Source: Hahella ganghwensis DSM 17046 | GTDB taxonomy: Bacteria > Pseudomonadota > Gammaproteobacteria > Pseudomonadales > Oleiphilaceae | Length of the DNA stretch: 64,000 bases | NCBI RefSeq assembly: GCF_000376785.1 | Contig: NZ_AQXX01000132.1 | Coordinates: 1 to 64,000, forward strand | Direction of reading: 5' to 3' | Shown: in pieces, positions 1 through 64,000 of the stretch | How the letters are laid out: every line of letters begins with the position of its first letter | Numbering within the stretch: position 1 is the first letter of the stretch | Position numbers and translations under genes: made by a program | Notes under the pieces: model-generated | Told to the model about the DNA's origin: nothing | Database searches by the model: none | Seen by the model: the letters and a program-made list of their open reading frames with translations, nothing else

Positions 1-2
1 TA

Positions 3-269
3 AGGCGAGAAGCATCGATTGCGGCGGTAAGCTTTGATCGAGCCCCGTCTGACATTCGCTTCAAACCAGTGTGTGATTATATTGCTGTTCAGTTAATTGT
101 GATGGCGGCTTCCAATCCGATATCTGGAACAGGTCGGCGCTTGTCAGAGTTAAGATCGGGAATTAGTAGTCTGTTTTTGGAGAGGCGTCCGAGGCCTACG
201 ACACCTCGGACGGTTAAGATATCAAAGACCCGATATCCAGTAGATCGCAATGCTGCTCCTCTTAAGTGA
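3..269 (+). CDS. IS4-family transposase, C-terminal fragment (cut by window edge)
   Basis: A reading frame is open from base 3 to a TGA at 267-269 with no start in the window, so the 5' part lies outside. The 88 visible residues are basic and end in ...RPTTPRTVKISKTRYPVDRN-AAPLK. The tail pattern RPxxxxPRxVK...YPxxxNAAxLK is the one I recognise from the C-termini of IS4-type DDE transposases. The gene ends only 43 bp from the yidC stop, and mnmE, which usually follows yidC, is not visible. The element may therefore sit between the two genes. Whether the transposase is intact cannot be judged. The family call rests on recall of the tail pattern only. Confidence 0.55.
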   Translation, partial: RREASIAAVSFDRAPSDIRFKPVCDYIAVQLIVMAASNPISGTGRRLSELRSGISSLFLERRPRPTTPRTVKISKTRYPVDRNAAPLK

Positions 270-280
270 ACAGCATTGCG
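246..280. repeat. 10-bp perfect inverted repeat at the insertion-element end
   Basis: The arms CGCAATGCTG (246-255) and CAGCATTGCG (271-280) are exact reverse complements around a 15-bp loop that contains the transposase stop. A second 9-bp perfect hairpin (186-194/204-212) lies inside the transposase frame. Neither arm is followed by a T-run on either strand, so these are not standard intrinsic terminators. The first may belong to the right end of the insertion sequence or may stop transcription running out of yidC; the sequence does not decide. Confidence 0.5.
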
Positions 281-312
281 TCAATCACGGGCTTTTTATC
301 TGGCTTTATTAC

Positions 313-2001
313 CTATTTGGCTTTAAGGCCATCCTTTTCAATTTTTCGAGTAATAACCCACTGCTGTGCAATAGACAGACAGTTGTTCACCAGCCAATAA
401 AGAACCAGACCAGCCGGGAACCAAAGGAAAAATACGGTGAAAACAATTGGCATCATCTTCATAACTCTTGCCTGAATAGGATCCGGTGGGGTCGGATTCA
501 GGTGCATTTGGAGGAACATGGTTGCCCCCATCAACAATGGCAGTATGAAGTATGGGTCCATAATGGACAGGTCTTGAATCCAGAAAAAGAATGGAGCCTG
601 GCGTAATTCAACAGATTCCAGCAATACCCAGTAGAGGGCAATAAACACAGGCATCTGAACAAGAATAGGAAGACATCCGCCCAATGGGTTGATTTTCTCT
701 TTCTTATACAGCTCCATCATAGCCTGAGACATTTTCTGGCGATCGTCAGAATATTGCTCGCGGATTCTCTGCAGTTCCGGGGTTACACGACGCATATTTG
801 CCATGGAACGATAACTTGCTGCAGACAAATGGAAGAATATTGCCTTAATCAAAACTGTCAGGAGGATAATTGCAATCCCCCAGTTACCCACATAGTCGTG
901 GATATAATCCAATACCAAAAACAGTGGCTTGGCGATTAACCATAACCAACCAAAATCGATGGTCAAATCCAAATTTGGTGCGATAGATTGCAGGGATTCA
1001 AGAATCTTCGGACCCACATATAAACTGGCTTCAAAGGTTTCCGTTGTTCCCGGAGCAACTGTTACCTCAGGGTCTACATATCCCATCAAGTAAAGACCAT
1101 TTCTTACACGGGTCTGATAGGTATGAGTTTCCTCATTACGAGGAATCCAGGCACTAACGAAATAATGTTGTACAAAAGCTACCCAACCACTGTTGTCTTC
1201 GACCTGAACTGACCCCTCGTCCATATCGTCAAAATCGACTTTTTCATAAGGAGTTTCAGTGGTAGAAACGACAGCACCAAGATAAGAAACAGCGCCCATC
1301 CCAGCAGCTTTTGTGGGATCAGGGGAATTATCTCTTACCAACTTCGCAGAAAAGTTCGCTCGCCATGGATCTACCGAGTCGTTGTTAACCAGATAGTAGA
1401 CCTTGATTTCATAATTTCCGCGGCTAAAAACATATCGTTTAGTTACATTCACACCATCACGGGTATAGTTCAAATCTACAGTCAGTTCGTTATTGTCTTC
1501 TGAAAGCTTGTAATGATTTTGCGAAGACTGATAAACCGGTAGAGGACCATTTTTGGAAGCATCAAATCCATCGCGTCCAATTAAACCACTTTCAGCAACA
1601 AAATAGCGTTCTGAGTTCTTCTGAAAGATTTCCAGTGGGGCAGGGTTATTAAGTGAAACCGGATAGTCCTTTAACGCTGAGTAAGTAAGATTACCACCGG
1701 TAAGATCGATTTTCGCAGCCAGGACGTCAGTCAAAACAGTGACTTCTCCGCCTGTACTCGAAGAACGTGAGGAGGCACTTACTTCCACATTTTGCTCTGA
1801 GCTCATTGACTCTGGAGTAGCAAGCTCTCCAGTTGTACTGTGATCAGAAGGAACGCTTGAAGAGCTGGTTTCATCAAACCCAGGGGCAGTTTGAGTAACA
1901 GCAGGACCCTGATCAGACGAGAAGTCTTTGTTCCACTCAAGTACCAACAGATACGAGACAACAAGTAAGCCAATAATAAGAGGTGTTCTTATATAGTCCA
2001 T
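313..2001 (-). CDS. yidC: membrane protein insertase YidC
   Basis: YidC inserts and folds inner-membrane proteins, alone or with SecYEG. The 562-residue length is normal for the Gram-negative form. There is an N-terminal membrane anchor (about residues 5-22), then a Ser/Thr-rich linker and a large periplasmic beta domain (about 80-340). The conserved five-helix core follows from about residue 355, including the cytoplasmic loop with MRRVTPELQRIREQY, the segment KEKINPLGGCLPILVQMPVF and the final helices (FFLWFPAGLVLYWLVNN). It is the last gene of the minus-strand run rpmH-rnpA-yidD-yidC, 11 bp after yidD. The short basic tail (GLKAK) is typical. Confidence 0.98.
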   Translation of the reverse strand: MDYIRTPLIIGLLVVSYLLVLEWNKDFSSDQGPAVTQTAPGFDETSSSSVPSDHSTTGELATPESMSSEQNVEVSASSRSSSTGGEVTVLTDVLAAKIDLTGGNLTYSALKDYPVSLNNPAPLEIFQKNSERYFVAESGLIGRDGFDASKNGPLPVYQSSQNHYKLSEDNNELTVDLNYTRDGVNVTKRYVFSRGNYEIKVYYLVNNDSVDPWRANFSAKLVRDNSPDPTKAAGMGAVSYLGAVVSTTETPYEKVDFDDMDEGSVQVEDNSGWVAFVQHYFVSAWIPRNEETHTYQTRVRNGLYLMGYVDPEVTVAPGTTETFEASLYVGPKILESLQSIAPNLDLTIDFGWLWLIAKPLFLVLDYIHDYVGNWGIAIILLTVLIKAIFFHLSAASYRSMANMRRVTPELQRIREQYSDDRQKMSQAMMELYKKEKINPLGGCLPILVQMPVFIALYWVLLESVELRQAPFFFWIQDLSIMDPYFILPLLMGATMFLQMHLNPTPPDPIQARVMKMMPIVFTVFFLWFPAGLVLYWLVNNCLSIAQQWVITRKIEKDGLKAK

Positions 2002-2012
2002 AAAATCACAAA

Positions 2013-2306
2013 CTAAGATTCATGTAAGGATGAATGGCGGTGTCTGGAATGAGAACACTCGGGTACGGGATCGATACCGCCTGTTGACCAAGGGTGGCAT
2101 CTTAACAGACGTCGCACCCCAAGATAACTCCCTTTTATTGCTCCATAACGAGATATTGCCTCGAAGGTGTAATGGGAACATGAGGGATAGAATCGACAAT
2201 GGTTGCCCATCATGGGACTGATGGCATACCGATAACATTGGACGATTAAAAGAAGTGCCTTTTTAGGCAGTTGACGAACTAGATCGATCAGGTGGGTTTT
2301 TTTCAT
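2013..2306 (-). CDS. yidD: membrane protein insertion efficiency factor YidD
   Basis: YidD is a small membrane-associated protein that helps YidC-dependent insertion. The 97-residue product starts with a basic amphipathic segment and carries the family core [15 protein letters not shown] followed by [20 protein letters not shown]. The cysteines at about residues 37 and 43 and in RCHPW are family-conserved. The ATG at 2306 overlaps the 3' end of rnpA by 44 bp, a usual arrangement that suggests translational coupling. Confidence 0.97.
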
Positions 2307-2655
2307 ATTGTCGACTCAGTTTCGCCAATAATTTAACCATACACTGATGAAGTTCAGCATTGTCAATGTCTGCCAGAGGGCGACGGGCAATTACCACTAT
2401 GTCGATAGCCGGTAATTGATACTGTTTTAAACGAAACTGTTCACGAATTATTCGCTTAACTCGGTTTCGACCAGTTGCAAATTTGATATTGCGCTTAGCA
2501 ATTACTAAACCCAATCTCGCATGATTGCACTGGTTAGAACGAGCCAATAGCAATAATGCAGGATGCCCTGCCTTATACTCGGCTTGCTCAAAAACATTAC
2601 GAAAGTCCCCTGGCCTCAGTAATCGAAGCGACCGGGGAAATTCGTAAGTCGACAT
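2263..2655 (-). CDS. rnpA: ribonuclease P protein component
   Basis: This is the protein subunit of RNase P, which cleaves the 5' leader of pre-tRNAs together with the M1 RNA. The 130-residue basic protein shows the family signature: a beta-strand [21 protein letters not shown] with the RNR motif (about residues 70-72) binding M1 RNA, preceded by an N-terminal [17 protein letters not shown]. The C-terminal extension after about residue 110 is variable in the family. The gene lies between rpmH and yidD in the usual order. Confidence 0.97.
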
Positions 2656-2660
2656 CTAAG

Positions 2661-2677
2661 CGTTGAAAAAATTCAAC
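2661..2677. other. small hairpin between rpmH and rnpA
   Basis: CGTTGAA and TTCAACG form a 7-bp stem around a 3-base loop in the 32-bp gap after rpmH. There is no U-tract. It could stabilise the rpmH mRNA end or limit readthrough into rnpA, as has been proposed for such intercistronic hairpins elsewhere. This is inference only. Confidence 0.4.
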
Positions 2678-2687
2678 GAATGATCAA

Positions 2688-2822
2688 TTAAGCGGAAAGA
2701 CGCTTACGACCTTTCGCACGACGGGCTGCCAGTACTTTACGACCATTTGCAGTGGCCATACGTGCACGGAAACCATGAGTGCGTTTACGCTTAAGGACGC
2801 TTGGTTGGAATGTACGTTTCAT
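2688..2822 (-). CDS. rpmH: 50S ribosomal protein L34
   Basis: L34 is a very basic 44-residue protein of the large ribosomal subunit. The frame from ATG (2822-2820) reads [20 protein letters not shown], continues to ...[22 protein letters not shown] and stops with TAA, matching the universal bacterial L34 sequence along its length. It is the first gene of the minus-strand run and faces dnaA across oriC. Confidence 0.98.
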
Positions 2823-2939
2823 GTCCTACTCTCACAGCTAGATAACGTTAAAATGGACTATTCAAAAATAGGGACGCGAATTTTATGGAATTTAAGAACA
2901 AATAGCAATCGGAATTCCTGAAAAGATTTTTATAGCCCT

Positions 2940-3350
2940 TTCTCGAAAATTTTGTCCACACGCTAAATTAAATATAAATATGAATTTTTAAAGAAAGATT
3001 GTTGATTTAGTGCATTGTTAAGGAAGCCCTTTTCTGTGGATAAATCGATTTTATTTATGAAAAACAACAATCTGGGAGATTAATAATTATATGGATATCA
3101 CGTTGGAAACACTGGGATAGCCTGGGTAATACCGTTGGAAAAACTGGTCACTTGTCCACAGCCGTTTTCATCCACAGGGATTTGCTCAGGTTATCCACAT
3201 GGATATCAAAAGGTTTTCCCTTATAAGCAATGGTTCTAAATTTTTTTTCCTCGATTTTTTGTTAACAAGGCTGTTGACAAGTCAGTATATTTTTGATTTT
3301 TAAAGGTAAAGTTATCCACAAGGCATCTAATAAGCATGATTTTGGTGGTG
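2940..3350. other. oriC: chromosomal replication origin oriC
   Basis: The rpmH-dnaA gap (2823-3660) is the usual oriC site in pseudomonad-like gammaproteobacteria. Perfect DnaA boxes (TTATCCACA) lie at 3191-3199 and 3312-3320 on plus, and at 3035-3043 on minus. One-mismatch boxes are TTGTCCACA at 2952-2960 and 3152-3160, and TCATCCACA at 3168-3176. A strongly AT-rich stretch with T-runs (about 3230-3310) lies between two perfect boxes and is a plausible unwinding element. The remainder of the gap (about 3350-3660) carries the dnaA promoter/leader, in which I see no convincing gene. Confidence 0.92.
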
Positions 3351-3660
3351 GCATTAGGTGAAACTTCCCGCTAGAATCCCTCTTTACCTGTCCAAGCACC
3401 AAGGCGCGTTTTGTCATTTTGGGGGACAAGGCGGTGCCAAAAATAATGAATACATATTTTTATGCGGTGAATTTCACTGCAGGGGTATTTGTCACTCTGA
3501 TTTTTGTCATTTGGCGATCCGCCAGGGAAGTTTTCAATAAACATGATGTCTGAATTGGGGGCAGGTAGCGGCGTATCCACTCGGAGGAGTGTTGCGTGTG
3601 ATAGACAGATTAAAAAGCAAAATTCATAAATAACGATATCAGTAAGCTGGAGGTTTTGGC

Positions 3661-5070
3661 GTGGCTTTAGAACTGTGGCATCAGTGCCTTGGGTATCTGG
3701 AGGATGAGCTTCCTTCGCAACAGTTCAATACCTGGTTACGACCATTACAGGCAAGAGCATCTGAAGAGGAAATTCTTCTCTACGCACCTAATCGCTTTGT
3801 TTTGGATTGGGTGAATGAAAAGTATGTCAGCCGTATTAGTGAAATACTGCAGGAGATTTCTCATTCACAACCACCAAGAGTGTCTTTGAAAATTGGAAGT
3901 TTAAGTCAAAAGAAGGCAAATGGTGGTGGTTCGGCAGTAAGTAGGCCTGCTAATAATGGTAATGATGCAAAAAATAGGAAGGATACCGAACATTCTGTAG
4001 AGGCGAAGTCACCTGATCGTCAAGTATCAGTGGACGGAGCTATAAAACATGAGAGTTCCCTTAATCTTAACTTCACTTTTGATACTTTTGTTGAGGGCAA
4101 ATCAAACCAATTGGCAAGAGCTGCCGCGACTCAGGTTGCGGATAATCCGGGCTCTGCCTATAACCCACTATTTCTATATGGTGGTGTGGGATTGGGGAAA
4201 ACCCACTTAATGCATGCGGTGGGGAACTCAATTCTGAGAAAGAATCCGAATGCAAAAATTGTATATCTGCATTCAGAACGTTTTGTCGCTGACATGGTAA
4301 AGGCGCTGCAACTAAATGCAATTAATGAGTTCAAGCGTTACTACAGGTCGGTGGATGCATTACTGATCGATGATATTCAGTTTTTCGCCAGAAAAGAGCG
4401 TTCTCAGGAAGAGTTTTTCCACACATTCAATGCGTTATTGGAAGGTGGACAGCAGATGATTCTGACGTGTGATCGATATCCAAAGGAAATTGATCACATG
4501 GAAGAGCGTTTGAAGTCTCGTTTTGGCTGGGGATTGACTGTGATGGTTGAGCCTCCTGAGCTTGAAACCCGAGTGGCGATTCTGATGAAGAAAGCTGAGC
4601 AGGCAAATGTAATGCTTAGTAGTGAGTCAGCATTCTTTATAGCTCAGAAAATTCGTTCCAACGTTCGTGAACTTGAAGGAGCTTTGAAGCTGGTTATTGC
4701 CAATGCTCATTTCACAGCCCAGGAAATTACGCCACCTTTTATCAGGGAATGTCTGAAAGACCTTCTGGCTCTGCATGAAAAGCAGGTTAGTATCGATAAT
4801 ATTCAAAGGACGGTGGCTGAGTACTATAAGATAAGAGTGGCTGATCTATTATCAAAACGGCGTACACGTTCTATTACCCGTCCAAGACAGGTGGCAATGG
4901 CTCTGGCGAAAGAATTGACAACCCATAGTCTGCCTGAAATTGGTGAGGCCTTTGGCGGTCGTGACCATACAACAGTGCTTCACGCTTGCAAAGTCGTACT
5001 GGAATTGCAGGAAAAAGATCCGATGATCCGGGAGGATTATCAGAACTTTATGAGAATGTTAACGGGATAG
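3661..5070 (+). CDS. dnaA: chromosomal replication initiator DnaA
   Basis: DnaA binds the oriC boxes as an ATP complex, opens the duplex and loads DnaB. The GTG start is placed 7 bases after a CTGGAGG ribosome site. In the 469 residues, domain I ([20 protein letters not shown]..., to about 80) is followed by a Gly/Asn-rich linker (about 85-135). Next comes the AAA+ domain with Walker [10 protein letters not shown] (about 171-179), Walker [10 protein letters not shown] and an arginine-finger region. The C-terminal DNA-binding domain contains the signature [13 protein letters not shown] (about 430). The gene is complete and full length. Confidence 0.99.
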
Positions 5071-5203
5071 TTGGCAATAGGTTTCCGGGAATATATCGTT
5101 CCCTCATTTATCGGAAAAATCATAGTCGCATCACGGGTTTAACATCGCTAACATACAGATGTTATAAGCCGGTAACTAAAGCAGGATACAAACAGGATAA
5201 TCC

Positions 5204-6307
5204 ATGAAATTCACTATTACGCGAGAGGCGCTCATAACATCCTTGCAAATGATTTCAGGTGTGGTTGAAAAAAGACAGACCATGCCTGTACTTGCTAACG
5301 TTTTACTTGATGCGAGTGAGGATAAGCTGACTGTTACTGGAACCAATATGGAAGTGGAGTTGGTCGCTCAGATTGCGGAAGTGAATATACAGCAGCCGGG
5401 AAGAATTACTGTACCTGCCAAGAAGTTTACAGATATCTGCAGATCCCTACCAGATCAAGCTAATATTGACGTAGAAGTGAAAGATTCCAGACTGAATGTC
5501 CATTTTGGAAAGAGCCACTTTGTTTTATCCACATTACCCGCTGATCATTTTCCTAATGTAGAGGAAGAAGCTGGTAGTATTAAACTTGAGTTACCGCAAA
5601 AAGAACTCAAGCGAATGATTGATGCCACGGCATTTGCAATGGCCCAGCAGGATGTACGTTATTATTTGAACGGCATGCTCATGGAGCTTAGCAATGATGG
5701 TTTAAAAGCTGTTTCGACAGATGGTCACAGGCTGGCAATGGCTGGTATCGCTACAAAGACTTCAGTGGAAGATAAGAGGCAGCCAATTGTTCCTCGTAAA
5801 GGGGTGCTGGAATTAGCCAGATTGTTATCAGATACAGAGGAAACCTGTACTGTGATATTTGGTGACAACCATGTGCGTGCCGTGGTGGGTCATTATACCT
5901 TTACCTCAAAGCTAATAGACGGAAAATTCCCGGATTATCAAAGGGTTATACCACGTGGTGGGGATAAGACAATGATTGCTGACAGGCAGTTATTGAAGGG
6001 CGTTTTGCAAAGAGCCAGTATCCTTTCCCATGAAAGTATCAGGGGAGTTCGTCTTCAGTTTGAGCCGGGGGAGTTAAAGGTTTTTGCCAATAACCCTGAC
6101 CAGGAAGAAGCTGAAGACAGTCTTGAAGTCGATTATGATTTCGAGCCTATGCAGATAGGTTTTAATGTCGGTTATCTGATTGATGTTCTAAATGTGCTTG
6201 ATGATAATTTGATCAAAATGACCTTGTCCAATGCGAATAGTAGTGCTTTGGTTGAAGGTATGGAAACCAGTGACGCATTGTATGTTGTCATGCCAATGAG
6301 GCTGTAG
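5204..6307 (+). CDS. dnaN: DNA polymerase III beta subunit (sliding clamp)
   Basis: DnaN forms the ring-shaped dimer that tethers DNA polymerase III to DNA. The 367-residue length equals the family norm. Three clamp domains can be followed from MKFTITREALITSLQMISGV to the C-terminal VMPMRL, which forms part of the hydrophobic partner-binding region. The gene begins 133 bp after dnaA, so it may have its own promoter as well as readthrough from dnaA. Confidence 0.99.
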   Translation: MKFTITREALITSLQMISGVVEKRQTMPVLANVLLDASEDKLTVTGTNMEVELVAQIAEVNIQQPGRITVPAKKFTDICRSLPDQANIDVEVKDSRLNVHFGKSHFVLSTLPADHFPNVEEEAGSIKLELPQKELKRMIDATAFAMAQQDVRYYLNGMLMELSNDGLKAVSTDGHRLAMAGIATKTSVEDKRQPIVPRKGVLELARLLSDTEETCTVIFGDNHVRAVVGHYTFTSKLIDGKFPDYQRVIPRGGDKTMIADRQLLKGVLQRASILSHESIRGVRLQFEPGELKVFANNPDQEEAEDSLEVDYDFEPMQIGFNVGYLIDVLNVLDDNLIKMTLSNANSSALVEGMETSDALYVVMPMRL

Positions 6308-6357
6308 AATTACCTGAAGTTTCAACAGGTTCCAATGTTATTTTTGAAATGTTGGTG

Positions 6358-6395
6358 CCTGTCTAATAATAAGACAGGTTGCCGGAATTTTTTCG
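6358..6395 (+). terminator. possible terminator after dnaN
   Basis: CCTGTCT (6358-6364) and AGACAGG (6372-6378) form a 7-bp stem around a 7-base loop, followed by TTGCCGGAATTTTTTCGGC. The T-run comes 9 bases after the stem and lies inside a second short GCCG/CGGC hairpin, so this is not a textbook terminator. It would separate dnaN from the kinase gene, which starts 60 bp on. Confidence 0.45.
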
Positions 6396-6454
6396 GCTTA
6401 TCCAAGGTAGGAAGGGGTTTGATAGTGTAACGGAATTAAGACGCAGGTTAGCAA

Positions 6455-7729
6455 ATGAGTAAATTAGCGATAGCTATAAAAAGTGCGTTCAGAATTGGTC
6501 AAACCGCAGCAGTTGTGACAAAAGCCGGTGCTGGCTGGGTGTTGGGAGATAAACTGCCACCGCCAAAGTTGCTTAGGCAAACTTTCGAGGAACTGGGGGC
6601 AACATATATAAAACTAGGACAGTTTATCGCGTCCTCGCCAACCTTTTTTCCAAAGGAATATGTTGATGAATTTCAACTCTGTCTCGATAAGACAAAACCA
6701 CTGCCCTACTCTCAGATAGAAAAAATCATTAAGGATGAGTTGAAGCAACCATTAGGCGATATCTTTTCGTTTATCGATACGAATCCGCTAGCTTCAGCCT
6801 CAATTGCTCAGGTACATGCCGCAAGGCTTGTAACTGGTGAAGAAGTCGTCATCAAGGTGCAGAAACCTGGTGTTCGTAATATTCTTCTGACGGATCTTAA
6901 TTTTCTCTATGTAACAGCTCGGGTTATAGAGTATCTGGCTCCGAAATTATCTTGGACCTCCCTCTCCGGAATTGTTGAAGAAATTCAGCGGACGATGATG
7001 GAGGAATGTGACTTTTATCAGGAAGCCAGGAATCTTAAAGAATTTCAGGAGTTTCTTGTTCGAACTGAAAACGAAATGGCAGTCGTACCGAAAGTATATG
7101 AGAGTGCCAGTTCCATGAGAGTTCTGACCATGGAGCGTTTCCATGGCGTGCCGCTGACAGATTTAGAAACGATACGAGAGTACTGTTCTGATCCTGAAAA
7201 AACCTTGATATCAGCAATGAATACATGGTTTGCATCGTTAACCCAATGTGAGTTTTTTCATGCTGATGTTCACGCAGGAAACCTCATGGTTCTTGAAGAT
7301 GGACGAATCGGTTTTATAGATTTTGGAATAGTCGGACGGATTGGCGCCGGTACTTGGCAAGCAGTGTCTGATTTTATTACCTCTATAATGATGGGGAATT
7401 TTCACGGCATGGCAGACGCCATGGCGAGAATAGGTGTGACCAAGGTTCAGGTAGATATTGATGCGTTGGCGCGAGATATTGCGAACGTTTATAAGAAAAT
7501 GGACGCAATGGTGCCCGACACCTCGATCTATTATGATCAGTCTCCAGAGGATGATGATATTAATAATATTCTTATGGACTTGGTTAGGATTGGTGAGCAG
7601 CACGGCTTACACTTTCCAAGAGAGTTTGCTCTCCTGTTAAAACAATTCTTATATTTTGATCGCTATGTCCATATCCTGGCTCCTGAATTGGATATGTTTA
7701 TGGATGAAAGACTGGGCCTGCTTCAGTAG
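6455..7729 (+). CDS. ABC1/UbiB (AarF) family atypical kinase
   Basis: Members of this family have a protein-kinase-like fold; the best known, UbiB, supports ubiquinone synthesis through ATPase activity. Visible motifs are the family-specific KxGQ (YIKLGQFIASSP, about residues 53-64), the Ala-rich loop SASIAQVHAA, the ATP-binding lysine in VVIKVQKPGV, the Glu in EECDFYQEA, the catalytic-loop region HADVHAGNL and the metal-binding GFIDFGIVGRI. The catalytic loop has V and A where HADPHPGN is common. At 424 residues it is shorter than UbiB and shows no clear C-terminal membrane pair, so it is more likely a paralogue than ubiB itself. It lies between dnaN and recF, an unusual place. Confidence 0.85.
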   Translation: MSKLAIAIKSAFRIGQTAAVVTKAGAGWVLGDKLPPPKLLRQTFEELGATYIKLGQFIASSPTFFPKEYVDEFQLCLDKTKPLPYSQIEKIIKDELKQPLGDIFSFIDTNPLASASIAQVHAARLVTGEEVVIKVQKPGVRNILLTDLNFLYVTARVIEYLAPKLSWTSLSGIVEEIQRTMMEECDFYQEARNLKEFQEFLVRTENEMAVVPKVYESASSMRVLTMERFHGVPLTDLETIREYCSDPEKTLISAMNTWFASLTQCEFFHADVHAGNLMVLEDGRIGFIDFGIVGRIGAGTWQAVSDFITSIMMGNFHGMADAMARIGVTKVQVDIDALARDIANVYKKMDAMVPDTSIYYDQSPEDDDINNILMDLVRIGEQHGLHFPREFALLLKQFLYFDRYVHILAPELDMFMDERLGLLQ

Positions 7730-7747
7730 ATAGAAATTGAAGATAAG

Positions 7748-7787
7748 AAAAAACCTGACAATGTGTGAGCGTTGTTGGGTTTTTTTA
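7748..7787 (+). terminator. intrinsic terminator after the ABC1 kinase gene
   Basis: AAAAAACCTGACAA (7748-7761) pairs with the T-rich arm at 7772-7786 through 14 positions, two of them G-U wobbles, around a loop of about 10 bases. The arm ends in a run of seven Ts. The A-tract/T-tract symmetry could allow weaker use on the minus strand. It separates the kinase gene from marC. Confidence 0.8.
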
Positions 7788-7834
7788 TTGCTAAACTGAA
7801 AATATAGAAATTTGGCGGATATCAAGAGACTGCT

Positions 7835-8437
7835 ATGGAAATATCCTCAGCGATAATATTGTTGTTAGTGGTAATGGATCCTTTAGGAAATATTCCTATA
7901 TTTTTAAGTGTTTTGGATAAAGTTGAAAAATCCAGGCGGTTTAAGGTTCTGTTGCGTGAGCTGCTAAGAGCTTTGGTGATACTGCTTGGTTTTTTGTTTG
8001 GTGGCAGTTATTTACTAAAAGTTTTCAGCTTGAGTCAGGAAGCGGTAGGAATGGCAGGGGCCATAGTACTGTTTGTGATTGCTATAAGAATGATATTCCC
8101 GGCCAAGCGTGACTGGTTGGAGGATCTGCCAGACGGTGAACCATTTATTGTACCTCTTGCTATACCCTTTGTGGCTGGCCCCTCAGCGTTGGCTACATTG
8201 ATTCTTATATCAACCCGAGAGCCCGACAGAATGGTGGATTGGGTGATTGTTGTTGTCGCATCATGGAGCTTAACGGCGTTGGTTCTGATGTGTTCAACAG
8301 GCTTGTATAAAATACTGAGAAAACGAGGCCTAATTGCGATTGAGCGTTTGATGGGGATGTTATTGATAGCAGTGTCCGTTGAAATGTTTATCTCAGGCTT
8401 GCAACCGCTACTAATTAAGATCACTCACAGTTTATGA
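7835..8437 (+). CDS. MarC/YhgN family inner-membrane protein
   Basis: MarC-family proteins are six-helix inner-membrane proteins of unknown transport role; the old link to antibiotic resistance is not supported for E. coli MarC. The 200 residues show the family opening (LLVVMDPLGNIPIFLSVL, about 11-28), a central VPLAIPFVAGPSALATLI and hydrophobic segments along the length. Its stop overlaps the recF start by 4 bp (ATGA), so the two are translationally coupled here. That pairing is not part of the usual dnaN-recF arrangement. Confidence 0.9.
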   Translation: MEISSAIILLLVVMDPLGNIPIFLSVLDKVEKSRRFKVLLRELLRALVILLGFLFGGSYLLKVFSLSQEAVGMAGAIVLFVIAIRMIFPAKRDWLEDLPDGEPFIVPLAIPFVAGPSALATLILISTREPDRMVDWVIVVVASWSLTALVLMCSTGLYKILRKRGLIAIERLMGMLLIAVSVEMFISGLQPLLIKITHSL

Positions 8438-9549
8438 CAGTAGAAAGGATTTCTCTTTCCGGGATCAGAAATCTTGAAGATGTCGATTTAGAAGCAGATT
8501 CACGAATAGTATTTATCCAGGGTGATAATGGTAGTGGCAAGACCAGTCTAATCGAGGGATTGTATTTGGCTGGTCGAGGCTCTTCTTTTAGGAGTCATGA
8601 TCTCGACCATGTTATCCATTATTCAAAAGATCAGTTTATTTGTTTTGCGAAACTTACTGGCCATCAGAAAATTGGTGTTAGTCGTCAGAAGAGCAATAAG
8701 AAGACTCTAGTCAAGATTAATGGAGAGCCTGCACGAGGTCTTTCTGAATTGGCAGAGATATTTCCATTGCTGTTAATTACTCCCCTCACTTTTGATTTGT
8801 TAAATGGAAGACCTTCCGGTCGCAGACGATTTTTGGATTGGGGGGTGTTCCACGTGGAACCCTCATATAAATTCGTTTGGCAAAGGTGGAGGAAATTATT
8901 ATTACAAAGGAATAAATTGCTGAAAAATGGTACAATCTCCGGCTCGGAGTTGGCTCCCTGGACAAGTCAGTTTATTGAAGCGTCGGAGAAAATTGATGTC
9001 TTCAGAAATCAGTTTTACAGAGAGTTGATCGACAGATTGAAGAATAATCTTCTGGAAGGAGGTGTATTCAATCAGGATATTTCCGATCAGGTTACGATCA
9101 AATATGATCGAGGGTGGTCCGGGAATTTATCTTTGGAAGATCAACTTGAAAGATCGCTTGATTTAGATAAAAGACGAGGTTTTACTTCAGTGGGACCTCA
9201 TAAAGCAGATCTAAAGTTTACTGCACACGGGATAGCTGCAAGGGAAGTATTATCCAGGGGGCAACAAAAGGTTTTAATCACCCATTTATTACTGGCTCAA
9301 CTACAGCTGCTTAGAGAAAAAAGGCAGCTAGATTGTACAGTATTGGTGGATGATTTAGGTGCTGAACTGGATCAGGAAAATCAGTACCAATTATTGAAAA
9401 CGCTCCTTGAGAAAGGTGCCCAGGTGTTTTGCACCATGGTAGACACCGAACAAATGTTAAGTTTGAACCAAAGGTTGAACGAAAGATACTACGCCAAAAT
9501 GTTTCACGTGGAACATGGCCGTGTTACCCCGCTAAACCCAGGGGAATGA
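8434..9549 (+). CDS. recF: DNA replication and repair protein RecF
   Basis: RecF is an SMC-like ATPase that, with RecO and RecR, loads RecA onto gapped DNA. The 371 residues contain Walker A GDNGSGKTSL (about residues 30-39), the ABC signature LSRGQQKVLI (about 275) and Walker B CTVLVDDLGAELD (about 305). Two parS-like palindromes are embedded in the coding sequence. The gene is AT-rich and 16 bp upstream of gyrB. Confidence 0.98.
   Translation: MTVERISLSGIRNLEDVDLEADSRIVFIQGDNGSGKTSLIEGLYLAGRGSSFRSHDLDHVIHYSKDQFICFAKLTGHQKIGVSRQKSNKKTLVKINGEPARGLSELAEIFPLLLITPLTFDLLNGRPSGRRRFLDWGVFHVEPSYKFVWQRWRKLLLQRNKLLKNGTISGSELAPWTSQFIEASEKIDVFRNQFYRELIDRLKNNLLEGGVFNQDISDQVTIKYDRGWSGNLSLEDQLERSLDLDKRRGFTSVGPHKADLKFTAHGIAAREVLSRGQQKVLITHLLLAQLQLLREKRQLDCTVLVDDLGAELDQENQYQLLKTLLEKGAQVFCTMVDTEQMLSLNQRLNERYYAKMFHVEHGRVTPLNPGE
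8846..8861. promoter_or_regulatory. parS-like site 1 (ParB binding) inside recF
   Basis: The sequence TGTTCCACGTGGAACC matches the bacterial parS palindrome (TGTTNCACGTGNAACA type) with only the last base differing. It contains the central CACGTG and a perfect 14-bp inner palindrome GTTCCACGTGGAAC. ParB-parS complexes near oriC organise chromosome segregation. parA and parB are not in this window. Confidence 0.88.
9500..9515. promoter_or_regulatory. parS-like site 2 (ParB binding) at the 3' end of recF
   Basis: TGTTTCACGTGGAACA carries both outer arms and the CACGTG core of parS, with one asymmetric T/G pair within the palindrome. It lies 654 bp after the first site and 66 bp before gyrB. 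Two sites on one gene within 6 kb of oriC form a small parS cluster. Confidence 0.88.
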
Positions 9550-9556
9550 TGGGTAG

Positions 9557-11983
<2,427 letters not shown>

Positions 11984-12000
11984 TTACTTGCTGCGAACGA

Positions 12001-12031
12001 AAAAAGGCGGCCTTCCCTTGGCCGCCTTTTT
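12001..12031. terminator. bidirectional terminator between gyrB and the GNAT gene
   Basis: AAAAAGGCGGCC (12001-12012) and GGCCGCCTTTTT (12020-12031) form a perfect 12-bp stem with a 7-base loop. The A- and T-tracts make it work on both strands. It separates the convergent gyrB and GNAT genes. Confidence 0.93.
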
Positions 12032-12035
12032 ATTT

Positions 12036-12527
12036 CTACTCAGATACTTCCTGGTATACCCTCATGCCTCTTGCCCGATAATTACTTAATGCTCCCGGAT
12101 GATCCAGGCTGCAGGTGTGAACCCAAACTCTTTGTGTATCCTTAAAACTCCAGGCATTGACCAATGCTTTGGTGAGTAGGTAACCACCTAATCCTTTACC
12201 AATGAACGCTGGCATCAGGCCAAAATAACTAATTTCTACATTACCCTCTTCTTGCTTCTCGAGTTCAAAATAGCCTGCTGGACTACCCTTGTAGTAACCT
12301 ACGTAAAGGTGAAGTTCCTCTTTCTCGGCATAGTCTTTCCATTCGATATCAGACCATTGAAGCTTGTCTTTCCAGTCCCACTCCGCACCCACTGACTGAT
12401 AAAAGAAACGGTTGTACTGATACTGCTTTATCTCTGCTTCGATAACTTTAAAGTGTTCAACTGGTGGCTTCTCTTTGATTTGCTTCGGGTCTGTTTGTTC
12501 TAAATAGTAGGTTATTACTTGCGTCAT
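12036..12527 (-). CDS. GNAT-family N-acetyltransferase
   Basis: GNAT enzymes transfer an acetyl group from acetyl-CoA to an amine. The 163-residue protein has the strand LYVGYYKGSPAGYFEL, then EISYFGLMPAFIGKGLGGYLL. There Q/RxxGxG/A-type motif A appears as FIGKGLGG (acetyl-CoA pyrophosphate loop, about residues 108-115), followed by VWVHTCSLDHPGALSNYRARG, a good motif B. The substrate cannot be inferred. It faces gyrB across a shared terminator. Confidence 0.88.
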   Translation of the reverse strand: MTQVITYYLEQTDPKQIKEKPPVEHFKVIEAEIKQYQYNRFFYQSVGAEWDWKDKLQWSDIEWKDYAEKEELHLYVGYYKGSPAGYFELEKQEEGNVEISYFGLMPAFIGKGLGGYLLTKALVNAWSFKDTQRVWVHTCSLDHPGALSNYRARGMRVYQEVSE

Positions 12528-12731
12528 TGGCGTTTATCTTTTGGGGATTTTGGTATTGATTCAATACAGGAAACTATCGGTTAAAAAGCGTTGTGCTAGT
12601 CCTCAGATCAAAAACAACTAAATGTTTCCCTGCTCATTTCAACTAAGTATGAATGTAGTATCTGAATACTACCGAAAGCTTAATAGATCGTATTACACTT
12701 TTTGTTTTTTACAACAAGGAGAGAAAGAATA

Positions 12732-13297
12732 ATGTCTGCCAAAGTTCTCGTGATTGCCGGTGATTTTGTAGAGGATTACGAATTAATGGTGCCTTTTCAG
12801 GCACTTATTGCGATGGGGTATGAAGTAGATGCTGTTTGTCCTGAAAAATCCAAGGGAGATACTATTGCGACTGCCATACATGATTTTGAGGGGGATCAAA
12901 CCTATACCGAAAAACCAGGCCATAGATTTACATTAAATGCTACTTTCGCGGAAGTCTCTCCGGATCAGTATGATGGACTTCTTATCCCAGGTGGGAGAGA
13001 GCTCCAGAGTACCTGAGACTAAATGAACGCGTACTGGAAATTATCAAAGCCTTTAATGAAGCAAACAAACCAATAGCAGCCATATGTCATGGTGCTCAGT
13101 TATTGACTGCAGCCGATGTTATTCGGGAAAGAAAGATTTCAGCTTACCCGGCTTGTGCTCCAGACGTTCGCCAGGCTGGCGGAGATTATCAGGATATACC
13201 GGTTGATCAAGCGATTACGGATGGACACTTTGTAACAGCACCTGCCTGGCCTGCAAATGCTGAATGGGTGAAACAGTTTGCTAAACTATTGGGCTAA
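12732..13297 (+). pseudogene. DJ-1/PfpI family protein, frameshifted
   Basis: DJ-1/PfpI proteins include glyoxalase, deglycase and chaperone activities. Translation from the ATG at 12732, with an AAGGAGA site just upstream, reads [20 protein letters not shown]... to ...LLIPGGR and then runs into a TGA at 13014-13016. The family sequence resumes in another frame at 13001 ([15 protein letters not shown]...) and runs without stops through AAICHGAQLL, which holds the conserved nucleophile Cys, to a TAA at 13295-13297. The shift lies in GGGAGAGAGCTCC (12993-13005). Removing one GA unit restores a 188-residue family-length protein. Either the gene is broken by dinucleotide slippage or this is a sequencing error. 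Confidence 0.88.
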
Positions 13298-13309
13298 CCG
13301 GCTGTGGAT

Positions 13310-13344
13310 AAATAATGGTGCAGAGATGCACCATTATTTTATTT
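13310..13344 (+). terminator. terminator after the DJ-1/PfpI gene
   Basis: AAATAATGGTGCA (13310-13322) and TGCACCATTATTT (13327-13339) form a perfect 13-bp stem with a GAGA tetraloop, followed by TATTT. The symmetry would also serve the minus-strand RHH gene that ends at 13374. Confidence 0.88.
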
Positions 13345-13373
13345 GCCTGTAAATAATTTCGTTAAGAAAAGTA

Positions 13374-13685
13374 TTAAAGCAACTCAGCTACATCGTTAGA
13401 AGATGGTACGCTATCTGTATGATTAATCTTATTGATAAGAAAAGTCGTACAGGCAACTCTTAGTAGTGATGTGAAGTTGGGTGCTTCTCCATACCGAAGA
13501 ACAACTTCATCATGAAGTGTTGTGATGAAATTGGAAACTGAGACGCCTTCTGTAGACGCCATCTGTTCGAGTATATCCCAGAAGCGGTTTTCCAGAGAAA
13601 GGCTGGTGACATGCCCATGTAAGCGAAGTGACCTCGAAGTTTTACCATAGGTATTGGTGTCCACACCTGCATAGACCTCACACAT
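13374..13685 (-). CDS. ribbon-helix-helix domain protein (RHH_4 type)
   Basis: The 103-residue protein contains SRSLRLHGHVTSLSLENRFWDILEQMASTEG, quoted here in parts: the strand RSLRLHGHVTSLSLENRFW, then a helix-turn-helix-like segment ending in SVSNFITTLHDEV. This matches the RHH_4 type of ribbon-helix-helix fold (about residues 18-75). Members are presumed DNA-binding proteins and some lie beside enzymes. No target is evident. It precedes cti on the far side of a 71-bp gap, on the same strand but downstream of it. Confidence 0.75.
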   Translation of the reverse strand: MCEVYAGVDTNTYGKTSRSLRLHGHVTSLSLENRFWDILEQMASTEGVSVSNFITTLHDEVVLRYGEAPNFTSLLRVACTTFLINKINHTDSVPSSNDVAELL

Positions 13686-13756
13686 ACACGCTGCCCTCCC
13701 CTATTCAAGTATCTTTAATGTTAGCGTTTGTCATCGACTGAAATACTGCCAGTAAA

Positions 13757-16147
13757 CTACCAACCTTCATAACGATTCATATCATAGATTCCTGCCTGTT
13801 CAGGAGACTGCTTTTCCATATAATCTCTGAAGCTGTGGAAAACTTCCCAGAACTCAGGGTGACTTATGCGTATACCCCACTGGTCTATCAGTAAGCGACG
13901 TTCTTCTTTACTGTCTACATTGATCAACTGACTGACAAAGTCTTCCACATCACTGGCAGGTACCCTGAAGCTGTAATTCGGGTAGCTACCAATGAGTTCA
14001 GGTAATACGGTGATACTGTCTTTTTCAGGTTGATAGCGAAGTCCCTCGCCCAGCATGAAGGCAACGTTTGAGTGAGCCCGATTACGTATAAGGCTATAAA
14101 CCAGATAGTCGGACTGATTTGTATCCACTCTAACAAAAGTGACTTCTGGTAGAAATTGTAGGCCTGGGAACTCAGTGTACTCAGCATTCGCCAGACGTCT
14201 AAATTGATCATCAATTTCATGCACTGACTGATTATTTGCTGGCCTGGAACATATATCCAAATGACAACGGTTCAGAGAATCACCGGAACCAAGTAGATGG
14301 GGATTCTCTTTAATGACATTCTGAACTAACTGATCTTTCACACTTCCTGTTTGATTGTAGTCCACTGAGGTAGGCGAACTGACATCAAGTTCGTGGTAGA
14401 CAATGGCAGTCTTAATCTTACCGCTGTTTTGATACCAGTTTTTGTAGACAGCTTTTCGTTGGCCTGGTGGCAACATGCGTAGAAAGTTGGTTTCTCCGCC
14501 ATTTCGAATCAGGTCAAAGTAAAGTCGGGTTTGAGCCTGATGTGAAATGCTTCCAAAGACATTAAAGCCGACGACCAGCTCATAGTAGGTACGCTCGAAA
14601 AGAGGATAATCCATAAGCCACAGCGTTAGAGGAAACTTTCCACGCCAACCTTTTGTCACAGACGCGCTATCGTGATGTCTGAATATGGTGAGAAATGCAT
14701 TGGCATTGTATGTGTCGCCATCCCAAATGTGTTCAATTTCAGCTCCCTGTGGATAACGTCTTCTGTACTGTTTTTTTCTTTCCTCAAGGTAACGATTTCT
14801 CTTCTCCTTGTATTCAAACCATTCCGATCCTAAGTCACCAAGCTCCGAACGATGACCGGGAACACCAAGTAAGGGAGTGACTGATTGTTGGTAATCGATT
14901 GAATTAACAAACTGCTCCGATTCCGGATCCTCAAACATGACCCAGAACTGGTCCCGAATAACATCGGTGGCTATTTGTCCCCGGCAAACAGGGCCTCTGA
15001 TAAAGGTGCGTGTAAAGTATTCCGCTTCATCCAGCATAAACTGATAACGTGATTTAGCTGGTATGGCAGAAAAAGTCAGAAATGGATTAGAAGCGTATCG
15101 TTCCTCATAACCAGGCAGTTCTGAAACATCCCAATCTGTATCCAGAAAGAGTTCCTGGTACCTTAGATACCGGGACTCATTCATCTCGTAAACGATATGA
15201 GTTTTGTGAACAATACTGTCTTCAAGCGGTTGGAGGCGATAAAAAAACGATCTGCCTGGATCGCCATTGGGTCGCACAGTAGCCACCGGTTCTATCGGGT
15301 AACCAGGGGGACTAAAAGACCTTACGAGCTTAAAAAAACGAAAGCGCTCTTTAGAATCAGAATCCCTAAATAGTAGGTGGGCAAGATAGAGGTGTTCAAA
15401 TAGATACCTGGCTAAAAGCTTTTGCCGGTCAGTTGAGGCGTTAAAAAACTCCTCCCATTGAATGATTTGATGCTGAATATTTTCATTTAATGGTGTTCCA
15501 GATGGCTGGTCAACCATACCACCCTCTTCCAGCCATGTTTTTATTACCAGGTATTCTTTTTCAGTTAATCCGCTCACCGCGAAAGGCATCCCTTCTCTCG
15601 GATGGTCAGCCGCGTAATGATCGAACTCTCCGGGAGAAGGACAGCTGTTTTCGCGACTGATGCCCAGTTCAATCTCTTTATCCACAGGTTGATTTGAGGT
15701 CGTGGGATGTTGATAACCCAGGGTCAGCATTTTCTCCATCAATGAAGGGGCTGGAGAGAAAGCCTCTTCCTTTGAGTTGTCGGCAGCGATAACAGAGTAG
15801 AAACCTTTGGCCCTCCACTGTGACTCTGTTTGAGCATCCATATTCAAACGTGTTGGCGCAAGATCTTCCAACCTGCCGCCGTCATACACCGGTATTTTTG
15901 AAGCTCCCCTTTCAACGCCATTTCCCGAGCTTAGCTTTAACTGACAGGGGGCATCGTTACAGGCGTGGCAGGCAACACACTTGCGATCAAATATCGGCTG
16001 AATATCGCGCGAATAGCTATAGGTTTGAGTTGCAGAGACGGATCTGGGAATTACCTGATAAACAGGAGTACTGGCACAGGAAAGTATAAAAATAACTGAA
16101 ACGCAGATTCCCCACTTAAATATCCTATTAAGCCTGTATTGTTCCAT
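13757..16147 (-). CDS. cti: fatty acid cis/trans isomerase
   Basis: Cti is a periplasmic heme enzyme that converts cis-unsaturated membrane fatty acids to trans, stiffening the membrane under solvent or heat stress. The likely start is the ATG at 16147 (MEQYRLNRIFKW...), giving 796 residues; an upstream start at 16186 is possible. The N-terminus has a hydrophobic segment with a lipobox-like ILSC, and SRDIQPIFDRKCVACHAC supplies the c-type heme site (CVACH). Long conserved family segments follow. Readthrough from the MscK-type gene 100 bp upstream would link it to membrane-stress genes. Confidence 0.92.
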   Translation of the reverse strand: MEQYRLNRIFKWGICVSVIFILSCASTPVYQVIPRSVSATQTYSYSRDIQPIFDRKCVACHACNDAPCQLKLSSGNGVERGASKIPVYDGGRLEDLAPTRLNMDAQTESQWRAKGFYSVIAADNSKEEAFSPAPSLMEKMLTLGYQHPTTSNQPVDKEIELGISRENSCPSPGEFDHYAADHPREGMPFAVSGLTEKEYLVIKTWLEEGGMVDQPSGTPLNENIQHQIIQWEEFFNASTDRQKLLARYLFEHLYLAHLLFRDSDSKERFRFFKLVRSFSPPGYPIEPVATVRPNGDPGRSFFYRLQPLEDSIVHKTHIVYEMNESRYLRYQELFLDTDWDVSELPGYEERYASNPFLTFSAIPAKSRYQFMLDEAEYFTRTFIRGPVCRGQIATDVIRDQFWVMFEDPESEQFVNSIDYQQSVTPLLGVPGHRSELGDLGSEWFEYKEKRNRYLEERKKQYRRRYPQGAEIEHIWDGDTYNANAFLTIFRHHDSASVTKGWRGKFPLTLWLMDYPLFERTYYELVVGFNVFGSISHQAQTRLYFDLIRNGGETNFLRMLPPGQRKAVYKNWYQNSGKIKTAIVYHELDVSSPTSVDYNQTGSVKDQLVQNVIKENPHLLGSGDSLNRCHLDICSRPANNQSVHEIDDQFRRLANAEYTEFPGLQFLPEVTFVRVDTNQSDYLVYSLIRNRAHSNVAFMLGEGLRYQPEKDSITVLPELIGSYPNYSFRVPASDVEDFVSQLINVDSKEERRLLIDQWGIRISHPEFWEVFHSFRDYMEKQSPEQAGIYDMNRYEGW

Positions 16148-16180
16148 CGAATGTGCTTCTCCCGTCAAGAATAATGGTAG

Positions 16181-16205
16181 CCACATCTAAACTTGCTAGA
16201 TGTGG
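16181..16205. other. 9-bp inverted repeat between the MscK-type gene and cti
   Basis: CCACATCTA (16181-16189) and TAGATGTGG (16197-16205) form a perfect stem with a 7-base loop, 34 bp upstream of the cti start on the minus strand. No U-tract follows. It could be a binding site or an RNA hairpin modulating cti; nothing in the sequence decides. Confidence 0.5.
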
Positions 16206-16246
16206 GACAGGATAGCAATGATAGGGATAGTCTCCCCAGGTTTATA

Positions 16247-19200
16247 TCAATCGACAGCAGGATCTGGTTTGTTACCTTCCGGATTAACCATCCTGATTTC
16301 CAATGGAGATTGTGTATCCAAATGAACGTCCCTTTGTGGGAAGGCGATCACAATACCGGCATTGTTCAGCTTCTCATAGATATCAAGGTGAAGCTCTGTC
16401 AGTGTTGTCAATCGCACATCCAAGCCACTGATATAAGCTCGAAGGTAAATAATCAGTGCGTTGTCTCCAAAGCTTTCAAAAGAAACGATTGGGGCAGGAT
16501 CTGCCAGTACATTATGGTTATTGCGAGCGGATTCCTCTATCAGCTCCATTGCTTGTCGAGGGTCTGAACCATAGGCAATACCGATAGGTATGAGCAGCCG
16601 GTTAGTCTGGTCTGATAGGGTCCAGTTGAGTAGTCGGCTGGTGATGAATTCTTTGTTGGGAACCAATAATTCCTTCTGGTCCCAGTTCCTGATAGTCGTT
16701 GCCCTGATCTTGATCTTGGTGACAACACCGTCTGTATCACCAACGGTGACTACGTCGCCTACTCGGATAGGACGTTCAAACAGAATGATCAAACCACTGA
16801 TGAAGTTGGCGACAATTTCCTGTAAACCAAAGCCGATCCCGACACTCAATGCGGCTGCGAGCCATTGTATCTGTGACCAACTGGCCCCTATCGTGCTCAG
16901 AGCGGCCAGAATGCCAATTGCCACGATAATATAGCCAGAGAGTGTACGCATTGCGTAAAGGCTGCCAGCGGCGAGCTGAATGCGTTGTAGCAGGATAAAC
17001 TCCAGCAAGGCGGGTACTCTTTTCGCGGCCAGAATAGTCAGCACCACGACGGTGATCGCCAGGCCGATGTCGAACAGTGTGACCGGAACCTGCTGTTCTT
17101 TACCTGCAACGGACTCGGTATAAGCCCAGACTGAAATCTCTTCCAAGATACCGAAGGCCGGTAGGATTTCTGACCATATGAGCCAAAGTCCCATAGCCCC
17201 GATTAAGACCAGCACAGTATTCAGTAACTCACGACTACCTTTACTCAGCGCATCCAGGTCAACGGTCGGTTCTTCAACTAGGATTTCTGAGCCTTCACTT
17301 GTATCGTGGCCCTCCTCTGCCTTCTTCTGCCGGGCCAGATTTCGTTTCTCAATCGCATTGCGATAGGCAATCTTGCGTTGGGTCAGTACCAGCCAGCGGA
17401 CAACAAGCTGATGAACGAGGAACAGACTGATAAGCAATACAATCGAATTCAGCAGATGTAGACTTAGTGTTCCTGCCGTATAGAGATAGCCTGATAGCGC
17501 CACGATAGACAGTATTCCAGGCAGGGTTATGGCGATTAGAACCAGTAATCTTTTCAGTAGAGGGGTCGCAACCTTAAATGAGCGGTTTTCATACACTCTA
17601 AGTGCACCATTCGGGTTTTTGATGAGTTTGAAGGTGCAAAAGCTGAACATGAGGATCGTCAGTACCAGAGCCAGATGGGGCAAGGCACCGGTCTTCAGAT
17701 CAAAGCTGTAATCGTTGCAGAAATAGCTGATAAATAGTGTCGGAATAAAGTAGTGCTGATATCTACCTAGATCCCGGTAAAGATTGGTTACACTGTTTTT
17801 AGGCCACTTAAAGTGAAGAATACCCAGCCCGCTAGGAAGACAGAATCTTCTCAGGAAGGCAAAGCTGAAGAAGATGGGAGACAGGGATATCATCGCCTGT
17901 GCCGCGGAACTGGTTACCGGTGACATCGCGGGTGTATGAACGATAGCCCGGCCAATAACGTAGATAATGAGAGGCCAGGTAGCAGCGTATACAATCGTCA
18001 GAATCAAAGCCCTGATGGTATAGCGATACTCATCTGTTGTGAGCCTCTTAAGGGGTTCCGACAGGCGTTCCAGTTCACGCCGGAAAAAGGAGCGTTTGAA
18101 CCCAATTACCAATAGTCCCAACATGATAAATCCGGATAAAGGGTTGATTCTTGCTGCGCGAATGAGGTTTTCAGTGGCATCAGGTATCTGGTTAAAGGTC
18201 AGCAGTTCTGCCAGCTGTGTTCCCGTGGCGCGCAACATTTCTGGGTTTACGGGAGAGGAGCTTCTTATCCACAAGAGCCGTTCAGTCAGAAATTCATTAA
18301 AGCTTTCAATCTTTTGAATAAACTGTCTTAGGGTAAAGTCCAGCTCTCCCAGAGAGCGTATGTAATTTTGATCGATCTCTATGGCCTGTAGTAGGAGTTC
18401 TCTTCTCTGCTCCGCCAGGTCAAACAGTTCTGTCTTGACTGATTCATCTATTTCGCCTGGAATACCTTCGAGTAGCTTTTCAATGTAATCCTCCATGTTG
18501 CGTAGATCCCGGCGCTCGTCTTCATGCTGTATCTGATGAAGTCCGGCTTCGGCAATTGCATCTCGTTTTGTTATACCACTGGTGCGAAGATTGTTGGTAT
18601 TGGGAAGCTTTCGCTTCTCTTCTAAAAGAACCTGCCCCAGCGCTTGGCTTAAGCCTGCTATTTCAATCTTCTGTTGAGTGCTACGGAACTGTTCGGCCAG
18701 GTCCAAAGATCTCTGATTGGCATTATTTGCGCGGGTCTGAACTTCTTTAAGCTCCCGGCTGGTATCCGCAATATACTGGCTGAGCTCCGTGTTGCGGGAG
18801 GCCAGCTTCTGAACTACAGGGTGTTTATCCTTCAGTTCCTGTTCCTGTCTGGCAACGGTCTCCTGTGTTTGTTCGGCACTTTGGAGTCGACGGGAGGAGG
18901 CGGAATTTTGTAGTTGCTGAGATTTAAGATTGGAACGCCTTAACTGTAATTCCAGTAATGACAGTTTGGTTTTCAGATATTCCACTCGAGACTGATGGCT
19001 GAGAAGCTCCTGCTCCAGCGCCTTTTGTTTTTCCGTCAAAGCTTTGTTTTCCGCCTGCAGCAGCCAGTATCGGGACAGACTTTCAAGATCAGAACTGTCA
19101 GGTTCCGGAGTGGTGGCTAGCGCCGATTCGATTTTATCCTGACGTGATGAGAGTTCTCCCAAGGTACGGAGAATAGCAGAGGGGCGATCTTGTATGTTGG

Positions 19201-19705
19201 TGAGCTTGTGCTCTATATCACTGACTTCAGAGGTCAAGCTGTTCTGATTGGCTTCCTCGCTGAGAATCTGCTGCTCGATGGTTTCAAAGGACAGTTCTTC
19301 CAATGTATTGGCGGGTATGCTCGCGGGATTACGCTCCAGTCGCTTTATTTGCGTCTGTATTTCCTTTGTCAGGTTAGGCTGGGTATTAGTCGCCTTTGAA
19401 TATCTTTGTGATTCCTGTCGACTCTCTTCCGCCTGGTCCAAAAATCCCCTGGTACTTTCGAGCAGCTCAGTCAGGGTTTTTTTTGTGTCCTCCGTTAAGA
19501 GAGTATTCTGTTCAACCTGCTCGAGTTGAGTTTCTACCTGTTTACTACTGGGAAGCGCGTGGGCGAGCGAAGTTGTGATGACGGATATCATGGTCACCAG
19601 GACTAGAAGCACCAGGTTTCGATATCGCCATTTGAACGCTGTGTTCTGAGACTCTGGCGAATACGAGTGAATAAGAGAGGGGTGTTCGCTTGCCTGATCT
19701 GGCAT
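16247..19705 (-). CDS. MscK/KefA-type large mechanosensitive channel
   Basis: Large MscS-superfamily channels release ions and solutes on hypo-osmotic shock. The start at 19705 (MPDQASEHPS...) has AGGA 8 bases upstream; ATGs at 19714 and 19747 are alternatives. A signal/anchor segment is followed by a long periplasmic Gln/Glu-rich coiled coil (to about residue 480), many membrane helices (about 520-890) and the MscS core at about residue 960. The core shows the pore helix AAALSVGIGFGLQEIVANF and the beta domain FERPIRVGDVVTVGD. At about 1150 residues it fits MscK/MscM, not MscS. Which of the two is not clear. Confidence 0.9.
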   Translation of the reverse strand: MPDQASEHPSLIHSYSPESQNTAFKWRYRNLVLLVLVTMISVITTSLAHALPSSKQVETQLEQVEQNTLLTEDTKKTLTELLESTRGFLDQAEESRQESQRYSKATNTQPNLTKEIQTQIKRLERNPASIPANTLEELSFETIEQQILSEEANQNSLTSEVSDIEHKLTNIQDRPSAILRTLGELSSRQDKIESALATTPEPDSSDLESLSRYWLLQAENKALTEKQKALEQELLSHQSRVEYLKTKLSLLELQLRRSNLKSQQLQNSASSRRLQSAEQTQETVARQEQELKDKHPVVQKLASRNTELSQYIADTSRELKEVQTRANNANQRSLDLAEQFRSTQQKIEIAGLSQALGQVLLEEKRKLPNTNNLRTSGITKRDAIAEAGLHQIQHEDERRDLRNMEDYIEKLLEGIPGEIDESVKTELFDLAEQRRELLLQAIEIDQNYIRSLGELDFTLRQFIQKIESFNEFLTERLLWIRSSSPVNPEMLRATGTQLAELLTFNQIPDATENLIRAARINPLSGFIMLGLLVIGFKRSFFRRELERLSEPLKRLTTDEYRYTIRALILTIVYAATWPLIIYVIGRAIVHTPAMSPVTSSAAQAMISLSPIFFSFAFLRRFCLPSGLGILHFKWPKNSVTNLYRDLGRYQHYFIPTLFISYFCNDYSFDLKTGALPHLALVLTILMFSFCTFKLIKNPNGALRVYENRSFKVATPLLKRLLVLIAITLPGILSIVALSGYLYTAGTLSLHLLNSIVLLISLFLVHQLVVRWLVLTQRKIAYRNAIEKRNLARQKKAEEGHDTSEGSEILVEEPTVDLDALSKGSRELLNTVLVLIGAMGLWLIWSEILPAFGILEEISVWAYTESVAGKEQQVPVTLFDIGLAITVVVLTILAAKRVPALLEFILLQRIQLAAGSLYAMRTLSGYIIVAIGILAALSTIGASWSQIQWLAAALSVGIGFGLQEIVANFISGLIILFERPIRVGDVVTVGDTDGVVTKIKIRATTIRNWDQKELLVPNKEFITSRLLNWTLSDQTNRLLIPIGIAYGSDPRQAMELIEESARNNHNVLADPAPIVSFESFGDNALIIYLRAYISGLDVRLTTLTELHLDIYEKLNNAGIVIAFPQRDVHLDTQSPLEIRMVNPEGNKPDPAVD

Positions 19706-19921
19706 GAAGTACATCCTGGATATGATAAGATCGTTGATAGTTCTCATCTTAGTCAGAATCCATCATAAATGCAGTAGAACGAAAAGCGTATGCGGATCGT
19801 CCGAGAGCTGGACGTCGGCATACTGGGTAGCACCTGACATCACAGCGCAATACTTGAATGCCAAGGTAGAGTTATCTCTTTCGAGCCGATTTCCTTCGGC
19901 GGTTGATTCCTTCTAGAGGCC

Positions 19922-20206
19922 TTGATCGTCATTCTTTTATTTGGACGCGGACGCATACCGGCTCTTCAGTATTCTATAAATTCGAACCTATCGGTTAATG
20001 GGCCAAATAATATCGCCGTTAGCCAAAGAGGTTCCATTCTTATGTGTGAAGACGGCGGCTCCGATCCCAAGCGTCTGGTAGTGCTGACTCAATCAGGAAA
20101 CACCTTTCCATCCGCTGAAAATCGCATTGCTCTTGATGAAGGGGATCTGACACTGATCGATGCAATCTATCCGGGAACCAAGGAAAACTTCGGGGATTCG
20201 GCGTGA
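19922..20206 (+). pseudogene. PhoX/DUF839-type phosphatase remnant
   Basis: The frame contains NGPNNIAVSQRGSILMCEDG followed by [31 protein letters not shown] and ...[11 protein letters not shown], a pattern I recognise from the middle of PhoX-like (DUF839) calcium-dependent alkaline phosphatases. Homology seems to begin near 19990 and stops at GATTCG (20194-20199), exactly where sequence identical to the tRNA-Pro 3' end begins. At most 95 of the family's several hundred residues remain, so it cannot be functional. The first 20 or so residues of the frame may be unrelated. Confidence 0.65.
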
Positions 20207-20216
20207 GAGGATTCGA
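20198..20216. repeat. duplicated tRNA-Pro 3' end (att-like repeat)
   Basis: This 19-bp stretch is identical to 20269-20287, the tRNA-Pro sequence from the T-loop to the discriminator base. It lies 71 bp away in the same orientation. Tyrosine integrases commonly recombine at this part of tRNA genes and leave such a copy at the far end of an island. Here almost nothing remains between the copies, so it looks like a scar or a nested remnant. Confidence 0.8.
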
Positions 20217-20265
20217 TACGCGCCGTGCAACGGGTCCGACCCTGATGGTGAAACCATCATCAAGG

Positions 20266-20342
<77 letters not shown>

Positions 20343-20401
20343 ACAGCAAGAGCCTTCAATCATAATCAAGGATGATCCGGCTCTGCAACCCTGGAAAGAA
20401 G

Positions 20402-20950
20402 TTAGATATTTTTCAACAGATTGTCAGTAAATGCGGCCAGATCATCAAATACCGGAACTTCTGCAAATGCTGTATCTGCCAGCTTTTCCAGTGTTCTCTG
20501 CCCCTTGCCCGAAGCGACTAGAATCGGATAACAACCCGCTTCCCTGGCGGCCTCCAGATCTCTCAAGCTGTCACCCACAAAGAAGGCTCCCTGCGCCTTG
20601 TGATGAAGTTTTTCCTCAATCTGATAGATCAAGCCCGGTGCAGGCTTGCGACAATCACAGTGATCCTCAGGACCATGTGGACAGTAGGCAATGGCATCAA
20701 TGCTACCGCCTGCTTCCTCGACCAGATCCAGCATCTTTTTGTTCATGTCATGCAGAGTCTGTTCTGTGAAATAGCCGCGCGCGACACCGCTCTGATTTGT
20801 CGCTACAGCAACAAGGAAGCCCGCCTTTGTCAGGCGGGCAATAGCCTCAATACTTCCGGGAATGGGGTGCCATTCATCCAGTGACTTAACATAATCGTCA
20901 GAGTCCTGGTTGATGACACCATCCCGATCCAGAATGATCAGTTTGTTCAC
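20402..20950 (-). CDS. gmhB: D-glycero-beta-D-manno-heptose 1,7-bisphosphate 7-phosphatase
   Basis: GmhB removes the C7 phosphate in ADP-heptose synthesis for lipopolysaccharide core. This HAD-family protein shows the nucleophile motif LDRDGVIN, the Thr/Ser motif [11 protein letters not shown], the zinc loop [14 protein letters not shown] (about residues 89-102) and [14 protein letters not shown] with the acidic motif. I choose the GTG at 20950 ([11 protein letters not shown]). A TTG at 20983 directly after the glyS stop would add 11 non-conserved residues. It is the last gene after glyQ-glyS. Confidence 0.93.
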
Positions 20951-20983
20951 TACTTTGCTATCCACAAACAACAATGTTCTCAA

Positions 20984-23062
20984 TTATGACGCTTTGGTTT
21001 GAAGCAGAGAAATATCGGCAATTTGCAGGAAGGTTTCGCGCAACTGGGAAAGCAAAGCGATCCGGTTATTACGAATTGCTTCGTCATCAGCCATGACCAT
21101 CACCTGATCAAAGAAACTGTCCACCGGTTCCTTCAATTGTGCCAGCTCGGTCAGTGCGGCGGTAAAATCTCTGGCTTCCAGAGACGGCTTAATGGCTTCT
21201 GCCTTGGATTGCAGTGTTTCATAAAGTGCATTTTCTGCCGCTTCCTGGAACAGCCCTGAATTGAGGGATGAAGTCTCTGTCACCTCTTCTTTGCTCAGAA
21301 TGTTGGATACCCGCTTGTTGGCAGCTGCCAATGCCTGGGCTGCTTCCAACTGAGCAAAAGCCGCAACAGCCTGTACTCGCTGATTGAATTCCAGTGGCTT
21401 GGTTGGGCGACGGGCGACCACACTCAGGAATACTTCAGCGGCCAGGCCTTCTTCTTCATACCAGGCACGGAAACGCTCTAGAACATAGTCAACAACAGTA
21501 TCCTGTAGATTTTCTGCTGGCAGATTGCCGTGCAGCTCCTGGGCCCAGGCAACACACTCTGCCAGATCCAGGTCCAGTTCCTTCTCTACCATGATACGCA
21601 GCATACCTAACGCTGCACGACGCAGGCCGAATGGATCTTTGGTACCGGTTGGGGGTTGGTTGATACCAAATATACCCACCAGTGTATCCAGCTTATCTGC
21701 GATGGACACAGCACATCCGGTGGTGGTTGCAGGTAATACATCACCGGCAAAGCGCGGGAAATACTGTTCTTCCATCGCCGCTGCTACTTCTTCGGCTTCG
21801 TTATCCAGTTTGGCGTAGTAGCGTCCCATGATGCCCTGAAGTTCCGGAAACTCCAGGACCATTTCGGTCATCAGATCTGTCTTGCAAAGCTCACCGGCCC
21901 GCTTGGCCCATTCGCTGTTTCCACCGATTTTCTCAGCAATTTTGGCTGCCAGCTGAGAAACCCGTTGAGACTTATCATATAAACTGCCGAGTTGCTGCTG
22001 AAATACGACTGGCTGCAGACTTGGAAGACGGTCCGCAAGCGTTTGCTTCTGATCGGTTTCGTAGAAGAATGCAGCATCTGCGAGACGAGGACGAATCACC
22101 TTTTCGTTACCTTCAATCACCTGTTGCGGATCATTACTCTCAAGATTCGCAATGGTGATGAAGTACGGCAACATACGGCTGTCGTTATCCACAATGTGGA
22201 AGTACTTCTGATTACTCTTCATGGTTGAGATCAGGGCTTCAGCAGGTACCTGCAGGAAACGTTCCTCAAACCGACCGGTCAATGCCACTGGCCATTCGTT
22301 CAGACTGGCAACTTCATCCAGCAGGTCCTCATCAACTACAGCCTGGCCGTTGGTTTTCGCCGCAGCTTCGATAATCTGCTGACGAATTTTTTCTTTACGA
22401 GCGTCGTAATCGGCCATTACAAAGCCAACAGACTCCAACTTTGTTTGATACTCAGAGGGGCTGTGTATGGTGATTTTATGGGGATAGTGGAAACGATGTC
22501 CCTGGGTGGTATCCCCGGATTTAAGACCCAGAATACTGGCGTTCACGACTTCATCACCTAACAGCATTAACAACCAGTGAACAGGACGCACGAATTCCAC
22601 TCGTGAAGCTCCCCAGCGCATACGCTTGGGAATCGGCAGTGCGGCCAGAGATTCATCCACAAAAGTTGGTAATAACTCTCGAGTGGGGGTTCCTGGTTGG
22701 ACACTTCTGTATACAACCCAAGTGCCCTTATCGGTTTCCAGTTTTTCCAGCTGATCAACCGTTGAACCGCAGGAACGGGCAAACCCTTCCAATGCCTTGG
22801 TTGGATTTCCGGCGGCATCATAGGCAGCTTGAATTGCAGGGCCGCGGCGTTCGATTTGCTGATCTGGCTGTTGGGTGGCCAATTCTTTGATCTGAATAGC
22901 GAGTCGACGGGGAGCTGCAAAACTCTTTACTTCGCCGAATTCAAGATTAGCCTTGGCCAGACGCTCAGTGACGCCTTGAGTAAAGGCTTCTGACAGTTGT
23001 TTCAGTGCTTTTGGTGGTAGCTCTTCAGTACCGAGTTCTACTAGAAAATCCTGGGTGCTCAT
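20984..23062 (-). CDS. glyS: glycyl-tRNA synthetase beta subunit
   Basis: GlyS is the beta chain of the alpha2beta2 glycyl-tRNA synthetase and carries tRNA-binding and anticodon domains. The 692 residues are normal for the family, beginning with the signature [19 protein letters not shown] and holding FVRPVHWLL and [19 protein letters not shown]. The ATG overlaps the glyQ stop by 4 bp, so alpha and beta are coupled as in most bacteria. Confidence 0.98.
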
Positions 23063-24012
23063 GACTTCTTCTCCGCTTCGCTGGCCAATACTTCTTCCCG
23101 AATCGAGGCATCAGCCAAGGGGAAACCAAGCGCTTTACGCTTATCAAAATAGGCTTTGGCCACTTCGCGGGCCAGAGTGCGCACGCGCAGGATATAGCGT
23201 TGTCTCTCCGTAACGGAGATGGCATGACGAGCGTCTAACAAATTAAAGGTGTGAGAGGCTTTCAGTGTCATTTCGTAAGCTGGCAGAGGCAGGCCTTTGG
23301 TTACCAGGCGTGCGCTTTCCCGCTCAAAGTAGTCGAAATGAGTAAATAATGTTTCAGTGTCCGCCTCTTCGAAGTTGTAAGTGGATTGCTCCACTTCATT
23401 TTGGTGGAAGACATCTCCATAAAGAACCGGCCCCTGAGGTCCGTTGGTCCAGACCAGATCATAGACGCTATCCACATCCTGCAGGTACATGGCAATACGC
23501 TCCAGACCATAGGTGATTTCACCGGTGACGGGGTAGCACTCCAAGCCTCCAGCTTGCTGGAAATAAGTAAACTGGGTCACTTCCATACCATTCAGCCACA
23601 CCTCCCAACCCAGGCCCCAGGCCCCTAATGTGGGAGATTCCCAGTTATCTTCAACAAAACGAACGTCGTGAACGTTGGTATCGATGCCCATTTCCCGCAA
23701 TGATCCCAGGTAAAGCTCCTGGAAATTGGCCGGCGAAGGTTTCATCACAACCTGATATTGGTAGTAATGTTGTAAGCGGTTCGGGTTTTCACCATAGCGA
23801 CCATCGGTGGGACGACGGCTGGGTTGAACGTAGGCAGCATTCCAGTTTTCCGGCCCGATGGAGCGAATAAAGGTGGCTGGGTGGAAAGTCCCTGCCCCTA
23901 CTTCCATATCAAGCGGTTGCAAAATGACACAGCCTTGCTGTGCCCAGTAATTTTGCAAAACAGTGATCAATCCCTGGAAGGTTTTGGCATCGGGTTTACT
24001 TATTTCTGTCAC
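23059..24012 (-). CDS. glyQ: glycyl-tRNA synthetase alpha subunit
   Basis: GlyQ is the catalytic class II alpha chain. The family sequence runs from [19 protein letters not shown] through [17 protein letters not shown] and [13 protein letters not shown] to the C-terminal end. The start is uncertain: GTG at 24012 ([14 protein letters not shown]) gives about 317 residues; a TTG at 24036 gives 325. Neither has a strong ribosome site. The 297-bp gap to the divergent acyltransferase gene must hold both promoters. Confidence 0.97.
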
Positions 24013-24309
24013 GTTAAACACCACTTGGTTAATCAAATTGCCGGGTCGGAAAAATAGAATCCGGTCACGTCAATATCCGGAATGGCAGCAACCTTTCACG
24101 GGTTGCAGAACCTTTTAGGTTAACAGGTTCCGACCTGGGCTGTAGAATAAAGCGCCAAATTATACAACTTGCGGGCACTTATTACAGAGTCGAGTGTGTC
24201 GGCTTCCATATTTTCCTGCTTTTTATTGCAGAAATCAGTCGTTATGGGGATTATCGCCTCGCAGACGGCCCGTGAATCACAATATATCTGTGCAGAAAAA
24301 GGACATCGA

Positions 24310-25206
24310 TTGAGCAATTCAGCAAACAAGGCTCTCTGGATACAGCGTGCTATCAGGTTATTATCAAAACTCTCATTACCGGCCGCCCAAAGACTGGGCC
24401 GGTGGGTTGGTCATATTCTGTGGTGGTTTCAGGCTGGGCCGGCGAGGGTGACGCTGACTAATCTGGAGCAGTGTTTTCCGGAGCTGCCTGCCAGAGAACG
24501 TCATGCTTTGGCAAAACAAAGTCTGTTACATACCGGAATGGTGGCTGCTGAAATTGGCGCGGTATGGGAGTGGCCTGCAGAAAAGATCTTATCTCTGGTG
24601 AAGGAAGTTGAGGGTGAGGAGCTGATTAAATCTGCTGAGTCCGCCGGTAAGGGGCTGGTGTTGCTGGCACCTCATTTGGGGAACTGGGAAGTTGCAGGTC
24701 TCTTTTTTGCTGCCAGGTATAAGATGGCAGCGCTTTATCAACCGCCGAAAATCGAAGAACTTGATGACTATATGCGGAAAGTTCGTGAGCGTAACGGTTC
24801 CGAATTGGTTCCGGCAAACAAGCGAGGTGTGATGCGCCTGTTTCATATTCTGCGTGAAGGTGGCGTCATCGGCATATTGCCCGACCAGGATCCGGAGCTT
24901 TCCGGAGGGCAGTTCGCCCCTTTCTTTGGCATTGAGGCAAACACGATCAAGCTGGTATCCAAGCTGGTGGAGCGTACAGAGGCGAAGGTGCTTTGTGTCT
25001 GTGCCGAGAGATTGTCTGATTCCGAAGGTTTCCGGTTGGTGGTGCAGGAAGCGGATTCGTTGATTTATAGTGAGGACTTGCTAATCTCGGTAACAGCATT
25101 AAACAGGACTGTGGAAAACATGGTAAATCGCTTTCCTGAGCAATATCAATGGGAGTATAAACGGTTCAAGCGCCGTCCTGAAGGACAGCGCCATTTCTAC
25201 AATTGA
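24310..25206 (+). CDS. LpxL/HtrB-like lysophospholipid acyltransferase
   Basis: Enzymes of this family attach secondary acyl chains to lipid A, though many relatives act on other lipids. The start is the TTG at 24310 (LSNSANKALW...), with AAAAAGGA 6 bases upstream, giving 298 residues, near the usual 295-310. An N-terminal hydrophobic segment is followed by the acyltransferase motif LLAPHLGNWEVAGL (H-x4-E, about residue 118) and GGVIGILPDQDP. The frame upstream to 24169 lacks family sequence. The gene stands divergent to glyQ, where pseudomonads also carry an acyltransferase. Confidence 0.88.
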   Translation: MSNSANKALWIQRAIRLLSKLSLPAAQRLGRWVGHILWWFQAGPARVTLTNLEQCFPELPARERHALAKQSLLHTGMVAAEIGAVWEWPAEKILSLVKEVEGEELIKSAESAGKGLVLLAPHLGNWEVAGLFFAARYKMAALYQPPKIEELDDYMRKVRERNGSELVPANKRGVMRLFHILREGGVIGILPDQDPELSGGQFAPFFGIEANTIKLVSKLVERTEAKVLCVCAERLSDSEGFRLVVQEADSLIYSEDLLISVTALNRTVENMVNRFPEQYQWEYKRFKRRPEGQRHFYN

Positions 25207-25215
25207 GCTGAATGC

Positions 25216-26901
25216 TTAGTCCAATTCCGAGGTTGAAATCAGAACTTCATTCGTGGTTCCGGATGACGAAATATTTTTCAGGGAATTGGAACGCCGGGTA
25301 TTCAGATAGTAAATATCGCTGTTCTGGCCTTCTCCATCCGGGTCAGCATTATCAGTGGAATCCAGTTCCAGTGCGAGCAGGCCGTTGCCCTGCTCTGAAA
25401 CTCCAACGCCGGTAATCTGCACTTCATTCCCAAGCGAACCAATAGATACCAGACGTAATCCGGTGCTGGTGTCATAACCCAGAAAAGTGGGGCGGTAGAA
25501 GTAGTCTCCATCGGCAGTGACGGAAATGGCCCCATCACTTTGAACCAGTATGGGGTAATATTCCACGCCGCGATCCAGGTTTTCCCGCATAAACTTCCAT
25601 TGCGCATTGGTAAACTGTATACAACCAGAGGCGGCTTCACTGACGGCGCAGGTGTCTGCGTCACTACCACCGTTACAATCGGTGGCGGTTGCACAGTCCA
25701 ATGCCGAATGAGTCAGATCCGCAATATAGGCGCTATCCGCGTCTGTGCTGAAATAGAGAAGATTATTACTGACGATATAGTCGTTGAGTGTATTCGTCGC
25801 AATGGAAACCGCGGTACCGCCCACTTTTTCCACCCGATAAAGCGTATTATCAGTGGCATGGACGACAAGATAGTCTTCAGATTGGGCAATGCGTCCGTCC
25901 AATGTACTGCCATTAACATTAATGGGCGTGTTTCCACCCGTCTCCAGATCAATTTTACGCAGTGCTCCGTCATCATTGATGTAGAGGCTTTCGGAGTCGA
26001 CTTCCCAGTCTTGAGCCGTCAGAGCGGTCTGGTCAATAGAGGTTAACGTGGTGAGCAGAGTTCCAATACTGTCAACCAGCTCCTCCGAGGTATTCAGGTA
26101 CAGTTCGCCGTTGGCATTTAATAGCAGGTTTCCGTCAGTACTGAGACGACTGATACTGAAGTCATTGCCAGCCAATCCTGTGAGTGTCCTCTCAGGAGTA
26201 AGTTCAGGGTCAATAATCTGGACGCTGTCTGCACTGGGGGGATGAACATATCCCTGAATCTCGAAAGCCTCGTTCTGAAGCGGCAGCGAAGTAAACAGTG
26301 TGGCGCTGATATTGTTTGGGGAATCTGAACCGTCAGACCCAAGATCAATCTGCTGTTTGAGGTCGTCTGCGGTGTTACAGGTTGAATCCGTACCCGCCGC
26401 TCTGAGTTGGAACAGGTATTCTTCATTGCCCAGCCCGTTCGCCATGAATTGGTATGTGCAGCGTTCTTTCAGTCCATTGGATAATGTGCCCATCTGGATC
26501 AGGCTCTGCTGATTGGGCTCACCCCGAAAGTAATTGCCGTTCTCCTCAATGACCACATAACTCTGTGTGAAGCGACCTTTACCCAGAGGAATATCCGTGG
26601 CAAATGCTTTGGCAGTCTGGCCACTACTCTGGCGCACAACACTGTTGGCACTAATGTCGTAGCTGTAGACAAAACCTTCAGGGTCGCTGCTTCCTGTGTC
26701 CTCTACTTCCTTGAAGTACAGATAACGGATAAACGGAAATGATACCTGTGGCTCTGTAATGTCCACCACTGGCGGATCTACGTCGGTGCCCTTGTTCGAG
26801 CGCGTGGTTTCATCATCGTCCTCCAGGCCAAGCTCTTCGCAGCCGCTAAAAAGCGGAGCCAGCATAATAATCAGAACTATCGCGCGCCAGTTTAACTCCA
26901 T
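25216..26901 (-). CDS. large lipoprotein of unknown function
   Basis: The 561-residue product starts with a signal peptide ending in a lipobox (APLFSGC, Cys about residue 21), followed by acidic residues (EELGLEDDDE), which suggest an outer-membrane lipoprotein. The rest is rich in Asp, Ser, Thr and Asn, with repeating strand patterns such as ISRLSTDGNLLLN, LYINDDGALRKID and ISVTADGDYFYRP that suggest a beta-propeller. Paired cysteines occur near CATATDC and CAVSEAASGC. I do not recognise a named family. It ends 9 bp from the convergent acyltransferase gene. Confidence 0.75.
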   Translation of the reverse strand: MELNWRAIVLIIMLAPLFSGCEELGLEDDDETTRSNKGTDVDPPVVDITEPQVSFPFIRYLYFKEVEDTGSSDPEGFVYSYDISANSVVRQSSGQTAKAFATDIPLGKGRFTQSYVVIEENGNYFRGEPNQQSLIQMGTLSNGLKERCTYQFMANGLGNEEYLFQLRAAGTDSTCNTADDLKQQIDLGSDGSDSPNNISATLFTSLPLQNEAFEIQGYVHPPSADSVQIIDPELTPERTLTGLAGNDFSISRLSTDGNLLLNANGELYLNTSEELVDSIGTLLTTLTSIDQTALTAQDWEVDSESLYINDDGALRKIDLETGGNTPINVNGSTLDGRIAQSEDYLVVHATDNTLYRVEKVGGTAVSIATNTLNDYIVSNNLLYFSTDADSAYIADLTHSALDCATATDCNGGSDADTCAVSEAASGCIQFTNAQWKFMRENLDRGVEYYPILVQSDGAISVTADGDYFYRPTFLGYDTSTGLRLVSIGSLGNEVQITGVGVSEQGNGLLALELDSTDNADPDGEGQNSDIYYLNTRRSNSLKNISSSGTTNEVLISTSELD

Positions 26902-27289
26902 AAGAGACCTACATTAACCCAAAGCCTTGATTTACATAAAATACAAATGGACACACTAATTTACATGAATTCAACTGGCCAGTATTTGAACCAGTGCCCC
27001 ATCCTGAAATTAATCGATCAACTGTCAGTAAAGCCACTATCCGCCCAGGCTATCAACAAGGTCGATCAAATCTCTGGTATAAATTTCTATAAGTTATTGT
27101 TCTTGAGGAAGAATAGAGTGAGGGTTACAGAACATGACGGTTAGACTTTCTTCCGCAGAGTGCTATATTTTTGTGATAAAAGTCACAAAAATAATTGAGT
27201 ATGGTCGTGCGATTTCGGTATTGGCACAGGCTCTTGAAGGACTGTCCAGATCCCTATCAGGAAACCGGAATGACCCTGGGTAATGATTT
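26902..27289. other. 388-bp intergenic region with a CRP-type site
   Basis: The gap lies between the divergent lipoprotein gene and the alpha/beta hydrolase gene. It holds a perfect TGTGA-N6-TCACA palindrome at 27172-27187. A 65-codon frame at 26947-27144 shows no recognisable features and I do not call it. The sequence is AT-rich in its first half. No terminator or repeat is evident. Confidence 0.6.
27172..27187. promoter_or_regulatory. CRP/Vfr-type binding site
   Basis: TGTGATAAAAGTCACA is an exact TGTGA-N6-TCACA palindrome, flanked by T's and A's as in strong CRP sites. It lies 103 bp before the alpha/beta hydrolase ATG. No convincing -10 element is placed at a standard distance, so either gene on its two sides could be the target. 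Confidence 0.7.
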
Positions 27290-28213
27290 ATGGCCTTGAA
27301 AAACGCCTCGGAAAACTCTCAATCAATTGTGGGCAGTATTCGGTATTTGCCGGTGAGTGAGAAGCGGCTCATCAGCTACCGGGAATGGGGGGATCTGAAC
27401 GGCTATCCGGTTTTCTATGCTCATGGAACACCGGGTTCCAGTTATGAAGGGGCAATGTTTCATGACAATGCCAAAGAGCATCACCTGAGATGGATTGTCA
27501 TGGATAGACCCGGAATTGGAGAATCCTCTCTGGTATCTGAATATTCTCTCCTTGATTACCCCAAGGATCTTGTCAGATTGGCGGATAAGTTAAACCTGCC
27601 TGGGTTTGCTGTTGCGGGCTGGTCCAGTGGTGTTCCTCATACACTGGCTTGCGCCTACGTGATTCCGGATAAGTTGTCTTTTGTCGGAGCACTGGCCGGT
27701 TACACTAACTTTGCCGAAATGGCGACTGCCAAGAAACTATTATGGTCTGTGGATCAGCGGGGTCCGAGAATTGCTGATGTCAGCCCTTTTCTGTTTCGAT
27801 CATTGATGAACATGATTCGGTTGGCGGAGCAGCATCTACCCAAAATTTATCTGCGTTTTATTGAAAGCTCCAGTACACAGGAGGACAAAGCACTGCTGCA
27901 TCAACCAAAAGTTTTGGATGATTTTCTCGAAAGTCAGCATCTCGCCTTCTGCCAGGGGGCCGAAGGCGTTGTGAAAGATCTTCTTCTGCAGTACCGGGAC
28001 TGGGGGTTTCGGTTGAAGGATGTTCAATTGCCGGTACATGTTTACCAGGGAATCAGAGATCGCTTTGTGCCCTGGCAATTTGGTGCACATCTGGCAGAAC
28101 AAATGCCTTTGGTTGATCTGCAATTGCTGGAAAATGAAGGCCATATGTTTCCCCTCCGACACAGTTTCCAGCAGACTTTCATGGCATCCCTGGTGCAGGC
28201 GGTCGAGGGCTAA
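27290..28213 (+). CDS. alpha/beta hydrolase
   Basis: The 307-residue protein has the alpha/beta hydrolase fold landmarks: HGTPGSSYEGAMF oxyanion region (about residue 45), DRPGIGESS, nucleophile elbow AGWSSGVPH (Ser in G-W-S-S-G, about 107), acid loop VYQGIRDRFVP and the final His in NEGHMFPLRH (about 284-290). This suggests an esterase or related enzyme; the substrate cannot be predicted. Its stop codon overlaps that of the convergent trkH by 3 bp. Confidence 0.88.
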   Translation: MALKNASENSQSIVGSIRYLPVSEKRLISYREWGDLNGYPVFYAHGTPGSSYEGAMFHDNAKEHHLRWIVMDRPGIGESSLVSEYSLLDYPKDLVRLADKLNLPGFAVAGWSSGVPHTLACAYVIPDKLSFVGALAGYTNFAEMATAKKLLWSVDQRGPRIADVSPFLFRSLMNMIRLAEQHLPKIYLRFIESSSTQEDKALLHQPKVLDDFLESQHLAFCQGAEGVVKDLLLQYRDWGFRLKDVQLPVHVYQGIRDRFVPWQFGAHLAEQMPLVDLQLLENEGHMFPLRHSFQQTFMASLVQAVEG

Positions 28214-29658
28214 CGCCGCCAGAACGTAGGAGTGAACAGGATCAACAGAGTAAATACTTCCAGTCGACCAAGCAGCATGGCAAAGGACAGTATCCATTTG
28301 GCCGCATCGTTTAGATCGCCATAATGGTAAGCCACAGAGCCCAGGCCCGGACCGAGATTATTGATACAAGCGCCCACTGCCGACCATGCGGTCACCTGGT
28401 CCAGTCCGGTGGCAAGTAATGCCATCAGCATGAAGACAAACATAAACATGTAAACCGAGAAGAATCCCCACACGGCTTCCAGAACCCGGTCGGGTACCGG
28501 CTTTTTACCCAGTTTGACCTGAATGACTGCATTCGGGTGAATGATGCGTTTGACCTCACGCATGCCCTGTTTATAGATCAGGAGCATCCGGATCACTTTC
28601 ATGCCGCCTCCTGTTGAGCCGGCACAGCCTCCTACAAACGCGATAACAAATAGAAGAAACGGCAGTAAATGCGGCCAACTGGCAAAATCTGCTGTGGCGA
28701 ATCCAGTGGTGGTGGCGACGCTGACGACTTCAAACACCCCTCTCAGAATGGCGTTCATGGGGTCGTAGGTATTGCTGAACATCAGAACCGAAACCGTCAA
28801 GAGAGAGACGGCGGCCAGTATCAGAGCATAGAAGCGGAACTCCGAATCTTTAAAGTAAACCCAGACAGAGCGCTGTCGCCAGGCAAAGAAGTGCAAGGCA
28901 AAGTTGACACCGCTGATGATCATAAAAACGATACAAATGATCTCTATCATAGGGTTATTAAAGTAACCAATAGAGGCATCGTGAGTGGAAAAGCCTCCAA
29001 TGGCCACTGTTGCAAAGCTGTGACTGATCGCATCAAAAGCGTCCATACCGGCGAACCAGTACATCAGCGCACAGACTGCTGTCAGCGTGACATAGATATA
29101 CCATAACGCTTTGGCGGTTTCGGTAATGCGGGGGGTTAGCTTGTTGTCTTTGACCGGACCTGGCGTTTCTGCCCGGTACAACTGCATGCCCCCGATTCCC
29201 AGCATAGGTAGTATTGCCACGGCCAGAACGATGATTCCCATGCCCCCGAGCCATTGAAGTTGCTGACGGTACCAGAGGATGGATTTGGGAAGAGAATCGA
29301 TGCCGGTGATGACCGTGGCTCCGGTGGTGGTTAGTCCGGACATGGACTCAAACACCGCATCCACCAGTTCCAGATGTGGATTGTGGCTCAGGTAAAGGGG
29401 CACCGCCCCACTGGCTGCCAACACAACCCAGAACAGGACAGTCACGAGAAAACCGTCTCTGACCCTGAGATCTGCGGTCTTTCTGGCGACCGGCAACCAG
29501 GTCAGAATACCTGCAGAAAAAATAACGCCGAAGGCCGTGACGAAAGGTCTTAGATGCCCGTCATCATATATGAGAGATACCACCATAGGCGGAACCATGG
29601 TAAAGCTGAACAGCGTCATCAGAACGCCAAGGATGCGGGTGATCGCTGAATAATGCAT
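28210..29658 (-). CDS. trkH: Trk potassium uptake protein TrkH/TrkG
   Basis: TrkH is the membrane pore of the Trk potassium system, working with the cytoplasmic gatekeeper TrkA. The 482 residues form four M1-P-M2 repeats with pore motifs such as MSGLTTTGATV (about 104), ATVAIGGFSTH, VSVATTTGFATAD and NNLGPGLGSVAYHYG. Its gene follows trkA by 55 bp on the same strand, so the two probably share a transcript. Confidence 0.96.
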   Translation of the reverse strand: MHYSAITRILGVLMTLFSFTMVPPMVVSLIYDDGHLRPFVTAFGVIFSAGILTWLPVARKTADLRVRDGFLVTVLFWVVLAASGAVPLYLSHNPHLELVDAVFESMSGLTTTGATVITGIDSLPKSILWYRQQLQWLGGMGIIVLAVAILPMLGIGGMQLYRAETPGPVKDNKLTPRITETAKALWYIYVTLTAVCALMYWFAGMDAFDAISHSFATVAIGGFSTHDASIGYFNNPMIEIICIVFMIISGVNFALHFFAWRQRSVWVYFKDSEFRFYALILAAVSLLTVSVLMFSNTYDPMNAILRGVFEVVSVATTTGFATADFASWPHLLPFLLFVIAFVGGCAGSTGGGMKVIRMLLIYKQGMREVKRIIHPNAVIQVKLGKKPVPDRVLEAVWGFFSVYMFMFVFMLMALLATGLDQVTAWSAVGACINNLGPGLGSVAYHYGDLNDAAKWILSFAMLLGRLEVFTLLILFTPTFWRR

Positions 29659-29713
29659 TAATCAGGTTCGCTTTAATTATCCTACAGTGGTCTCAGGAAA
29701 AACTTGTGGTTTA

Positions 29714-31087
29714 TCAGAAAAATGTCAGGCCGACCTGGAACAAACGTTCAATTTCCGCTATCCGGCGTTTGTCGATCACAAACAGGATAACGTGGTCGTC
29801 AGGCTGGATTCGTATATGATCATGAGCGATCAGCACCTCCCCCCGACGGACGATTGCGCCAATCGTGGACCCCGAGGGTAAAGCAATTTCATCCAGCCGT
29901 TTGCCGACGACTTTCGAAGATCGATGGTCACCATGGGCGATAGCCTCAATCGTTTCTGCGGCGCCTCTCCGAAGTGAGTGAGCGGCCACTACATCTCCAC
30001 GCCTTATATGTGTGAGAAGGCTACCAATGGTCGTCTGTTGCGGCGATATGGCAACATCGATTTCACCGCCCTGAATCAGGTCCACATAATCCGGGTTATT
30101 GATCAGCGTCATCACCTTGCGGACGCCAAGGCGCTTCGCCAGCATCGATGCCATGATGTTGGCTTCATCGTCGTTGGTGACGGCGCAGAATACGTCGGTG
30201 TCTTCGATATTCTCTTCCAGCAGCAACTCTTTGTAGGCTGCGTTGCCGTGTAGCACAATCGTTTTATCCAGCTCCTCTGAGAGCTGGACACACCGGCCCT
30301 GATTATGTTCGATCAGTTTGACCTGATAGTTACTTTCCAGCATTTCCGCCAATCTTGCTCCGATATTCCCTCCGCCAGCGATCATGATTCTGCGGTAGGG
30401 TTTCTCCAGCGGCTGAAGCTCGCTCATGACCTTGCGAATGTGATCTTTGGCTGCGATGAAAAAGACTTCATCGCCTTCTTCAATCACAGTGTCTCCCTGA
30501 GGAATAATTGCCCGGTCTTTGCGGTAAATCGCAGCAATTCGGGTATCTATATGAGGAAGATGTGCACGCAGATAAGCTAACTCGTGACCTATGAGCGGAC
30601 CACCGCGGCTTGCTTTGATTCCCACCAGACGTATCAGCCCTTTAGAAAAATCCAGAACCTGTAGTGCTCCAGGATTTTCGATCAGACGGCCGATATGCTC
30701 GGTCACGACCTGCTCGGGGCTGATAATGACGTCAATGGGTACAGCCTCTGGGCAGAACAATCCTTTGCGATCAAGGTAGGCGGCTGTTCGAACCCGACTG
30801 ATTTTAGTCGGTGTCTTGAATAAAGAGTAAGCAATCTGGCAGGCGATCATGTTGACTTCGTCGCTGTTGGTGACGGCTATCAACATGTCTGCATCGTCGG
30901 CGCCAGCCTGTTTCAATACGTTGGGGTGAGAGGCCTGACCCTGTACCGTGCGGATATCCAGGCGATCCTGGAGACCGCGGAGTCGCGTGGCATCAGAGTC
31001 CACGATGGTGATATCGTTGGCTTCGCTGGCGAGGTTCTCCGCCAATGTGCCCCCAACCTGGCCGGCACCAAGAATAATAATTTTCAT
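29714..31087 (-). CDS. trkA: Trk system potassium uptake protein TrkA
   Basis: TrkA is the peripheral NAD(H)/nucleotide-binding regulator that controls TrkH. The 457 residues contain two RCK units: the first Rossmann starts [20 protein letters not shown] with the acidic ITIVDSD, and the second has [18 protein letters not shown] (about residue 233). Each is followed by a C-domain ([16 protein letters not shown] and [20 protein letters not shown]). It lies 36 bp after rsmB in the def-fmt-rsmB-trkA-trkH series. Confidence 0.98.
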
Positions 31088-31123
31088 AGGAAATCCTATT
31101 GAAACTGAACTTTTCCGATAGCT

Positions 31124-32452
31124 TCAGCCAATCGCTTTTTCAAGCAGGGAGTAAAAGAAACCATCATGCCCCCCTGCCTTGGGTAACAGCTGGATATGCC
31201 CAGTGGGCGTGTCGTGAAATCCTCGAAGTTCCAGCGGAATGTGACGGGCATTCGGGGTTTCTCTTATAAACCTTTCAATTATATGCGTATTCTCTTGAGG
31301 AAGAATAGAACAAGTGGCGTAAAGTATCTGCCCACCGGGCGCCAGAGTTTTCCAAAGCGTATTCAGTAAGCTGTACTGAATCTCGCTAAGGTGGGTAATA
31401 TCCTCCCGGCGACGAAGATGCTTGATATCCGGGTGACGACGGATAACACCGGTGGCACTGCACGGTGCATCGAGCAGAATGCGGTCAAAGGGCTGCTCGT
31501 CCCACCAATCGGAAAGAGTGCCGGTATCCGCCACAATCACGTTTGCTTTCAGTCCCAGTCGGCCAAGGCTGTCATGGGTCCTTTGCTGGCGCTCTGCCTC
31601 GATATCTACGGCAACCACTTCCTTGACCTTTGGGCACTGTTCCAGAATGGCGGTGGTTTTTCCGCCTGGCGCGCTACAGGCGTCCAACACTCGCTGTCCG
31701 GGCGCCAGGTTGAGAAAAGTAGCGGCCAATTGGGCGGCTTCATCTTGCACTGAGCAGCGTCCGGGCTCAAAAAAACCAGGAAGATCTTGCACATCGCAAG
31801 GGTGCGTCAATGTCAGACCATAAGGGGCAAGTTCTGTCGTCAGGCTCTCCAGTCCATTCTCTTTGAGAAGATCGGCATACTCTTCTCGGCTTTGCTGTAG
31901 GGGATTCACCCGTAATGTCATCGGTGCCTGTTGGTTAAGGCTGTCCAGCAACTCTTCTACCTGATTCGGATAAGCCTGAGTCAGTGTTTTAACCAGCCAT
32001 CCGGGAAACGCAAAGCGTGTGGTGTTTCTGAGCTCTGCCCATTCCTCTAACTCTTTCTGTTTGCGCTGAAAGTTACGCAGTACGCCATTTACCAGCTTGG
32101 TCGCCCAGTTTTTGTTGAAATCCTGACAAGCATTAACTGTCTCGTTTATGACGGCGTGAGTAGGTTTCTGCATGTAGCCGAGTTGGTACATTCCACAGAT
32201 CAATAGCATATGCACGTCCCTGTCCTTGGGCTTAAGCGGCTTATCCATTAACTGGCCGAGACAGCCATTCAGTCGGATATACCAGCGCACAGCTCCATAA
32301 CAGAGAGCTGTGACAAAGGCTTTCTCATTTTCAGGGATCGCCTCAAGCCAATGTTCCATTAGTGGCGTCAGCGATTTTCCGTCATCAATGACGCTTTTTA
32401 GAATACCGGCGGCGATACCCCGACTGCTGGTGGCGGTGGATGGTTGATTCAC
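31124..32452 (-). CDS. rsmB: 16S rRNA (cytosine(967)-C(5))-methyltransferase
   Basis: RsmB methylates C967 of 16S rRNA using S-adenosylmethionine. The GTG-started 442-residue protein has the N-terminal NusB-like RNA-binding domain (about 5-140) and the catalytic domain with VLDACSAPGGKTTAIL (SAM site, about 245), the acidic LLDAPCSATGVIRRHPD (catalytic Cys, about 318) and ILYATCSILPQEN (second Cys, about 370). It starts 5 bp after the fmt stop. Confidence 0.97.
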   Translation of the reverse strand: MNQPSTATSSRGIAAGILKSVIDDGKSLTPLMEHWLEAIPENEKAFVTALCYGAVRWYIRLNGCLGQLMDKPLKPKDRDVHMLLICGMYQLGYMQKPTHAVINETVNACQDFNKNWATKLVNGVLRNFQRKQKELEEWAELRNTTRFAFPGWLVKTLTQAYPNQVEELLDSLNQQAPMTLRVNPLQQSREEYADLLKENGLESLTTELAPYGLTLTHPCDVQDLPGFFEPGRCSVQDEAAQLAATFLNLAPGQRVLDACSAPGGKTTAILEQCPKVKEVVAVDIEAERQQRTHDSLGRLGLKANVIVADTGTLSDWWDEQPFDRILLDAPCSATGVIRRHPDIKHLRRREDITHLSEIQYSLLNTLWKTLAPGGQILYATCSILPQENTHIIERFIRETPNARHIPLELRGFHDTPTGHIQLLPKAGGHDGFFYSLLEKAIG

Positions 32453-32457
32453 TGGTG

Positions 32458-33420
32458 TCAGTCTCCTGACTCTGGGGAGACTGGATTGAATCGCTCACCG
32501 GGGAGAAGTTTACTCTGGTTGCCATTAACAAAATCTGTCACTGCCATGGCCTTGGCTCCGGGAAGCTGAAGTTTGTGTATCAAAAGAATATCCTGGCCGC
32601 AGGCAACTTCAATCCCGCCTGATTGACGACTGATAATTATCCCTGGGAGATGTTCATGAGCGGCGGAGATAGCTTCTGCCTCCCAGATCTTAATTTGGTC
32701 CTTGCCACAGATTCCGCTGGTTCCGGGCCAGGGATTGAACGCCCGGATGTTACGGACAATGCTCTCAGCAGACTGCGACCAGTCAATCGCTGACTCACGT
32801 TTATGCAGTTTACTGGCGTAGGTTGCCTGGTTGCTATCCTGTAACTCTGGCGTCAGCGTATCCAATTTGTTCAGAGCGTCCACAATGGCCTCTCCTCCCA
32901 TGTCTGCCAGACGGTCGTGGAGACTGCCGCCGGTGTCGGAATCCTGAATCGGAGTGCTTGTTTTCAAAAGCATGGGACCTGTGTCCAGTCCGGCTTCCAT
33001 TTGCATAATGGTAATACCGGTTTCTGTGTCACCAGCCTGGATCGCTCTTTGGATGGGAGCTGCACCTCTCCATCGGGGAAGTAGCGATGCGTGAATATTA
33101 AGGCAGCCCAGTGCAGGAAGGTCCAAAACGGCCTGAGGAAGTATCAGACCATAGGCTGCGACAATCATAATATCAGCCTTGTATTCCGCCAATCTGGCAA
33201 TGTCTTCTGGGTTCTTAAAGGAAAGTGGCTGTTCCACTGGAATCCCATGTTCAAGAGCCAGAGACTTGACCGGACTTGGTGTCAGCTTTTGCCCTCTGCC
33301 CGCTGGCCGGTCAGGTTGGGTGTAGACAGCGATAATATTAAATTGCTGGTTGATCAGCGCCTGTAACGCTGTCGCGGCGAATTCGGGAGTTCCGGCAAAA
33401 ATGATACGGGGGGAGGTCAT
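32458..33420 (-). CDS. fmt: methionyl-tRNA formyltransferase
   Basis: Fmt formylates initiator methionyl-tRNA with 10-formyl-THF. In 320 residues the N-terminal catalytic domain opens with PRIIFAGTPEFAATALQAL and contains the catalytic NIHASLLPRWRGAAPIQRA (Asn-His, about residues 108-126) and the folate-binding region, followed by a C-terminal OB-like domain. def lies upstream on the same strand with a terminator-like hairpin between them. Confidence 0.98.
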   Translation of the reverse strand: MTSPRIIFAGTPEFAATALQALINQQFNIIAVYTQPDRPAGRGQKLTPSPVKSLALEHGIPVEQPLSFKNPEDIARLAEYKADIMIVAAYGLILPQAVLDLPALGCLNIHASLLPRWRGAAPIQRAIQAGDTETGITIMQMEAGLDTGPMLLKTSTPIQDSDTGGSLHDRLADMGGEAIVDALNKLDTLTPELQDSNQATYASKLHKRESAIDWSQSAESIVRNIRAFNPWPGTSGICGKDQIKIWEAEAISAAHEHLPGIIISRQSGGIEVACGQDILLIHKLQLPGAKAMAVTDFVNGNQSKLLPGERFNPVSPESGD

Positions 33421-33449
33421 CTTGTTCTCAATTCCTTTGGCGCTTGCTG

Positions 33450-33485
33450 CCAGAAAAACAAAAACCGCCAGAGCCTGGCGGTTTT
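33450..33485 (-). terminator. intrinsic terminator between def and fmt
   Basis: On the minus strand AAAACCGCCA-GGCTC-TGGCGGTTTT forms a perfect 10-bp stem (33461-33470/33476-33485) and is followed by TGTTTTTCTGG, a T-rich tail. It lies in the 89-bp def-fmt gap. The usual def-fmt co-transcription may be attenuated or replaced by a separate fmt promoter. Confidence 0.8.
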
Positions 33486-33509
33486 GAAGTTATCTTGGAA
33501 AATGATTTG

Positions 33510-34016
33510 TCAGGCACGCAACCGCTGCTGTTTTTCCAGTTTTTTACGGATTCGGGTCCGTTTGATGGGGCTGAGGTAATCAACATACAGCTTGCCATTC
33601 AAATGGTCGACCTCATGCTGAATGCAAACGGCCAACAGCCCTCTGGCTTCCAGTTCGAATGGCTTACCATTGCGGTCCAGTGCATTGATCAGAACATGCT
33701 CTATGCGGGTAACGGTTTCATAAAAGCCGGGAACAGAAAGGCAGCCTTCCTGCATTTCCTCTGGCTCACCGTCCAGGACCGTTACCTCAGGGTTAATAAA
33801 AACCAGCGGTTCGGACTTGTCTTCCGAGATGTCTATGACGATGATACGCTTGTGCACGTTCACTTGGGTAGCGGCTAAACCAATACCCGGGGCGTCGTAC
33901 ATGGTTTCAAACATATCGTCGATGATAGTGCGAATGTCGTCATTCACTTCCTCGACCTTTTTTGCAACTGTACGCAGCCTAGGGTCAGGAAATTCAAGAA
34001 TTTGGAGCTTACTCAT
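33510..34016 (-). CDS. def: peptide deformylase
   Basis: Def removes the N-formyl group from nascent proteins; it is a metal-dependent enzyme. The 168-residue protein has all three motifs: GIGLAATQ (about residues 45-52), EGCLSVPG (metal-binding Cys, about 90) and [14 protein letters not shown] (HExxH, about 133). It starts the minus-strand series def-fmt-rsmB-trkA-trkH and stands divergent from the LysM gene, as in Pseudomonas. Confidence 0.98.
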
Positions 34017-34169
34017 AATAATTTTGTGAAAAAAATTCCATTACAGATTTAGGATCGCCTGCTACTATTATCTATTAGTGTATCACTGAGTACAAATTGA
34101 ACCGGTTTATGGGCATTATAGCCCAACCCCATCTCAAACTGCCCGGAAAGACTTTAAGGGAATGAGACC

Positions 34170-35198
34170 ATGAGGAAAATGCTGTCCTTGATGTTCGGCG
34201 CCATGCTGTTGGTTAGTCAGTTGGCTTTGGCGGCCCCAGAACTTCGAAATGATCACCCAGACCGTTATACAGTGGTCAAGGGCGACACACTTTGGGATAT
34301 TTCATCGAGATTTTTAAAGAATCCGTGGTACTGGCCGGAAATATGGCACGTTAACCCACAGATTGAAAACCCTCACCTGATTTTTCCAGGTGATGTTCTG
34401 GCGCTGATTTATATTGATGGTCAACCTCGTGTAACGGTTAGTGAGCGTGGGGCTGCCAGCCGTACGATCAAACTGACACCGGAAAAACGGATTACGCCTC
34501 TGGAAAGTGCCATCCCTGCGATACCACTGGAAGCGATTCAGCCGTTCCTAACCAACAACCGTGTGGTTCAGGAAGAAGATCTGCTGGAAGCTCCGTACGT
34601 TCTGCTAGGCAAGAAAGGCAATCTTATAGTTGGTGCTGGCGATCAGGTATATGCCCGTGGAGAAGCCAAAGAAGATGAGTCTTATGGGATTTATCGTCGA
34701 GGGCAAGTATACGTTGATCCTGAAACTGAAGAGTTTTTGGGAATAGAGGCTCGTTCCATTGCGCTCGGCCGGGTTACCGATGCTGTCGATGAAGTGGTGA
34801 CTGTTCAGATTCGCAGAACCTCTGAGGAAATCCGTCAGGGAGATCGCCTGCTGCAGGAAGAGGATCGTGAGATAAGCTCTACTTATTACCCCAGTAATCC
34901 AGATCGTGAAATTCGTGGACGCATGATATCCGTACTGGATGGAGTAAGTCAGATCGGTCAGTATGATGTCGTTGTCATCAACAAAGGTTCGGATAACGGC
35001 CTAAAAGAAGGTAACGTTCTAGCTATATATAAGACCGGTGAGCAAGTACGCGATCCTTACACTGACGAAATCCTTCAACTACCGTCAGATCGTGCCGGTA
35101 TTCTTATGGTATTCCGGGTGTTTGACATGGTCAGCTACGGGTTGATATTGCGTGCGGAACGGCCGTTGGCGATTATGGACGAGGTAAGAAACCCGTAA
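34170..35198 (+). CDS. tsaP: LysM-domain envelope protein (TsaP-like)
   Basis: TsaP binds peptidoglycan and stabilises the type IV pilus secretin in several proteobacteria. The 342-residue product has a signal peptide (to ALAAPE, about 22), then a LysM domain DRYTVVKGDTLWDISSRFLKNP...NPHLIFPGDVLALIY (about 30-82). The remainder is rich in beta strands. It stands between def and dprA, the same place as PA0020 of Pseudomonas, which supports the assignment. Pilus genes themselves are not in the window. Confidence 0.75.
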   Translation: MRKMLSLMFGAMLLVSQLALAAPELRNDHPDRYTVVKGDTLWDISSRFLKNPWYWPEIWHVNPQIENPHLIFPGDVLALIYIDGQPRVTVSERGAASRTIKLTPEKRITPLESAIPAIPLEAIQPFLTNNRVVQEEDLLEAPYVLLGKKGNLIVGAGDQVYARGEAKEDESYGIYRRGQVYVDPETEEFLGIEARSIALGRVTDAVDEVVTVQIRRTSEEIRQGDRLLQEEDREISSTYYPSNPDREIRGRMISVLDGVSQIGQYDVVVINKGSDNGLKEGNVLAIYKTGEQVRDPYTDEILQLPSDRAGILMVFRVFDMVSYGLILRAERPLAIMDEVRNP

Positions 35199-35249
35199 CC
35201 TTTCTCTCTAGCCTTTTGGCCGAAAATGGGTAAGCTATAGTATCCAGTC

Positions 35250-35279
35250 AGGGGCGCATGAAGCGCCCCTTATTTATTT
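35250..35279 (+). terminator. terminator after the LysM gene
   Basis: AGGGGCGC (35250-35257) and GCGCCCCT (35263-35270) form an 8-bp GC-rich stem with a 5-base loop, followed by TATTTATTT. dprA starts 25 bp after the stem. Confidence 0.85.
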
Positions 35280-35294
35280 CGACAAGGATGATCG

Positions 35295-36488
35295 ATGAAA
35301 TCTACTGCCTACAATATCTGGCTGAATCTGGCCACCCTTCCCGGACTGGGAACATCACGTCTGGCAAAACTTTCCTCTGTTTTTCGTCATGACCAGGTTG
35401 ATGAAAAGCAATTGGATATTATCTTATCCCGGTTTCCCGGGGAGCTGCGCCGTCAAGTAGCCAGCTTGATATTTCAAAGAGATTTTGTCAGCAGCTCTGA
35501 GGAAACGGATCAAGCTCTACAATGGGCAGAAAAGCCCGACAACCATATACTCGCATTGATTCAGCCGGAATACCCGGCGTTACTTAAGCTGCTGGATAAT
35601 CCACCCCCATTGCTGTACTTGAAAGGTCAGGTGGATATGCTCTACCGCCCCCAATTGGCCATGGTGGGCTCCAGAAGCCCAAGTCCACAGGGTCTGGAAA
35701 CTGCGCGTCAGTTTGCCCGATCTCTTGGAGCTGGAGGTTTTACGATCACCAGTGGACTGGCTGCCGGCATTGATGGTGCCGCCCATCTTGGAGCAATTGA
35801 TACCCTTGGATCGACGATTGCCGTGATGGGCTCCGGTATTGATGTTGTATACCCAGCCAAGCATAGACACCTTGCCGAGCGCATTGTGGAAAATGGGCTC
35901 CTGGTCAGTGAATTATCGCCAACTATGCCGCCGATGGCGCAGAACTTTCCCCGTCGGAACCGGGTCATCAGCGGATTGTCTCTTGGTACGATTGTGGTGG
36001 AAGCAAGTATGCGTAGCGGTTCTCTCATTACGGCCAGAACGGCACTTGAGCAGCACCGGGAGGTCTTTGCTATACCAGGCTCAATTCATAATCCCCAGGC
36101 AAGAGGCTGTCATCACCTGATTAAACAGGGAGCTAAGCTTGTTGAAAGTACAGATGATATCTTTGAAGAATTACCTGCACTGATGTCGTTTTATCAACAA
36201 CAGCAAATATCCATGACGAATAATAACTTGCCAACAAGTATGGGGACTGCCGCCTCAGGTACTACTCCTTCGTTCCCTGGACTTGATCCAAAACCTTCGA
36301 TTTTACAGAGTGAAAAAGGGAACCAAAAAGATCCGGTATTGGAAGCGGTAGGGTATGACCTGACCCATACTGACCAGATTGTGGACAGAACCGGGCTTGA
36401 GGTGGCTGATGTACAAAGTCGTTTGATGTTACTGGAATTGGAAGGGGTAATCCGCAGCGACCGTGGAGGTTTTGTCAGAGTTGGGTGA
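35295..36488 (+). CDS. dprA: DNA processing protein DprA (Smf)
   Basis: DprA binds incoming single-stranded DNA and hands it to RecA during transformation, and is also widespread in non-competent bacteria. The 397 residues have an N-terminal SAM-like region, the Rossmann-like domain with LAMVGSRSPSPQGLE (about 120), SGLAAGIDGAAHLGAI, IAVMGSGIDVVYPAKH and GSLITARTALEQHREV, plus a C-terminal winged-helix domain (about 345-397). A low-complexity Ser/Thr/Pro linker (about 300-340) separates them. Confidence 0.96.
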   Translation: MKSTAYNIWLNLATLPGLGTSRLAKLSSVFRHDQVDEKQLDIILSRFPGELRRQVASLIFQRDFVSSSEETDQALQWAEKPDNHILALIQPEYPALLKLLDNPPPLLYLKGQVDMLYRPQLAMVGSRSPSPQGLETARQFARSLGAGGFTITSGLAAGIDGAAHLGAIDTLGSTIAVMGSGIDVVYPAKHRHLAERIVENGLLVSELSPTMPPMAQNFPRRNRVISGLSLGTIVVEASMRSGSLITARTALEQHREVFAIPGSIHNPQARGCHHLIKQGAKLVESTDDIFEELPALMSFYQQQQISMTNNNLPTSMGTAASGTTPSFPGLDPKPSILQSEKGNQKDPVLEAVGYDLTHTDQIVDRTGLEVADVQSRLMLLELEGVIRSDRGGFVRVG

Positions 36489-36610
36489 AGATAGATGGGC
36501 CAGGCGTCTTGCCTTGGTGTGCTGCATCGGTTAACTTGCGCCGGAATCTGTTGGCTAAGGTATGCTCTATACCGCAGCCGGTAAACGTCAAAGTTTGAAA
36601 GGGGCAAAAG

Positions 36611-38106
<1,496 letters not shown>

Positions 38107-38152
38107 AGCGGCCAGCCTGTTCAAGAATTGACGTTTCAGAAGGTCCTATATC

Positions 38153-38965
38153 ATGGATATCTATGCTGTTGTAGGAAATCCGGTGGCCCATAGTAAGTCC
38201 CCGAAAATTCACAATCTGTTTGCCAGTCAGACTGGACAAGGTCTTGAATACACGGCGATACAGGCTCCACTGGATGGGTTTGGCAATACGGTCAACAACT
38301 TCTTTGGCAACGGCGGAAGAGGTCTGAATGTCACGGTGCCCTTCAAGGAAGAGGCCTGGAAACTGGCAGAAGAACGAACCGCAAGGGCTGAACTAGCCGG
38401 TGCCGTGAATACGATGTATCGAAAAAATGGAATTTTATACGGTGATAACACCGACGGTGCGGGATTGGTTCGGGATCTGACAGTAAATAATGGCCTTGAT
38501 CTGAAGGGTAAACGGATACTGATTCTTGGGGCAGGAGGAGCGGTCCGTGGGGTACTGATGCCAATGCTTGAACAGGGGCCGGAGTCTGTCACCCTGGCTA
38601 ATCGGACCGTCTCAAAGGCTCAGGCGCTGGTTGAATTGTTTGCCTCTTATGGGCAACTTGAAGCTTCCGGGTTTGGGGAGTTAACGACCTCTTTCGATCT
38701 TATTATCAATGGGACCTCTGCCAGTCTGGCTGGAGACCTTCCGCCGATATCCCCTCAAGTTATCGGCAAAAATACCGTTACCTATGACATGATGTATGGA
38801 AATGAGGCTACAGTATTTAACGCCTGGGCTGCCCAACACGGTGCTGTGCTCTGCATAGACGGCTTGGGAATGTTGGTAGAACAGGCCGCAGAGGCTTTTA
38901 CCGTCTGGCGCGGCATAAGGCCGAAAACCGGTGCAGTGCTTGAGGCTTTGCGCGCTGGTGACTAG
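38153..38965 (+). CDS. aroE: shikimate dehydrogenase
   Basis: AroE reduces 3-dehydroshikimate with NADPH in aromatic amino acid synthesis. In 270 residues the N-terminal substrate domain shows [17 protein letters not shown] (SKS motif, about residues 7-23) and [13 protein letters not shown] with the catalytic Lys (about 66). The cofactor domain has [14 protein letters not shown] (about 124) and the Asn-Arg-Thr motif LANRTVSKA that marks NADP preference. The C-terminal LVEQAAEAF(T)VWRG is conserved. Confidence 0.98.
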
Positions 38966-39097
38966 TCCGGCTATCTATTCGGTTCATCTCTGCTCGGTTT
39001 AATACCCTCTATTGTCTATGCTTAACAAGCTGCTGTAGAAAAACGAACTGAAAAACTGGCAGCTATTTCTAATGTCCTATCCGTATGGGGTTTGGTG

Positions 39098-39892
39098 ATG
39101 GATATATTGACCTTGATCGGTCTGGTGACTGGAATCAGTGTGGTTCTGGGAGCCATTGCGTCCGGCTCAAGCTTGTTGGATTTCTTTAACCTGCCCGGCC
39201 TGATGATTGTTGTCTTTGGCACTCTGGCGGTGACTCTAGTCAAATTTCGCTGGAAAAACCTGGCAAGTAGCTTCCGTCTTGCCTTTGCTACCGTGTTCAC
39301 CGATAAGCTCGACGATCCTTTCGCCCTGTACATTGAACTCAGAAAAGTAGCTGATGTTATTCGTAAACAGGGCCTTCTGGGTTTGGATGATCTGGAAATC
39401 GAGCATGATTTCCTACGTAAGGCGGTGATGTTCAGCGCTGACGGTCATCAAATGGAATTTGTGGAAGAAGTGCTCTTGGAGGACACTCAACAGGAAATTG
39501 ACCGACTACAGAAGGCGGAAAAAGTTTTTCGAGGTATTGGTGAGGCCGCACCAGCACTTGGCATGTTAGGGACACTGGTAGGGCTGGTGCAGATGCTGAA
39601 CAACATGCAGGAGCCCTCCAGTATTGGACCGGCCATGGCGATTGCCTTGCTGACAACTTTTTATGGGGCCTTTATCGCACAACTGATTGCCTTGCCCCTG
39701 GCCGATAAACTGCTGCAGAAAACCCAGGATGAAATCCGTAACCGGATGATTGTGACCAACAGTATTCTCAGTATGTTGCGGGGACAGAATCCGCGAGTTC
39801 TCAAGGATATTGTTTCTTCATACATTCCAGGTCTGATGGAAATGCCTGAACCTTCCAGTAACGCGGCCTTTACGGCGACCCGAGAAGAATGA
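39098..39892 (+). CDS. pomA: flagellar motor stator protein, PomA type
   Basis: Stator A subunits form, with B subunits, the ion channel that drives flagellar rotation. The 264 residues (ATG at 39098) show four membrane segments and a cytoplasmic loop with LRKVADVIRKQGLLGLDDLE. The MotA/ExbB signature GEAAPALGMLGTLVGLVQML (about 148-167) is followed by GPAMAIALLTTFYGA. These resemble PomA/LafT more than E. coli MotA, hinting at sodium coupling. It overlaps pomB by 4 bp. Confidence 0.88.
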   Translation: MDILTLIGLVTGISVVLGAIASGSSLLDFFNLPGLMIVVFGTLAVTLVKFRWKNLASSFRLAFATVFTDKLDDPFALYIELRKVADVIRKQGLLGLDDLEIEHDFLRKAVMFSADGHQMEFVEEVLLEDTQQEIDRLQKAEKVFRGIGEAAPALGMLGTLVGLVQMLNNMQEPSSIGPAMAIALLTTFYGAFIAQLIALPLADKLLQKTQDEIRNRMIVTNSILSMLRGQNPRVLKDIVSSYIPGLMEMPEPSSNAAFTATREE

Positions 39893-40713
39893 AAAGAACC
39901 CGCAAAAGTCGAGGATTGATTCCTGGAACTTCTGGGGCGCCTTCCTGGATCGTCACTTTCGCTGACCTGATGACACTGTTGTTGACGTTTTTTATTCTGC
40001 TGCTTAGTTTCTCCAACCTGGATGCGGAAAAATATCGGGCTATTGCCTATTCAATGAGTAAGGCCTTTGGTGTTCCCTGGGCGCCTGGTTCGCAGATCGA
40101 CCCGGATCTGCCACCCGTGATTGTGGTGGACCCGGAAGGCACTTCTACCAGTGACGGGCCTCTGGCCAATCAGAACCTTCCCCCAGTACCGCCTGCCCTA
40201 CCCCCATCGCTGGAAACCAGTTCCGAGATAATGGCCCGGGCCGCACTGGCGGAAAACGACGCACTGGCAACCAAGCTGATCGGTCGATTGGAACAGCAAC
40301 TTGCGGATGATGAGGTGGACATACGTTTTGATGATAAAGGCGTTGTATTGACCTTCACTGAAAGAGCCTCTTTCGAATCCGGCAGCGCTGATTTGAAACA
40401 GTATATGCGTCCGGTGTTGATCAAGGTGGTTGATGAGCTGGCAAATTGTGAGGGGGATATTATTGTCACGGGCCACACAGATGACAGACCTATAGACTCC
40501 GCACGCTTTCGCTCAAATTGGGACCTGTCGGCTGCGAGGGCTGTTAGCGTGGTTCATCAATTGGTTCTCGACGGGCGACTGGATGCTTCCCGTGTCGAAG
40601 CGGTGGGGATGGCTGAAACACGGCCTTTGCTGGACAATGACACTGAAGGGAACCGAACCCGGAATCGTCGGGTTGAGATTGTGATTGAAAATGCCAAGTG
40701 CAATTTCCAGTAA
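39889..40713 (+). CDS. pomB: flagellar motor stator protein, PomB/MotB type
   Basis: The B subunit anchors the stator to peptidoglycan and provides the ion-binding aspartate. The 274-residue protein starts with a short basic tail and one membrane helix WIVTFADLMTLLLTFFILLL carrying the critical Asp (about 26). A Pro-rich plug/linker (about 65-110) is followed by the OmpA-like domain with VTGHTDDRPIDSARFRSNW (about 190-208) and NRTRNRRVEI. The ion used cannot be decided from the sequence alone. Other flagellar genes are not in the window. Confidence 0.9.
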   Translation: MKRTRKSRGLIPGTSGAPSWIVTFADLMTLLLTFFILLLSFSNLDAEKYRAIAYSMSKAFGVPWAPGSQIDPDLPPVIVVDPEGTSTSDGPLANQNLPPVPPALPPSLETSSEIMARAALAENDALATKLIGRLEQQLADDEVDIRFDDKGVVLTFTERASFESGSADLKQYMRPVLIKVVDELANCEGDIIVTGHTDDRPIDSARFRSNWDLSAARAVSVVHQLVLDGRLDASRVEAVGMAETRPLLDNDTEGNRTRNRRVEIVIENAKCNFQ

Positions 40714-40848
40714 TAAAGGTTGGTTTGGTGTAAACCGTTGCCGGAAGGCGCTAAACTATGCGCCCGGTGGGATCAGAGAGCTCCCCATACCTTTTTTCAT
40801 TTGATCCCAGTACCCATTTTTCAAATGAATCGTTAAACAGGTGAAGTT

Positions 40849-41157
40849 ATGAGTGGTCCGTCACAACCGAAGGTGATTGGTGAAGATTGGAGTGATGACA
40901 GAGTTAAAGGTTTCCTGGATCTTAAACCATACGACAACCGTGATCCCGACTATCACGTTCTGCGTGAATCCTATGAATACATGCTCGCCGGAGATTATGC
41001 CCGTCTGGTGAAGTTTTTTGTGGATGCTGGCCGGAATATCAATGCATTGGGACCCGATGGTCAGACAATGCTGGATCGCGTTAGTGAGCATGCCAAAGGC
41101 CAGGAGTATGCGGTTCTACTCAAAGAGGCTGGTGCCAAGTCTGCTTCTGAACTCTGA
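40849..41157 (+). CDS. PA4642-type small protein
   Basis: The 102-residue protein contains IGEDWSDDRVKGFLDLKPYD, then DPDYHVLRESYEYM, LVKFFVDAGRNINALGPDGQ and YAVLLKEAGA, which fit the PA4642 family of pseudomonads. The second half resembles a single ankyrin-like helix pair. No function is established. It stands alone 134 bp after the stator pair. Confidence 0.72.
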   Translation: MSGPSQPKVIGEDWSDDRVKGFLDLKPYDNRDPDYHVLRESYEYMLAGDYARLVKFFVDAGRNINALGPDGQTMLDRVSEHAKGQEYAVLLKEAGAKSASEL

Positions 41158-41299
41158 ACTCTGAGCGGTGTTGGAATTGGAGACTATGTGCCCTGATTCG
41201 GTGACGCACAGTCTCCATTAGTCCCACCTAACCCAACACTGATACCCTCTTGCTGCTTTACCTTTTACTACTTTGCCTTATCGGTCTGGTCAGTACTGG

Positions 41300-41746
41300 T
41301 TAGTGCAGATTAATCTCAATGGTTTTGGGTTGAGCTTTTTCCACCTTGTTCAGTTTCAGGGTCAGTAGTCCATCCTTGTATTCCGCCTGAATATTGTTTT
41401 CATCAACATTATCCGGCAGTTGGAAAGAGCGGGCGAAACTGCCATAGAAGCGCTCTATCCGGTGATGTTTCTTGTCTTGCTCCTCTTTCTCCAAATGGCG
41501 TTCACCCTGGATGCTCAGGATATTGTCCTCAACGGAGACTTTGACATCCTCTTTGTTTACCCCAGGCAATTCAGCCTTGATCAGGTAGTCAGTCTTGGTT
41601 TCAGTGACATCAACAGCCGGAGCCCAGTCCGCTTTGCGCATCAGTTCACTGCTTTCTCCATTACGGGTACCGGGCTGCACGGACCGGTTATAGCGATCCA
41701 GAATATCTTCAAATTCACGGAACGGATTCCAACGTGTAATAGTCAT
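41300..41746 (-). CDS. small heat shock protein Hsp20
   Basis: Hsp20 proteins bind unfolding proteins in oligomers and hand them to DnaK/ClpB. The ATG at 41746 (MTITRWNPFREFEDILDRY) has GGAGGAAA 7 bases upstream, giving 148 residues. The alpha-crystallin domain runs from about 40 to 140 with ETKTDYLIKAELPGVNKEDVK quoted in parts (YLIKAELPGVNKEDVKVSV) and AEYKDGLLTLKLNK. Upstream lie a heat-shock-like promoter and a perfect Anr/FNR box. Confidence 0.95.
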   Translation of the reverse strand: MTITRWNPFREFEDILDRYNRSVQPGTRNGESSELMRKADWAPAVDVTETKTDYLIKAELPGVNKEDVKVSVEDNILSIQGERHLEKEEQDKKHHRIERFYGSFARSFQLPDNVDENNIQAEYKDGLLTLKLNKVEKAQPKTIEINLH

Positions 41747-41847
41747 AAAAATTTCCTCCAAATGATCGGATAAACGATTGAAAAAACAACTATTTAAACT
41801 ACATCCAGGGGTGACGTCTCATCCCGCTACGCTGCGTTGTAGAATAT

Positions 41848-41876
41848 AAATAGTTCCCGTTTCGGAGGATTTCAAG
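41848..41876 (-). promoter_or_regulatory. sigma-32-like promoter of hsp20
   Basis: On the minus strand CTTGAAA (41870-41876) matches the sigma-32 -35 element. After 14 bases AACTATTT (41848-41855) matches CCCCATNT at 5 of 8 positions, at the accepted spacing. It lies about 100 bp upstream of the hsp20 ATG. The -10 match is weak. Confidence 0.45.
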
Positions 41877-41904
41877 GGGGACCAAATTCAAGTCAGAAAA
41901 TATT

Positions 41905-41918
41905 TTGATCCAGATCAA
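41905..41918. promoter_or_regulatory. Anr/FNR box upstream of hsp20
   Basis: TTGATCCAGATCAA is an exact TTGAT-N4-ATCAA palindrome, the site for the oxygen sensor FNR or Anr. Its centre is about 71 bp upstream of the start expected from the neighbouring sigma-32-like promoter. It lies 11 bp from the stop of the gamma carbonic anhydrase gene, so hsp20 is the only sensible target. Confidence 0.65.
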
Positions 41919-41928
41919 CGGCGTCTGA

Positions 41929-42477
41929 TCAATCTATGGGCCTACCCCATTCTGACAGGTGCTGGTCCTTAAGTTTGACGTAGTTCGCGGCGGTGTAGGT
42001 GAAGTAGTTCATTTCTTTTTCCGTTAAAGGACGCGCCTGGCGGGCTGGACTTCCCACATAGAGGTAGCCGCTTTTCAAAACCTTTCCCGGAGGAACCAGG
42101 CAACCTGCTGCAATGATCACATTATCTTCTACCACAGCTCCGTCCATAATGGTGGCCCCCATTCCAACCAGTACACGATTTCCAACCGTGCAACCGTGTA
42201 GTAATGCCTTGTGCCCAATGGTGACATCATCGCCGATATGCAGAGGATAACCTTCAGGATTGTAGGGGCCGGCGTGTGTGATGTGCAGAACTGATCCGTC
42301 CTGTACGCTAGTCCGGGAGCCTATCCTGATTCGGTGCATGTCGCCGCGGATAACTGTCATCGGCCACACTGATACATCATCCCCCAACTCCACGTCGCCG
42401 ATCACGACTGCTGTGGGATCAATCATGACGCGTTGGCCTGATTTCGGATGGTGGCCTTGAAATGGGCGGACAGACAT
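41929..42477 (-). CDS. gamma-type carbonic anhydrase family protein (YrdA-like)
   Basis: The 182-residue protein is a left-handed beta-helix of hexapeptide repeats: GDVELGDDVSVWPMTVIRGD, quoted once, then IRIGSRTSVQDGSVLHIT, YPLHIGDDVTIGHKALLHGC and VLVGMGATIMDGAVV. Candidate metal-binding His residues stand in LHITH, GHKALLHGC. Members bind zinc or nickel; true carbonic anhydrase activity is shown only for some. It is oriented opposite to the neighbouring prlC. Confidence 0.92.
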   Translation of the reverse strand: MSVRPFQGHHPKSGQRVMIDPTAVVIGDVELGDDVSVWPMTVIRGDMHRIRIGSRTSVQDGSVLHITHAGPYNPEGYPLHIGDDVTIGHKALLHGCTVGNRVLVGMGATIMDGAVVEDNVIIAAGCLVPPGKVLKSGYLYVGSPARQARPLTEKEMNYFTYTAANYVKLKDQHLSEWGRPID

Positions 42478-42649
42478 AAGACAGCTCCGATTGGAATGGG
42501 TTTCAGATTAGCAGATTAAACTGGGTGCTATTTTAGCATCCGCGATCTGACTTGGTGCGATGAAAGTGCTTACTATTGGAGTCTCTCTTGAAAATCATTA
42601 TCGTTAACCCAACATAACAAAGTTCACGTAATTGATCAGGATATGGCTG

Positions 42650-44698
42650 ATGACAGATCCAGTGCTAGCAGACCCCCAACTCCCTGCCTTTTCTTCGATA
42701 ACTCCGGAACAGATTAAACCGAAACTGGTTGAGCTGTTGGACAATAACCGCCAGCTCATAGAGAAATTGGTGGAAAATCCGGAAGCGAGTTGGAATTCTC
42801 TGGCGCAACCCATGGATGATATGTCTGATCAACTCAACCAGATGTGGTCTCCAGTCAGTCACCTGAATAGTGTGCTCAATAGTGAGGCCCTACGGGAGGC
42901 CTATAATGCCTGTATTCCGGAGATATCCCAGTACAGTACCGAAATTGGGCAGAATAAAGGGCTTTATGAGGCTTATGCGAAAATAAAAAACTCCGATGAG
43001 TTTCAAAAACTGAACGAGGCCCAGCAAAAGTCCATCACCAATATTCTGCGGGATTTCCATCTAGCGGGGGTTGATCTTCCTGAAGAAAAAAAGTCGAAAT
43101 ATAAAGAGATTTCGCAGAAGTTGGCCGAACTTAGTAGCAAATTTAGTGATAATGTTCTAGATGCCACACAAGCATGGAGTAAGCATCTGGATTCTGAAAG
43201 CGCACTTAGGGGGCTTCCAAAATCCGCCTTGGCGGGTGCCAGACAAGCGGCTAAAAGCCGTAATCTGGAAGGATATGTGCTGACACTGGATTTCCCGAGC
43301 TACTACGCTGTCCTGACCTACGCAGAGGACCGTGAACTGCGTCGGGAGATGTATGAAGCCTATAACACCCGGGCCTCGGATCAGGGACCTCATGCCGGGC
43401 GCTTTGATAATTCCAGAATCATGCAGGATATTTTAAAGCTGCGGCAGGAGAAGGCGAAACTGCTGGGTTTTGAGACTTATGCGCATTATTCCATGGCTAC
43501 TAAAATGGCTAAATCCCCACAGGAAGTCCTGGATTTTCTGAATGATCTTGCGGAAAAGTCCATTGCCCACGCGCGTCGTGAGTTTGAAGAGCTTGAATCA
43601 TTCGCCAGGGAGCAGGGCCATGATAACGTTGAAGCCTGGGATGTCAGTTTCTATGCAGAGAAACTGAAACAAGAGCGTTACGCCATATCAGAGGAAGAAC
43701 TGAAACCCTATTTCCCTGCTGCCAAAGTGATCAACGGTATGTTTACTGTTGTTGAGCGCCTGTTTGGTGTGACCTTTGAAGCAGTGGAAGGTTTTGAAAC
43801 CTACCATCCTGATGTACGTTACTTCAAGGTGATAGAAAACGGGCGGGAAATCGCCAGTATCTATATGGATCTTTATGCCCGGGAGAATAAACGTGGTGGC
43901 GCCTGGATGGCAGATTATGCAGTACGGCGTCGGTTGGATAATGGCAATATCCAGAAGCCTGTTGCGTTTATCACCTGTAATTTTGCTCCAGCTACGGATG
44001 ATCATCCAGCTCTGTTGACCCACAATGAAGTGACCACGTTATTCCATGAATTTGGTCATGCCCTTCACCATATGCTGACTCAAGTCGATAGTTATGAAGT
44101 GTCCGGCATTAATGGCGTGGCCTGGGATGCGGTTGAGCTGCCCAGTCAGTTTCTGGAAAACTGGTGTTGGGAGGAGGAGGCTCTGGCAATGATTTCAGGG
44201 CATTACGAAACAGGAGAACCTCTCCCTAAAGACTTATTGGATAAAATGCTGGCAGCAAAAAACTTTCAGTCTGCGATGATGATGGTACGGCAACTGGAAT
44301 TCGCGCTGTTCGATTTTCGCCTGCATCACGAATATACCGGAGAAGAAAACTTCGACGTTCTTGGTCTGATGAATGAAGTCAGAGAAAAGGTGGCGGTTAT
44401 TAAAACCCCCGCCTTTAATCGCTTCCCTAACAGCATCAGCCATATATTTGCTGGCGGCTATGCTGCGGGTTATTACAGTTACAAATGGGCGGAAGTGTTG
44501 GCAGCCGATGCTTTTTCCAAGTTCGAGGAAAACGGCGTATTTGATGAGAGAACTGGACGTGAATTCCTGCACTGTATTCTGGAAAAAGGTGGCAGTCAGG
44601 AGCCTATGGAGTTGTTCGTGGCATTTCGTGGGCGTCCTCCGGAGGTGGACCCATTATTACGGCATAGCGGCATTCTTCCGGAGGCATCATCCAAGTGA
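42650..44698 (+). CDS. prlC: oligopeptidase A
   Basis: PrlC is a cytoplasmic M3-family zinc peptidase that degrades signal peptides and other oligopeptides. The start at 42650 (MTDPVLADPQLPAF) gives 682 residues, the usual length. The active site TLFHEFGHALHHML carries HExxH (about 470), with a third ligand Glu following. The family segment ISHIFAGGYAAGYYSYKWAEV stands near the C-terminus. Its stop overlaps the next gene by 4 bp, the same arrangement as in pseudomonads. Confidence 0.97.
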   Translation: MTDPVLADPQLPAFSSITPEQIKPKLVELLDNNRQLIEKLVENPEASWNSLAQPMDDMSDQLNQMWSPVSHLNSVLNSEALREAYNACIPEISQYSTEIGQNKGLYEAYAKIKNSDEFQKLNEAQQKSITNILRDFHLAGVDLPEEKKSKYKEISQKLAELSSKFSDNVLDATQAWSKHLDSESALRGLPKSALAGARQAAKSRNLEGYVLTLDFPSYYAVLTYAEDRELRREMYEAYNTRASDQGPHAGRFDNSRIMQDILKLRQEKAKLLGFETYAHYSMATKMAKSPQEVLDFLNDLAEKSIAHARREFEELESFAREQGHDNVEAWDVSFYAEKLKQERYAISEEELKPYFPAAKVINGMFTVVERLFGVTFEAVEGFETYHPDVRYFKVIENGREIASIYMDLYARENKRGGAWMADYAVRRRLDNGNIQKPVAFITCNFAPATDDHPALLTHNEVTTLFHEFGHALHHMLTQVDSYEVSGINGVAWDAVELPSQFLENWCWEEEALAMISGHYETGEPLPKDLLDKMLAAKNFQSAMMMVRQLEFALFDFRLHHEYTGEENFDVLGLMNEVREKVAVIKTPAFNRFPNSISHIFAGGYAAGYYSYKWAEVLAADAFSKFEENGVFDERTGREFLHCILEKGGSQEPMELFVAFRGRPPEVDPLLRHSGILPEASSK

Positions 44699-44988
44699 GT
44701 GTGGTCAAACGCTTTATTGCCGGTGCTGTGTGTCCCCGTTGCGGGGCCATGGACCGTATCGTGTCATATGTTGACGAACATGCGCGGCAGATACGTGAAT
44801 GCGTGGATTGCGGTTTTCACGAGAAGTTGCGTGATGCGGACACTCAGCTGCCTGGTGGACCTGAGGAACCAGAAACCCGTGTGACCCGGAAAAAGCCGGT
44901 CGCAGAGGTGAAGGCTCAGCCAATCAAATTTTTCCCCCGGATGCCGGGCAAATCCAAAAACGAGGATGAATCCGGTAACAAACCATAA
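44695..44988 (+). CDS. YheV-type putative zinc ribbon protein
   Basis: The GTG-started 97-residue protein has KRFIAGAVCPRCGAMDRIV and, 23 residues on, RECVDCGFHEKL, two CxxC pairs forming a zinc ribbon (about residues 13-42). This is the YheV pattern, and the gene overlaps prlC by 4 bp as in other gammaproteobacteria. The tail is charged and low in complexity. Function is unknown. Confidence 0.88.
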   Translation: MSVVKRFIAGAVCPRCGAMDRIVSYVDEHARQIRECVDCGFHEKLRDADTQLPGGPEEPETRVTRKKPVAEVKAQPIKFFPRMPGKSKNEDESGNKP

Positions 44989-45003
44989 CAACCCATGGAT
45001 ATC

Positions 45004-45717
45004 TCAGGCCCCTTGCATAAAATTCAGATCGATACCATGGTTTTCCAGTAAGTGAGTCCAGGCGTCATTTACGGGTTGCCAGCGTGCGTCATTGGTCAGT
45101 TCCAGGTATTTGGTCAAATCCAGATGATAGTAGTCAGGCATGCTGACTAACTGCCTTAGAGTCACCTGTATTGCCTGATCAATTTCATTGGCAAAGGGTT
45201 CTCCAATCAGGTGGTGAGCCAGCAGATTTGCCTGAGTTGCCTGCAGCTCACATATGGGGCTGTTGCGCAGACTGTGATTGTTTTCGTACAACTCTTCAAT
45301 CAGCCGATGAGCCTGATAGGCACGGATCAATAATCCATCCAGACCTGTGTGTCGTAACACTAGTACAGATGGATGTACAAAATAATTGATGGATAAGGCG
45401 ATAAACGGCTGAAACAGTTTTATGGTTCGGCTTGACGCAGCACAATCAGCGACGCACTCAATAATACGAGGCGCCAGTTCGATATAGTGAACGACAAACT
45501 GTCCGAGATCGGCAACCGGTTCTGGCCCATTTAGCGTAATTACGCGATGTAGGGACTCAAGTTGATTTACCAGCCAGTTGGCGTAGTGGTTCGTCTTGAG
45601 TTCTGTTCCTTTGGCCTGGTTGATGATCCCGTATACTGCTTCTAGGCTCATCCGATGTCCATTTTCCATAGTGGCTGCTGACGTGTTGTCAGACGGCCAG
45701 CCCATTGGGTTAAGCAT
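45004..45717 (-). CDS. hypothetical protein
   Basis: The 237-residue product is mostly alpha-helical with Leu- and His-rich stretches and no signal peptide, membrane segment or familiar motif. The N-terminal 20 residues (MLNPMGWPSDNTSAATMENG) look unconserved, so a later ATG at 45651 (MSLEAVYGIIN) may be the true start. It stands alone between yheV and the MATE gene on the opposite strand to yheV. I do not recognise it. Confidence 0.65.
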   Translation of the reverse strand: MLNPMGWPSDNTSAATMENGHRMSLEAVYGIINQAKGTELKTNHYANWLVNQLESLHRVITLNGPEPVADLGQFVVHYIELAPRIIECVADCAASSRTIKLFQPFIALSINYFVHPSVLVLRHTGLDGLLIRAYQAHRLIEELYENNHSLRNSPICELQATQANLLAHHLIGEPFANEIDQAIQVTLRQLVSMPDYYHLDLTKYLELTNDARWQPVNDAWTHLLENHGIDLNFMQGA

Positions 45718-45937
45718 AAGATATATCCGTTCTCTGCTGTATTAAATTTATTCAAAGGCACTCAACTTCTCTCCTCGCGCCGGGTTGCTGGACAATGCCA
45801 CCGACCCATTGCTGGACTCAATGTTGGGCGCCAGATGCAATCTCAACAGACCCTCGTGCCCGGTATTGACTGTTCAATCTGAGTCTTTGTTTACTTAATT
45901 TCTTCAGTGTAGACAACGCTGGGATAACCTGCGTAAT

Positions 45938-47257
45938 TCAATTTGTGTTTAACCAGCGTTGATGCTGGGTTATGTGACGGTAGTAGCACCATTGAATCAG
46001 GCCTCTGCTGCCCAGAAAGATCGTCATGGATAGCCAAAGTCCATGATTATTCAGGGATTGGGTCAACCACCAGCAGGGCAGGAAGACACCCAGGACCGAT
46101 AGCAGAATCGTATTGCGCATTTCCCTTGCCTTGGTCGCACCGACGAATACGCCGTCAAACAGATATCCCCATACACCGACCAGTGGGAGCACAATCATCC
46201 AAATGATGTAAGTAAGTGCTTGCTGTCTTACAGAGGGTATGTCTGTAAGTAAAGTTATAATCCATTCTCCGAGTAGCCAAAAGCTTATAGAGACCGCCAT
46301 AGCGGTAAGAAGTGACCAGAAACCGCTGATTCTTACGGCCTCGTGGAAGTGGTCCAGGTTTGATTTGCCGATTGCTTCACCACATAGGGCCTCTGCTCCG
46401 TTGGCAAAACCATCCAGGGCGTTGGAGGTCAACATCAAAAAGGTTAGCAATACTGCATTGGCTGCCAACACATCTGCACCCATCTGGGCCCCCTGGGCGA
46501 CAAAGAATGCGAAAGAAAAAAGTAGCAGAATGGTGCGTATAAACAGATCTGAATTGAATTTCAATAGCTGAATAAAGGGGTCAATTTGCCAGAATTCGCG
46601 ATTGGTCAGAGTGTTGGTGATGATCGGCATTTTGCCCCGACAGCACAGGATGATGCCGATAATCGCTGAATAATATTCGGCTACCGTGGTGGCAAGAGCC
46701 ACACCGTCAGCCCTCATACCGAATCCAACGACGAGAAGCAGATCCAGTATGATATTCACAATGTTCGTGCTGACGGCCAGAAATAATGCCGAACGGGTTC
46801 GCTGGCAGCCGATTAGCCAGCCCGTGATGGTGTACTGGATCAAAATGGCAGGGGCACTGAATATGCGTATCTGCGCGTACATTTCGGCTTGAGACCAAAG
46901 TTCACTGGAAGTCTGCATGAGTTTCAGACCCAGCGGCAAAATCCAGAACTGATTGGCAAACAACAGAAAACCAATGCCGAGCGCTATGATGCAAGCCTGT
47001 GCAAGGCCGCGATATAGTTTTTTTTCATCATCCGCGCCCCAGGCTTGTGCACTCAATCCCGTTGTCCCCATCCGCAGAAATCCGAATGCCCAGAAAATAA
47101 ACGTAAACAGGTTCGCCCCGAGGGCAACGGCTCCGAGATAGACCGGTGATTCCAGATGGCCGAGCACAGCGGTATCCACCAAACCCAGCAAAGGCACGGT
47201 GATATTGCTAAGAATCAAGGGCCACGCAAGTGACCATAATCGAAGATGTAAGGACAT
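45938..47257 (-). CDS. MATE family efflux transporter (DinF-like)
   Basis: MATE transporters export drugs and metabolites using proton or sodium gradients. The 439 residues show about 12 membrane helices with the family opening LAWPLILSNITVPLLGLVDTAV (quoted in part: PLILSNITVPLLGLVDTAV) and ...GHLESPVYLGAVALG, FLRMGTTGLSAQAWG, typical of the DinF branch. The substrate is unknown. A 220-bp gap to the preceding hypothetical gene shows no other gene. Confidence 0.93.
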   Translation of the reverse strand: MSLHLRLWSLAWPLILSNITVPLLGLVDTAVLGHLESPVYLGAVALGANLFTFIFWAFGFLRMGTTGLSAQAWGADDEKKLYRGLAQACIIALGIGFLLFANQFWILPLGLKLMQTSSELWSQAEMYAQIRIFSAPAILIQYTITGWLIGCQRTRSALFLAVSTNIVNIILDLLLVVGFGMRADGVALATTVAEYYSAIIGIILCCRGKMPIITNTLTNREFWQIDPFIQLLKFNSDLFIRTILLLFSFAFFVAQGAQMGADVLAANAVLLTFLMLTSNALDGFANGAEALCGEAIGKSNLDHFHEAVRISGFWSLLTAMAVSISFWLLGEWIITLLTDIPSVRQQALTYIIWMIVLPLVGVWGYLFDGVFVGATKAREMRNTILLSVLGVFLPCWWLTQSLNNHGLWLSMTIFLGSRGLIQWCYYRHITQHQRWLNTN

Positions 47258-47365
47258 TTAATTCCGTGAAAAGCCAGAAAAGACGCTGTGATTATGACAG
47301 GGCTGCGACATTTTTGTGCATGAAATCAATCTACTAGACATTTCATTTTGACACGAATTGAACAT

Positions 47366-47395
47366 TTGCCAGCCAGCTTAAAAAATGTCTATACT
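47366..47395 (+). promoter_or_regulatory. possible sigma-70 promoter of the cox operon
   Basis: TTGCCA (47366-47371), 18 bases, then TATACT (47390-47395) gives good elements 95 bp before the coxB ATG. A better -35 hexamer TTGACA at 47348 is too far from this -10 to be its partner. Confidence 0.5.
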
Positions 47396-47489
47396 GAGCC
47401 TGCACCTTGCATTCGACTTCCTACATAGCAGTTCGAATTGGGAAGTGTCTGGCAGTAACAATAACAAATAACACTGTGGAGACACCTAT

Positions 47490-48605
47490 ATGTTGTCAAG
47501 AAGACGCTTGATAGCGTTGGCTTTGCCATGTCTTGCTGTGACTGAATTCGCCCATGCCGATTGGCAGGTCAATATGACCAGGGGGGTGACTGATGTCAGT
47601 GAGTCTGTGTTCAACCTCCACATGACAATTTTCTGGATCTGCGTGATCATAGGGATCGTGGTTTTCGGAGTCATGTTCTGGTCAATATTTGCTCACCGGA
47701 AGAGTAAGGGGGCCAAGCCTGCGCAGTTTCATGAAAGCACCACCGTTGAAATCATCTGGACGATCATACCTTTCGTTATTTTGATTGGTATGGCCATTCC
47801 TGCTACCGGTACATTGATTCAAATGTACGATACCAGTGATTCTGAGTTGGATATCAAGATCACCGGATATCAGTGGAAATGGAAATACGACTACCTGCAG
47901 GAAGACTTCGGGTTCTTCAGCAACCTGTCCACCCCTCAGGATCAAATCTACAACCGTGACGATAAAGGCGAAAACTACCTGCTTGAGGTGGATGAGCCTG
48001 TCGTTATTCCCGTCAATAAAAAAGTTCGCTTCCTGGTAACAGCCAATGATGTTATCCACTCCTGGTGGGTTCCGGATCTGGCGGTCAAAAGGGATGCGAT
48101 TCCGGGTTTCATCAACGAAGCCTGGGCAATCGTTAAAGAGCCTGGTATCTACCGCGGACAATGTGCCGAACTCTGTGGCAAAGATCACGGTTTTATGCCC
48201 ATTGTGGTAAAAGCTGTGTCTGATGAAGAGTATCAGGAGTGGGTGTTGGCCAAGCAGGAATTGGCCCGCCAGGAATACGAGTTGAAAAACAAGCAATGGA
48301 GCTTGGAGGAACTCGTAGAACGTGGCGAACAGGTTTACAACAAAAGTTGTGCCGCCTGTCACCAGGCATCCGGCGAGGGACTACCTCCGGCCTTCCCAGC
48401 ACTTAAAGACAGTGCAGTGGCTCTAGGGCCGATAGAAAATCATATCGATGTTGTTGTGAATGGTGTTTCGGGGACCGCGATGCAGGCGTTTGGTCCGCAG
48501 CTGAGTGAAGTGGATCTGGCTGCCGTGATCACCTATGAACGTAATGCCTGGGGTAATAACAAGGGTGACATGGTGTCACCACAGGAAATTGCCCAGAGCA
48601 AGTAA
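47490..48605 (+). CDS. coxB: cytochrome c oxidase subunit II with cytochrome c domain
   Basis: Subunit II takes electrons from cytochrome c through the CuA centre. In 371 residues there is a signal peptide, two membrane helices (about 45-65 and 85-105) and the cupredoxin domain with HSWWVPDLAVKRDAIPG and the CuA ligands CAELCGKDHGFMP (about 225). A C-terminal extension with SCAACHQASG (heme c site CxxCH, about 287) marks a caa3-type subunit with its own heme. Confidence 0.97.
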   Translation: MLSRRRLIALALPCLAVTEFAHADWQVNMTRGVTDVSESVFNLHMTIFWICVIIGIVVFGVMFWSIFAHRKSKGAKPAQFHESTTVEIIWTIIPFVILIGMAIPATGTLIQMYDTSDSELDIKITGYQWKWKYDYLQEDFGFFSNLSTPQDQIYNRDDKGENYLLEVDEPVVIPVNKKVRFLVTANDVIHSWWVPDLAVKRDAIPGFINEAWAIVKEPGIYRGQCAELCGKDHGFMPIVVKAVSDEEYQEWVLAKQELARQEYELKNKQWSLEELVERGEQVYNKSCAACHQASGEGLPPAFPALKDSAVALGPIENHIDVVVNGVSGTAMQAFGPQLSEVDLAAVITYERNAWGNNKGDMVSPQEIAQSK

Positions 48606-48687
48606 AAGGATTTGATTAGCGCCTGTGGCTCAATTAAAGCCAAAGCCTCTCAAACACGATAACAACAGACATTAGAGGAGAGTGACC

Positions 48688-50271
48688 ATGAGTGCGGTAG
48701 TTGGCGAACATCACGACGACCATCATCACGGTCCGGCCAAAGGGCTGACTCGTTGGATATATACCACCAACCACAAAGATATCGGCTCCATGTATTTGTG
48801 GTTCAGTTTTATTATGTTCCTGATCGGCGGCACCATGGCGCTGGTCATCCGGGCGGAGCTGTTCGAGCCGGGGATGCAGATTGTTGATCCGGGGTTCTTC
48901 AACCAGATGACGACCATGCATGGTCTCATCATGGTATTTGGTGCGGTCATGCCCGCATTTGTGGGATTGGCCAACTGGCTGATCCCCATGATGGTAGGAG
49001 CGCCGGACATGGCGCTGCCGCGGATGAATAACTGGAGTTTCTGGATTCTTCCGTTTGCCTTCGCGCTCCTGTTGTCTTCTTTGTTCATGGAAGGTGGAGC
49101 GCCCAACTTTGGCTGGACTTTCTATGCTCCTCTCTCCACCACCTATGCGCCACCAAGCGTTACTTACTTCATTTTCGGTGTGCATATGATGGGGGTATCC
49201 TCGATTATGGGGGCTATCAACGTAATCGCGACCATTCTAAACCTGCGGGCGCCGGGCATGACACTGATGAAAATGCCCCTGTTCGTCTGGACCTGGCTGA
49301 TTACAGCGTTTCTGTTGATTGCGGTTATGCCAGTACTCGCTGGGGTAGTCACCATGATGTTGATGGATATTCACTTCGATACCAGCTTCTTCTCGGCTGC
49401 TGGTGGCGGTGACCCGGTCCTGTTCCAGCATGTGTTCTGGTTTTTCGGACATCCAGAGGTCTATATCATGATTCTGCCGGCTTTTGGTGTGGCTTCGCAG
49501 ATTATTCCAACCTTCTCCCGCAAGAGACTGTTTGGTTATCCGTCAATGGTATATGCCACAGCGTCAATCGCGATTCTGTCCTTTGTGGTCTGGGCTCACC
49601 ATATGTTTACGGTAGGATTGCCGTTGGCCGGGGAGCTGTTTTTCATGTACGCCACCATGTTGATTGCCGTCCCCACCGGGGTGAAGGTATTTAACTGGGT
49701 GTCGACGATGTTTCGTGGTTCGTTGACCTTTGAAACCCCCATGCTGTTTGCCATTGCATTTGTGATTCTGTTCACCATTGGCGGATTCTCCGGACTCATG
49801 CTGGCGATCGCACCGGTGGACTTCCAGTATCACGATACTTATTTCGTGGTGGCTCATTTCCATTATGTTCTGGTGCCAGGCGCTATCTTCTCGATCTTTG
49901 CCGCTGCCTATTACTGGCTGCCCAAGTGGACTGGTCACATGTATGACGAAGCACTGGGCAAGGCTCACTTCTGGCTGTCCTTTATCGGCCTGAATCTGAC
50001 CTTCTTCCCAATGCATTTTGTCGGTCTGGCGGGAATGCCACGCAGGATTCCTGACTATGCGATGCAGTTTGCCGATTTCAACATGGTATCCAGTATGGGG
50101 GCGTTCCTGTTCGGGACAACCCAGTTACTGTTCCTGTTTATCGTGCTGAAATGTATTCGTGGCGGTAAAAAAGCGACTGCCCAGGTCTGGGAAGGTGCTG
50201 ATGGGCTGGAATGGACCCTGCCCTCACCTGCGCCATACCATAGCTTTAGCGAACCACCTCAGGTGAAGTAG
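48688..50271 (+). CDS. coxA: cytochrome c oxidase subunit I
   Basis: Subunit I holds heme a and the heme a3-CuB site where oxygen is reduced. The ATG at 48688 gives 527 residues. Visible landmarks are TNHKDIGSMYLWFSF, the heme-ligand MHGLIMVFGAVMP, the CuB region with HPEVYIMILPAFG (His-Tyr pair), HHMFTVG, and the heme ligands near DTYFVVAHFHYVL. It follows coxB by 82 bp. Many other frames opened in this region are shadows. Confidence 0.98.
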   Translation: MSAVVGEHHDDHHHGPAKGLTRWIYTTNHKDIGSMYLWFSFIMFLIGGTMALVIRAELFEPGMQIVDPGFFNQMTTMHGLIMVFGAVMPAFVGLANWLIPMMVGAPDMALPRMNNWSFWILPFAFALLLSSLFMEGGAPNFGWTFYAPLSTTYAPPSVTYFIFGVHMMGVSSIMGAINVIATILNLRAPGMTLMKMPLFVWTWLITAFLLIAVMPVLAGVVTMMLMDIHFDTSFFSAAGGGDPVLFQHVFWFFGHPEVYIMILPAFGVASQIIPTFSRKRLFGYPSMVYATASIAILSFVVWAHHMFTVGLPLAGELFFMYATMLIAVPTGVKVFNWVSTMFRGSLTFETPMLFAIAFVILFTIGGFSGLMLAIAPVDFQYHDTYFVVAHFHYVLVPGAIFSIFAAAYYWLPKWTGHMYDEALGKAHFWLSFIGLNLTFFPMHFVGLAGMPRRIPDYAMQFADFNMVSSMGAFLFGTTQLLFLFIVLKCIRGGKKATAQVWEGADGLEWTLPSPAPYHSFSEPPQVK

Positions 50272-50313
50272 CAAGCAGATCAGGCAGATAAGGATATTGA
50301 AAGGAGCCCGACA

Positions 50314-50877
50314 GTGACTGATGACAATACTCATACAGGTCAGAAAAGTAACCGGAAGGTTGTTATCTGGACGCTTGGTGTCGTTGTGGGCATGTTCGGT
50401 TTTGGATTTGCGCTGGTACCGTTATATGAGGTGTTCTGTGAGATCACCGGGTTAAATGGTAAGACTGGTGGCCGGTACGAAGTGTCCTCCACAATTGAAG
50501 TGGATGACACCCGGCGTATCCGTGTGCAATTCCTGACTAACAACAATGAGAACATGCCCTGGCAGTTCAAGCCCGTGGTTCGGGAAATCAAGGTACATCC
50601 TGGCGAACAGATGAAAGTGGAATTCTACGCCAAGAATACGACGGGAAAGATCATGGTGGCGCAGGCAGTCCCCAGCATTTCACCTGCTGAAGGTGCCGAA
50701 TATTTTCATAAGACGGAATGCTTCTGTTTCAACCAGCAGACTCTGCAGCCTGGTGAGGATATCAATATGCCGCTGATCTTCCTGGTAGATAAGAACCTGC
50801 CAGACCGTCTGCATACGCTGACACTTTCATATACGCTGTTTGATGTGACCGAAAAAACAACAAAAACAAAGAGCTAA
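50314..50877 (+). CDS. ctaG: cytochrome c oxidase assembly protein CtaG/Cox11
   Basis: CtaG delivers copper to CuB of subunit I. The 187-residue protein has one N-terminal membrane helix (about 17-38) and a periplasmic Ig-like domain with AVPSISPAEGAEYFHKTECF (quoted to 20) and the copper-binding CFCFNQQTL (about 130). Its GTG start has AAGGAG upstream. It stands between coxA and coxC, the common order. Confidence 0.96.
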   Translation: MTDDNTHTGQKSNRKVVIWTLGVVVGMFGFGFALVPLYEVFCEITGLNGKTGGRYEVSSTIEVDDTRRIRVQFLTNNNENMPWQFKPVVREIKVHPGEQMKVEFYAKNTTGKIMVAQAVPSISPAEGAEYFHKTECFCFNQQTLQPGEDINMPLIFLVDKNLPDRLHTLTLSYTLFDVTEKTTKTKS

Positions 50878-50894
50878 CTGCCACAGGAGGACCT

Positions 50895-51782
50895 ATGGCG
50901 ACTCAGCAAAGTTATTACGTACCAGAACAGAGCAAGTGGCCCATTATTGCCACCGTCGGATTATTCCTGACCCTGGTTGGTGTGGGAACGGTCATGATGA
51001 ACAACACTCAGGGGACCGACCCGACCACTGGCTGGTGGATGTTCGGAATCGGTTTCACTGTATTGATTTACATGTTATTCGGCTGGTTTGGCAGTGTGGC
51101 CAAAGAAAGTATGGCCGGGCTCTACAGCGAACAGATGGATCGTTCTTTCCGCTGGGGGATGAGCTGGTTTATTTTCAGTGAGGTGATGTTTTTCTCGGCA
51201 TTTTTCGGTGCCCTGTTTTATGCCCGTTTTCTAGCTGTGCCCTGGCTGGCAGGTGAAGGCGATGGCGCCATGAATACGTTATTGTGGCCGGAATTTGAAC
51301 GTGCCTGGCCATTGCTGAGTAATCCTGATCCCAACCTGTTCCCTGGACCGAAAGAGGTGATCAGTCCGTGGCAGATTCCACTGCTGAATACCCTGCTGCT
51401 GTTAAGCTCAAGTGTCACGATTACGATTGCCCATCATGCCATCAAGAAAGACGAGCGCAGCAAAGTAAAACTGTGGTTGGCGGCAACTGTTCTGCTGGGC
51501 GCTATATTCATGGGATTCCAGATTTACGAATATATTCATGCTTATCAGTATCTGGATCTGACGCTTTCCTCCGGTATATACGGTACCACCTTCTTCATGC
51601 TGACAGGCTTTCATGGCATGCACGTTACCCTTGGAGCCATCATTCTGTTTGTGATTCTGATGCGTTACATGAAAGGTCACTTTACCCCTAAGCAGCATTT
51701 CGGGTTTGAGGCGGCTGCATGGTATTGGCATTTTGTAGATGTGGTATGGGTATGCCTGTTCGTCTTTGTCTACATTATGTAG
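50895..51782 (+). CDS. coxC: cytochrome c oxidase subunit III
   Basis: Subunit III is a seven-helix membrane protein that stabilises oxidase turnover. The 295 residues include GLYSEQMDRSFRWGMSWFIF, SEVMFFSAFFGALFYAR, the family's LTGFHGMHVTLGAIIL and the end AAAWYWHFVDVVWVCLFVF. It follows ctaG by 17 bp. A terminator follows at 51852. Confidence 0.97.
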   Translation: MATQQSYYVPEQSKWPIIATVGLFLTLVGVGTVMMNNTQGTDPTTGWWMFGIGFTVLIYMLFGWFGSVAKESMAGLYSEQMDRSFRWGMSWFIFSEVMFFSAFFGALFYARFLAVPWLAGEGDGAMNTLLWPEFERAWPLLSNPDPNLFPGPKEVISPWQIPLLNTLLLLSSSVTITIAHHAIKKDERSKVKLWLAATVLLGAIFMGFQIYEYIHAYQYLDLTLSSGIYGTTFFMLTGFHGMHVTLGAIILFVILMRYMKGHFTPKQHFGFEAAAWYWHFVDVVWVCLFVFVYIM

Positions 51783-51851
51783 GCTCTGGAGAACAGAGGT
51801 AACAGATTCTGAATTGGCATCCGTTGGCAGATTATATGCCGAGGGTGCCAG

Positions 51852-51877
51852 AAAACGCTGCGAATCGGCAGCGTTTT
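51852..51877 (+). terminator. terminator after coxC
   Basis: AAAACGCTGC (51852-51861) and GCAGCGTTTT (51868-51877) form a perfect 10-bp stem with a 6-base loop. The A/T arms allow use by the convergent DUF2909 gene as well. Confidence 0.82.
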
Positions 51878-51911
51878 AGTCTGGATTGAAAGATCTCGAT
51901 TGAAAAGGATG

Positions 51912-52115
51912 TCAGTAGGGCGTGGGATTAAGTTCCAGATGGCCAGTGGCCAGGAGAATAATGACCAGTAGTATCAGTACAAGTGAAAACCCCACCCGAA
52001 AGGTCATGGCTTTGGCTGTGCGGTCGCTGCTGCTGGTATCCTTCACAAGAAAAAACAGTCCGCTGAACAGGCTGCCGATGGCGCCGATTAGCAAGAGCCC
52101 GATAAGTATTTTCAT
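51912..52115 (-). CDS. DUF2909-type twin-transmembrane protein
   Basis: The 67-residue protein has two hydrophobic helices (about 3-24 and 42-61) joined by a polar loop DTSSSDRTAKAMTFR. DUF2909 proteins of this size occur next to surf1 in pseudomonad cox clusters, on the opposite strand as here. A role in oxidase assembly is inferred from the neighbourhood only. Confidence 0.82.
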   Translation of the reverse strand: MKILIGLLLIGAIGSLFSGLFFLVKDTSSSDRTAKAMTFRVGFSLVLILLVIILLATGHLELNPTPY

Positions 52116-52238
52116 AGATCAGCCATGTAATTTGTTTTTTCATCAATATAGCAAACCTGCCGCTGACTCGACAGCGAAGCATGAGAAGTGCTGGATAGTT
52201 GTTTTTGCTTCACAAATGCTTTGCCTGAAGGTGCCAGT

Positions 52239-52955
52239 TTGAACTGGAAACTCTGGTGTCTGTTTGGAATATTGTTTCCTGCTCTTCTGGGAATGGGGGC
52301 GTGGCAACTTCAGCGAGCCGATGAAAAAAAAATGGCCCTGGAGCGTTTTCATGATCAAATTGACCAACCTCCCCGAGACTGGATGTCATTCCTCAACTCG
52401 CCCATTGATTTCGCTCAAGTTCGTTTGGAAGGAGGCTTTCTGGATCAGGACTGGTTGCTCGACAATCAGATAGAAGGGGGGCGCTTCGGGTATCGGGTAT
52501 TTACCCCTTTCTGTCTGAACACGGCTACTCATGCTCCTCAGGATAGTAAGGAGTGTGTCCTAGTAGACAGGGGATGGGTCGCGGGAAATCTGGACCGCAA
52601 CATATTACCTGCTATCGATCGGCCGGAAGGAAATTTGATTCTCCAGGGGCGGGCCGACCATATTTCATCGTCTGTCATTCTGGGTGAAAGCGAGCCTCTT
52701 GTGAATTCGCCCTATCGCGTACAACAAATCGAGATCGGCGAAGTCTCTGAGATGGCTGGCGTGCCATTGTCATCCTGGATACTGCGATTGTTGCCAGGAC
52801 AACGAGGAGTCTATAAGCAGAACTGGCAGCCGGTAGTGGTAGGCCCCGAAAAACATATTGGATATGCTGTTCAATGGTTTGCCATGGCCATCGTGCTGGC
52901 TGGTTTGGTGGCTTGGTTGCAGTTCAAGCCGGAAAAAGCAGTCATGGATTCCTGA
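52239..52955 (+). CDS. SURF1-family cytochrome oxidase assembly protein
   Basis: SURF1 proteins help insert heme a into subunit I. I favour the TTG at 52239, with GAAGG upstream, giving 238 residues (LNWKLWCLFGILFPALL...); a GTG at 52188 would add 17 residues. An N-terminal helix is followed by GAWQLQRADEKKMAL, a family signature, then VLVDRGWVAGN and a C-terminal helix with HIGYAVQWFAMAIVLA. It starts the assembly block surf1-unknown-ctaA-cyoE. Confidence 0.9.
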   Translation: MNWKLWCLFGILFPALLGMGAWQLQRADEKKMALERFHDQIDQPPRDWMSFLNSPIDFAQVRLEGGFLDQDWLLDNQIEGGRFGYRVFTPFCLNTATHAPQDSKECVLVDRGWVAGNLDRNILPAIDRPEGNLILQGRADHISSSVILGESEPLVNSPYRVQQIEIGEVSEMAGVPLSSWILRLLPGQRGVYKQNWQPVVVGPEKHIGYAVQWFAMAIVLAGLVAWLQFKPEKAVMDS

Positions 52956-53097
52956 GTTGATGACTGAAGGAAGTGGTGTGCAGCACCTCGATTATTTCAA
53001 TGGATGAATGATGTGTCTGAAGTTAACTATTTTGTGGCACCAAAGCATGTGGCTCCAAAGGTAGCAAAAGGCCTGAAGATAATAGTAGGACGTAGCG

Positions 53098-53721
53098 ATG
53101 AATGAGATGTTGGAAGAACAACCCCAGACTCCCTCAAATGGCCGCCTGAAACTTTGGGGGTTAATTATATTAGCAGCAGCGCCGCTAATATTGGCCATGG
53201 TGATGTATTTCGGCAAGATCGGAATTCCCGGTGGCACAACTAACCATGGATCTCTGATACTTCCACCTGTTCCGGCTGAGGATTGGGGGGTTCGAGAGAT
53301 ACAACAGACAGATCCGGGCTTTATTCAATATGATGGTAAATCCAAGTGGGTCATGCTGGTGGTTGGAACCGGCATATGTTCTGACAGATGTGAAGAGGCT
53401 TTATACCTGACCCGCCAGATCAACATTGCCCTAGGTAAAGAAGTGGACAGAGTGACCCGCCTGTTGCTAGTACCGGAGGACATCAACGGGGTGGAACAGG
53501 CTATGAAAGGGCACGAATCTATGGTCCGTATGCGCTTTAGCAGCGATGAATTTGAAGGATTGAAGGAGACTCTTTCAAAACATGGTCTGGGTCTGAACGA
53601 CTTCGATATTCTATTGATGGACCCATTGGGGAATATCATGATGCAGTACACAGAGAAGCATTCAGGGAATGATATTCTTGATGATCTGAAACGGCTTCTC
53701 AAAGTTTCCAAGATTGGTTAG
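53098..53721 (+). CDS. membrane-anchored thioredoxin-like protein in the cox cluster
   Basis: The 207-residue protein has one N-terminal membrane helix (about 20-42) and a periplasmic domain with WVMLVVGTGICSDRCEEALYLTRQ. Its CSDRC (about 98-102) resembles the copper-binding CxxxC of SCO1/SenC. The C-terminal VLLMDPLGNIMMQY-like segment DILLMDPLGNIMMQY fits the same fold. A conserved SCO histidine is not clearly seen, so I call it thioredoxin-like. It stands between surf1 and ctaA, a location known in pseudomonads. Confidence 0.75.
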   Translation: MNEMLEEQPQTPSNGRLKLWGLIILAAAPLILAMVMYFGKIGIPGGTTNHGSLILPPVPAEDWGVREIQQTDPGFIQYDGKSKWVMLVVGTGICSDRCEEALYLTRQINIALGKEVDRVTRLLLVPEDINGVEQAMKGHESMVRMRFSSDEFEGLKETLSKHGLGLNDFDILLMDPLGNIMMQYTEKHSGNDILDDLKRLLKVSKIG

Positions 53722-53826
53722 AGTGAGTTTGACGGTCATCGTCAGTCATCCAGGGATAGAAGACTTCCGCGCAGGTTAAGAGAACCTGCTGGAGAATAAG
53801 AACAATTAAGAAAAATAAGAGGCAAT

Positions 53827-54957
53827 GTGATGGATTATGTCGCGCCGCCCAAACAGGTTTATCCGCTAGCTACCCAGTTCCGGCTTGTCTGGTTGCGAAG
53901 GCTGGCAGTAGCCACAACCTGTTGGACTTTTGCTGTGATTATACTCGGGGCCTATACCCGATTGGTCGATGCCGGACTGGGATGTCCTGACTGGCCTGGA
54001 TGTTATGGGTTTATCACAGTACCTAATGAGGCTCATGAGATTGCGGAAGCAGAAGCCCGCTTTCCCCATGCACCTGTTGAAGTTGCCAAGGGTTGGCCGG
54101 AGATGATTCATCGTTATCTTGCCAGTACGCTCGGCCTGTTAATTTTTGGTCTTGCAGCACTTGCCTATAAGAAACGTCCGGTAGATCAATCCGGCGTGAT
54201 CGCCCAGACACTCCTGCCTAGAAAACACACGCTGTTCCTTGCCGCTTTGGTTGTTATTCAAGGGCTGTTCGGTATGTGGACGGTGACCCTGAAGCTTTGG
54301 CCGCAAGTCGTGACGGCGCACCTTCTCGGAGGCTTTACCACCTTCAGTGTGCTGGCGATTCTCTGCATGAGGTTGTTGGATCAACCGGTCAGGGTGTCGC
54401 AAAAACAGAAGTACTCCATTCAGAAAGCAAAACCCCTATTGGCCGCGTCTATTTTTCTGTTGGCTATTCAGATCACTTTGGGCGCCTGGGTAAGCTCAAA
54501 CTATTCAGCTGTCGCCTGTACTGGATTCCCGGCCTGTAATGGTGAGGCATGGCCTGCAATGGATTTTAAGGATGGCTTCAACGTCATGCAGTCTATCGGA
54601 CCAAACTATCTTGGCGGGATGCTGCATCATGATGCCAGAGTTGCCGTACACATGACGCATCGAATAGGTGCACTGGCGGTGACCCTCCTGCTGGGTATTA
54701 CCTTGTTTTTTATTTGGTTTAGAGCAAGACAGACAGATTTGCGTATCCCTATTCTGTTGACAGCAGTTCTTCTGTCGATACAGGTGGGACTGGGCATCAC
54801 GAACGTGGTAGCCGTCATTCCGCTGGCTGTGGCTGTTGCCCATAATGCCGTTGCCGCACTTCTGCTGGTCAGTTGTCTCTGGTTGGCATATCGGGTTTGG
54901 ACACTGACAGCCCTTCGACAGGCACCACAAACAGAGGTAAAGGAGAACAAACCATGA
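53827..54957 (+). CDS. ctaA: heme A synthase (COX15/CtaA)
   Basis: CtaA oxidises heme O to heme A. The 376-residue protein has about eight membrane helices, [19 protein letters not shown] (about 40-58) and, in the second half, the matched [17 protein letters not shown], with conserved His in [27 protein letters not shown] and [10 protein letters not shown]. It overlaps cyoE by 4 bp, so the two heme-modifying enzymes are coupled. Confidence 0.97.
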
Positions 54958-55850
54958 AGCATACTCTATCGCTAACATCCGATACCTCCTGGCGAGACTA
55001 CTATGAACTCTGCAAGCCTAGAGTTGTGGCTCTCATGATTCTGACTTCTGTTGTCGGAATGCTACTGGCCCAGGAAAGCGGTATTCCCTGGCACGCCCTG
55101 TTGTGGGGAAATCTCGGGATTGCCCTGATGGCATCTTCGGCGGCGGCGATCAATCATATTGTGGATCAGAAAATTGATGCGGTCATGGCGCGTACACGCA
55201 AACGTCCGATAGTCCAGGGACGGGTGGATAACTTCCATGCACTCTTCTTTGCGTTTGCATTGGCGATTATCGGTATGATCATCCTGGTCATGTGGGTCAA
55301 TCCGCTAACTGCATGGCTGACGCTGGCTTCACTGATTGGTTATGCGGTTATTTATACACTGTTCCTGAAACGGGCCACGCCCCAGAATATTGTGTTGGGA
55401 GGGCTGGCTGGCGCTGCACCTCCTTTGCTTGGGTGGACCGCAGTGACCAATTCTGTTGACGGCCATGCACTATTGCTTGTGCTTATCATATTTGCCTGGA
55501 CACCTCCGCATTTTTGGGCTTTGGCGGTACACCGCAAAGCTGAATACGCATCTGCTGAAATTCCCATGCTCCCGGTCACTCATGGTGAGCGTTATACAAA
55601 ATTGCACATTCTTCTCTACACCATGATTCTGTTTGCAGTGACCTTGTTGCCATTCATCACCGGCATGTGTGACTGGATCTATTTTGTTTCGGCTGTGGTA
55701 TTGGGTTTGAGGTTTCTGGACTGGGCCGTTGCCATGTGGCGAAACTCCCGTCCTCATGCGGCGATTAATACCTTCAAGTACAGTATTACTTATCTGATGC
55801 TGCTTTTTGTTGCACTACTGGTTGATCACTACGTACCGGTGACATTTTAG
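54954..55850 (+). CDS. cyoE: protoheme IX farnesyltransferase (heme O synthase)
   Basis: CyoE attaches a farnesyl chain to heme B. The ATG at 54954 has AAAGGAG upstream and gives 298 residues; longer frames upstream lie inside ctaA. The UbiA-type signature [20 protein letters not shown] (about 60-79) and the second Asp motif with LGWTAVT and [10 protein letters not shown] are seen. About nine membrane helices. It is the last gene of the cox cluster. Confidence 0.97.
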
Positions 55851-55949
55851 TGGTCCGTGCGGAAAACGGCTTAGAAGAAAGCGACTAAGTTTTTCCCACA
55901 CCCCACTAGCGACGATCAATGCCTGTCTTTGTTTGAACTCAATATGATA

Positions 55950-55982
55950 TGGAGATCTGCGCTGAAAAGTTGCAGATCTCCA
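55950..55982 (+). terminator. hairpin terminator after cyoE
   Basis: TGGAGATCTGC (55950-55960) and GCAGATCTCCA (55972-55982) form an 11-bp stem with an 11-base loop, followed by CATTTCTTGT. The T-content of the tail is moderate. Confidence 0.6.
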
Positions 55983-56107
55983 CATTTCTTGTACCAATCT
56001 CTCAATTTATAGTGATTGATCCTGGCCTCCCGCGTTAAAATTTTCTGGCGCTTTCAGGCAGTTTTTCTCTGCCTTAAATAAAATAATCATATGATCAAGG
56101 GCTGTTT

Positions 56108-57376
56108 ATGTTAGAGCTCGTTCGCAGGCAGTTTAATCTGGCCGATATTTCGGAGCCTATGGATGCGGTGACGACAATCGACGAAAAGCAGGAAGTGGTT
56201 CCTGAGTGTGTTGACGTGACCAGAGAAGGTAAAGCCAGAATATGGAAGGCGGTCGAGCAGCTGTACCATACCGGTACGCAACCTGCGATTACGCTGTGTA
56301 TCCGACGTAGGGGAAAAATTCTACTTAACCGTGGAATCGGTTTTGCAAAAGGTAATGGGCCCGGTGATCTGAAGCATGATCATACCTTACCTGCAACTAC
56401 AGAGACGCCGGTCTGTCTGTTTTCAAGTTCCAAAGCCATGACTGCGATATTGATGCATAAGCTGGCTGAGCAGGGGGCTATCAATCTGATGGATCCTGTG
56501 AGTTTTTATCTTCCTGAATTCAGTAAACACGGAAAACAGAACATTACGATTCATCAGATATTGTCTCACCGGGGTGGCATACCCGGCCTGCCGACTCGGG
56601 TTCCAGTCGAAACGCTTTATGATAATGATGAAGTCTGGCGCTTACTCTGTGATGCCAAGCCTATTGCTGTCGACGGAGCGAAGCTTGCCTATCACGCCAT
56701 TACCGGTGGGTTTGTTCTTGCACGCGTATTGGAACAGGTAACCGGAAAAAGTATTCAGCAGTATCTGGATACTCATATCCGCAAACCTATGAGAATGAAA
56801 TACTTTACCTATGGGATCGGCAAACAACAGCGTCAACTGGTGGCTAAAAACTATGCCACAGGTCCTAATGCGCCATTCCCCGTGTCCTGGGCAATTAAAC
56901 GTGCACTGGGGGCTAGTTTTCCAGAGGCTGCGGCCATTTCCAATCAGGCACCCTGGATGGATGCTGTGATCCCCGCAGCCAATATGTATGCCACAGCGGA
57001 AGAAGTCAGTCGGTTCTATCAAATGTTGTTGGATCACGGATGCTGGAATGGCAAACAGATTCTCAAACCGGTGACGGTACAGCGAGCGATTCAGGAGTTT
57101 GGGGGCTGTACATTTGATCGCACCATGATGATTCCCATGCGTTACAGCGCGGGACTAATGCTTGGAGGAGATCCGGTAGGGTTGTACGGCCCGAATACTG
57201 GGAAGGCTTTTGGCCATATCGGGCTAATCAATAAATTCTGCTGGGCCGATCCGGCACGTCAGATTTCAGTCGCCCTGCTCACGACTGGCTTGTCGCTGGT
57301 ATCCCATCACCTGCCGGTACTGGCCATGCTACTAAGACAGATCAGCCATTACTGTGAACCTACGGTGATGAAATAG
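56108..57376 (+). CDS. serine hydrolase, beta-lactamase/class C esterase type
   Basis: The 422-residue protein has the penicillin-binding-like fold: VCLFSSSKAMTAILMHKLAE with SxxK (about residues 101-104), TIHQILSHRGGIPGLP and YHAITGGFVLARVLEQV (Tyr of the second motif), and GKAFGHIGLINKFCW in place of a HTG-type motif. EstB-type esterases share this arrangement. There is no signal peptide, so it probably acts inside the cell. It stands alone between hairpin and the next gene. Confidence 0.88.
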   Translation: MLELVRRQFNLADISEPMDAVTTIDEKQEVVPECVDVTREGKARIWKAVEQLYHTGTQPAITLCIRRRGKILLNRGIGFAKGNGPGDLKHDHTLPATTETPVCLFSSSKAMTAILMHKLAEQGAINLMDPVSFYLPEFSKHGKQNITIHQILSHRGGIPGLPTRVPVETLYDNDEVWRLLCDAKPIAVDGAKLAYHAITGGFVLARVLEQVTGKSIQQYLDTHIRKPMRMKYFTYGIGKQQRQLVAKNYATGPNAPFPVSWAIKRALGASFPEAAAISNQAPWMDAVIPAANMYATAEEVSRFYQMLLDHGCWNGKQILKPVTVQRAIQEFGGCTFDRTMMIPMRYSAGLMLGGDPVGLYGPNTGKAFGHIGLINKFCWADPARQISVALLTTGLSLVSHHLPVLAMLLRQISHYCEPTVMK

Positions 57377-57424
57377 GACCTGGGGGCTTCCGACAAGTGC
57401 GATGCCTAATCCTGGTCGCCTGGT

Positions 57425-57781
57425 TCAGTCATCCCCAGACCATTTGTTGCTTTGTTGGTCGATAATGGTAATGACGCTTTTAAGTAGCTGTTTGAGTCTG
57501 ATCTGGGTGGTTGTGCGCTCGACCACATGATCCACACTGCTCTGCAAGGCGTGTAATTTGGGGCTGACATAGCGAATGCCGTCAGTGATCATTTCGTAGG
57601 GATAGTGATGGTCCTGAATACTCAGTTTATTCAGTTCTGCTATTTCCTGATGGAATAGACTCAATACATCGTAGACCGTGTCTTTGTTTTCAATAGTCGA
57701 TGCTTCCCAGTACGCATCGTCCAGCACGTCCAGCAGGCTCAGGAATATGCTACTGGCATCAGATATTTTGGCAGGCGTCAT
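57425..57781 (-). CDS. hypothetical helical protein
   Basis: I choose the ATG at 57781 (MTPAKISDASSIFLSLLD), with AAGGAG 7 bases upstream, over the upstream frame to 57886. The 118-residue protein is helical and rich in Asp, Glu, His and Leu, without membrane segments or a familiar motif. It stands divergent to the small gene at 58108. Unknown. Confidence 0.65.
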   Translation of the reverse strand: MTPAKISDASSIFLSLLDVLDDAYWEASTIENKDTVYDVLSLFHQEIAELNKLSIQDHHYPYEMITDGIRYVSPKLHALQSSVDHVVERTTTQIRLKQLLKSVITIIDQQSNKWSGDD

Positions 57782-58107
57782 AAGGGCTCCTTCATTATTG
57801 TCCAGCCTCGGGCGCGTACGTTGACGATAAACGATTATGCTTATCAATAAGCATAGCAAAGACTGGAAAAATCGCTTTTTCTGCAATAGGCCGGCCTGAT
57901 CACAACTGGATCAAAGAAGGGATTCATCGGAATTCTGGAGATTGTGGCTTTTACAGGTGGTTGAAAAATGAACAAAACGTTACACGAAAGTGTGAGTCTC
58001 CTCACAAGCAGAGTGTAAGATAAACAACTACAATGAGTTTCTGTCATTTAATTTCAGTACCATATTTTCACTCGGTAGACGGCATCGCAGTAGAAAGGAT
58101 ACCTGGT
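57782..58107. other. 326-bp divergent regulatory gap
   Basis: The region separates the 118-residue and 73-residue genes. It holds a perfect CRP-type site at 57991-58006 and a -10-like TACAAT at 58029-58034. No gene or terminator is seen. Frames that cross it have no recognisable features. Confidence 0.6.
57991..58006 (+). promoter_or_regulatory. CRP/Vfr-type site before the 73-residue gene
   Basis: TGTGAGTCTCCTCACA is an exact TGTGA-N6-TCACA palindrome. A -10-like TACAAT at 58029-58034 would place the start near 58041, so the site centre lies at about -42, the class II activator position. The target would be the gene at 58108. Confidence 0.72.
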
Positions 58108-58329
58108 ATGACAACATTAGAAGCCCAGCGCAGGAGATTGCTGGTAGAACTTAGAATTGCAGAGAAAGAACTTCAGGAGCTTTCAGCCATGCCAGTGGTT
58201 GAACCTACAATGGTGAATTTCTACGAAGACCTGCTTTCCTGTCATCGGGAGATGATCCGAATGATCGAAAGCCATCTGAAGGGCAATGACCAGTTCGACA
58301 ACAGCGCCTTGGCTGGCTCCGCCGGCTGA
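58108..58329 (+). CDS. small coiled-coil protein, unknown
   Basis: The ATG at 58108 has AAAGGAT 11 bases upstream and gives 73 residues (MTTLEAQRRRLLVELRIAEK...), mostly one amphipathic helix likely to form a coiled coil, with a polar Asn/Asp-rich tail. The longer frame to 58033 adds residues lacking a ribosome site. It ends 3 bp before the convergent SMP-30-type gene. No family recognised. Confidence 0.65.
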   Translation: MTTLEAQRRRLLVELRIAEKELQELSAMPVVEPTMVNFYEDLLSCHREMIRMIESHLKGNDQFDNSALAGSAG

Positions 58330-58332
58330 ACT

Positions 58333-59430
58333 TCATTTTCCAGGCGCGCTTAATCGCCCTATTCTGTCTCCGGTCAAAGTCCCTAATAACAAGTGACCCT
58401 GGCTCTCTTCCACGGATGTCACCTCAAAAATGTGTTGACCACTGGGGTCCTGGAGATTGGACACAACCCCTCCTTCCTCATTCAGGCCGATGACAAATCC
58501 ATAGTGAATAGGTTGTGGTTGCATGAAATCAGGTAATTTGACGATGAGCTTTTTTAACAGGGGATAAGGATGAATGCTGTCAAGCTGGGAATTTCTGGGG
58601 GTCGCAAGAGCTACCCAGAATATTCCCCTACGATTTCCCGAGATGCCGTCCGGAAAACCCGGTAGATTGTCGACAAAAATTTCATGTTTGCCAGCCATAG
58701 GGCCTTCAAGCCAATAGCGGACAATACGATAACGCCAGGTTTCATTCACCAGAACGAAGCTCTCATCCGAGGAGAGTGCCACGCCGTTGGCAAAATACAG
58801 ATTATCCAGCAATACTTCCACAGTGTCGGATACGGGGTCGTATTTTAGAAGTCTGCCGTAGGGTCTTGCCTCTATGGCATCCCAACGGTAATTTTCGATC
58901 GGCCAACGGGAGCTGGCATCGCTAAAGTAGACATTGCCGGCTTTATCAATGTCCAGGTCATCGGTAAAACCGAAAGGCAGGCCGTTTGCTTCTGTTGCCA
59001 TTACTTCCAGCTGTGTTTCTGTGGATGAGTATCCTGCAATGGAGAGTTTTAGCAAACCATTCCTTGCATCGGCGATCCATAAATGGCCGTCGGCATCAAA
59101 TTCCAGCCCCAGTGGACGGCCACCGGTATTCACCAGTACTTCCTTTTTGCCGCTTTTATCGATGCGCACAATGTCACCGTTCTCCAGTCCGGCAACGATG
59201 CGTCCCTCCGAATCCGCATCAACATCTTCTGGACCTTTGACCTGACCAAGCGCGATCAACTCACTCTGGGCGAGTTTGTTATTGGGGGCATAGGTATCGG
59301 TCAACTCCGGTGCCGGGGGAGGCTCATAGGCTACCGGATCGATGGGAGACGGTGAAAACAGGAAGTACAGAACAAATATGGTCAAGGGGATGGCTATCAG
59401 TATGCCGATTTTTTTCAATTCGTTTGCCAT
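58333..59430 (-). CDS. SMP-30/strictosidine synthase-like beta-propeller protein
   Basis: The 365-residue protein has an N-terminal membrane anchor (about 9-26) and a six-bladed propeller: GPEDVDADSEGRIVAGLENG, RPLGLEFDADGHLWIADARN, GFTDDLDIDKAGNVYFSDAS and FANGVALSSDESFVLVNETW carry the acidic metal-binding and blade motifs of the strictosidine synthase/SMP-30 group. It is probably a membrane-tethered periplasmic lactonase-like protein. Substrate unknown. Confidence 0.85.
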   Translation of the reverse strand: MANELKKIGILIAIPLTIFVLYFLFSPSPIDPVAYEPPPAPELTDTYAPNNKLAQSELIALGQVKGPEDVDADSEGRIVAGLENGDIVRIDKSGKKEVLVNTGGRPLGLEFDADGHLWIADARNGLLKLSIAGYSSTETQLEVMATEANGLPFGFTDDLDIDKAGNVYFSDASSRWPIENYRWDAIEARPYGRLLKYDPVSDTVEVLLDNLYFANGVALSSDESFVLVNETWRYRIVRYWLEGPMAGKHEIFVDNLPGFPDGISGNRRGIFWVALATPRNSQLDSIHPYPLLKKLIVKLPDFMQPQPIHYGFVIGLNEEGGVVSNLQDPSGQHIFEVTSVEESQGHLLLGTLTGDRIGRLSAPGK

Positions 59431-59502
59431 GCCTTGATTGCCACCATGATTACAGGGCCTGCCGACAGGCCCGGGATTAGCATTAATTACGGAAGTAAAA
59501 GT

Positions 59503-61590
59503 TTACAGGAGTATAAAAGGATACCCTGCATTGAGTGCCGGTGTCTCCGGAGGTGCGTTAGCGTTGACGTCTTCGGTATTTTCCTCGTTTTCGTTTTCGC
59601 TTTCCTCTTCTTCGTCATCATCAGAGCTGCCGGCAATATCATCGAAGACACTGCCGTTATCTTCTTCGTCCGGGATAATAAATTCCTGCTCCAGTGTATC
59701 TGCCAGAGGGGCATATATTCTCTCTTCCACCAGAATCAGTTCACCATCATTGGGGTTGAGGTTTTCCACGATCGCCGCTCCCTGCCTTCTGCGGGTAATC
59801 ACCATGGCGGTCCTGTTCTCACTGTCGAGTAAGGGAAATTCGCAGAAATGGATATCGGGACCGGCCTCACCTGGGGTGGCGTTAATGTAGCGGCAGGTTA
59901 CGGTCGGAAGATCATCCTGGTGAAACTTTTCTACAAGTTCGATATCCGGACTTGCTGCACAGGCGGTTGCCAAATCACCGGGGTCTGTCGAAAAAACTTT
60001 TATTGTGGATAAAGTGTCGTCTATGTAGCAGTGGTAGGTGAACTGTGAATCGTAATCGGAAGATTGCTCAAGCCTGGTCAATGCATAGGAGGTATCATAA
60101 TCAGCCTGATAGTGTAGCTTGACCGTGGAAGACTCGGTGTCAGTGACTTCTGAAATACGAGTAGCCTCGTCATGTAGCATTTCAGTGTATGACTCTCCAT
60201 CCGGATCCACATATAAAGCAGTCAACTCTGTTAAAGACGGGTTTTCGGGAAAGCGATGAACTGCAAGTCCGGCGCCAGCTTCTTCGATTTCCGGATCAGG
60301 ATTCAAATCTTCCAGGACGACGCTTGATATGAGATCCCACTCTCCATCAGCTTCCAATATCTCTGTGGAAAAAAGTTTATGGAAAGCCCGAGGAATAATC
60401 ACGGCCTCTCCACGGGACGGGACAGTGGAGTAGGTATATCGATTGTAATAATCCACTCCACCGTCAATCCGCGCCGTAGACACTCTTTCGTCAGCAAATC
60501 GGCTGAACTGAACATGTCCTGTCAGTTTGCTGTTAGGGATCAGGTCGGCTAACTCAGGTGCCTGGTAGTTTGAATCGATTTGGGCTGAAGAAGGAATGGG
60601 GAAGTAATAAGCCGTATTCAGAAATGAATCAGTCCTTTGTCTGCTGGTGGAGTTTGAAGAGACATACCATTTTTGTTCGGATAAGACTGCTGGGTTGTCA
60701 AAGCTTGTATCTACAAGCCCCATATGCTCCAGTTCGGTGCGAAAGTTATCAAAGTTCAATGCTTTGAGATCATCTTCGGACTGCAACAGCTGCCTGAGTG
60801 TGGTGACCTCCTCTGGACTCCCCTGCAGTGCCCACTCAGCAAACCCAGTGAGTGATTCTGCGCTGGCACGAAGAAGGTTGGCGGCAGTCATGTCGGCAAC
60901 ATCGCCGTCAACCTGGCTTAGAAGGTTATCTTCCACCACCATATTCTGGCCGTTGTACAGTTCCTGTTGCACAGTGATGAGAGATTTGGCCAGTGAATGC
61001 AGAACATAGTTTTCACTGGAGACATAGTCCTGCAGTAGATCGGATTCAAGCCCTACCCGTGTTCTGACTCTATTGTGGGCTGAACCATAAGTTGCGATCC
61101 CGTCACGTCGTTGAAGATAATCATATTCCGCCACGATCAGTGTCGTCAGGGGGGTAATGTAAGGGTTTCCTGGTGGGCTGCTCAGGATATAGCCTTCTTC
61201 GACTATACCAAGGGCCTCATTTTCACCCACCATATCATCCTCATCTACTGAAATACCGGGTAATACATGAGCCATCATTCGGTATTGTCGTGGTGACCCC
61301 AGGTCGCCCATCATGCTTTTGGTAAAAGAGAATCGACCTCCATCACGACTCATGACGTTAGGCTCGCCCTCATCCAACTGGAAATTTTCATTAATATCCA
61401 GCCATACGCGGGCGTGCCGGAGATAACCGTCCATGACCCTGCCATTAAGTGTACTGGCGGAGGAGCCGGTATTGCCCACCGGAGGCGTTAGCGTTTCGCG
61501 TTCGGGAATACTGGACTCCTGACCACCACAGGCCGAAAGTGTGTAGATGACTGTGACAAAGAGTGCGGATTTGTAAAGGTGCTTCGCCAT
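59503..61590 (-). CDS. large acidic lipoprotein
   Basis: The 695-residue product has a signal peptide with lipobox TLSAC (Cys about 21) and GGQESS. An N-terminal domain NGRVMDGYLRHARVWLDINE...QLDEGEPN (about 50-78) resembles a calcium-binding type found in secreted proteins (VWLDxNxNxxLDxGEP). The middle is unrecognised. The end has a very acidic tract (about 645-680) of Asp, Glu and Ser. The gene lies opposite to its neighbour at 61766. No named family. Confidence 0.75.
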   Translation of the reverse strand: MAKHLYKSALFVTVIYTLSACGGQESSIPERETLTPPVGNTGSSASTLNGRVMDGYLRHARVWLDINENFQLDEGEPNVMSRDGGRFSFTKSMMGDLGSPRQYRMMAHVLPGISVDEDDMVGENEALGIVEEGYILSSPPGNPYITPLTTLIVAEYDYLQRRDGIATYGSAHNRVRTRVGLESDLLQDYVSSENYVLHSLAKSLITVQQELYNGQNMVVEDNLLSQVDGDVADMTAANLLRASAESLTGFAEWALQGSPEEVTTLRQLLQSEDDLKALNFDNFRTELEHMGLVDTSFDNPAVLSEQKWYVSSNSTSRQRTDSFLNTAYYFPIPSSAQIDSNYQAPELADLIPNSKLTGHVQFSRFADERVSTARIDGGVDYYNRYTYSTVPSRGEAVIIPRAFHKLFSTEILEADGEWDLISSVVLEDLNPDPEIEEAGAGLAVHRFPENPSLTELTALYVDPDGESYTEMLHDEATRISEVTDTESSTVKLHYQADYDTSYALTRLEQSSDYDSQFTYHCYIDDTLSTIKVFSTDPGDLATACAASPDIELVEKFHQDDLPTVTCRYINATPGEAGPDIHFCEFPLLDSENRTAMVITRRRQGAAIVENLNPNDGELILVEERIYAPLADTLEQEFIIPDEEDNGSVFDDIAGSSDDDEEEESENENEENTEDVNANAPPETPALNAGYPFILL

Positions 61591-61685
61591 GAGATTGTTT
61601 TCAACTTATCCTTATAGTCGGGCAACGTTAACCAAGTTTCAGGACATATTCGTTGAAGGGCTTAACAAAAGTTTACAGAAGTCAT

Positions 61686-61702
61686 ATCTGCTCGGAGCAG
61701 AT
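61686..61702. promoter_or_regulatory. perfect palindrome in the divergent lipoprotein/DUF4124 gap
   Basis: ATCTGCTC-G-GAGCAGAT is a perfect 8-bp palindrome around one central base, in the 175-bp gap between two divergent genes. It sits 64 bp before the start at 61766. It could be an operator for either gene. No regulator is identified. Confidence 0.45.
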
Positions 61703-61765
61703 GTCACAAAATAGCGTTAATCGATTTATTGAATTGAGCATTGGGAGTCTCTGGAGGGGCCACCT

Positions 61766-62914
61766 GTGGTGAGAGGCATTTTACAGTTGGTCGCGGTTCT
61801 GGGGTTGGGCGTGTTGCTTGGGTGGACCCTGATGAGCGATGCCCAGAAACGATGGTTGAAGCACCAGGCTGGACTGGAAATTCCGGAGCTTCCGGTGGTT
61901 CCAGTGCCTCAGGTTATGGAGCCTCCGTCCATACCGATGACTCTCAATGAGGAAGAAGGGCGCGAGCAACTTGACCTGCAAAGGATCGGAGAGCTGTTTC
62001 AGCAACATTTCAATTGTGTTCGTCCTGAAACCGGGAAAATTACAGAGCAGCCGCGAACGCAGATTTATTCCTGGGTTGATTCCGAGGGACGCAGGCACTT
62101 TTCTGATCAGGCTCCGGAAAAGACCAGGATCGAAGATTTAAGTCAGCAATACGGAGGTGAGTTGGCGTATTTTGATCTCAACATCAGCTCACCGGACGGA
62201 ATTATTGCAACAGGCGTTAGAGATCGCCTGGAGACCGATGTCAGGGCAATTTACCGATACCTGACCAAGGATCTGGGTATTCAGCACATGCGAAAAGTCG
62301 CGTTGAACTTGAAAATCTATGTTGAACCCGGGCACTTTGAAAAATACCGGAACGAGCGGGCACCTGGGCTTTCTGGGGCGGCCGGATTTTATACCACTGA
62401 TGGTAATGAGGCTGTTGTTCTACAACGTTCACCTGCCCATACACTTCGTGTTTCCAGACATGAGGCAACGCATGTCATCGTGGCCGGGCTCTATGGCAGG
62501 ACTCCCATGTGGTTCAACGAAGGCCTGGCAGAGTTCTTCGCTGATTATGAAGCCAAAGCCATGAGTCGTACTCAGGAGATTCCTTTCTGGAGGGCAGAGC
62601 ATTTGAGACAAATGATGGAAGGTGACCGTTTGCCTGATCTGGAAGGCTTTCTGAGAGTGACGCCGATAGAGTGGCGCAATGCCGACCCGGCCACAATGTA
62701 TTCCATGGCCTGGTCTGTTGTGGCATTCCTAATGGCCACTGAGGATGGTCGCGATACTATGGTTAAGGTAATGGATCATCTAAATGAAAATCCCTGTTCG
62801 ACTGTGCCCTCCAAAACCTGGATAGAGGATTATTATGCTGGTGGCTGGGATAAATTCGAGGATGGATGGCACCACTGGCTCAATAAACGGCTTTTAGGAC
62901 TGGCGCGAAAATAA
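61766..62914 (+). CDS. DUF4124-containing protein with gluzincin-like region
   Basis: The GTG-started 382-residue protein has CTGGAGG upstream and a membrane anchor (about 4-24). A DUF4124-like segment IYSWVDSEGRRHFSDQAPEK (about 95-114) is followed by a peptidase-MA-like domain with SRHEATHVIVAGL (HExxH, about 234) and MWFNEGLAEFFADY (downstream Glu ligand). This suggests a membrane-anchored periplasmic metalloprotease, not yet assigned a role. Confidence 0.83.
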   Translation: MVRGILQLVAVLGLGVLLGWTLMSDAQKRWLKHQAGLEIPELPVVPVPQVMEPPSIPMTLNEEEGREQLDLQRIGELFQQHFNCVRPETGKITEQPRTQIYSWVDSEGRRHFSDQAPEKTRIEDLSQQYGGELAYFDLNISSPDGIIATGVRDRLETDVRAIYRYLTKDLGIQHMRKVALNLKIYVEPGHFEKYRNERAPGLSGAAGFYTTDGNEAVVLQRSPAHTLRVSRHEATHVIVAGLYGRTPMWFNEGLAEFFADYEAKAMSRTQEIPFWRAEHLRQMMEGDRLPDLEGFLRVTPIEWRNADPATMYSMAWSVVAFLMATEDGRDTMVKVMDHLNENPCSTVPSKTWIEDYYAGGWDKFEDGWHHWLNKRLLGLARK

Positions 62915-62941
62915 AAAAAATTGAGATCTATGAAATTGATA

Positions 62942-62979
62942 AATAAAAAAAGCCTCGATTCGGAAATCCGGCACGAGGC
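62942..62979 (-). terminator. intrinsic terminator of the candidate small RNA
   Basis: Read on the minus strand, GCCTCG (62979-62974), an inner CGGA/TCCG pair and CGAGGC (62957-62952) fold into one interrupted hairpin and are followed by seven T's (62951-62945), then ATTT. The orientation is opposite to the convergent DUF4124 gene ending at 62914. Confidence 0.85.
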
Positions 62980-63089
62980 ATAAGGCACGAGCGTAGAGGT
63001 AACAGTCATCGTACAGAAAAGTACCCTGACTATCGGTAAAGAAAGTGTCTGAAATGCAAGTCGGTTGCATGTCAGAAACACGATCTTCC
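62945..63089 (-). ncRNA. candidate sigma-54-dependent small RNA
   Basis: On the minus strand, from about 63089, the sequence folds into two strong hairpins before ending in a terminator. Stem 1 pairs 63065-63081 with 63045-63059 around a GUCGG-complement loop, with two small bulges. Stem 2 pairs 63021-63031 with 63004-63014 (outer AGUCA/UGACU, inner GUAC/GUAC). The terminator stem GCCTCG/CGAGGC (62974-62979/62952-62957) is followed by a run of seven T's. No frame within it looks coding. The length would be about 145 nt. NrsZ of Pseudomonas is a known NtrC/sigma-54 RNA of similar architecture; no sequence homology is claimed. Confidence 0.65.
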
Positions 63090-63099
63090 CTTTAGGTAT

Positions 63100-63116
63100 T
63101 GCAGTGCGCGTGCCAA
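63100..63116 (-). promoter_or_regulatory. sigma-54 promoter
   Basis: On the minus strand TTGGCACG (63116-63109), then CGCA, then CTGCA (63104-63100) matches TGGCACG-N4-TTGCA at all but one position. The GG-to-GC distance is the required 12 bases. Transcription would start at about 63089, 12 bases past the GC. This is the only clear sigma-54 site I see in an intergenic part of the window. Confidence 0.8.
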
Positions 63117-63224
63117 GTCTGAAATAATTTTTTAAATTATTGATAAGTAAGAGAATTAACCGGGTTTTATAATCTTCTGAAAGATCCTGAAGAGAAGTCC
63201 TGATGCCCTATTTGCAACCTCTTC

Positions 63225-63239
63225 GCACCAAAAAGGGGC
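63225..63239. promoter_or_regulatory. NtrC-like enhancer site
   Basis: GCACC-AAAAA-GGGGC matches the NtrC palindrome GCACC-N5-GGTGC with one mismatch. It is centred about 143 bp upstream of the predicted start, a normal distance for a sigma-54 enhancer. Only one site is visible; strong NtrC promoters usually have two. Confidence 0.55.
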
Positions 63240-63288
63240 GCTGCAGAGCTGTCATCCGGCGGAGGTGATGGAAAGTTTCTGGCATGAG

Positions 63289-63942
63289 CTACAATCGAAA
63301 TCTCACTCTTTTCCAGAGCCAGCCGGTTAATCCGAAATTTAGGGTCATCATCAATGCAAACCACCACTCGGTGGTATTTTCCCACCGGTCCTTGGCTGGG
63401 TTTTCCTGTGTCAGGGTCGCGCCGAGACTGACCAACCCGACAATCAGGATGCCTGAAAGCAATACCAGCATATAAGTGATTGGAGGGTAATGCTCTGCTT
63501 CAGGGTAATGCTTCAGTGATCGATAAAAAATCATCTGGGCCAGAGCTGTGAAAGTGAAATAGATAATGACTCCGTAGCGTCTCATTAACCGGTAGATATC
63601 ACCTTCGGTTCCCAGATAGGTGGCATAAAGCACCAGAAAGATTGCGCCGGTAACCCCCAGGAAACTGACAATACGCCCATGAGCACGCTGTTTCACCTCG
63701 CGCCGGAGGAAGGCCTGGCATACCTGCCAATAAATTACCATGTAACCGGCACTGAATATCATGCTCGCTTTAAACAGGTAGATAGCATCTGAAACGCGCG
63801 CCGCTTTGCTGATTGAGACACAGCCGTCCCAATAGGGGTTGCACCATGGAATCAGTTGCAGTCCGCTGCTCCATAGCCAGCATCCATGAATGCTGATTAA
63901 GGGAAGAAAACAGATCAGGTACGCAATAGTGGTTGGTTGCAT
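63289..63942 (-). CDS. membrane protein of unknown function
   Basis: The ATG at 63942 (MQPTTIAYLIC) gives 217 residues; 63975 is an alternative start. About six hydrophobic helices are seen. An early periplasmic loop WCNPYWDGCVSISKAAR carries two cysteines and recalls Frag1/DRAM-type membrane proteins. The charged end is KRVRFRL. Its 3' side leads to the sigma-54 element. The substrate or role is unknown. Confidence 0.7.
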   Translation of the reverse strand: MQPTTIAYLICFLPLISIHGCWLWSSGLQLIPWCNPYWDGCVSISKAARVSDAIYLFKASMIFSAGYMVIYWQVCQAFLRREVKQRAHGRIVSFLGVTGAIFLVLYATYLGTEGDIYRLMRRYGVIIYFTFTALAQMIFYRSLKHYPEAEHYPPITYMLVLLSGILIVGLVSLGATLTQENPAKDRWENTTEWWFALMMTLNFGLTGWLWKRVRFRL

Positions 63943-64000
63943 CAGATATGCTCCCCTGACTGGCAGGCCTATCATTAAATAGAACTGGTGACGGCCAGAT

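Follow-up and report, generated by a model that had tools for sequence, protein, structure and literature searches.

A candidate small RNA gene with a sigma-54-type promoter and an invariant core in Hahella ganghwensis

Few small RNAs (sRNAs) under sigma-54/NtrC control have, to our knowledge, been described. NrsZ of Pseudomonas aeruginosa is described as an NtrBC/RpoN-controlled, processed RNA of about 226 nt encoded between ntrC and PA5126 (PMC8395346, PMC9731577). CrcZ of Pseudomonas is described as an Hfq decoy of 407 nt that lies between cbrB and pcnB and has a promoter involving RpoN, IHF, and CbrB (PMC8395346). GlmY of the Enterobacteriaceae is introduced as a small RNA that depends on sigma-54 and has activator sites upstream (PMC6075780). 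NcS25, a porin sRNA of Burkholderia cenocepacia, pairs with a Shine-Dalgarno region through a single-stranded seed; it is reported to have no sigma-54 motif upstream and a level that is unchanged under nitrogen depletion (PMC10117139).

The DNA analyzed here, a 64-kb stretch from H. ganghwensis DSM 17046 referred to below as the window, contains an intergenic gap of 374 bp at positions 62915-63288. A first-pass annotation had placed a candidate nitrogen-regulated sRNA gene in this gap, between a plus-strand and a minus-strand gene, and each of the elements it named was found in its place (Table 1). Taken together, the evidence indicates that the gap carries a real sRNA gene with a sigma-54-type promoter, undescribed within the searches made. 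Searching Rfam 15 at the gathering cut-off revealed no family at the gap and only a tRNA elsewhere in the window; extension to an E value of 10 returned two sub-threshold snoRNA matches, which were rejected, and no bacterial sRNA family. No study of a Hahella sRNA was found in the open-licence literature as judged by titles and the beginnings of abstracts, nor, by title and among the papers listed, a Hahella paper on NtrC-dependent sRNAs in gammaproteobacteria.

Table 1. Features of the gap and of the genes at its borders, in window coordinates
Feature	Positions	Strand	Remarks
Plus-strand gene left of gap	61766-62914	+	DUF4124 and DUF1570 matches; convergent to sRNA
Predicted sRNA, about 145 nt	62945-63089	-	Both ends predicted
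Intrinsic terminator hairpin and T run	62945-62979	-	Fold prediction
Invariant core ACTGTTACCTCTACGCTCGTGCCTT, 25 nt	62982-63006	-	Identical in 8/8 loci
Hairpin P2	63001-63034	-	Fold prediction
5' stem-loop P1	63035-63091	-	Begins 2 nt before predicted +1; varies between lineages
Sigma-54 -24/-12 element TGGCACGCGCACTGCA	63100-63115	-	11/12 consensus positions
IHF-type site TATCAATAATTTA	63133-63145	-	9/9 of consensus WATCARNNNNTTR
Second shared element CAAATAGGGCA	63204-63214	-	By eye; a short way downstream of NtrC-like palindrome
NtrC-like palindrome CGCCCCTTTTTGGTGCG	63224-63240	-	9/12 consensus positions
Membrane-protein gene right of gap	ends at 63289	-	Frag1 match, below Frag1 cut-off

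The sigma-54 promoter postulated on the minus strand was confirmed as a -24/-12 element. The motif TGGCAC-N6-TGC occurs once in the 64 kb when both strands are counted, and scoring of both strands gave one site of at least 11/12, two of at least 10, and 14 of at least 9. As a point against the gene, a simple scanner listed no sigma-70 promoter. The predicted +1, at 63089, was set 12 nt past the C of the -12 GC. Directly upstream of the RNA, GG-N10-GC was present in all eight loci at which the gene was found (L001, in the H. ganghwensis genome itself, to L008), with scores of 11, 10, 9, 9, 9, 9, 10, and 9 of 12, respectively, the sites having been picked by pattern and by eye. A sigma-54-type promoter ahead of a structured, non-coding RNA gene is a well supported reading of these sequences.

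The eight loci were identified in a DNA search of 38 genomes, which matched the genome of origin, all six other Hahella genomes in the set, and G010, a metagenome-assembled genome (MAG) of another genus in the same family (locus L008). By sequence, these copies represent about four lineages: L001/L002, L003-L006, L007, and L008. A pattern search of 163 genomes of the family, with up to two mismatches, matched 10: the eight carriers without a mismatch and two coding stretches (L017 and L018, genus g12), which were rejected. The L017 fragment resembles octaprenyl diphosphate synthase, below the curated cut-off, and L018 was called coding from its likeness to L017. This prenyl diphosphate synthase coding segment (near position 1501 of either locus) shares 19 of 21 bases with the core in the same sense, probably by chance.

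The covariance-model search of related genomes that the annotation had called for was also performed. A model of the seven Hahella copies recovered the held-out L008 at 36.5 bits. Deeper scoring of 10 chosen genomes found all seven carriers, including the six that had contributed to the model, and none of three others. Across 390 genomes of the order, with nine candidates per genome scored, the model gave the H. ganghwensis copy and two weak matches, in a scan that might miss a relative as weak as L008; the weak matches (29.7 and 25 bits) were taken as chance because they lie inside frames of 666 and 407 aa. A scan of genome contigs for an exact 18-mer of the core gave six stretches. It allowed no mismatch, may omit records close to the H. 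ganghwensis genome, and was not exhaustive, the carriers G001, G002, and G006 being absent from its output. Four were in Hahella sp. CCB-MM4, HN01, and PL25b_bin.18 and in the sister MAG, Gammaproteobacteria MAG 6_bin.2; the two unrelated ones (L019 and L021) were taken as chance because they overlap open reading frames and reached only 13.6 and 14.8 bits.

Conservation in relatives was evident for the core and the -24/-12 element, both present in all eight copies, with diverged flanks. Identity over hairpin 2 and the core was 100% for L001/L002, 92% for L001/L003, 81% for L001/L007, 78% for L003/L007, and 59% for L001/L008. In the same pairs, global alignment of the flanking DNA, ahead of the promoter and beyond the terminator, gave 38-51%, in our judgement the level expected of unrelated sequence; flanks within the L003 type are more alike (59-85%). 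Identity in the P1 region was 78% for L001/L002 and 17-54% between lineages.

The two hairpins and the intrinsic terminator that had been described, in matching orientation, agree with the predicted fold. The minus-strand RNA has a folding energy of -49.2 kcal/mol versus -30.9 (S.D. 3.2) in 200 shuffles, none of which was as good (z = -5.66). The terminator was not listed by a simple terminator scanner, its loop being longer than the scanner limit of 8. Among the relatives, the predicted RNA ranges from 100 to 164 nt. P1, P2, and the terminator were all predicted in L001-L006, and in L007 P1 was obtained by a constrained fold at a cost of 0.6 kcal/mol. The 5' end of the L008 RNA (from locus position 1449) is predicted to pair not within P1 but with the first part of the core, CUGUUACC, closing eight core bases, a pairing that may possibly act as an occlusion switch.

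Covariation was counted from hairpin 2 to the terminator in seven copies (six distinct rows), with P1 left out and the L007 terminator one base off. Of 500 shuffles, 117 attained the covariation score of this alignment and 21 its number of pairs changed on both sides; both double changes come from one copy, L007, and several cells are unpaired. Pairing was found in 91.7% of cells versus 27-45% in slid versions, a percentage reached by 5 of 500 shuffles. In a hand-chosen register, P1 has one G-C to A-U double change and the terminator has two, each setting L007 apart from other copies. The compensatory changes foreseen for relatives were found in small number, and all derive from L007. Given that covariation support for the RNA is weak, the assignment of an sRNA gene rests mainly on the fold energy, the placement of promoter and terminator, and the core, with its stronger support in the promoter element and core conserved in all eight loci.

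The invariant stretch sits between hairpin 2, where its first six bases are paired, and the terminator. In L001, 15 of the 25 core positions are unpaired at a probability of at least 0.9, and the mean unpaired probability is 0.61 versus 0.38 elsewhere; the mean for the L008 core is 0.54. The core contains an anti-Shine-Dalgarno-like ACCUCU and is followed by the terminator with its U run, a trait of Hfq-dependent sRNAs. The first-pass annotation had suggested that the hairpin loops may bind targets, which is not supported: loop sequence differs from lineage to lineage, and what is invariant falls outside the loops. It is likely that the invariant core, rather than the loops, is the target-binding part, and base pairing with mRNAs is the best reading of how the RNA would act.

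The upstream region was inspected for sites of possible regulators. The NtrC-like palindrome was present as described, with one mismatch in the inner 15-mer GCCCC-N5-GGTGC (63225-63239); over the full 17-mer, three of 12 positions are mismatched. When the best 17-mer 50 to 230 bp upstream was compared with 1000 shuffles, an NtrC-type site was found at -124/-125 from the -24 T in six of the eight loci (L001-L006), with scores of 9, 9, 9, 11, 10, and 11 of 12 and with 28, 70, 74, 0, 7, and 1 shuffles as good, respectively. Taken alone, the H. ganghwensis site is only moderately unlikely to have arisen by chance. The best 17-mers of L007 (8/12 at -123) and L008 (8/12 at -147) were not above chance, with 527 and 487 of 1000 shuffles as good; the right half of the L007 site resembles that of L004.

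As a yardstick, the same consensus was applied upstream of the best-matching P-II gene of each of seven Hahella genomes, where NtrC-type sites scored 11/12 in two genomes, 10 in four, and 9 in one. In the four G001-type genomes, this site is followed by a -24/-12 site of 9/12. The P-II genes of G000, G004, and G003 (L037, L038, and L039) have no upstream -24/-12 site of at least 9/12, which makes the yardstick imperfect. A further 11/12 NtrC-type site, GGCACCATAATGGTGCA, precedes the gene of G000, the H. ganghwensis genome, that we take to be ntrB from its sequence and its place before ntrC. In the H. ganghwensis genome, ntrC was found on contig C143 and the sRNA on contig C132; rpoN and hfq were found in all four genomes tested.

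The AT-rich, bend-like palindrome that had been noted was likewise present (63123-63141, minus strand) and overlaps the full match to the IHF consensus. Scoring of the best site up to 75 bp upstream of the promoter against 1000 shuffles gave 9/9 in six of the eight loci (L001 and L003-L007, on the opposite strand in L007), with 12 to 31 shuffles as good. The L002 site scored 8/9 (250 of 1000), and that of L008, at 6/9, was not above chance (995 of 1000).

Control by NtrC, as the annotation had proposed, is plausible: the fixed-position site in six of the eight copies is consistent with it, but none above chance was found in L007 and L008. The same sigma-54-dependent, trans-acting sRNA could instead answer to another enhancer-binding protein, CbrB-like or orphan, and to a signal other than nitrogen. 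Such an activator could drive the sRNA because 21 of 110 matches in an NtrC-model search of G000 cover the central activator part. The imperfect palindrome of H. ganghwensis and the chance-level sites of L007 and L008 also accord with this, as does the second shared element, which reads TAGGGCAY in L001-L006 by eye and has no assigned role. However, the constant position of the NtrC-like sites in six loci, their scores of up to 11/12, the 0 and 1 of 1000 shuffles as good in L004 and L006, and their resemblance to the ntrB site make a different activator possible but unlikely.

We consider it probable that the gap encodes a sigma-54, NtrC-controlled, trans-acting sRNA that pairs through its invariant core. 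As part of that reading and at the same strength, the gene would be independently transcribed and would belong to Hahella and a single sister lineage. Sequence comparison shows the -24/-12 element, the terminator, the predicted structure, and a core that does not vary; we infer from there that the gene is transcribed, that it depends on NtrC and IHF, and that its RNA binds Hfq and pairs with targets. These steps may be arranged as follows. Sigma-54 RNA polymerase would bind the -24/-12 element, and phosphorylated NtrC, formed at nitrogen shortage, would bind the palindrome ∼125 bp upstream. IHF would bend the AT-rich DNA in between, so that NtrC can open the promoter. The resulting RNA of ∼145 nt would end at its own terminator, with the 5' hairpins protecting and spacing the molecule and the U run providing an Hfq-type 3' end. 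The core, predicted to be unpaired over much of UUACCUCUACGCUCGUGCCUU, would pair with one or more mRNAs and so alter their translation or stability during nitrogen limitation.

Searches for putative targets gave no enrichment. In six genomes, GAGCGTAGAGGTAAC with up to two mismatches was matched 50 times, six of these on the sRNA itself, versus 56 for the reversed control, and in four genomes GTAGAGGT-N3-8-ATG was matched 49 times versus 52 for the control. At sites of the latter pattern, 23 open reading frames of at least 50 aa were predicted, and no two different loci were alike. Among the 15-mer hits one site stood out, 30 nt before hutU, and it occurs in all four genomes of the G001/G002/G005/G006 type. 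Predicted hutU duplex energies were -21.9 (G004) and -22.3 kcal/mol (G000), values that about 4% of 221 background starts equalled or bettered, -19.8 kcal/mol in the G001 type (11%), and -15.7 kcal/mol in G003 (33%). The background includes loci chosen for related patterns, among other genera in some cases, and also the hutU loci. G010 gave no hutU match. Given that hutU was chosen after many sites had been viewed and that the background is not independent, it is a weak lead rather than a target.

AANAANAA is an A-rich Hfq/Crc motif, and GGA is a CsrA/RsmA motif. A role in the titration of a protein, either Hfq/Crc in the manner of CrcZ or CsrA/RsmA, in place of base pairing would fit the target searches without enrichment and the five GGA per copy in L003-L006, and it has a precedent in the RpoN/IHF/CbrB promoter and Hfq decoy function attributed to CrcZ (PMC8395346). 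That AANAANAA occurs in none of the eight RNAs and that GGA is absent from L007 and L008 argue against titration, which we regard as very unlikely. Returning to an sRNA that pairs through its core, a more specific and doubtful extension can be drawn. It would be a lineage-restricted RNA family with a 25-nt functional core and the rest free to change, made at nitrogen limitation to adjust the catabolism of nitrogen-rich substrates, e.g. histidine via hutU, and pairing in each species at a differently placed site near the same start codon.

That no protein is encoded, as had been claimed, is consistent with the absence of any open frame with a start codon common to all eight copies beyond 2 codons; in H. 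ganghwensis the RNA is overlapped by a GTG frame of 82 aa, which the relatives do not share. A small-peptide mRNA or a dual-function RNA whose core encodes CYLYARAL would explain why the frame DCYLYARAL/HCYLYARAL is open through the core in all eight loci. Against this, no ATG, GTG, or TTG opens the frame before the core in L007 and L008, and the wobble positions of the core are invariant too. An ATG just before the core is present only in L001, L002, and L007, and the GTG inside the core that is common to all eight, in another frame, yields only 2 codons in L003-L006. With no start in L007 and L008 and a shared GTG frame that is too short, the peptide reading was rejected as highly improbable.

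The neighbourhood of the sRNA is partly kept among carriers. In seven of the eight carriers, the contig that bears the sRNA also has, a few kb away at most, a homologue of the AstE/AspA-type gene; in G003 this homologue is on a different contig. The G003 sRNA is followed by a DUF4124-like gene and a gene for a lipoprotein. The DUF4124/DUF1570-like protein there is likewise convergent to the sRNA (by eye), and a protein near the sRNA is 29% identical to a putative lipoprotein of 695 aa in the window (59503-61590, minus strand) that has no Pfam or NCBIfam match. A strictosidine-synthase-like frame, matched by eye, lies near the sRNA in L004 and L008. The sequence CATCGTAGAGGTAAC recurs in G000 at offsets 2503 (contigs C39 and C80) and 1982 (C40 and C119), in loci L054, L060, L072, and L150, which suggests a repeated element near contig ends.

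In L001, L002, and L007 the long frame after the sRNA is convergent; in the L003-L006 type it runs in the same direction as the sRNA, so a leader function would not be general. That the gap holds no gene, but either motifs grouped by chance around a terminator or a leader/attenuator serving a downstream gene, is extremely improbable: the same-strand lipoprotein gene starting ∼130 nt past the terminator in the L003-L006 type would suit a leader, but the convergent frames in the other Hahella lineages oppose it, and a promoter element and core present in all eight loci oppose chance.

In relation to the described systems, the Hahella RNA resembles NrsZ in its sigma-54-type promoter, its non-coding nature, and its NtrC-type control, which is only proposed here, but it is predicted at about 145 nt and is not beside ntrC. 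In the 1.5 kb downstream of G000 ntrC, no -24/-12 site of at least 9/12 was found, apart from which two sites on the opposite strand reached 8/12. The kinship with NrsZ entertained in the first-pass annotation is not supported: the two genes differ in their genomic place, and the core 18-mer was unseen in Pseudomonas in the exact, non-exhaustive scan, NrsZ itself being compared by description. With CrcZ, the Hahella RNA shares an enhancer-dependent sigma-54-type promoter with an IHF site, but CrcZ has an Rfam family, whereas the Hahella RNA matches no Rfam sRNA and lacks the AANAANAA motif. GlmY, under sigma-54 with QseF/GlrR, is similar in promoter logic and also has an Rfam family, unlike the Hahella RNA. 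For both CrcZ and GlmY, the analogy is limited to promoter logic. NcS25 is likewise a small RNA with a seed but, unlike the Hahella RNA, has no upstream sigma-54 motif. The best reading of these comparisons is that the Hahella RNA would form a new family among sigma-54-dependent, enhancer-controlled sRNA genes. The sharp limits of its invariant core lend it readily to mutation and target tests. If the RNA is confirmed, unrelated sRNAs would seem to have been recruited to nitrogen control on more than one occasion in gammaproteobacteria.
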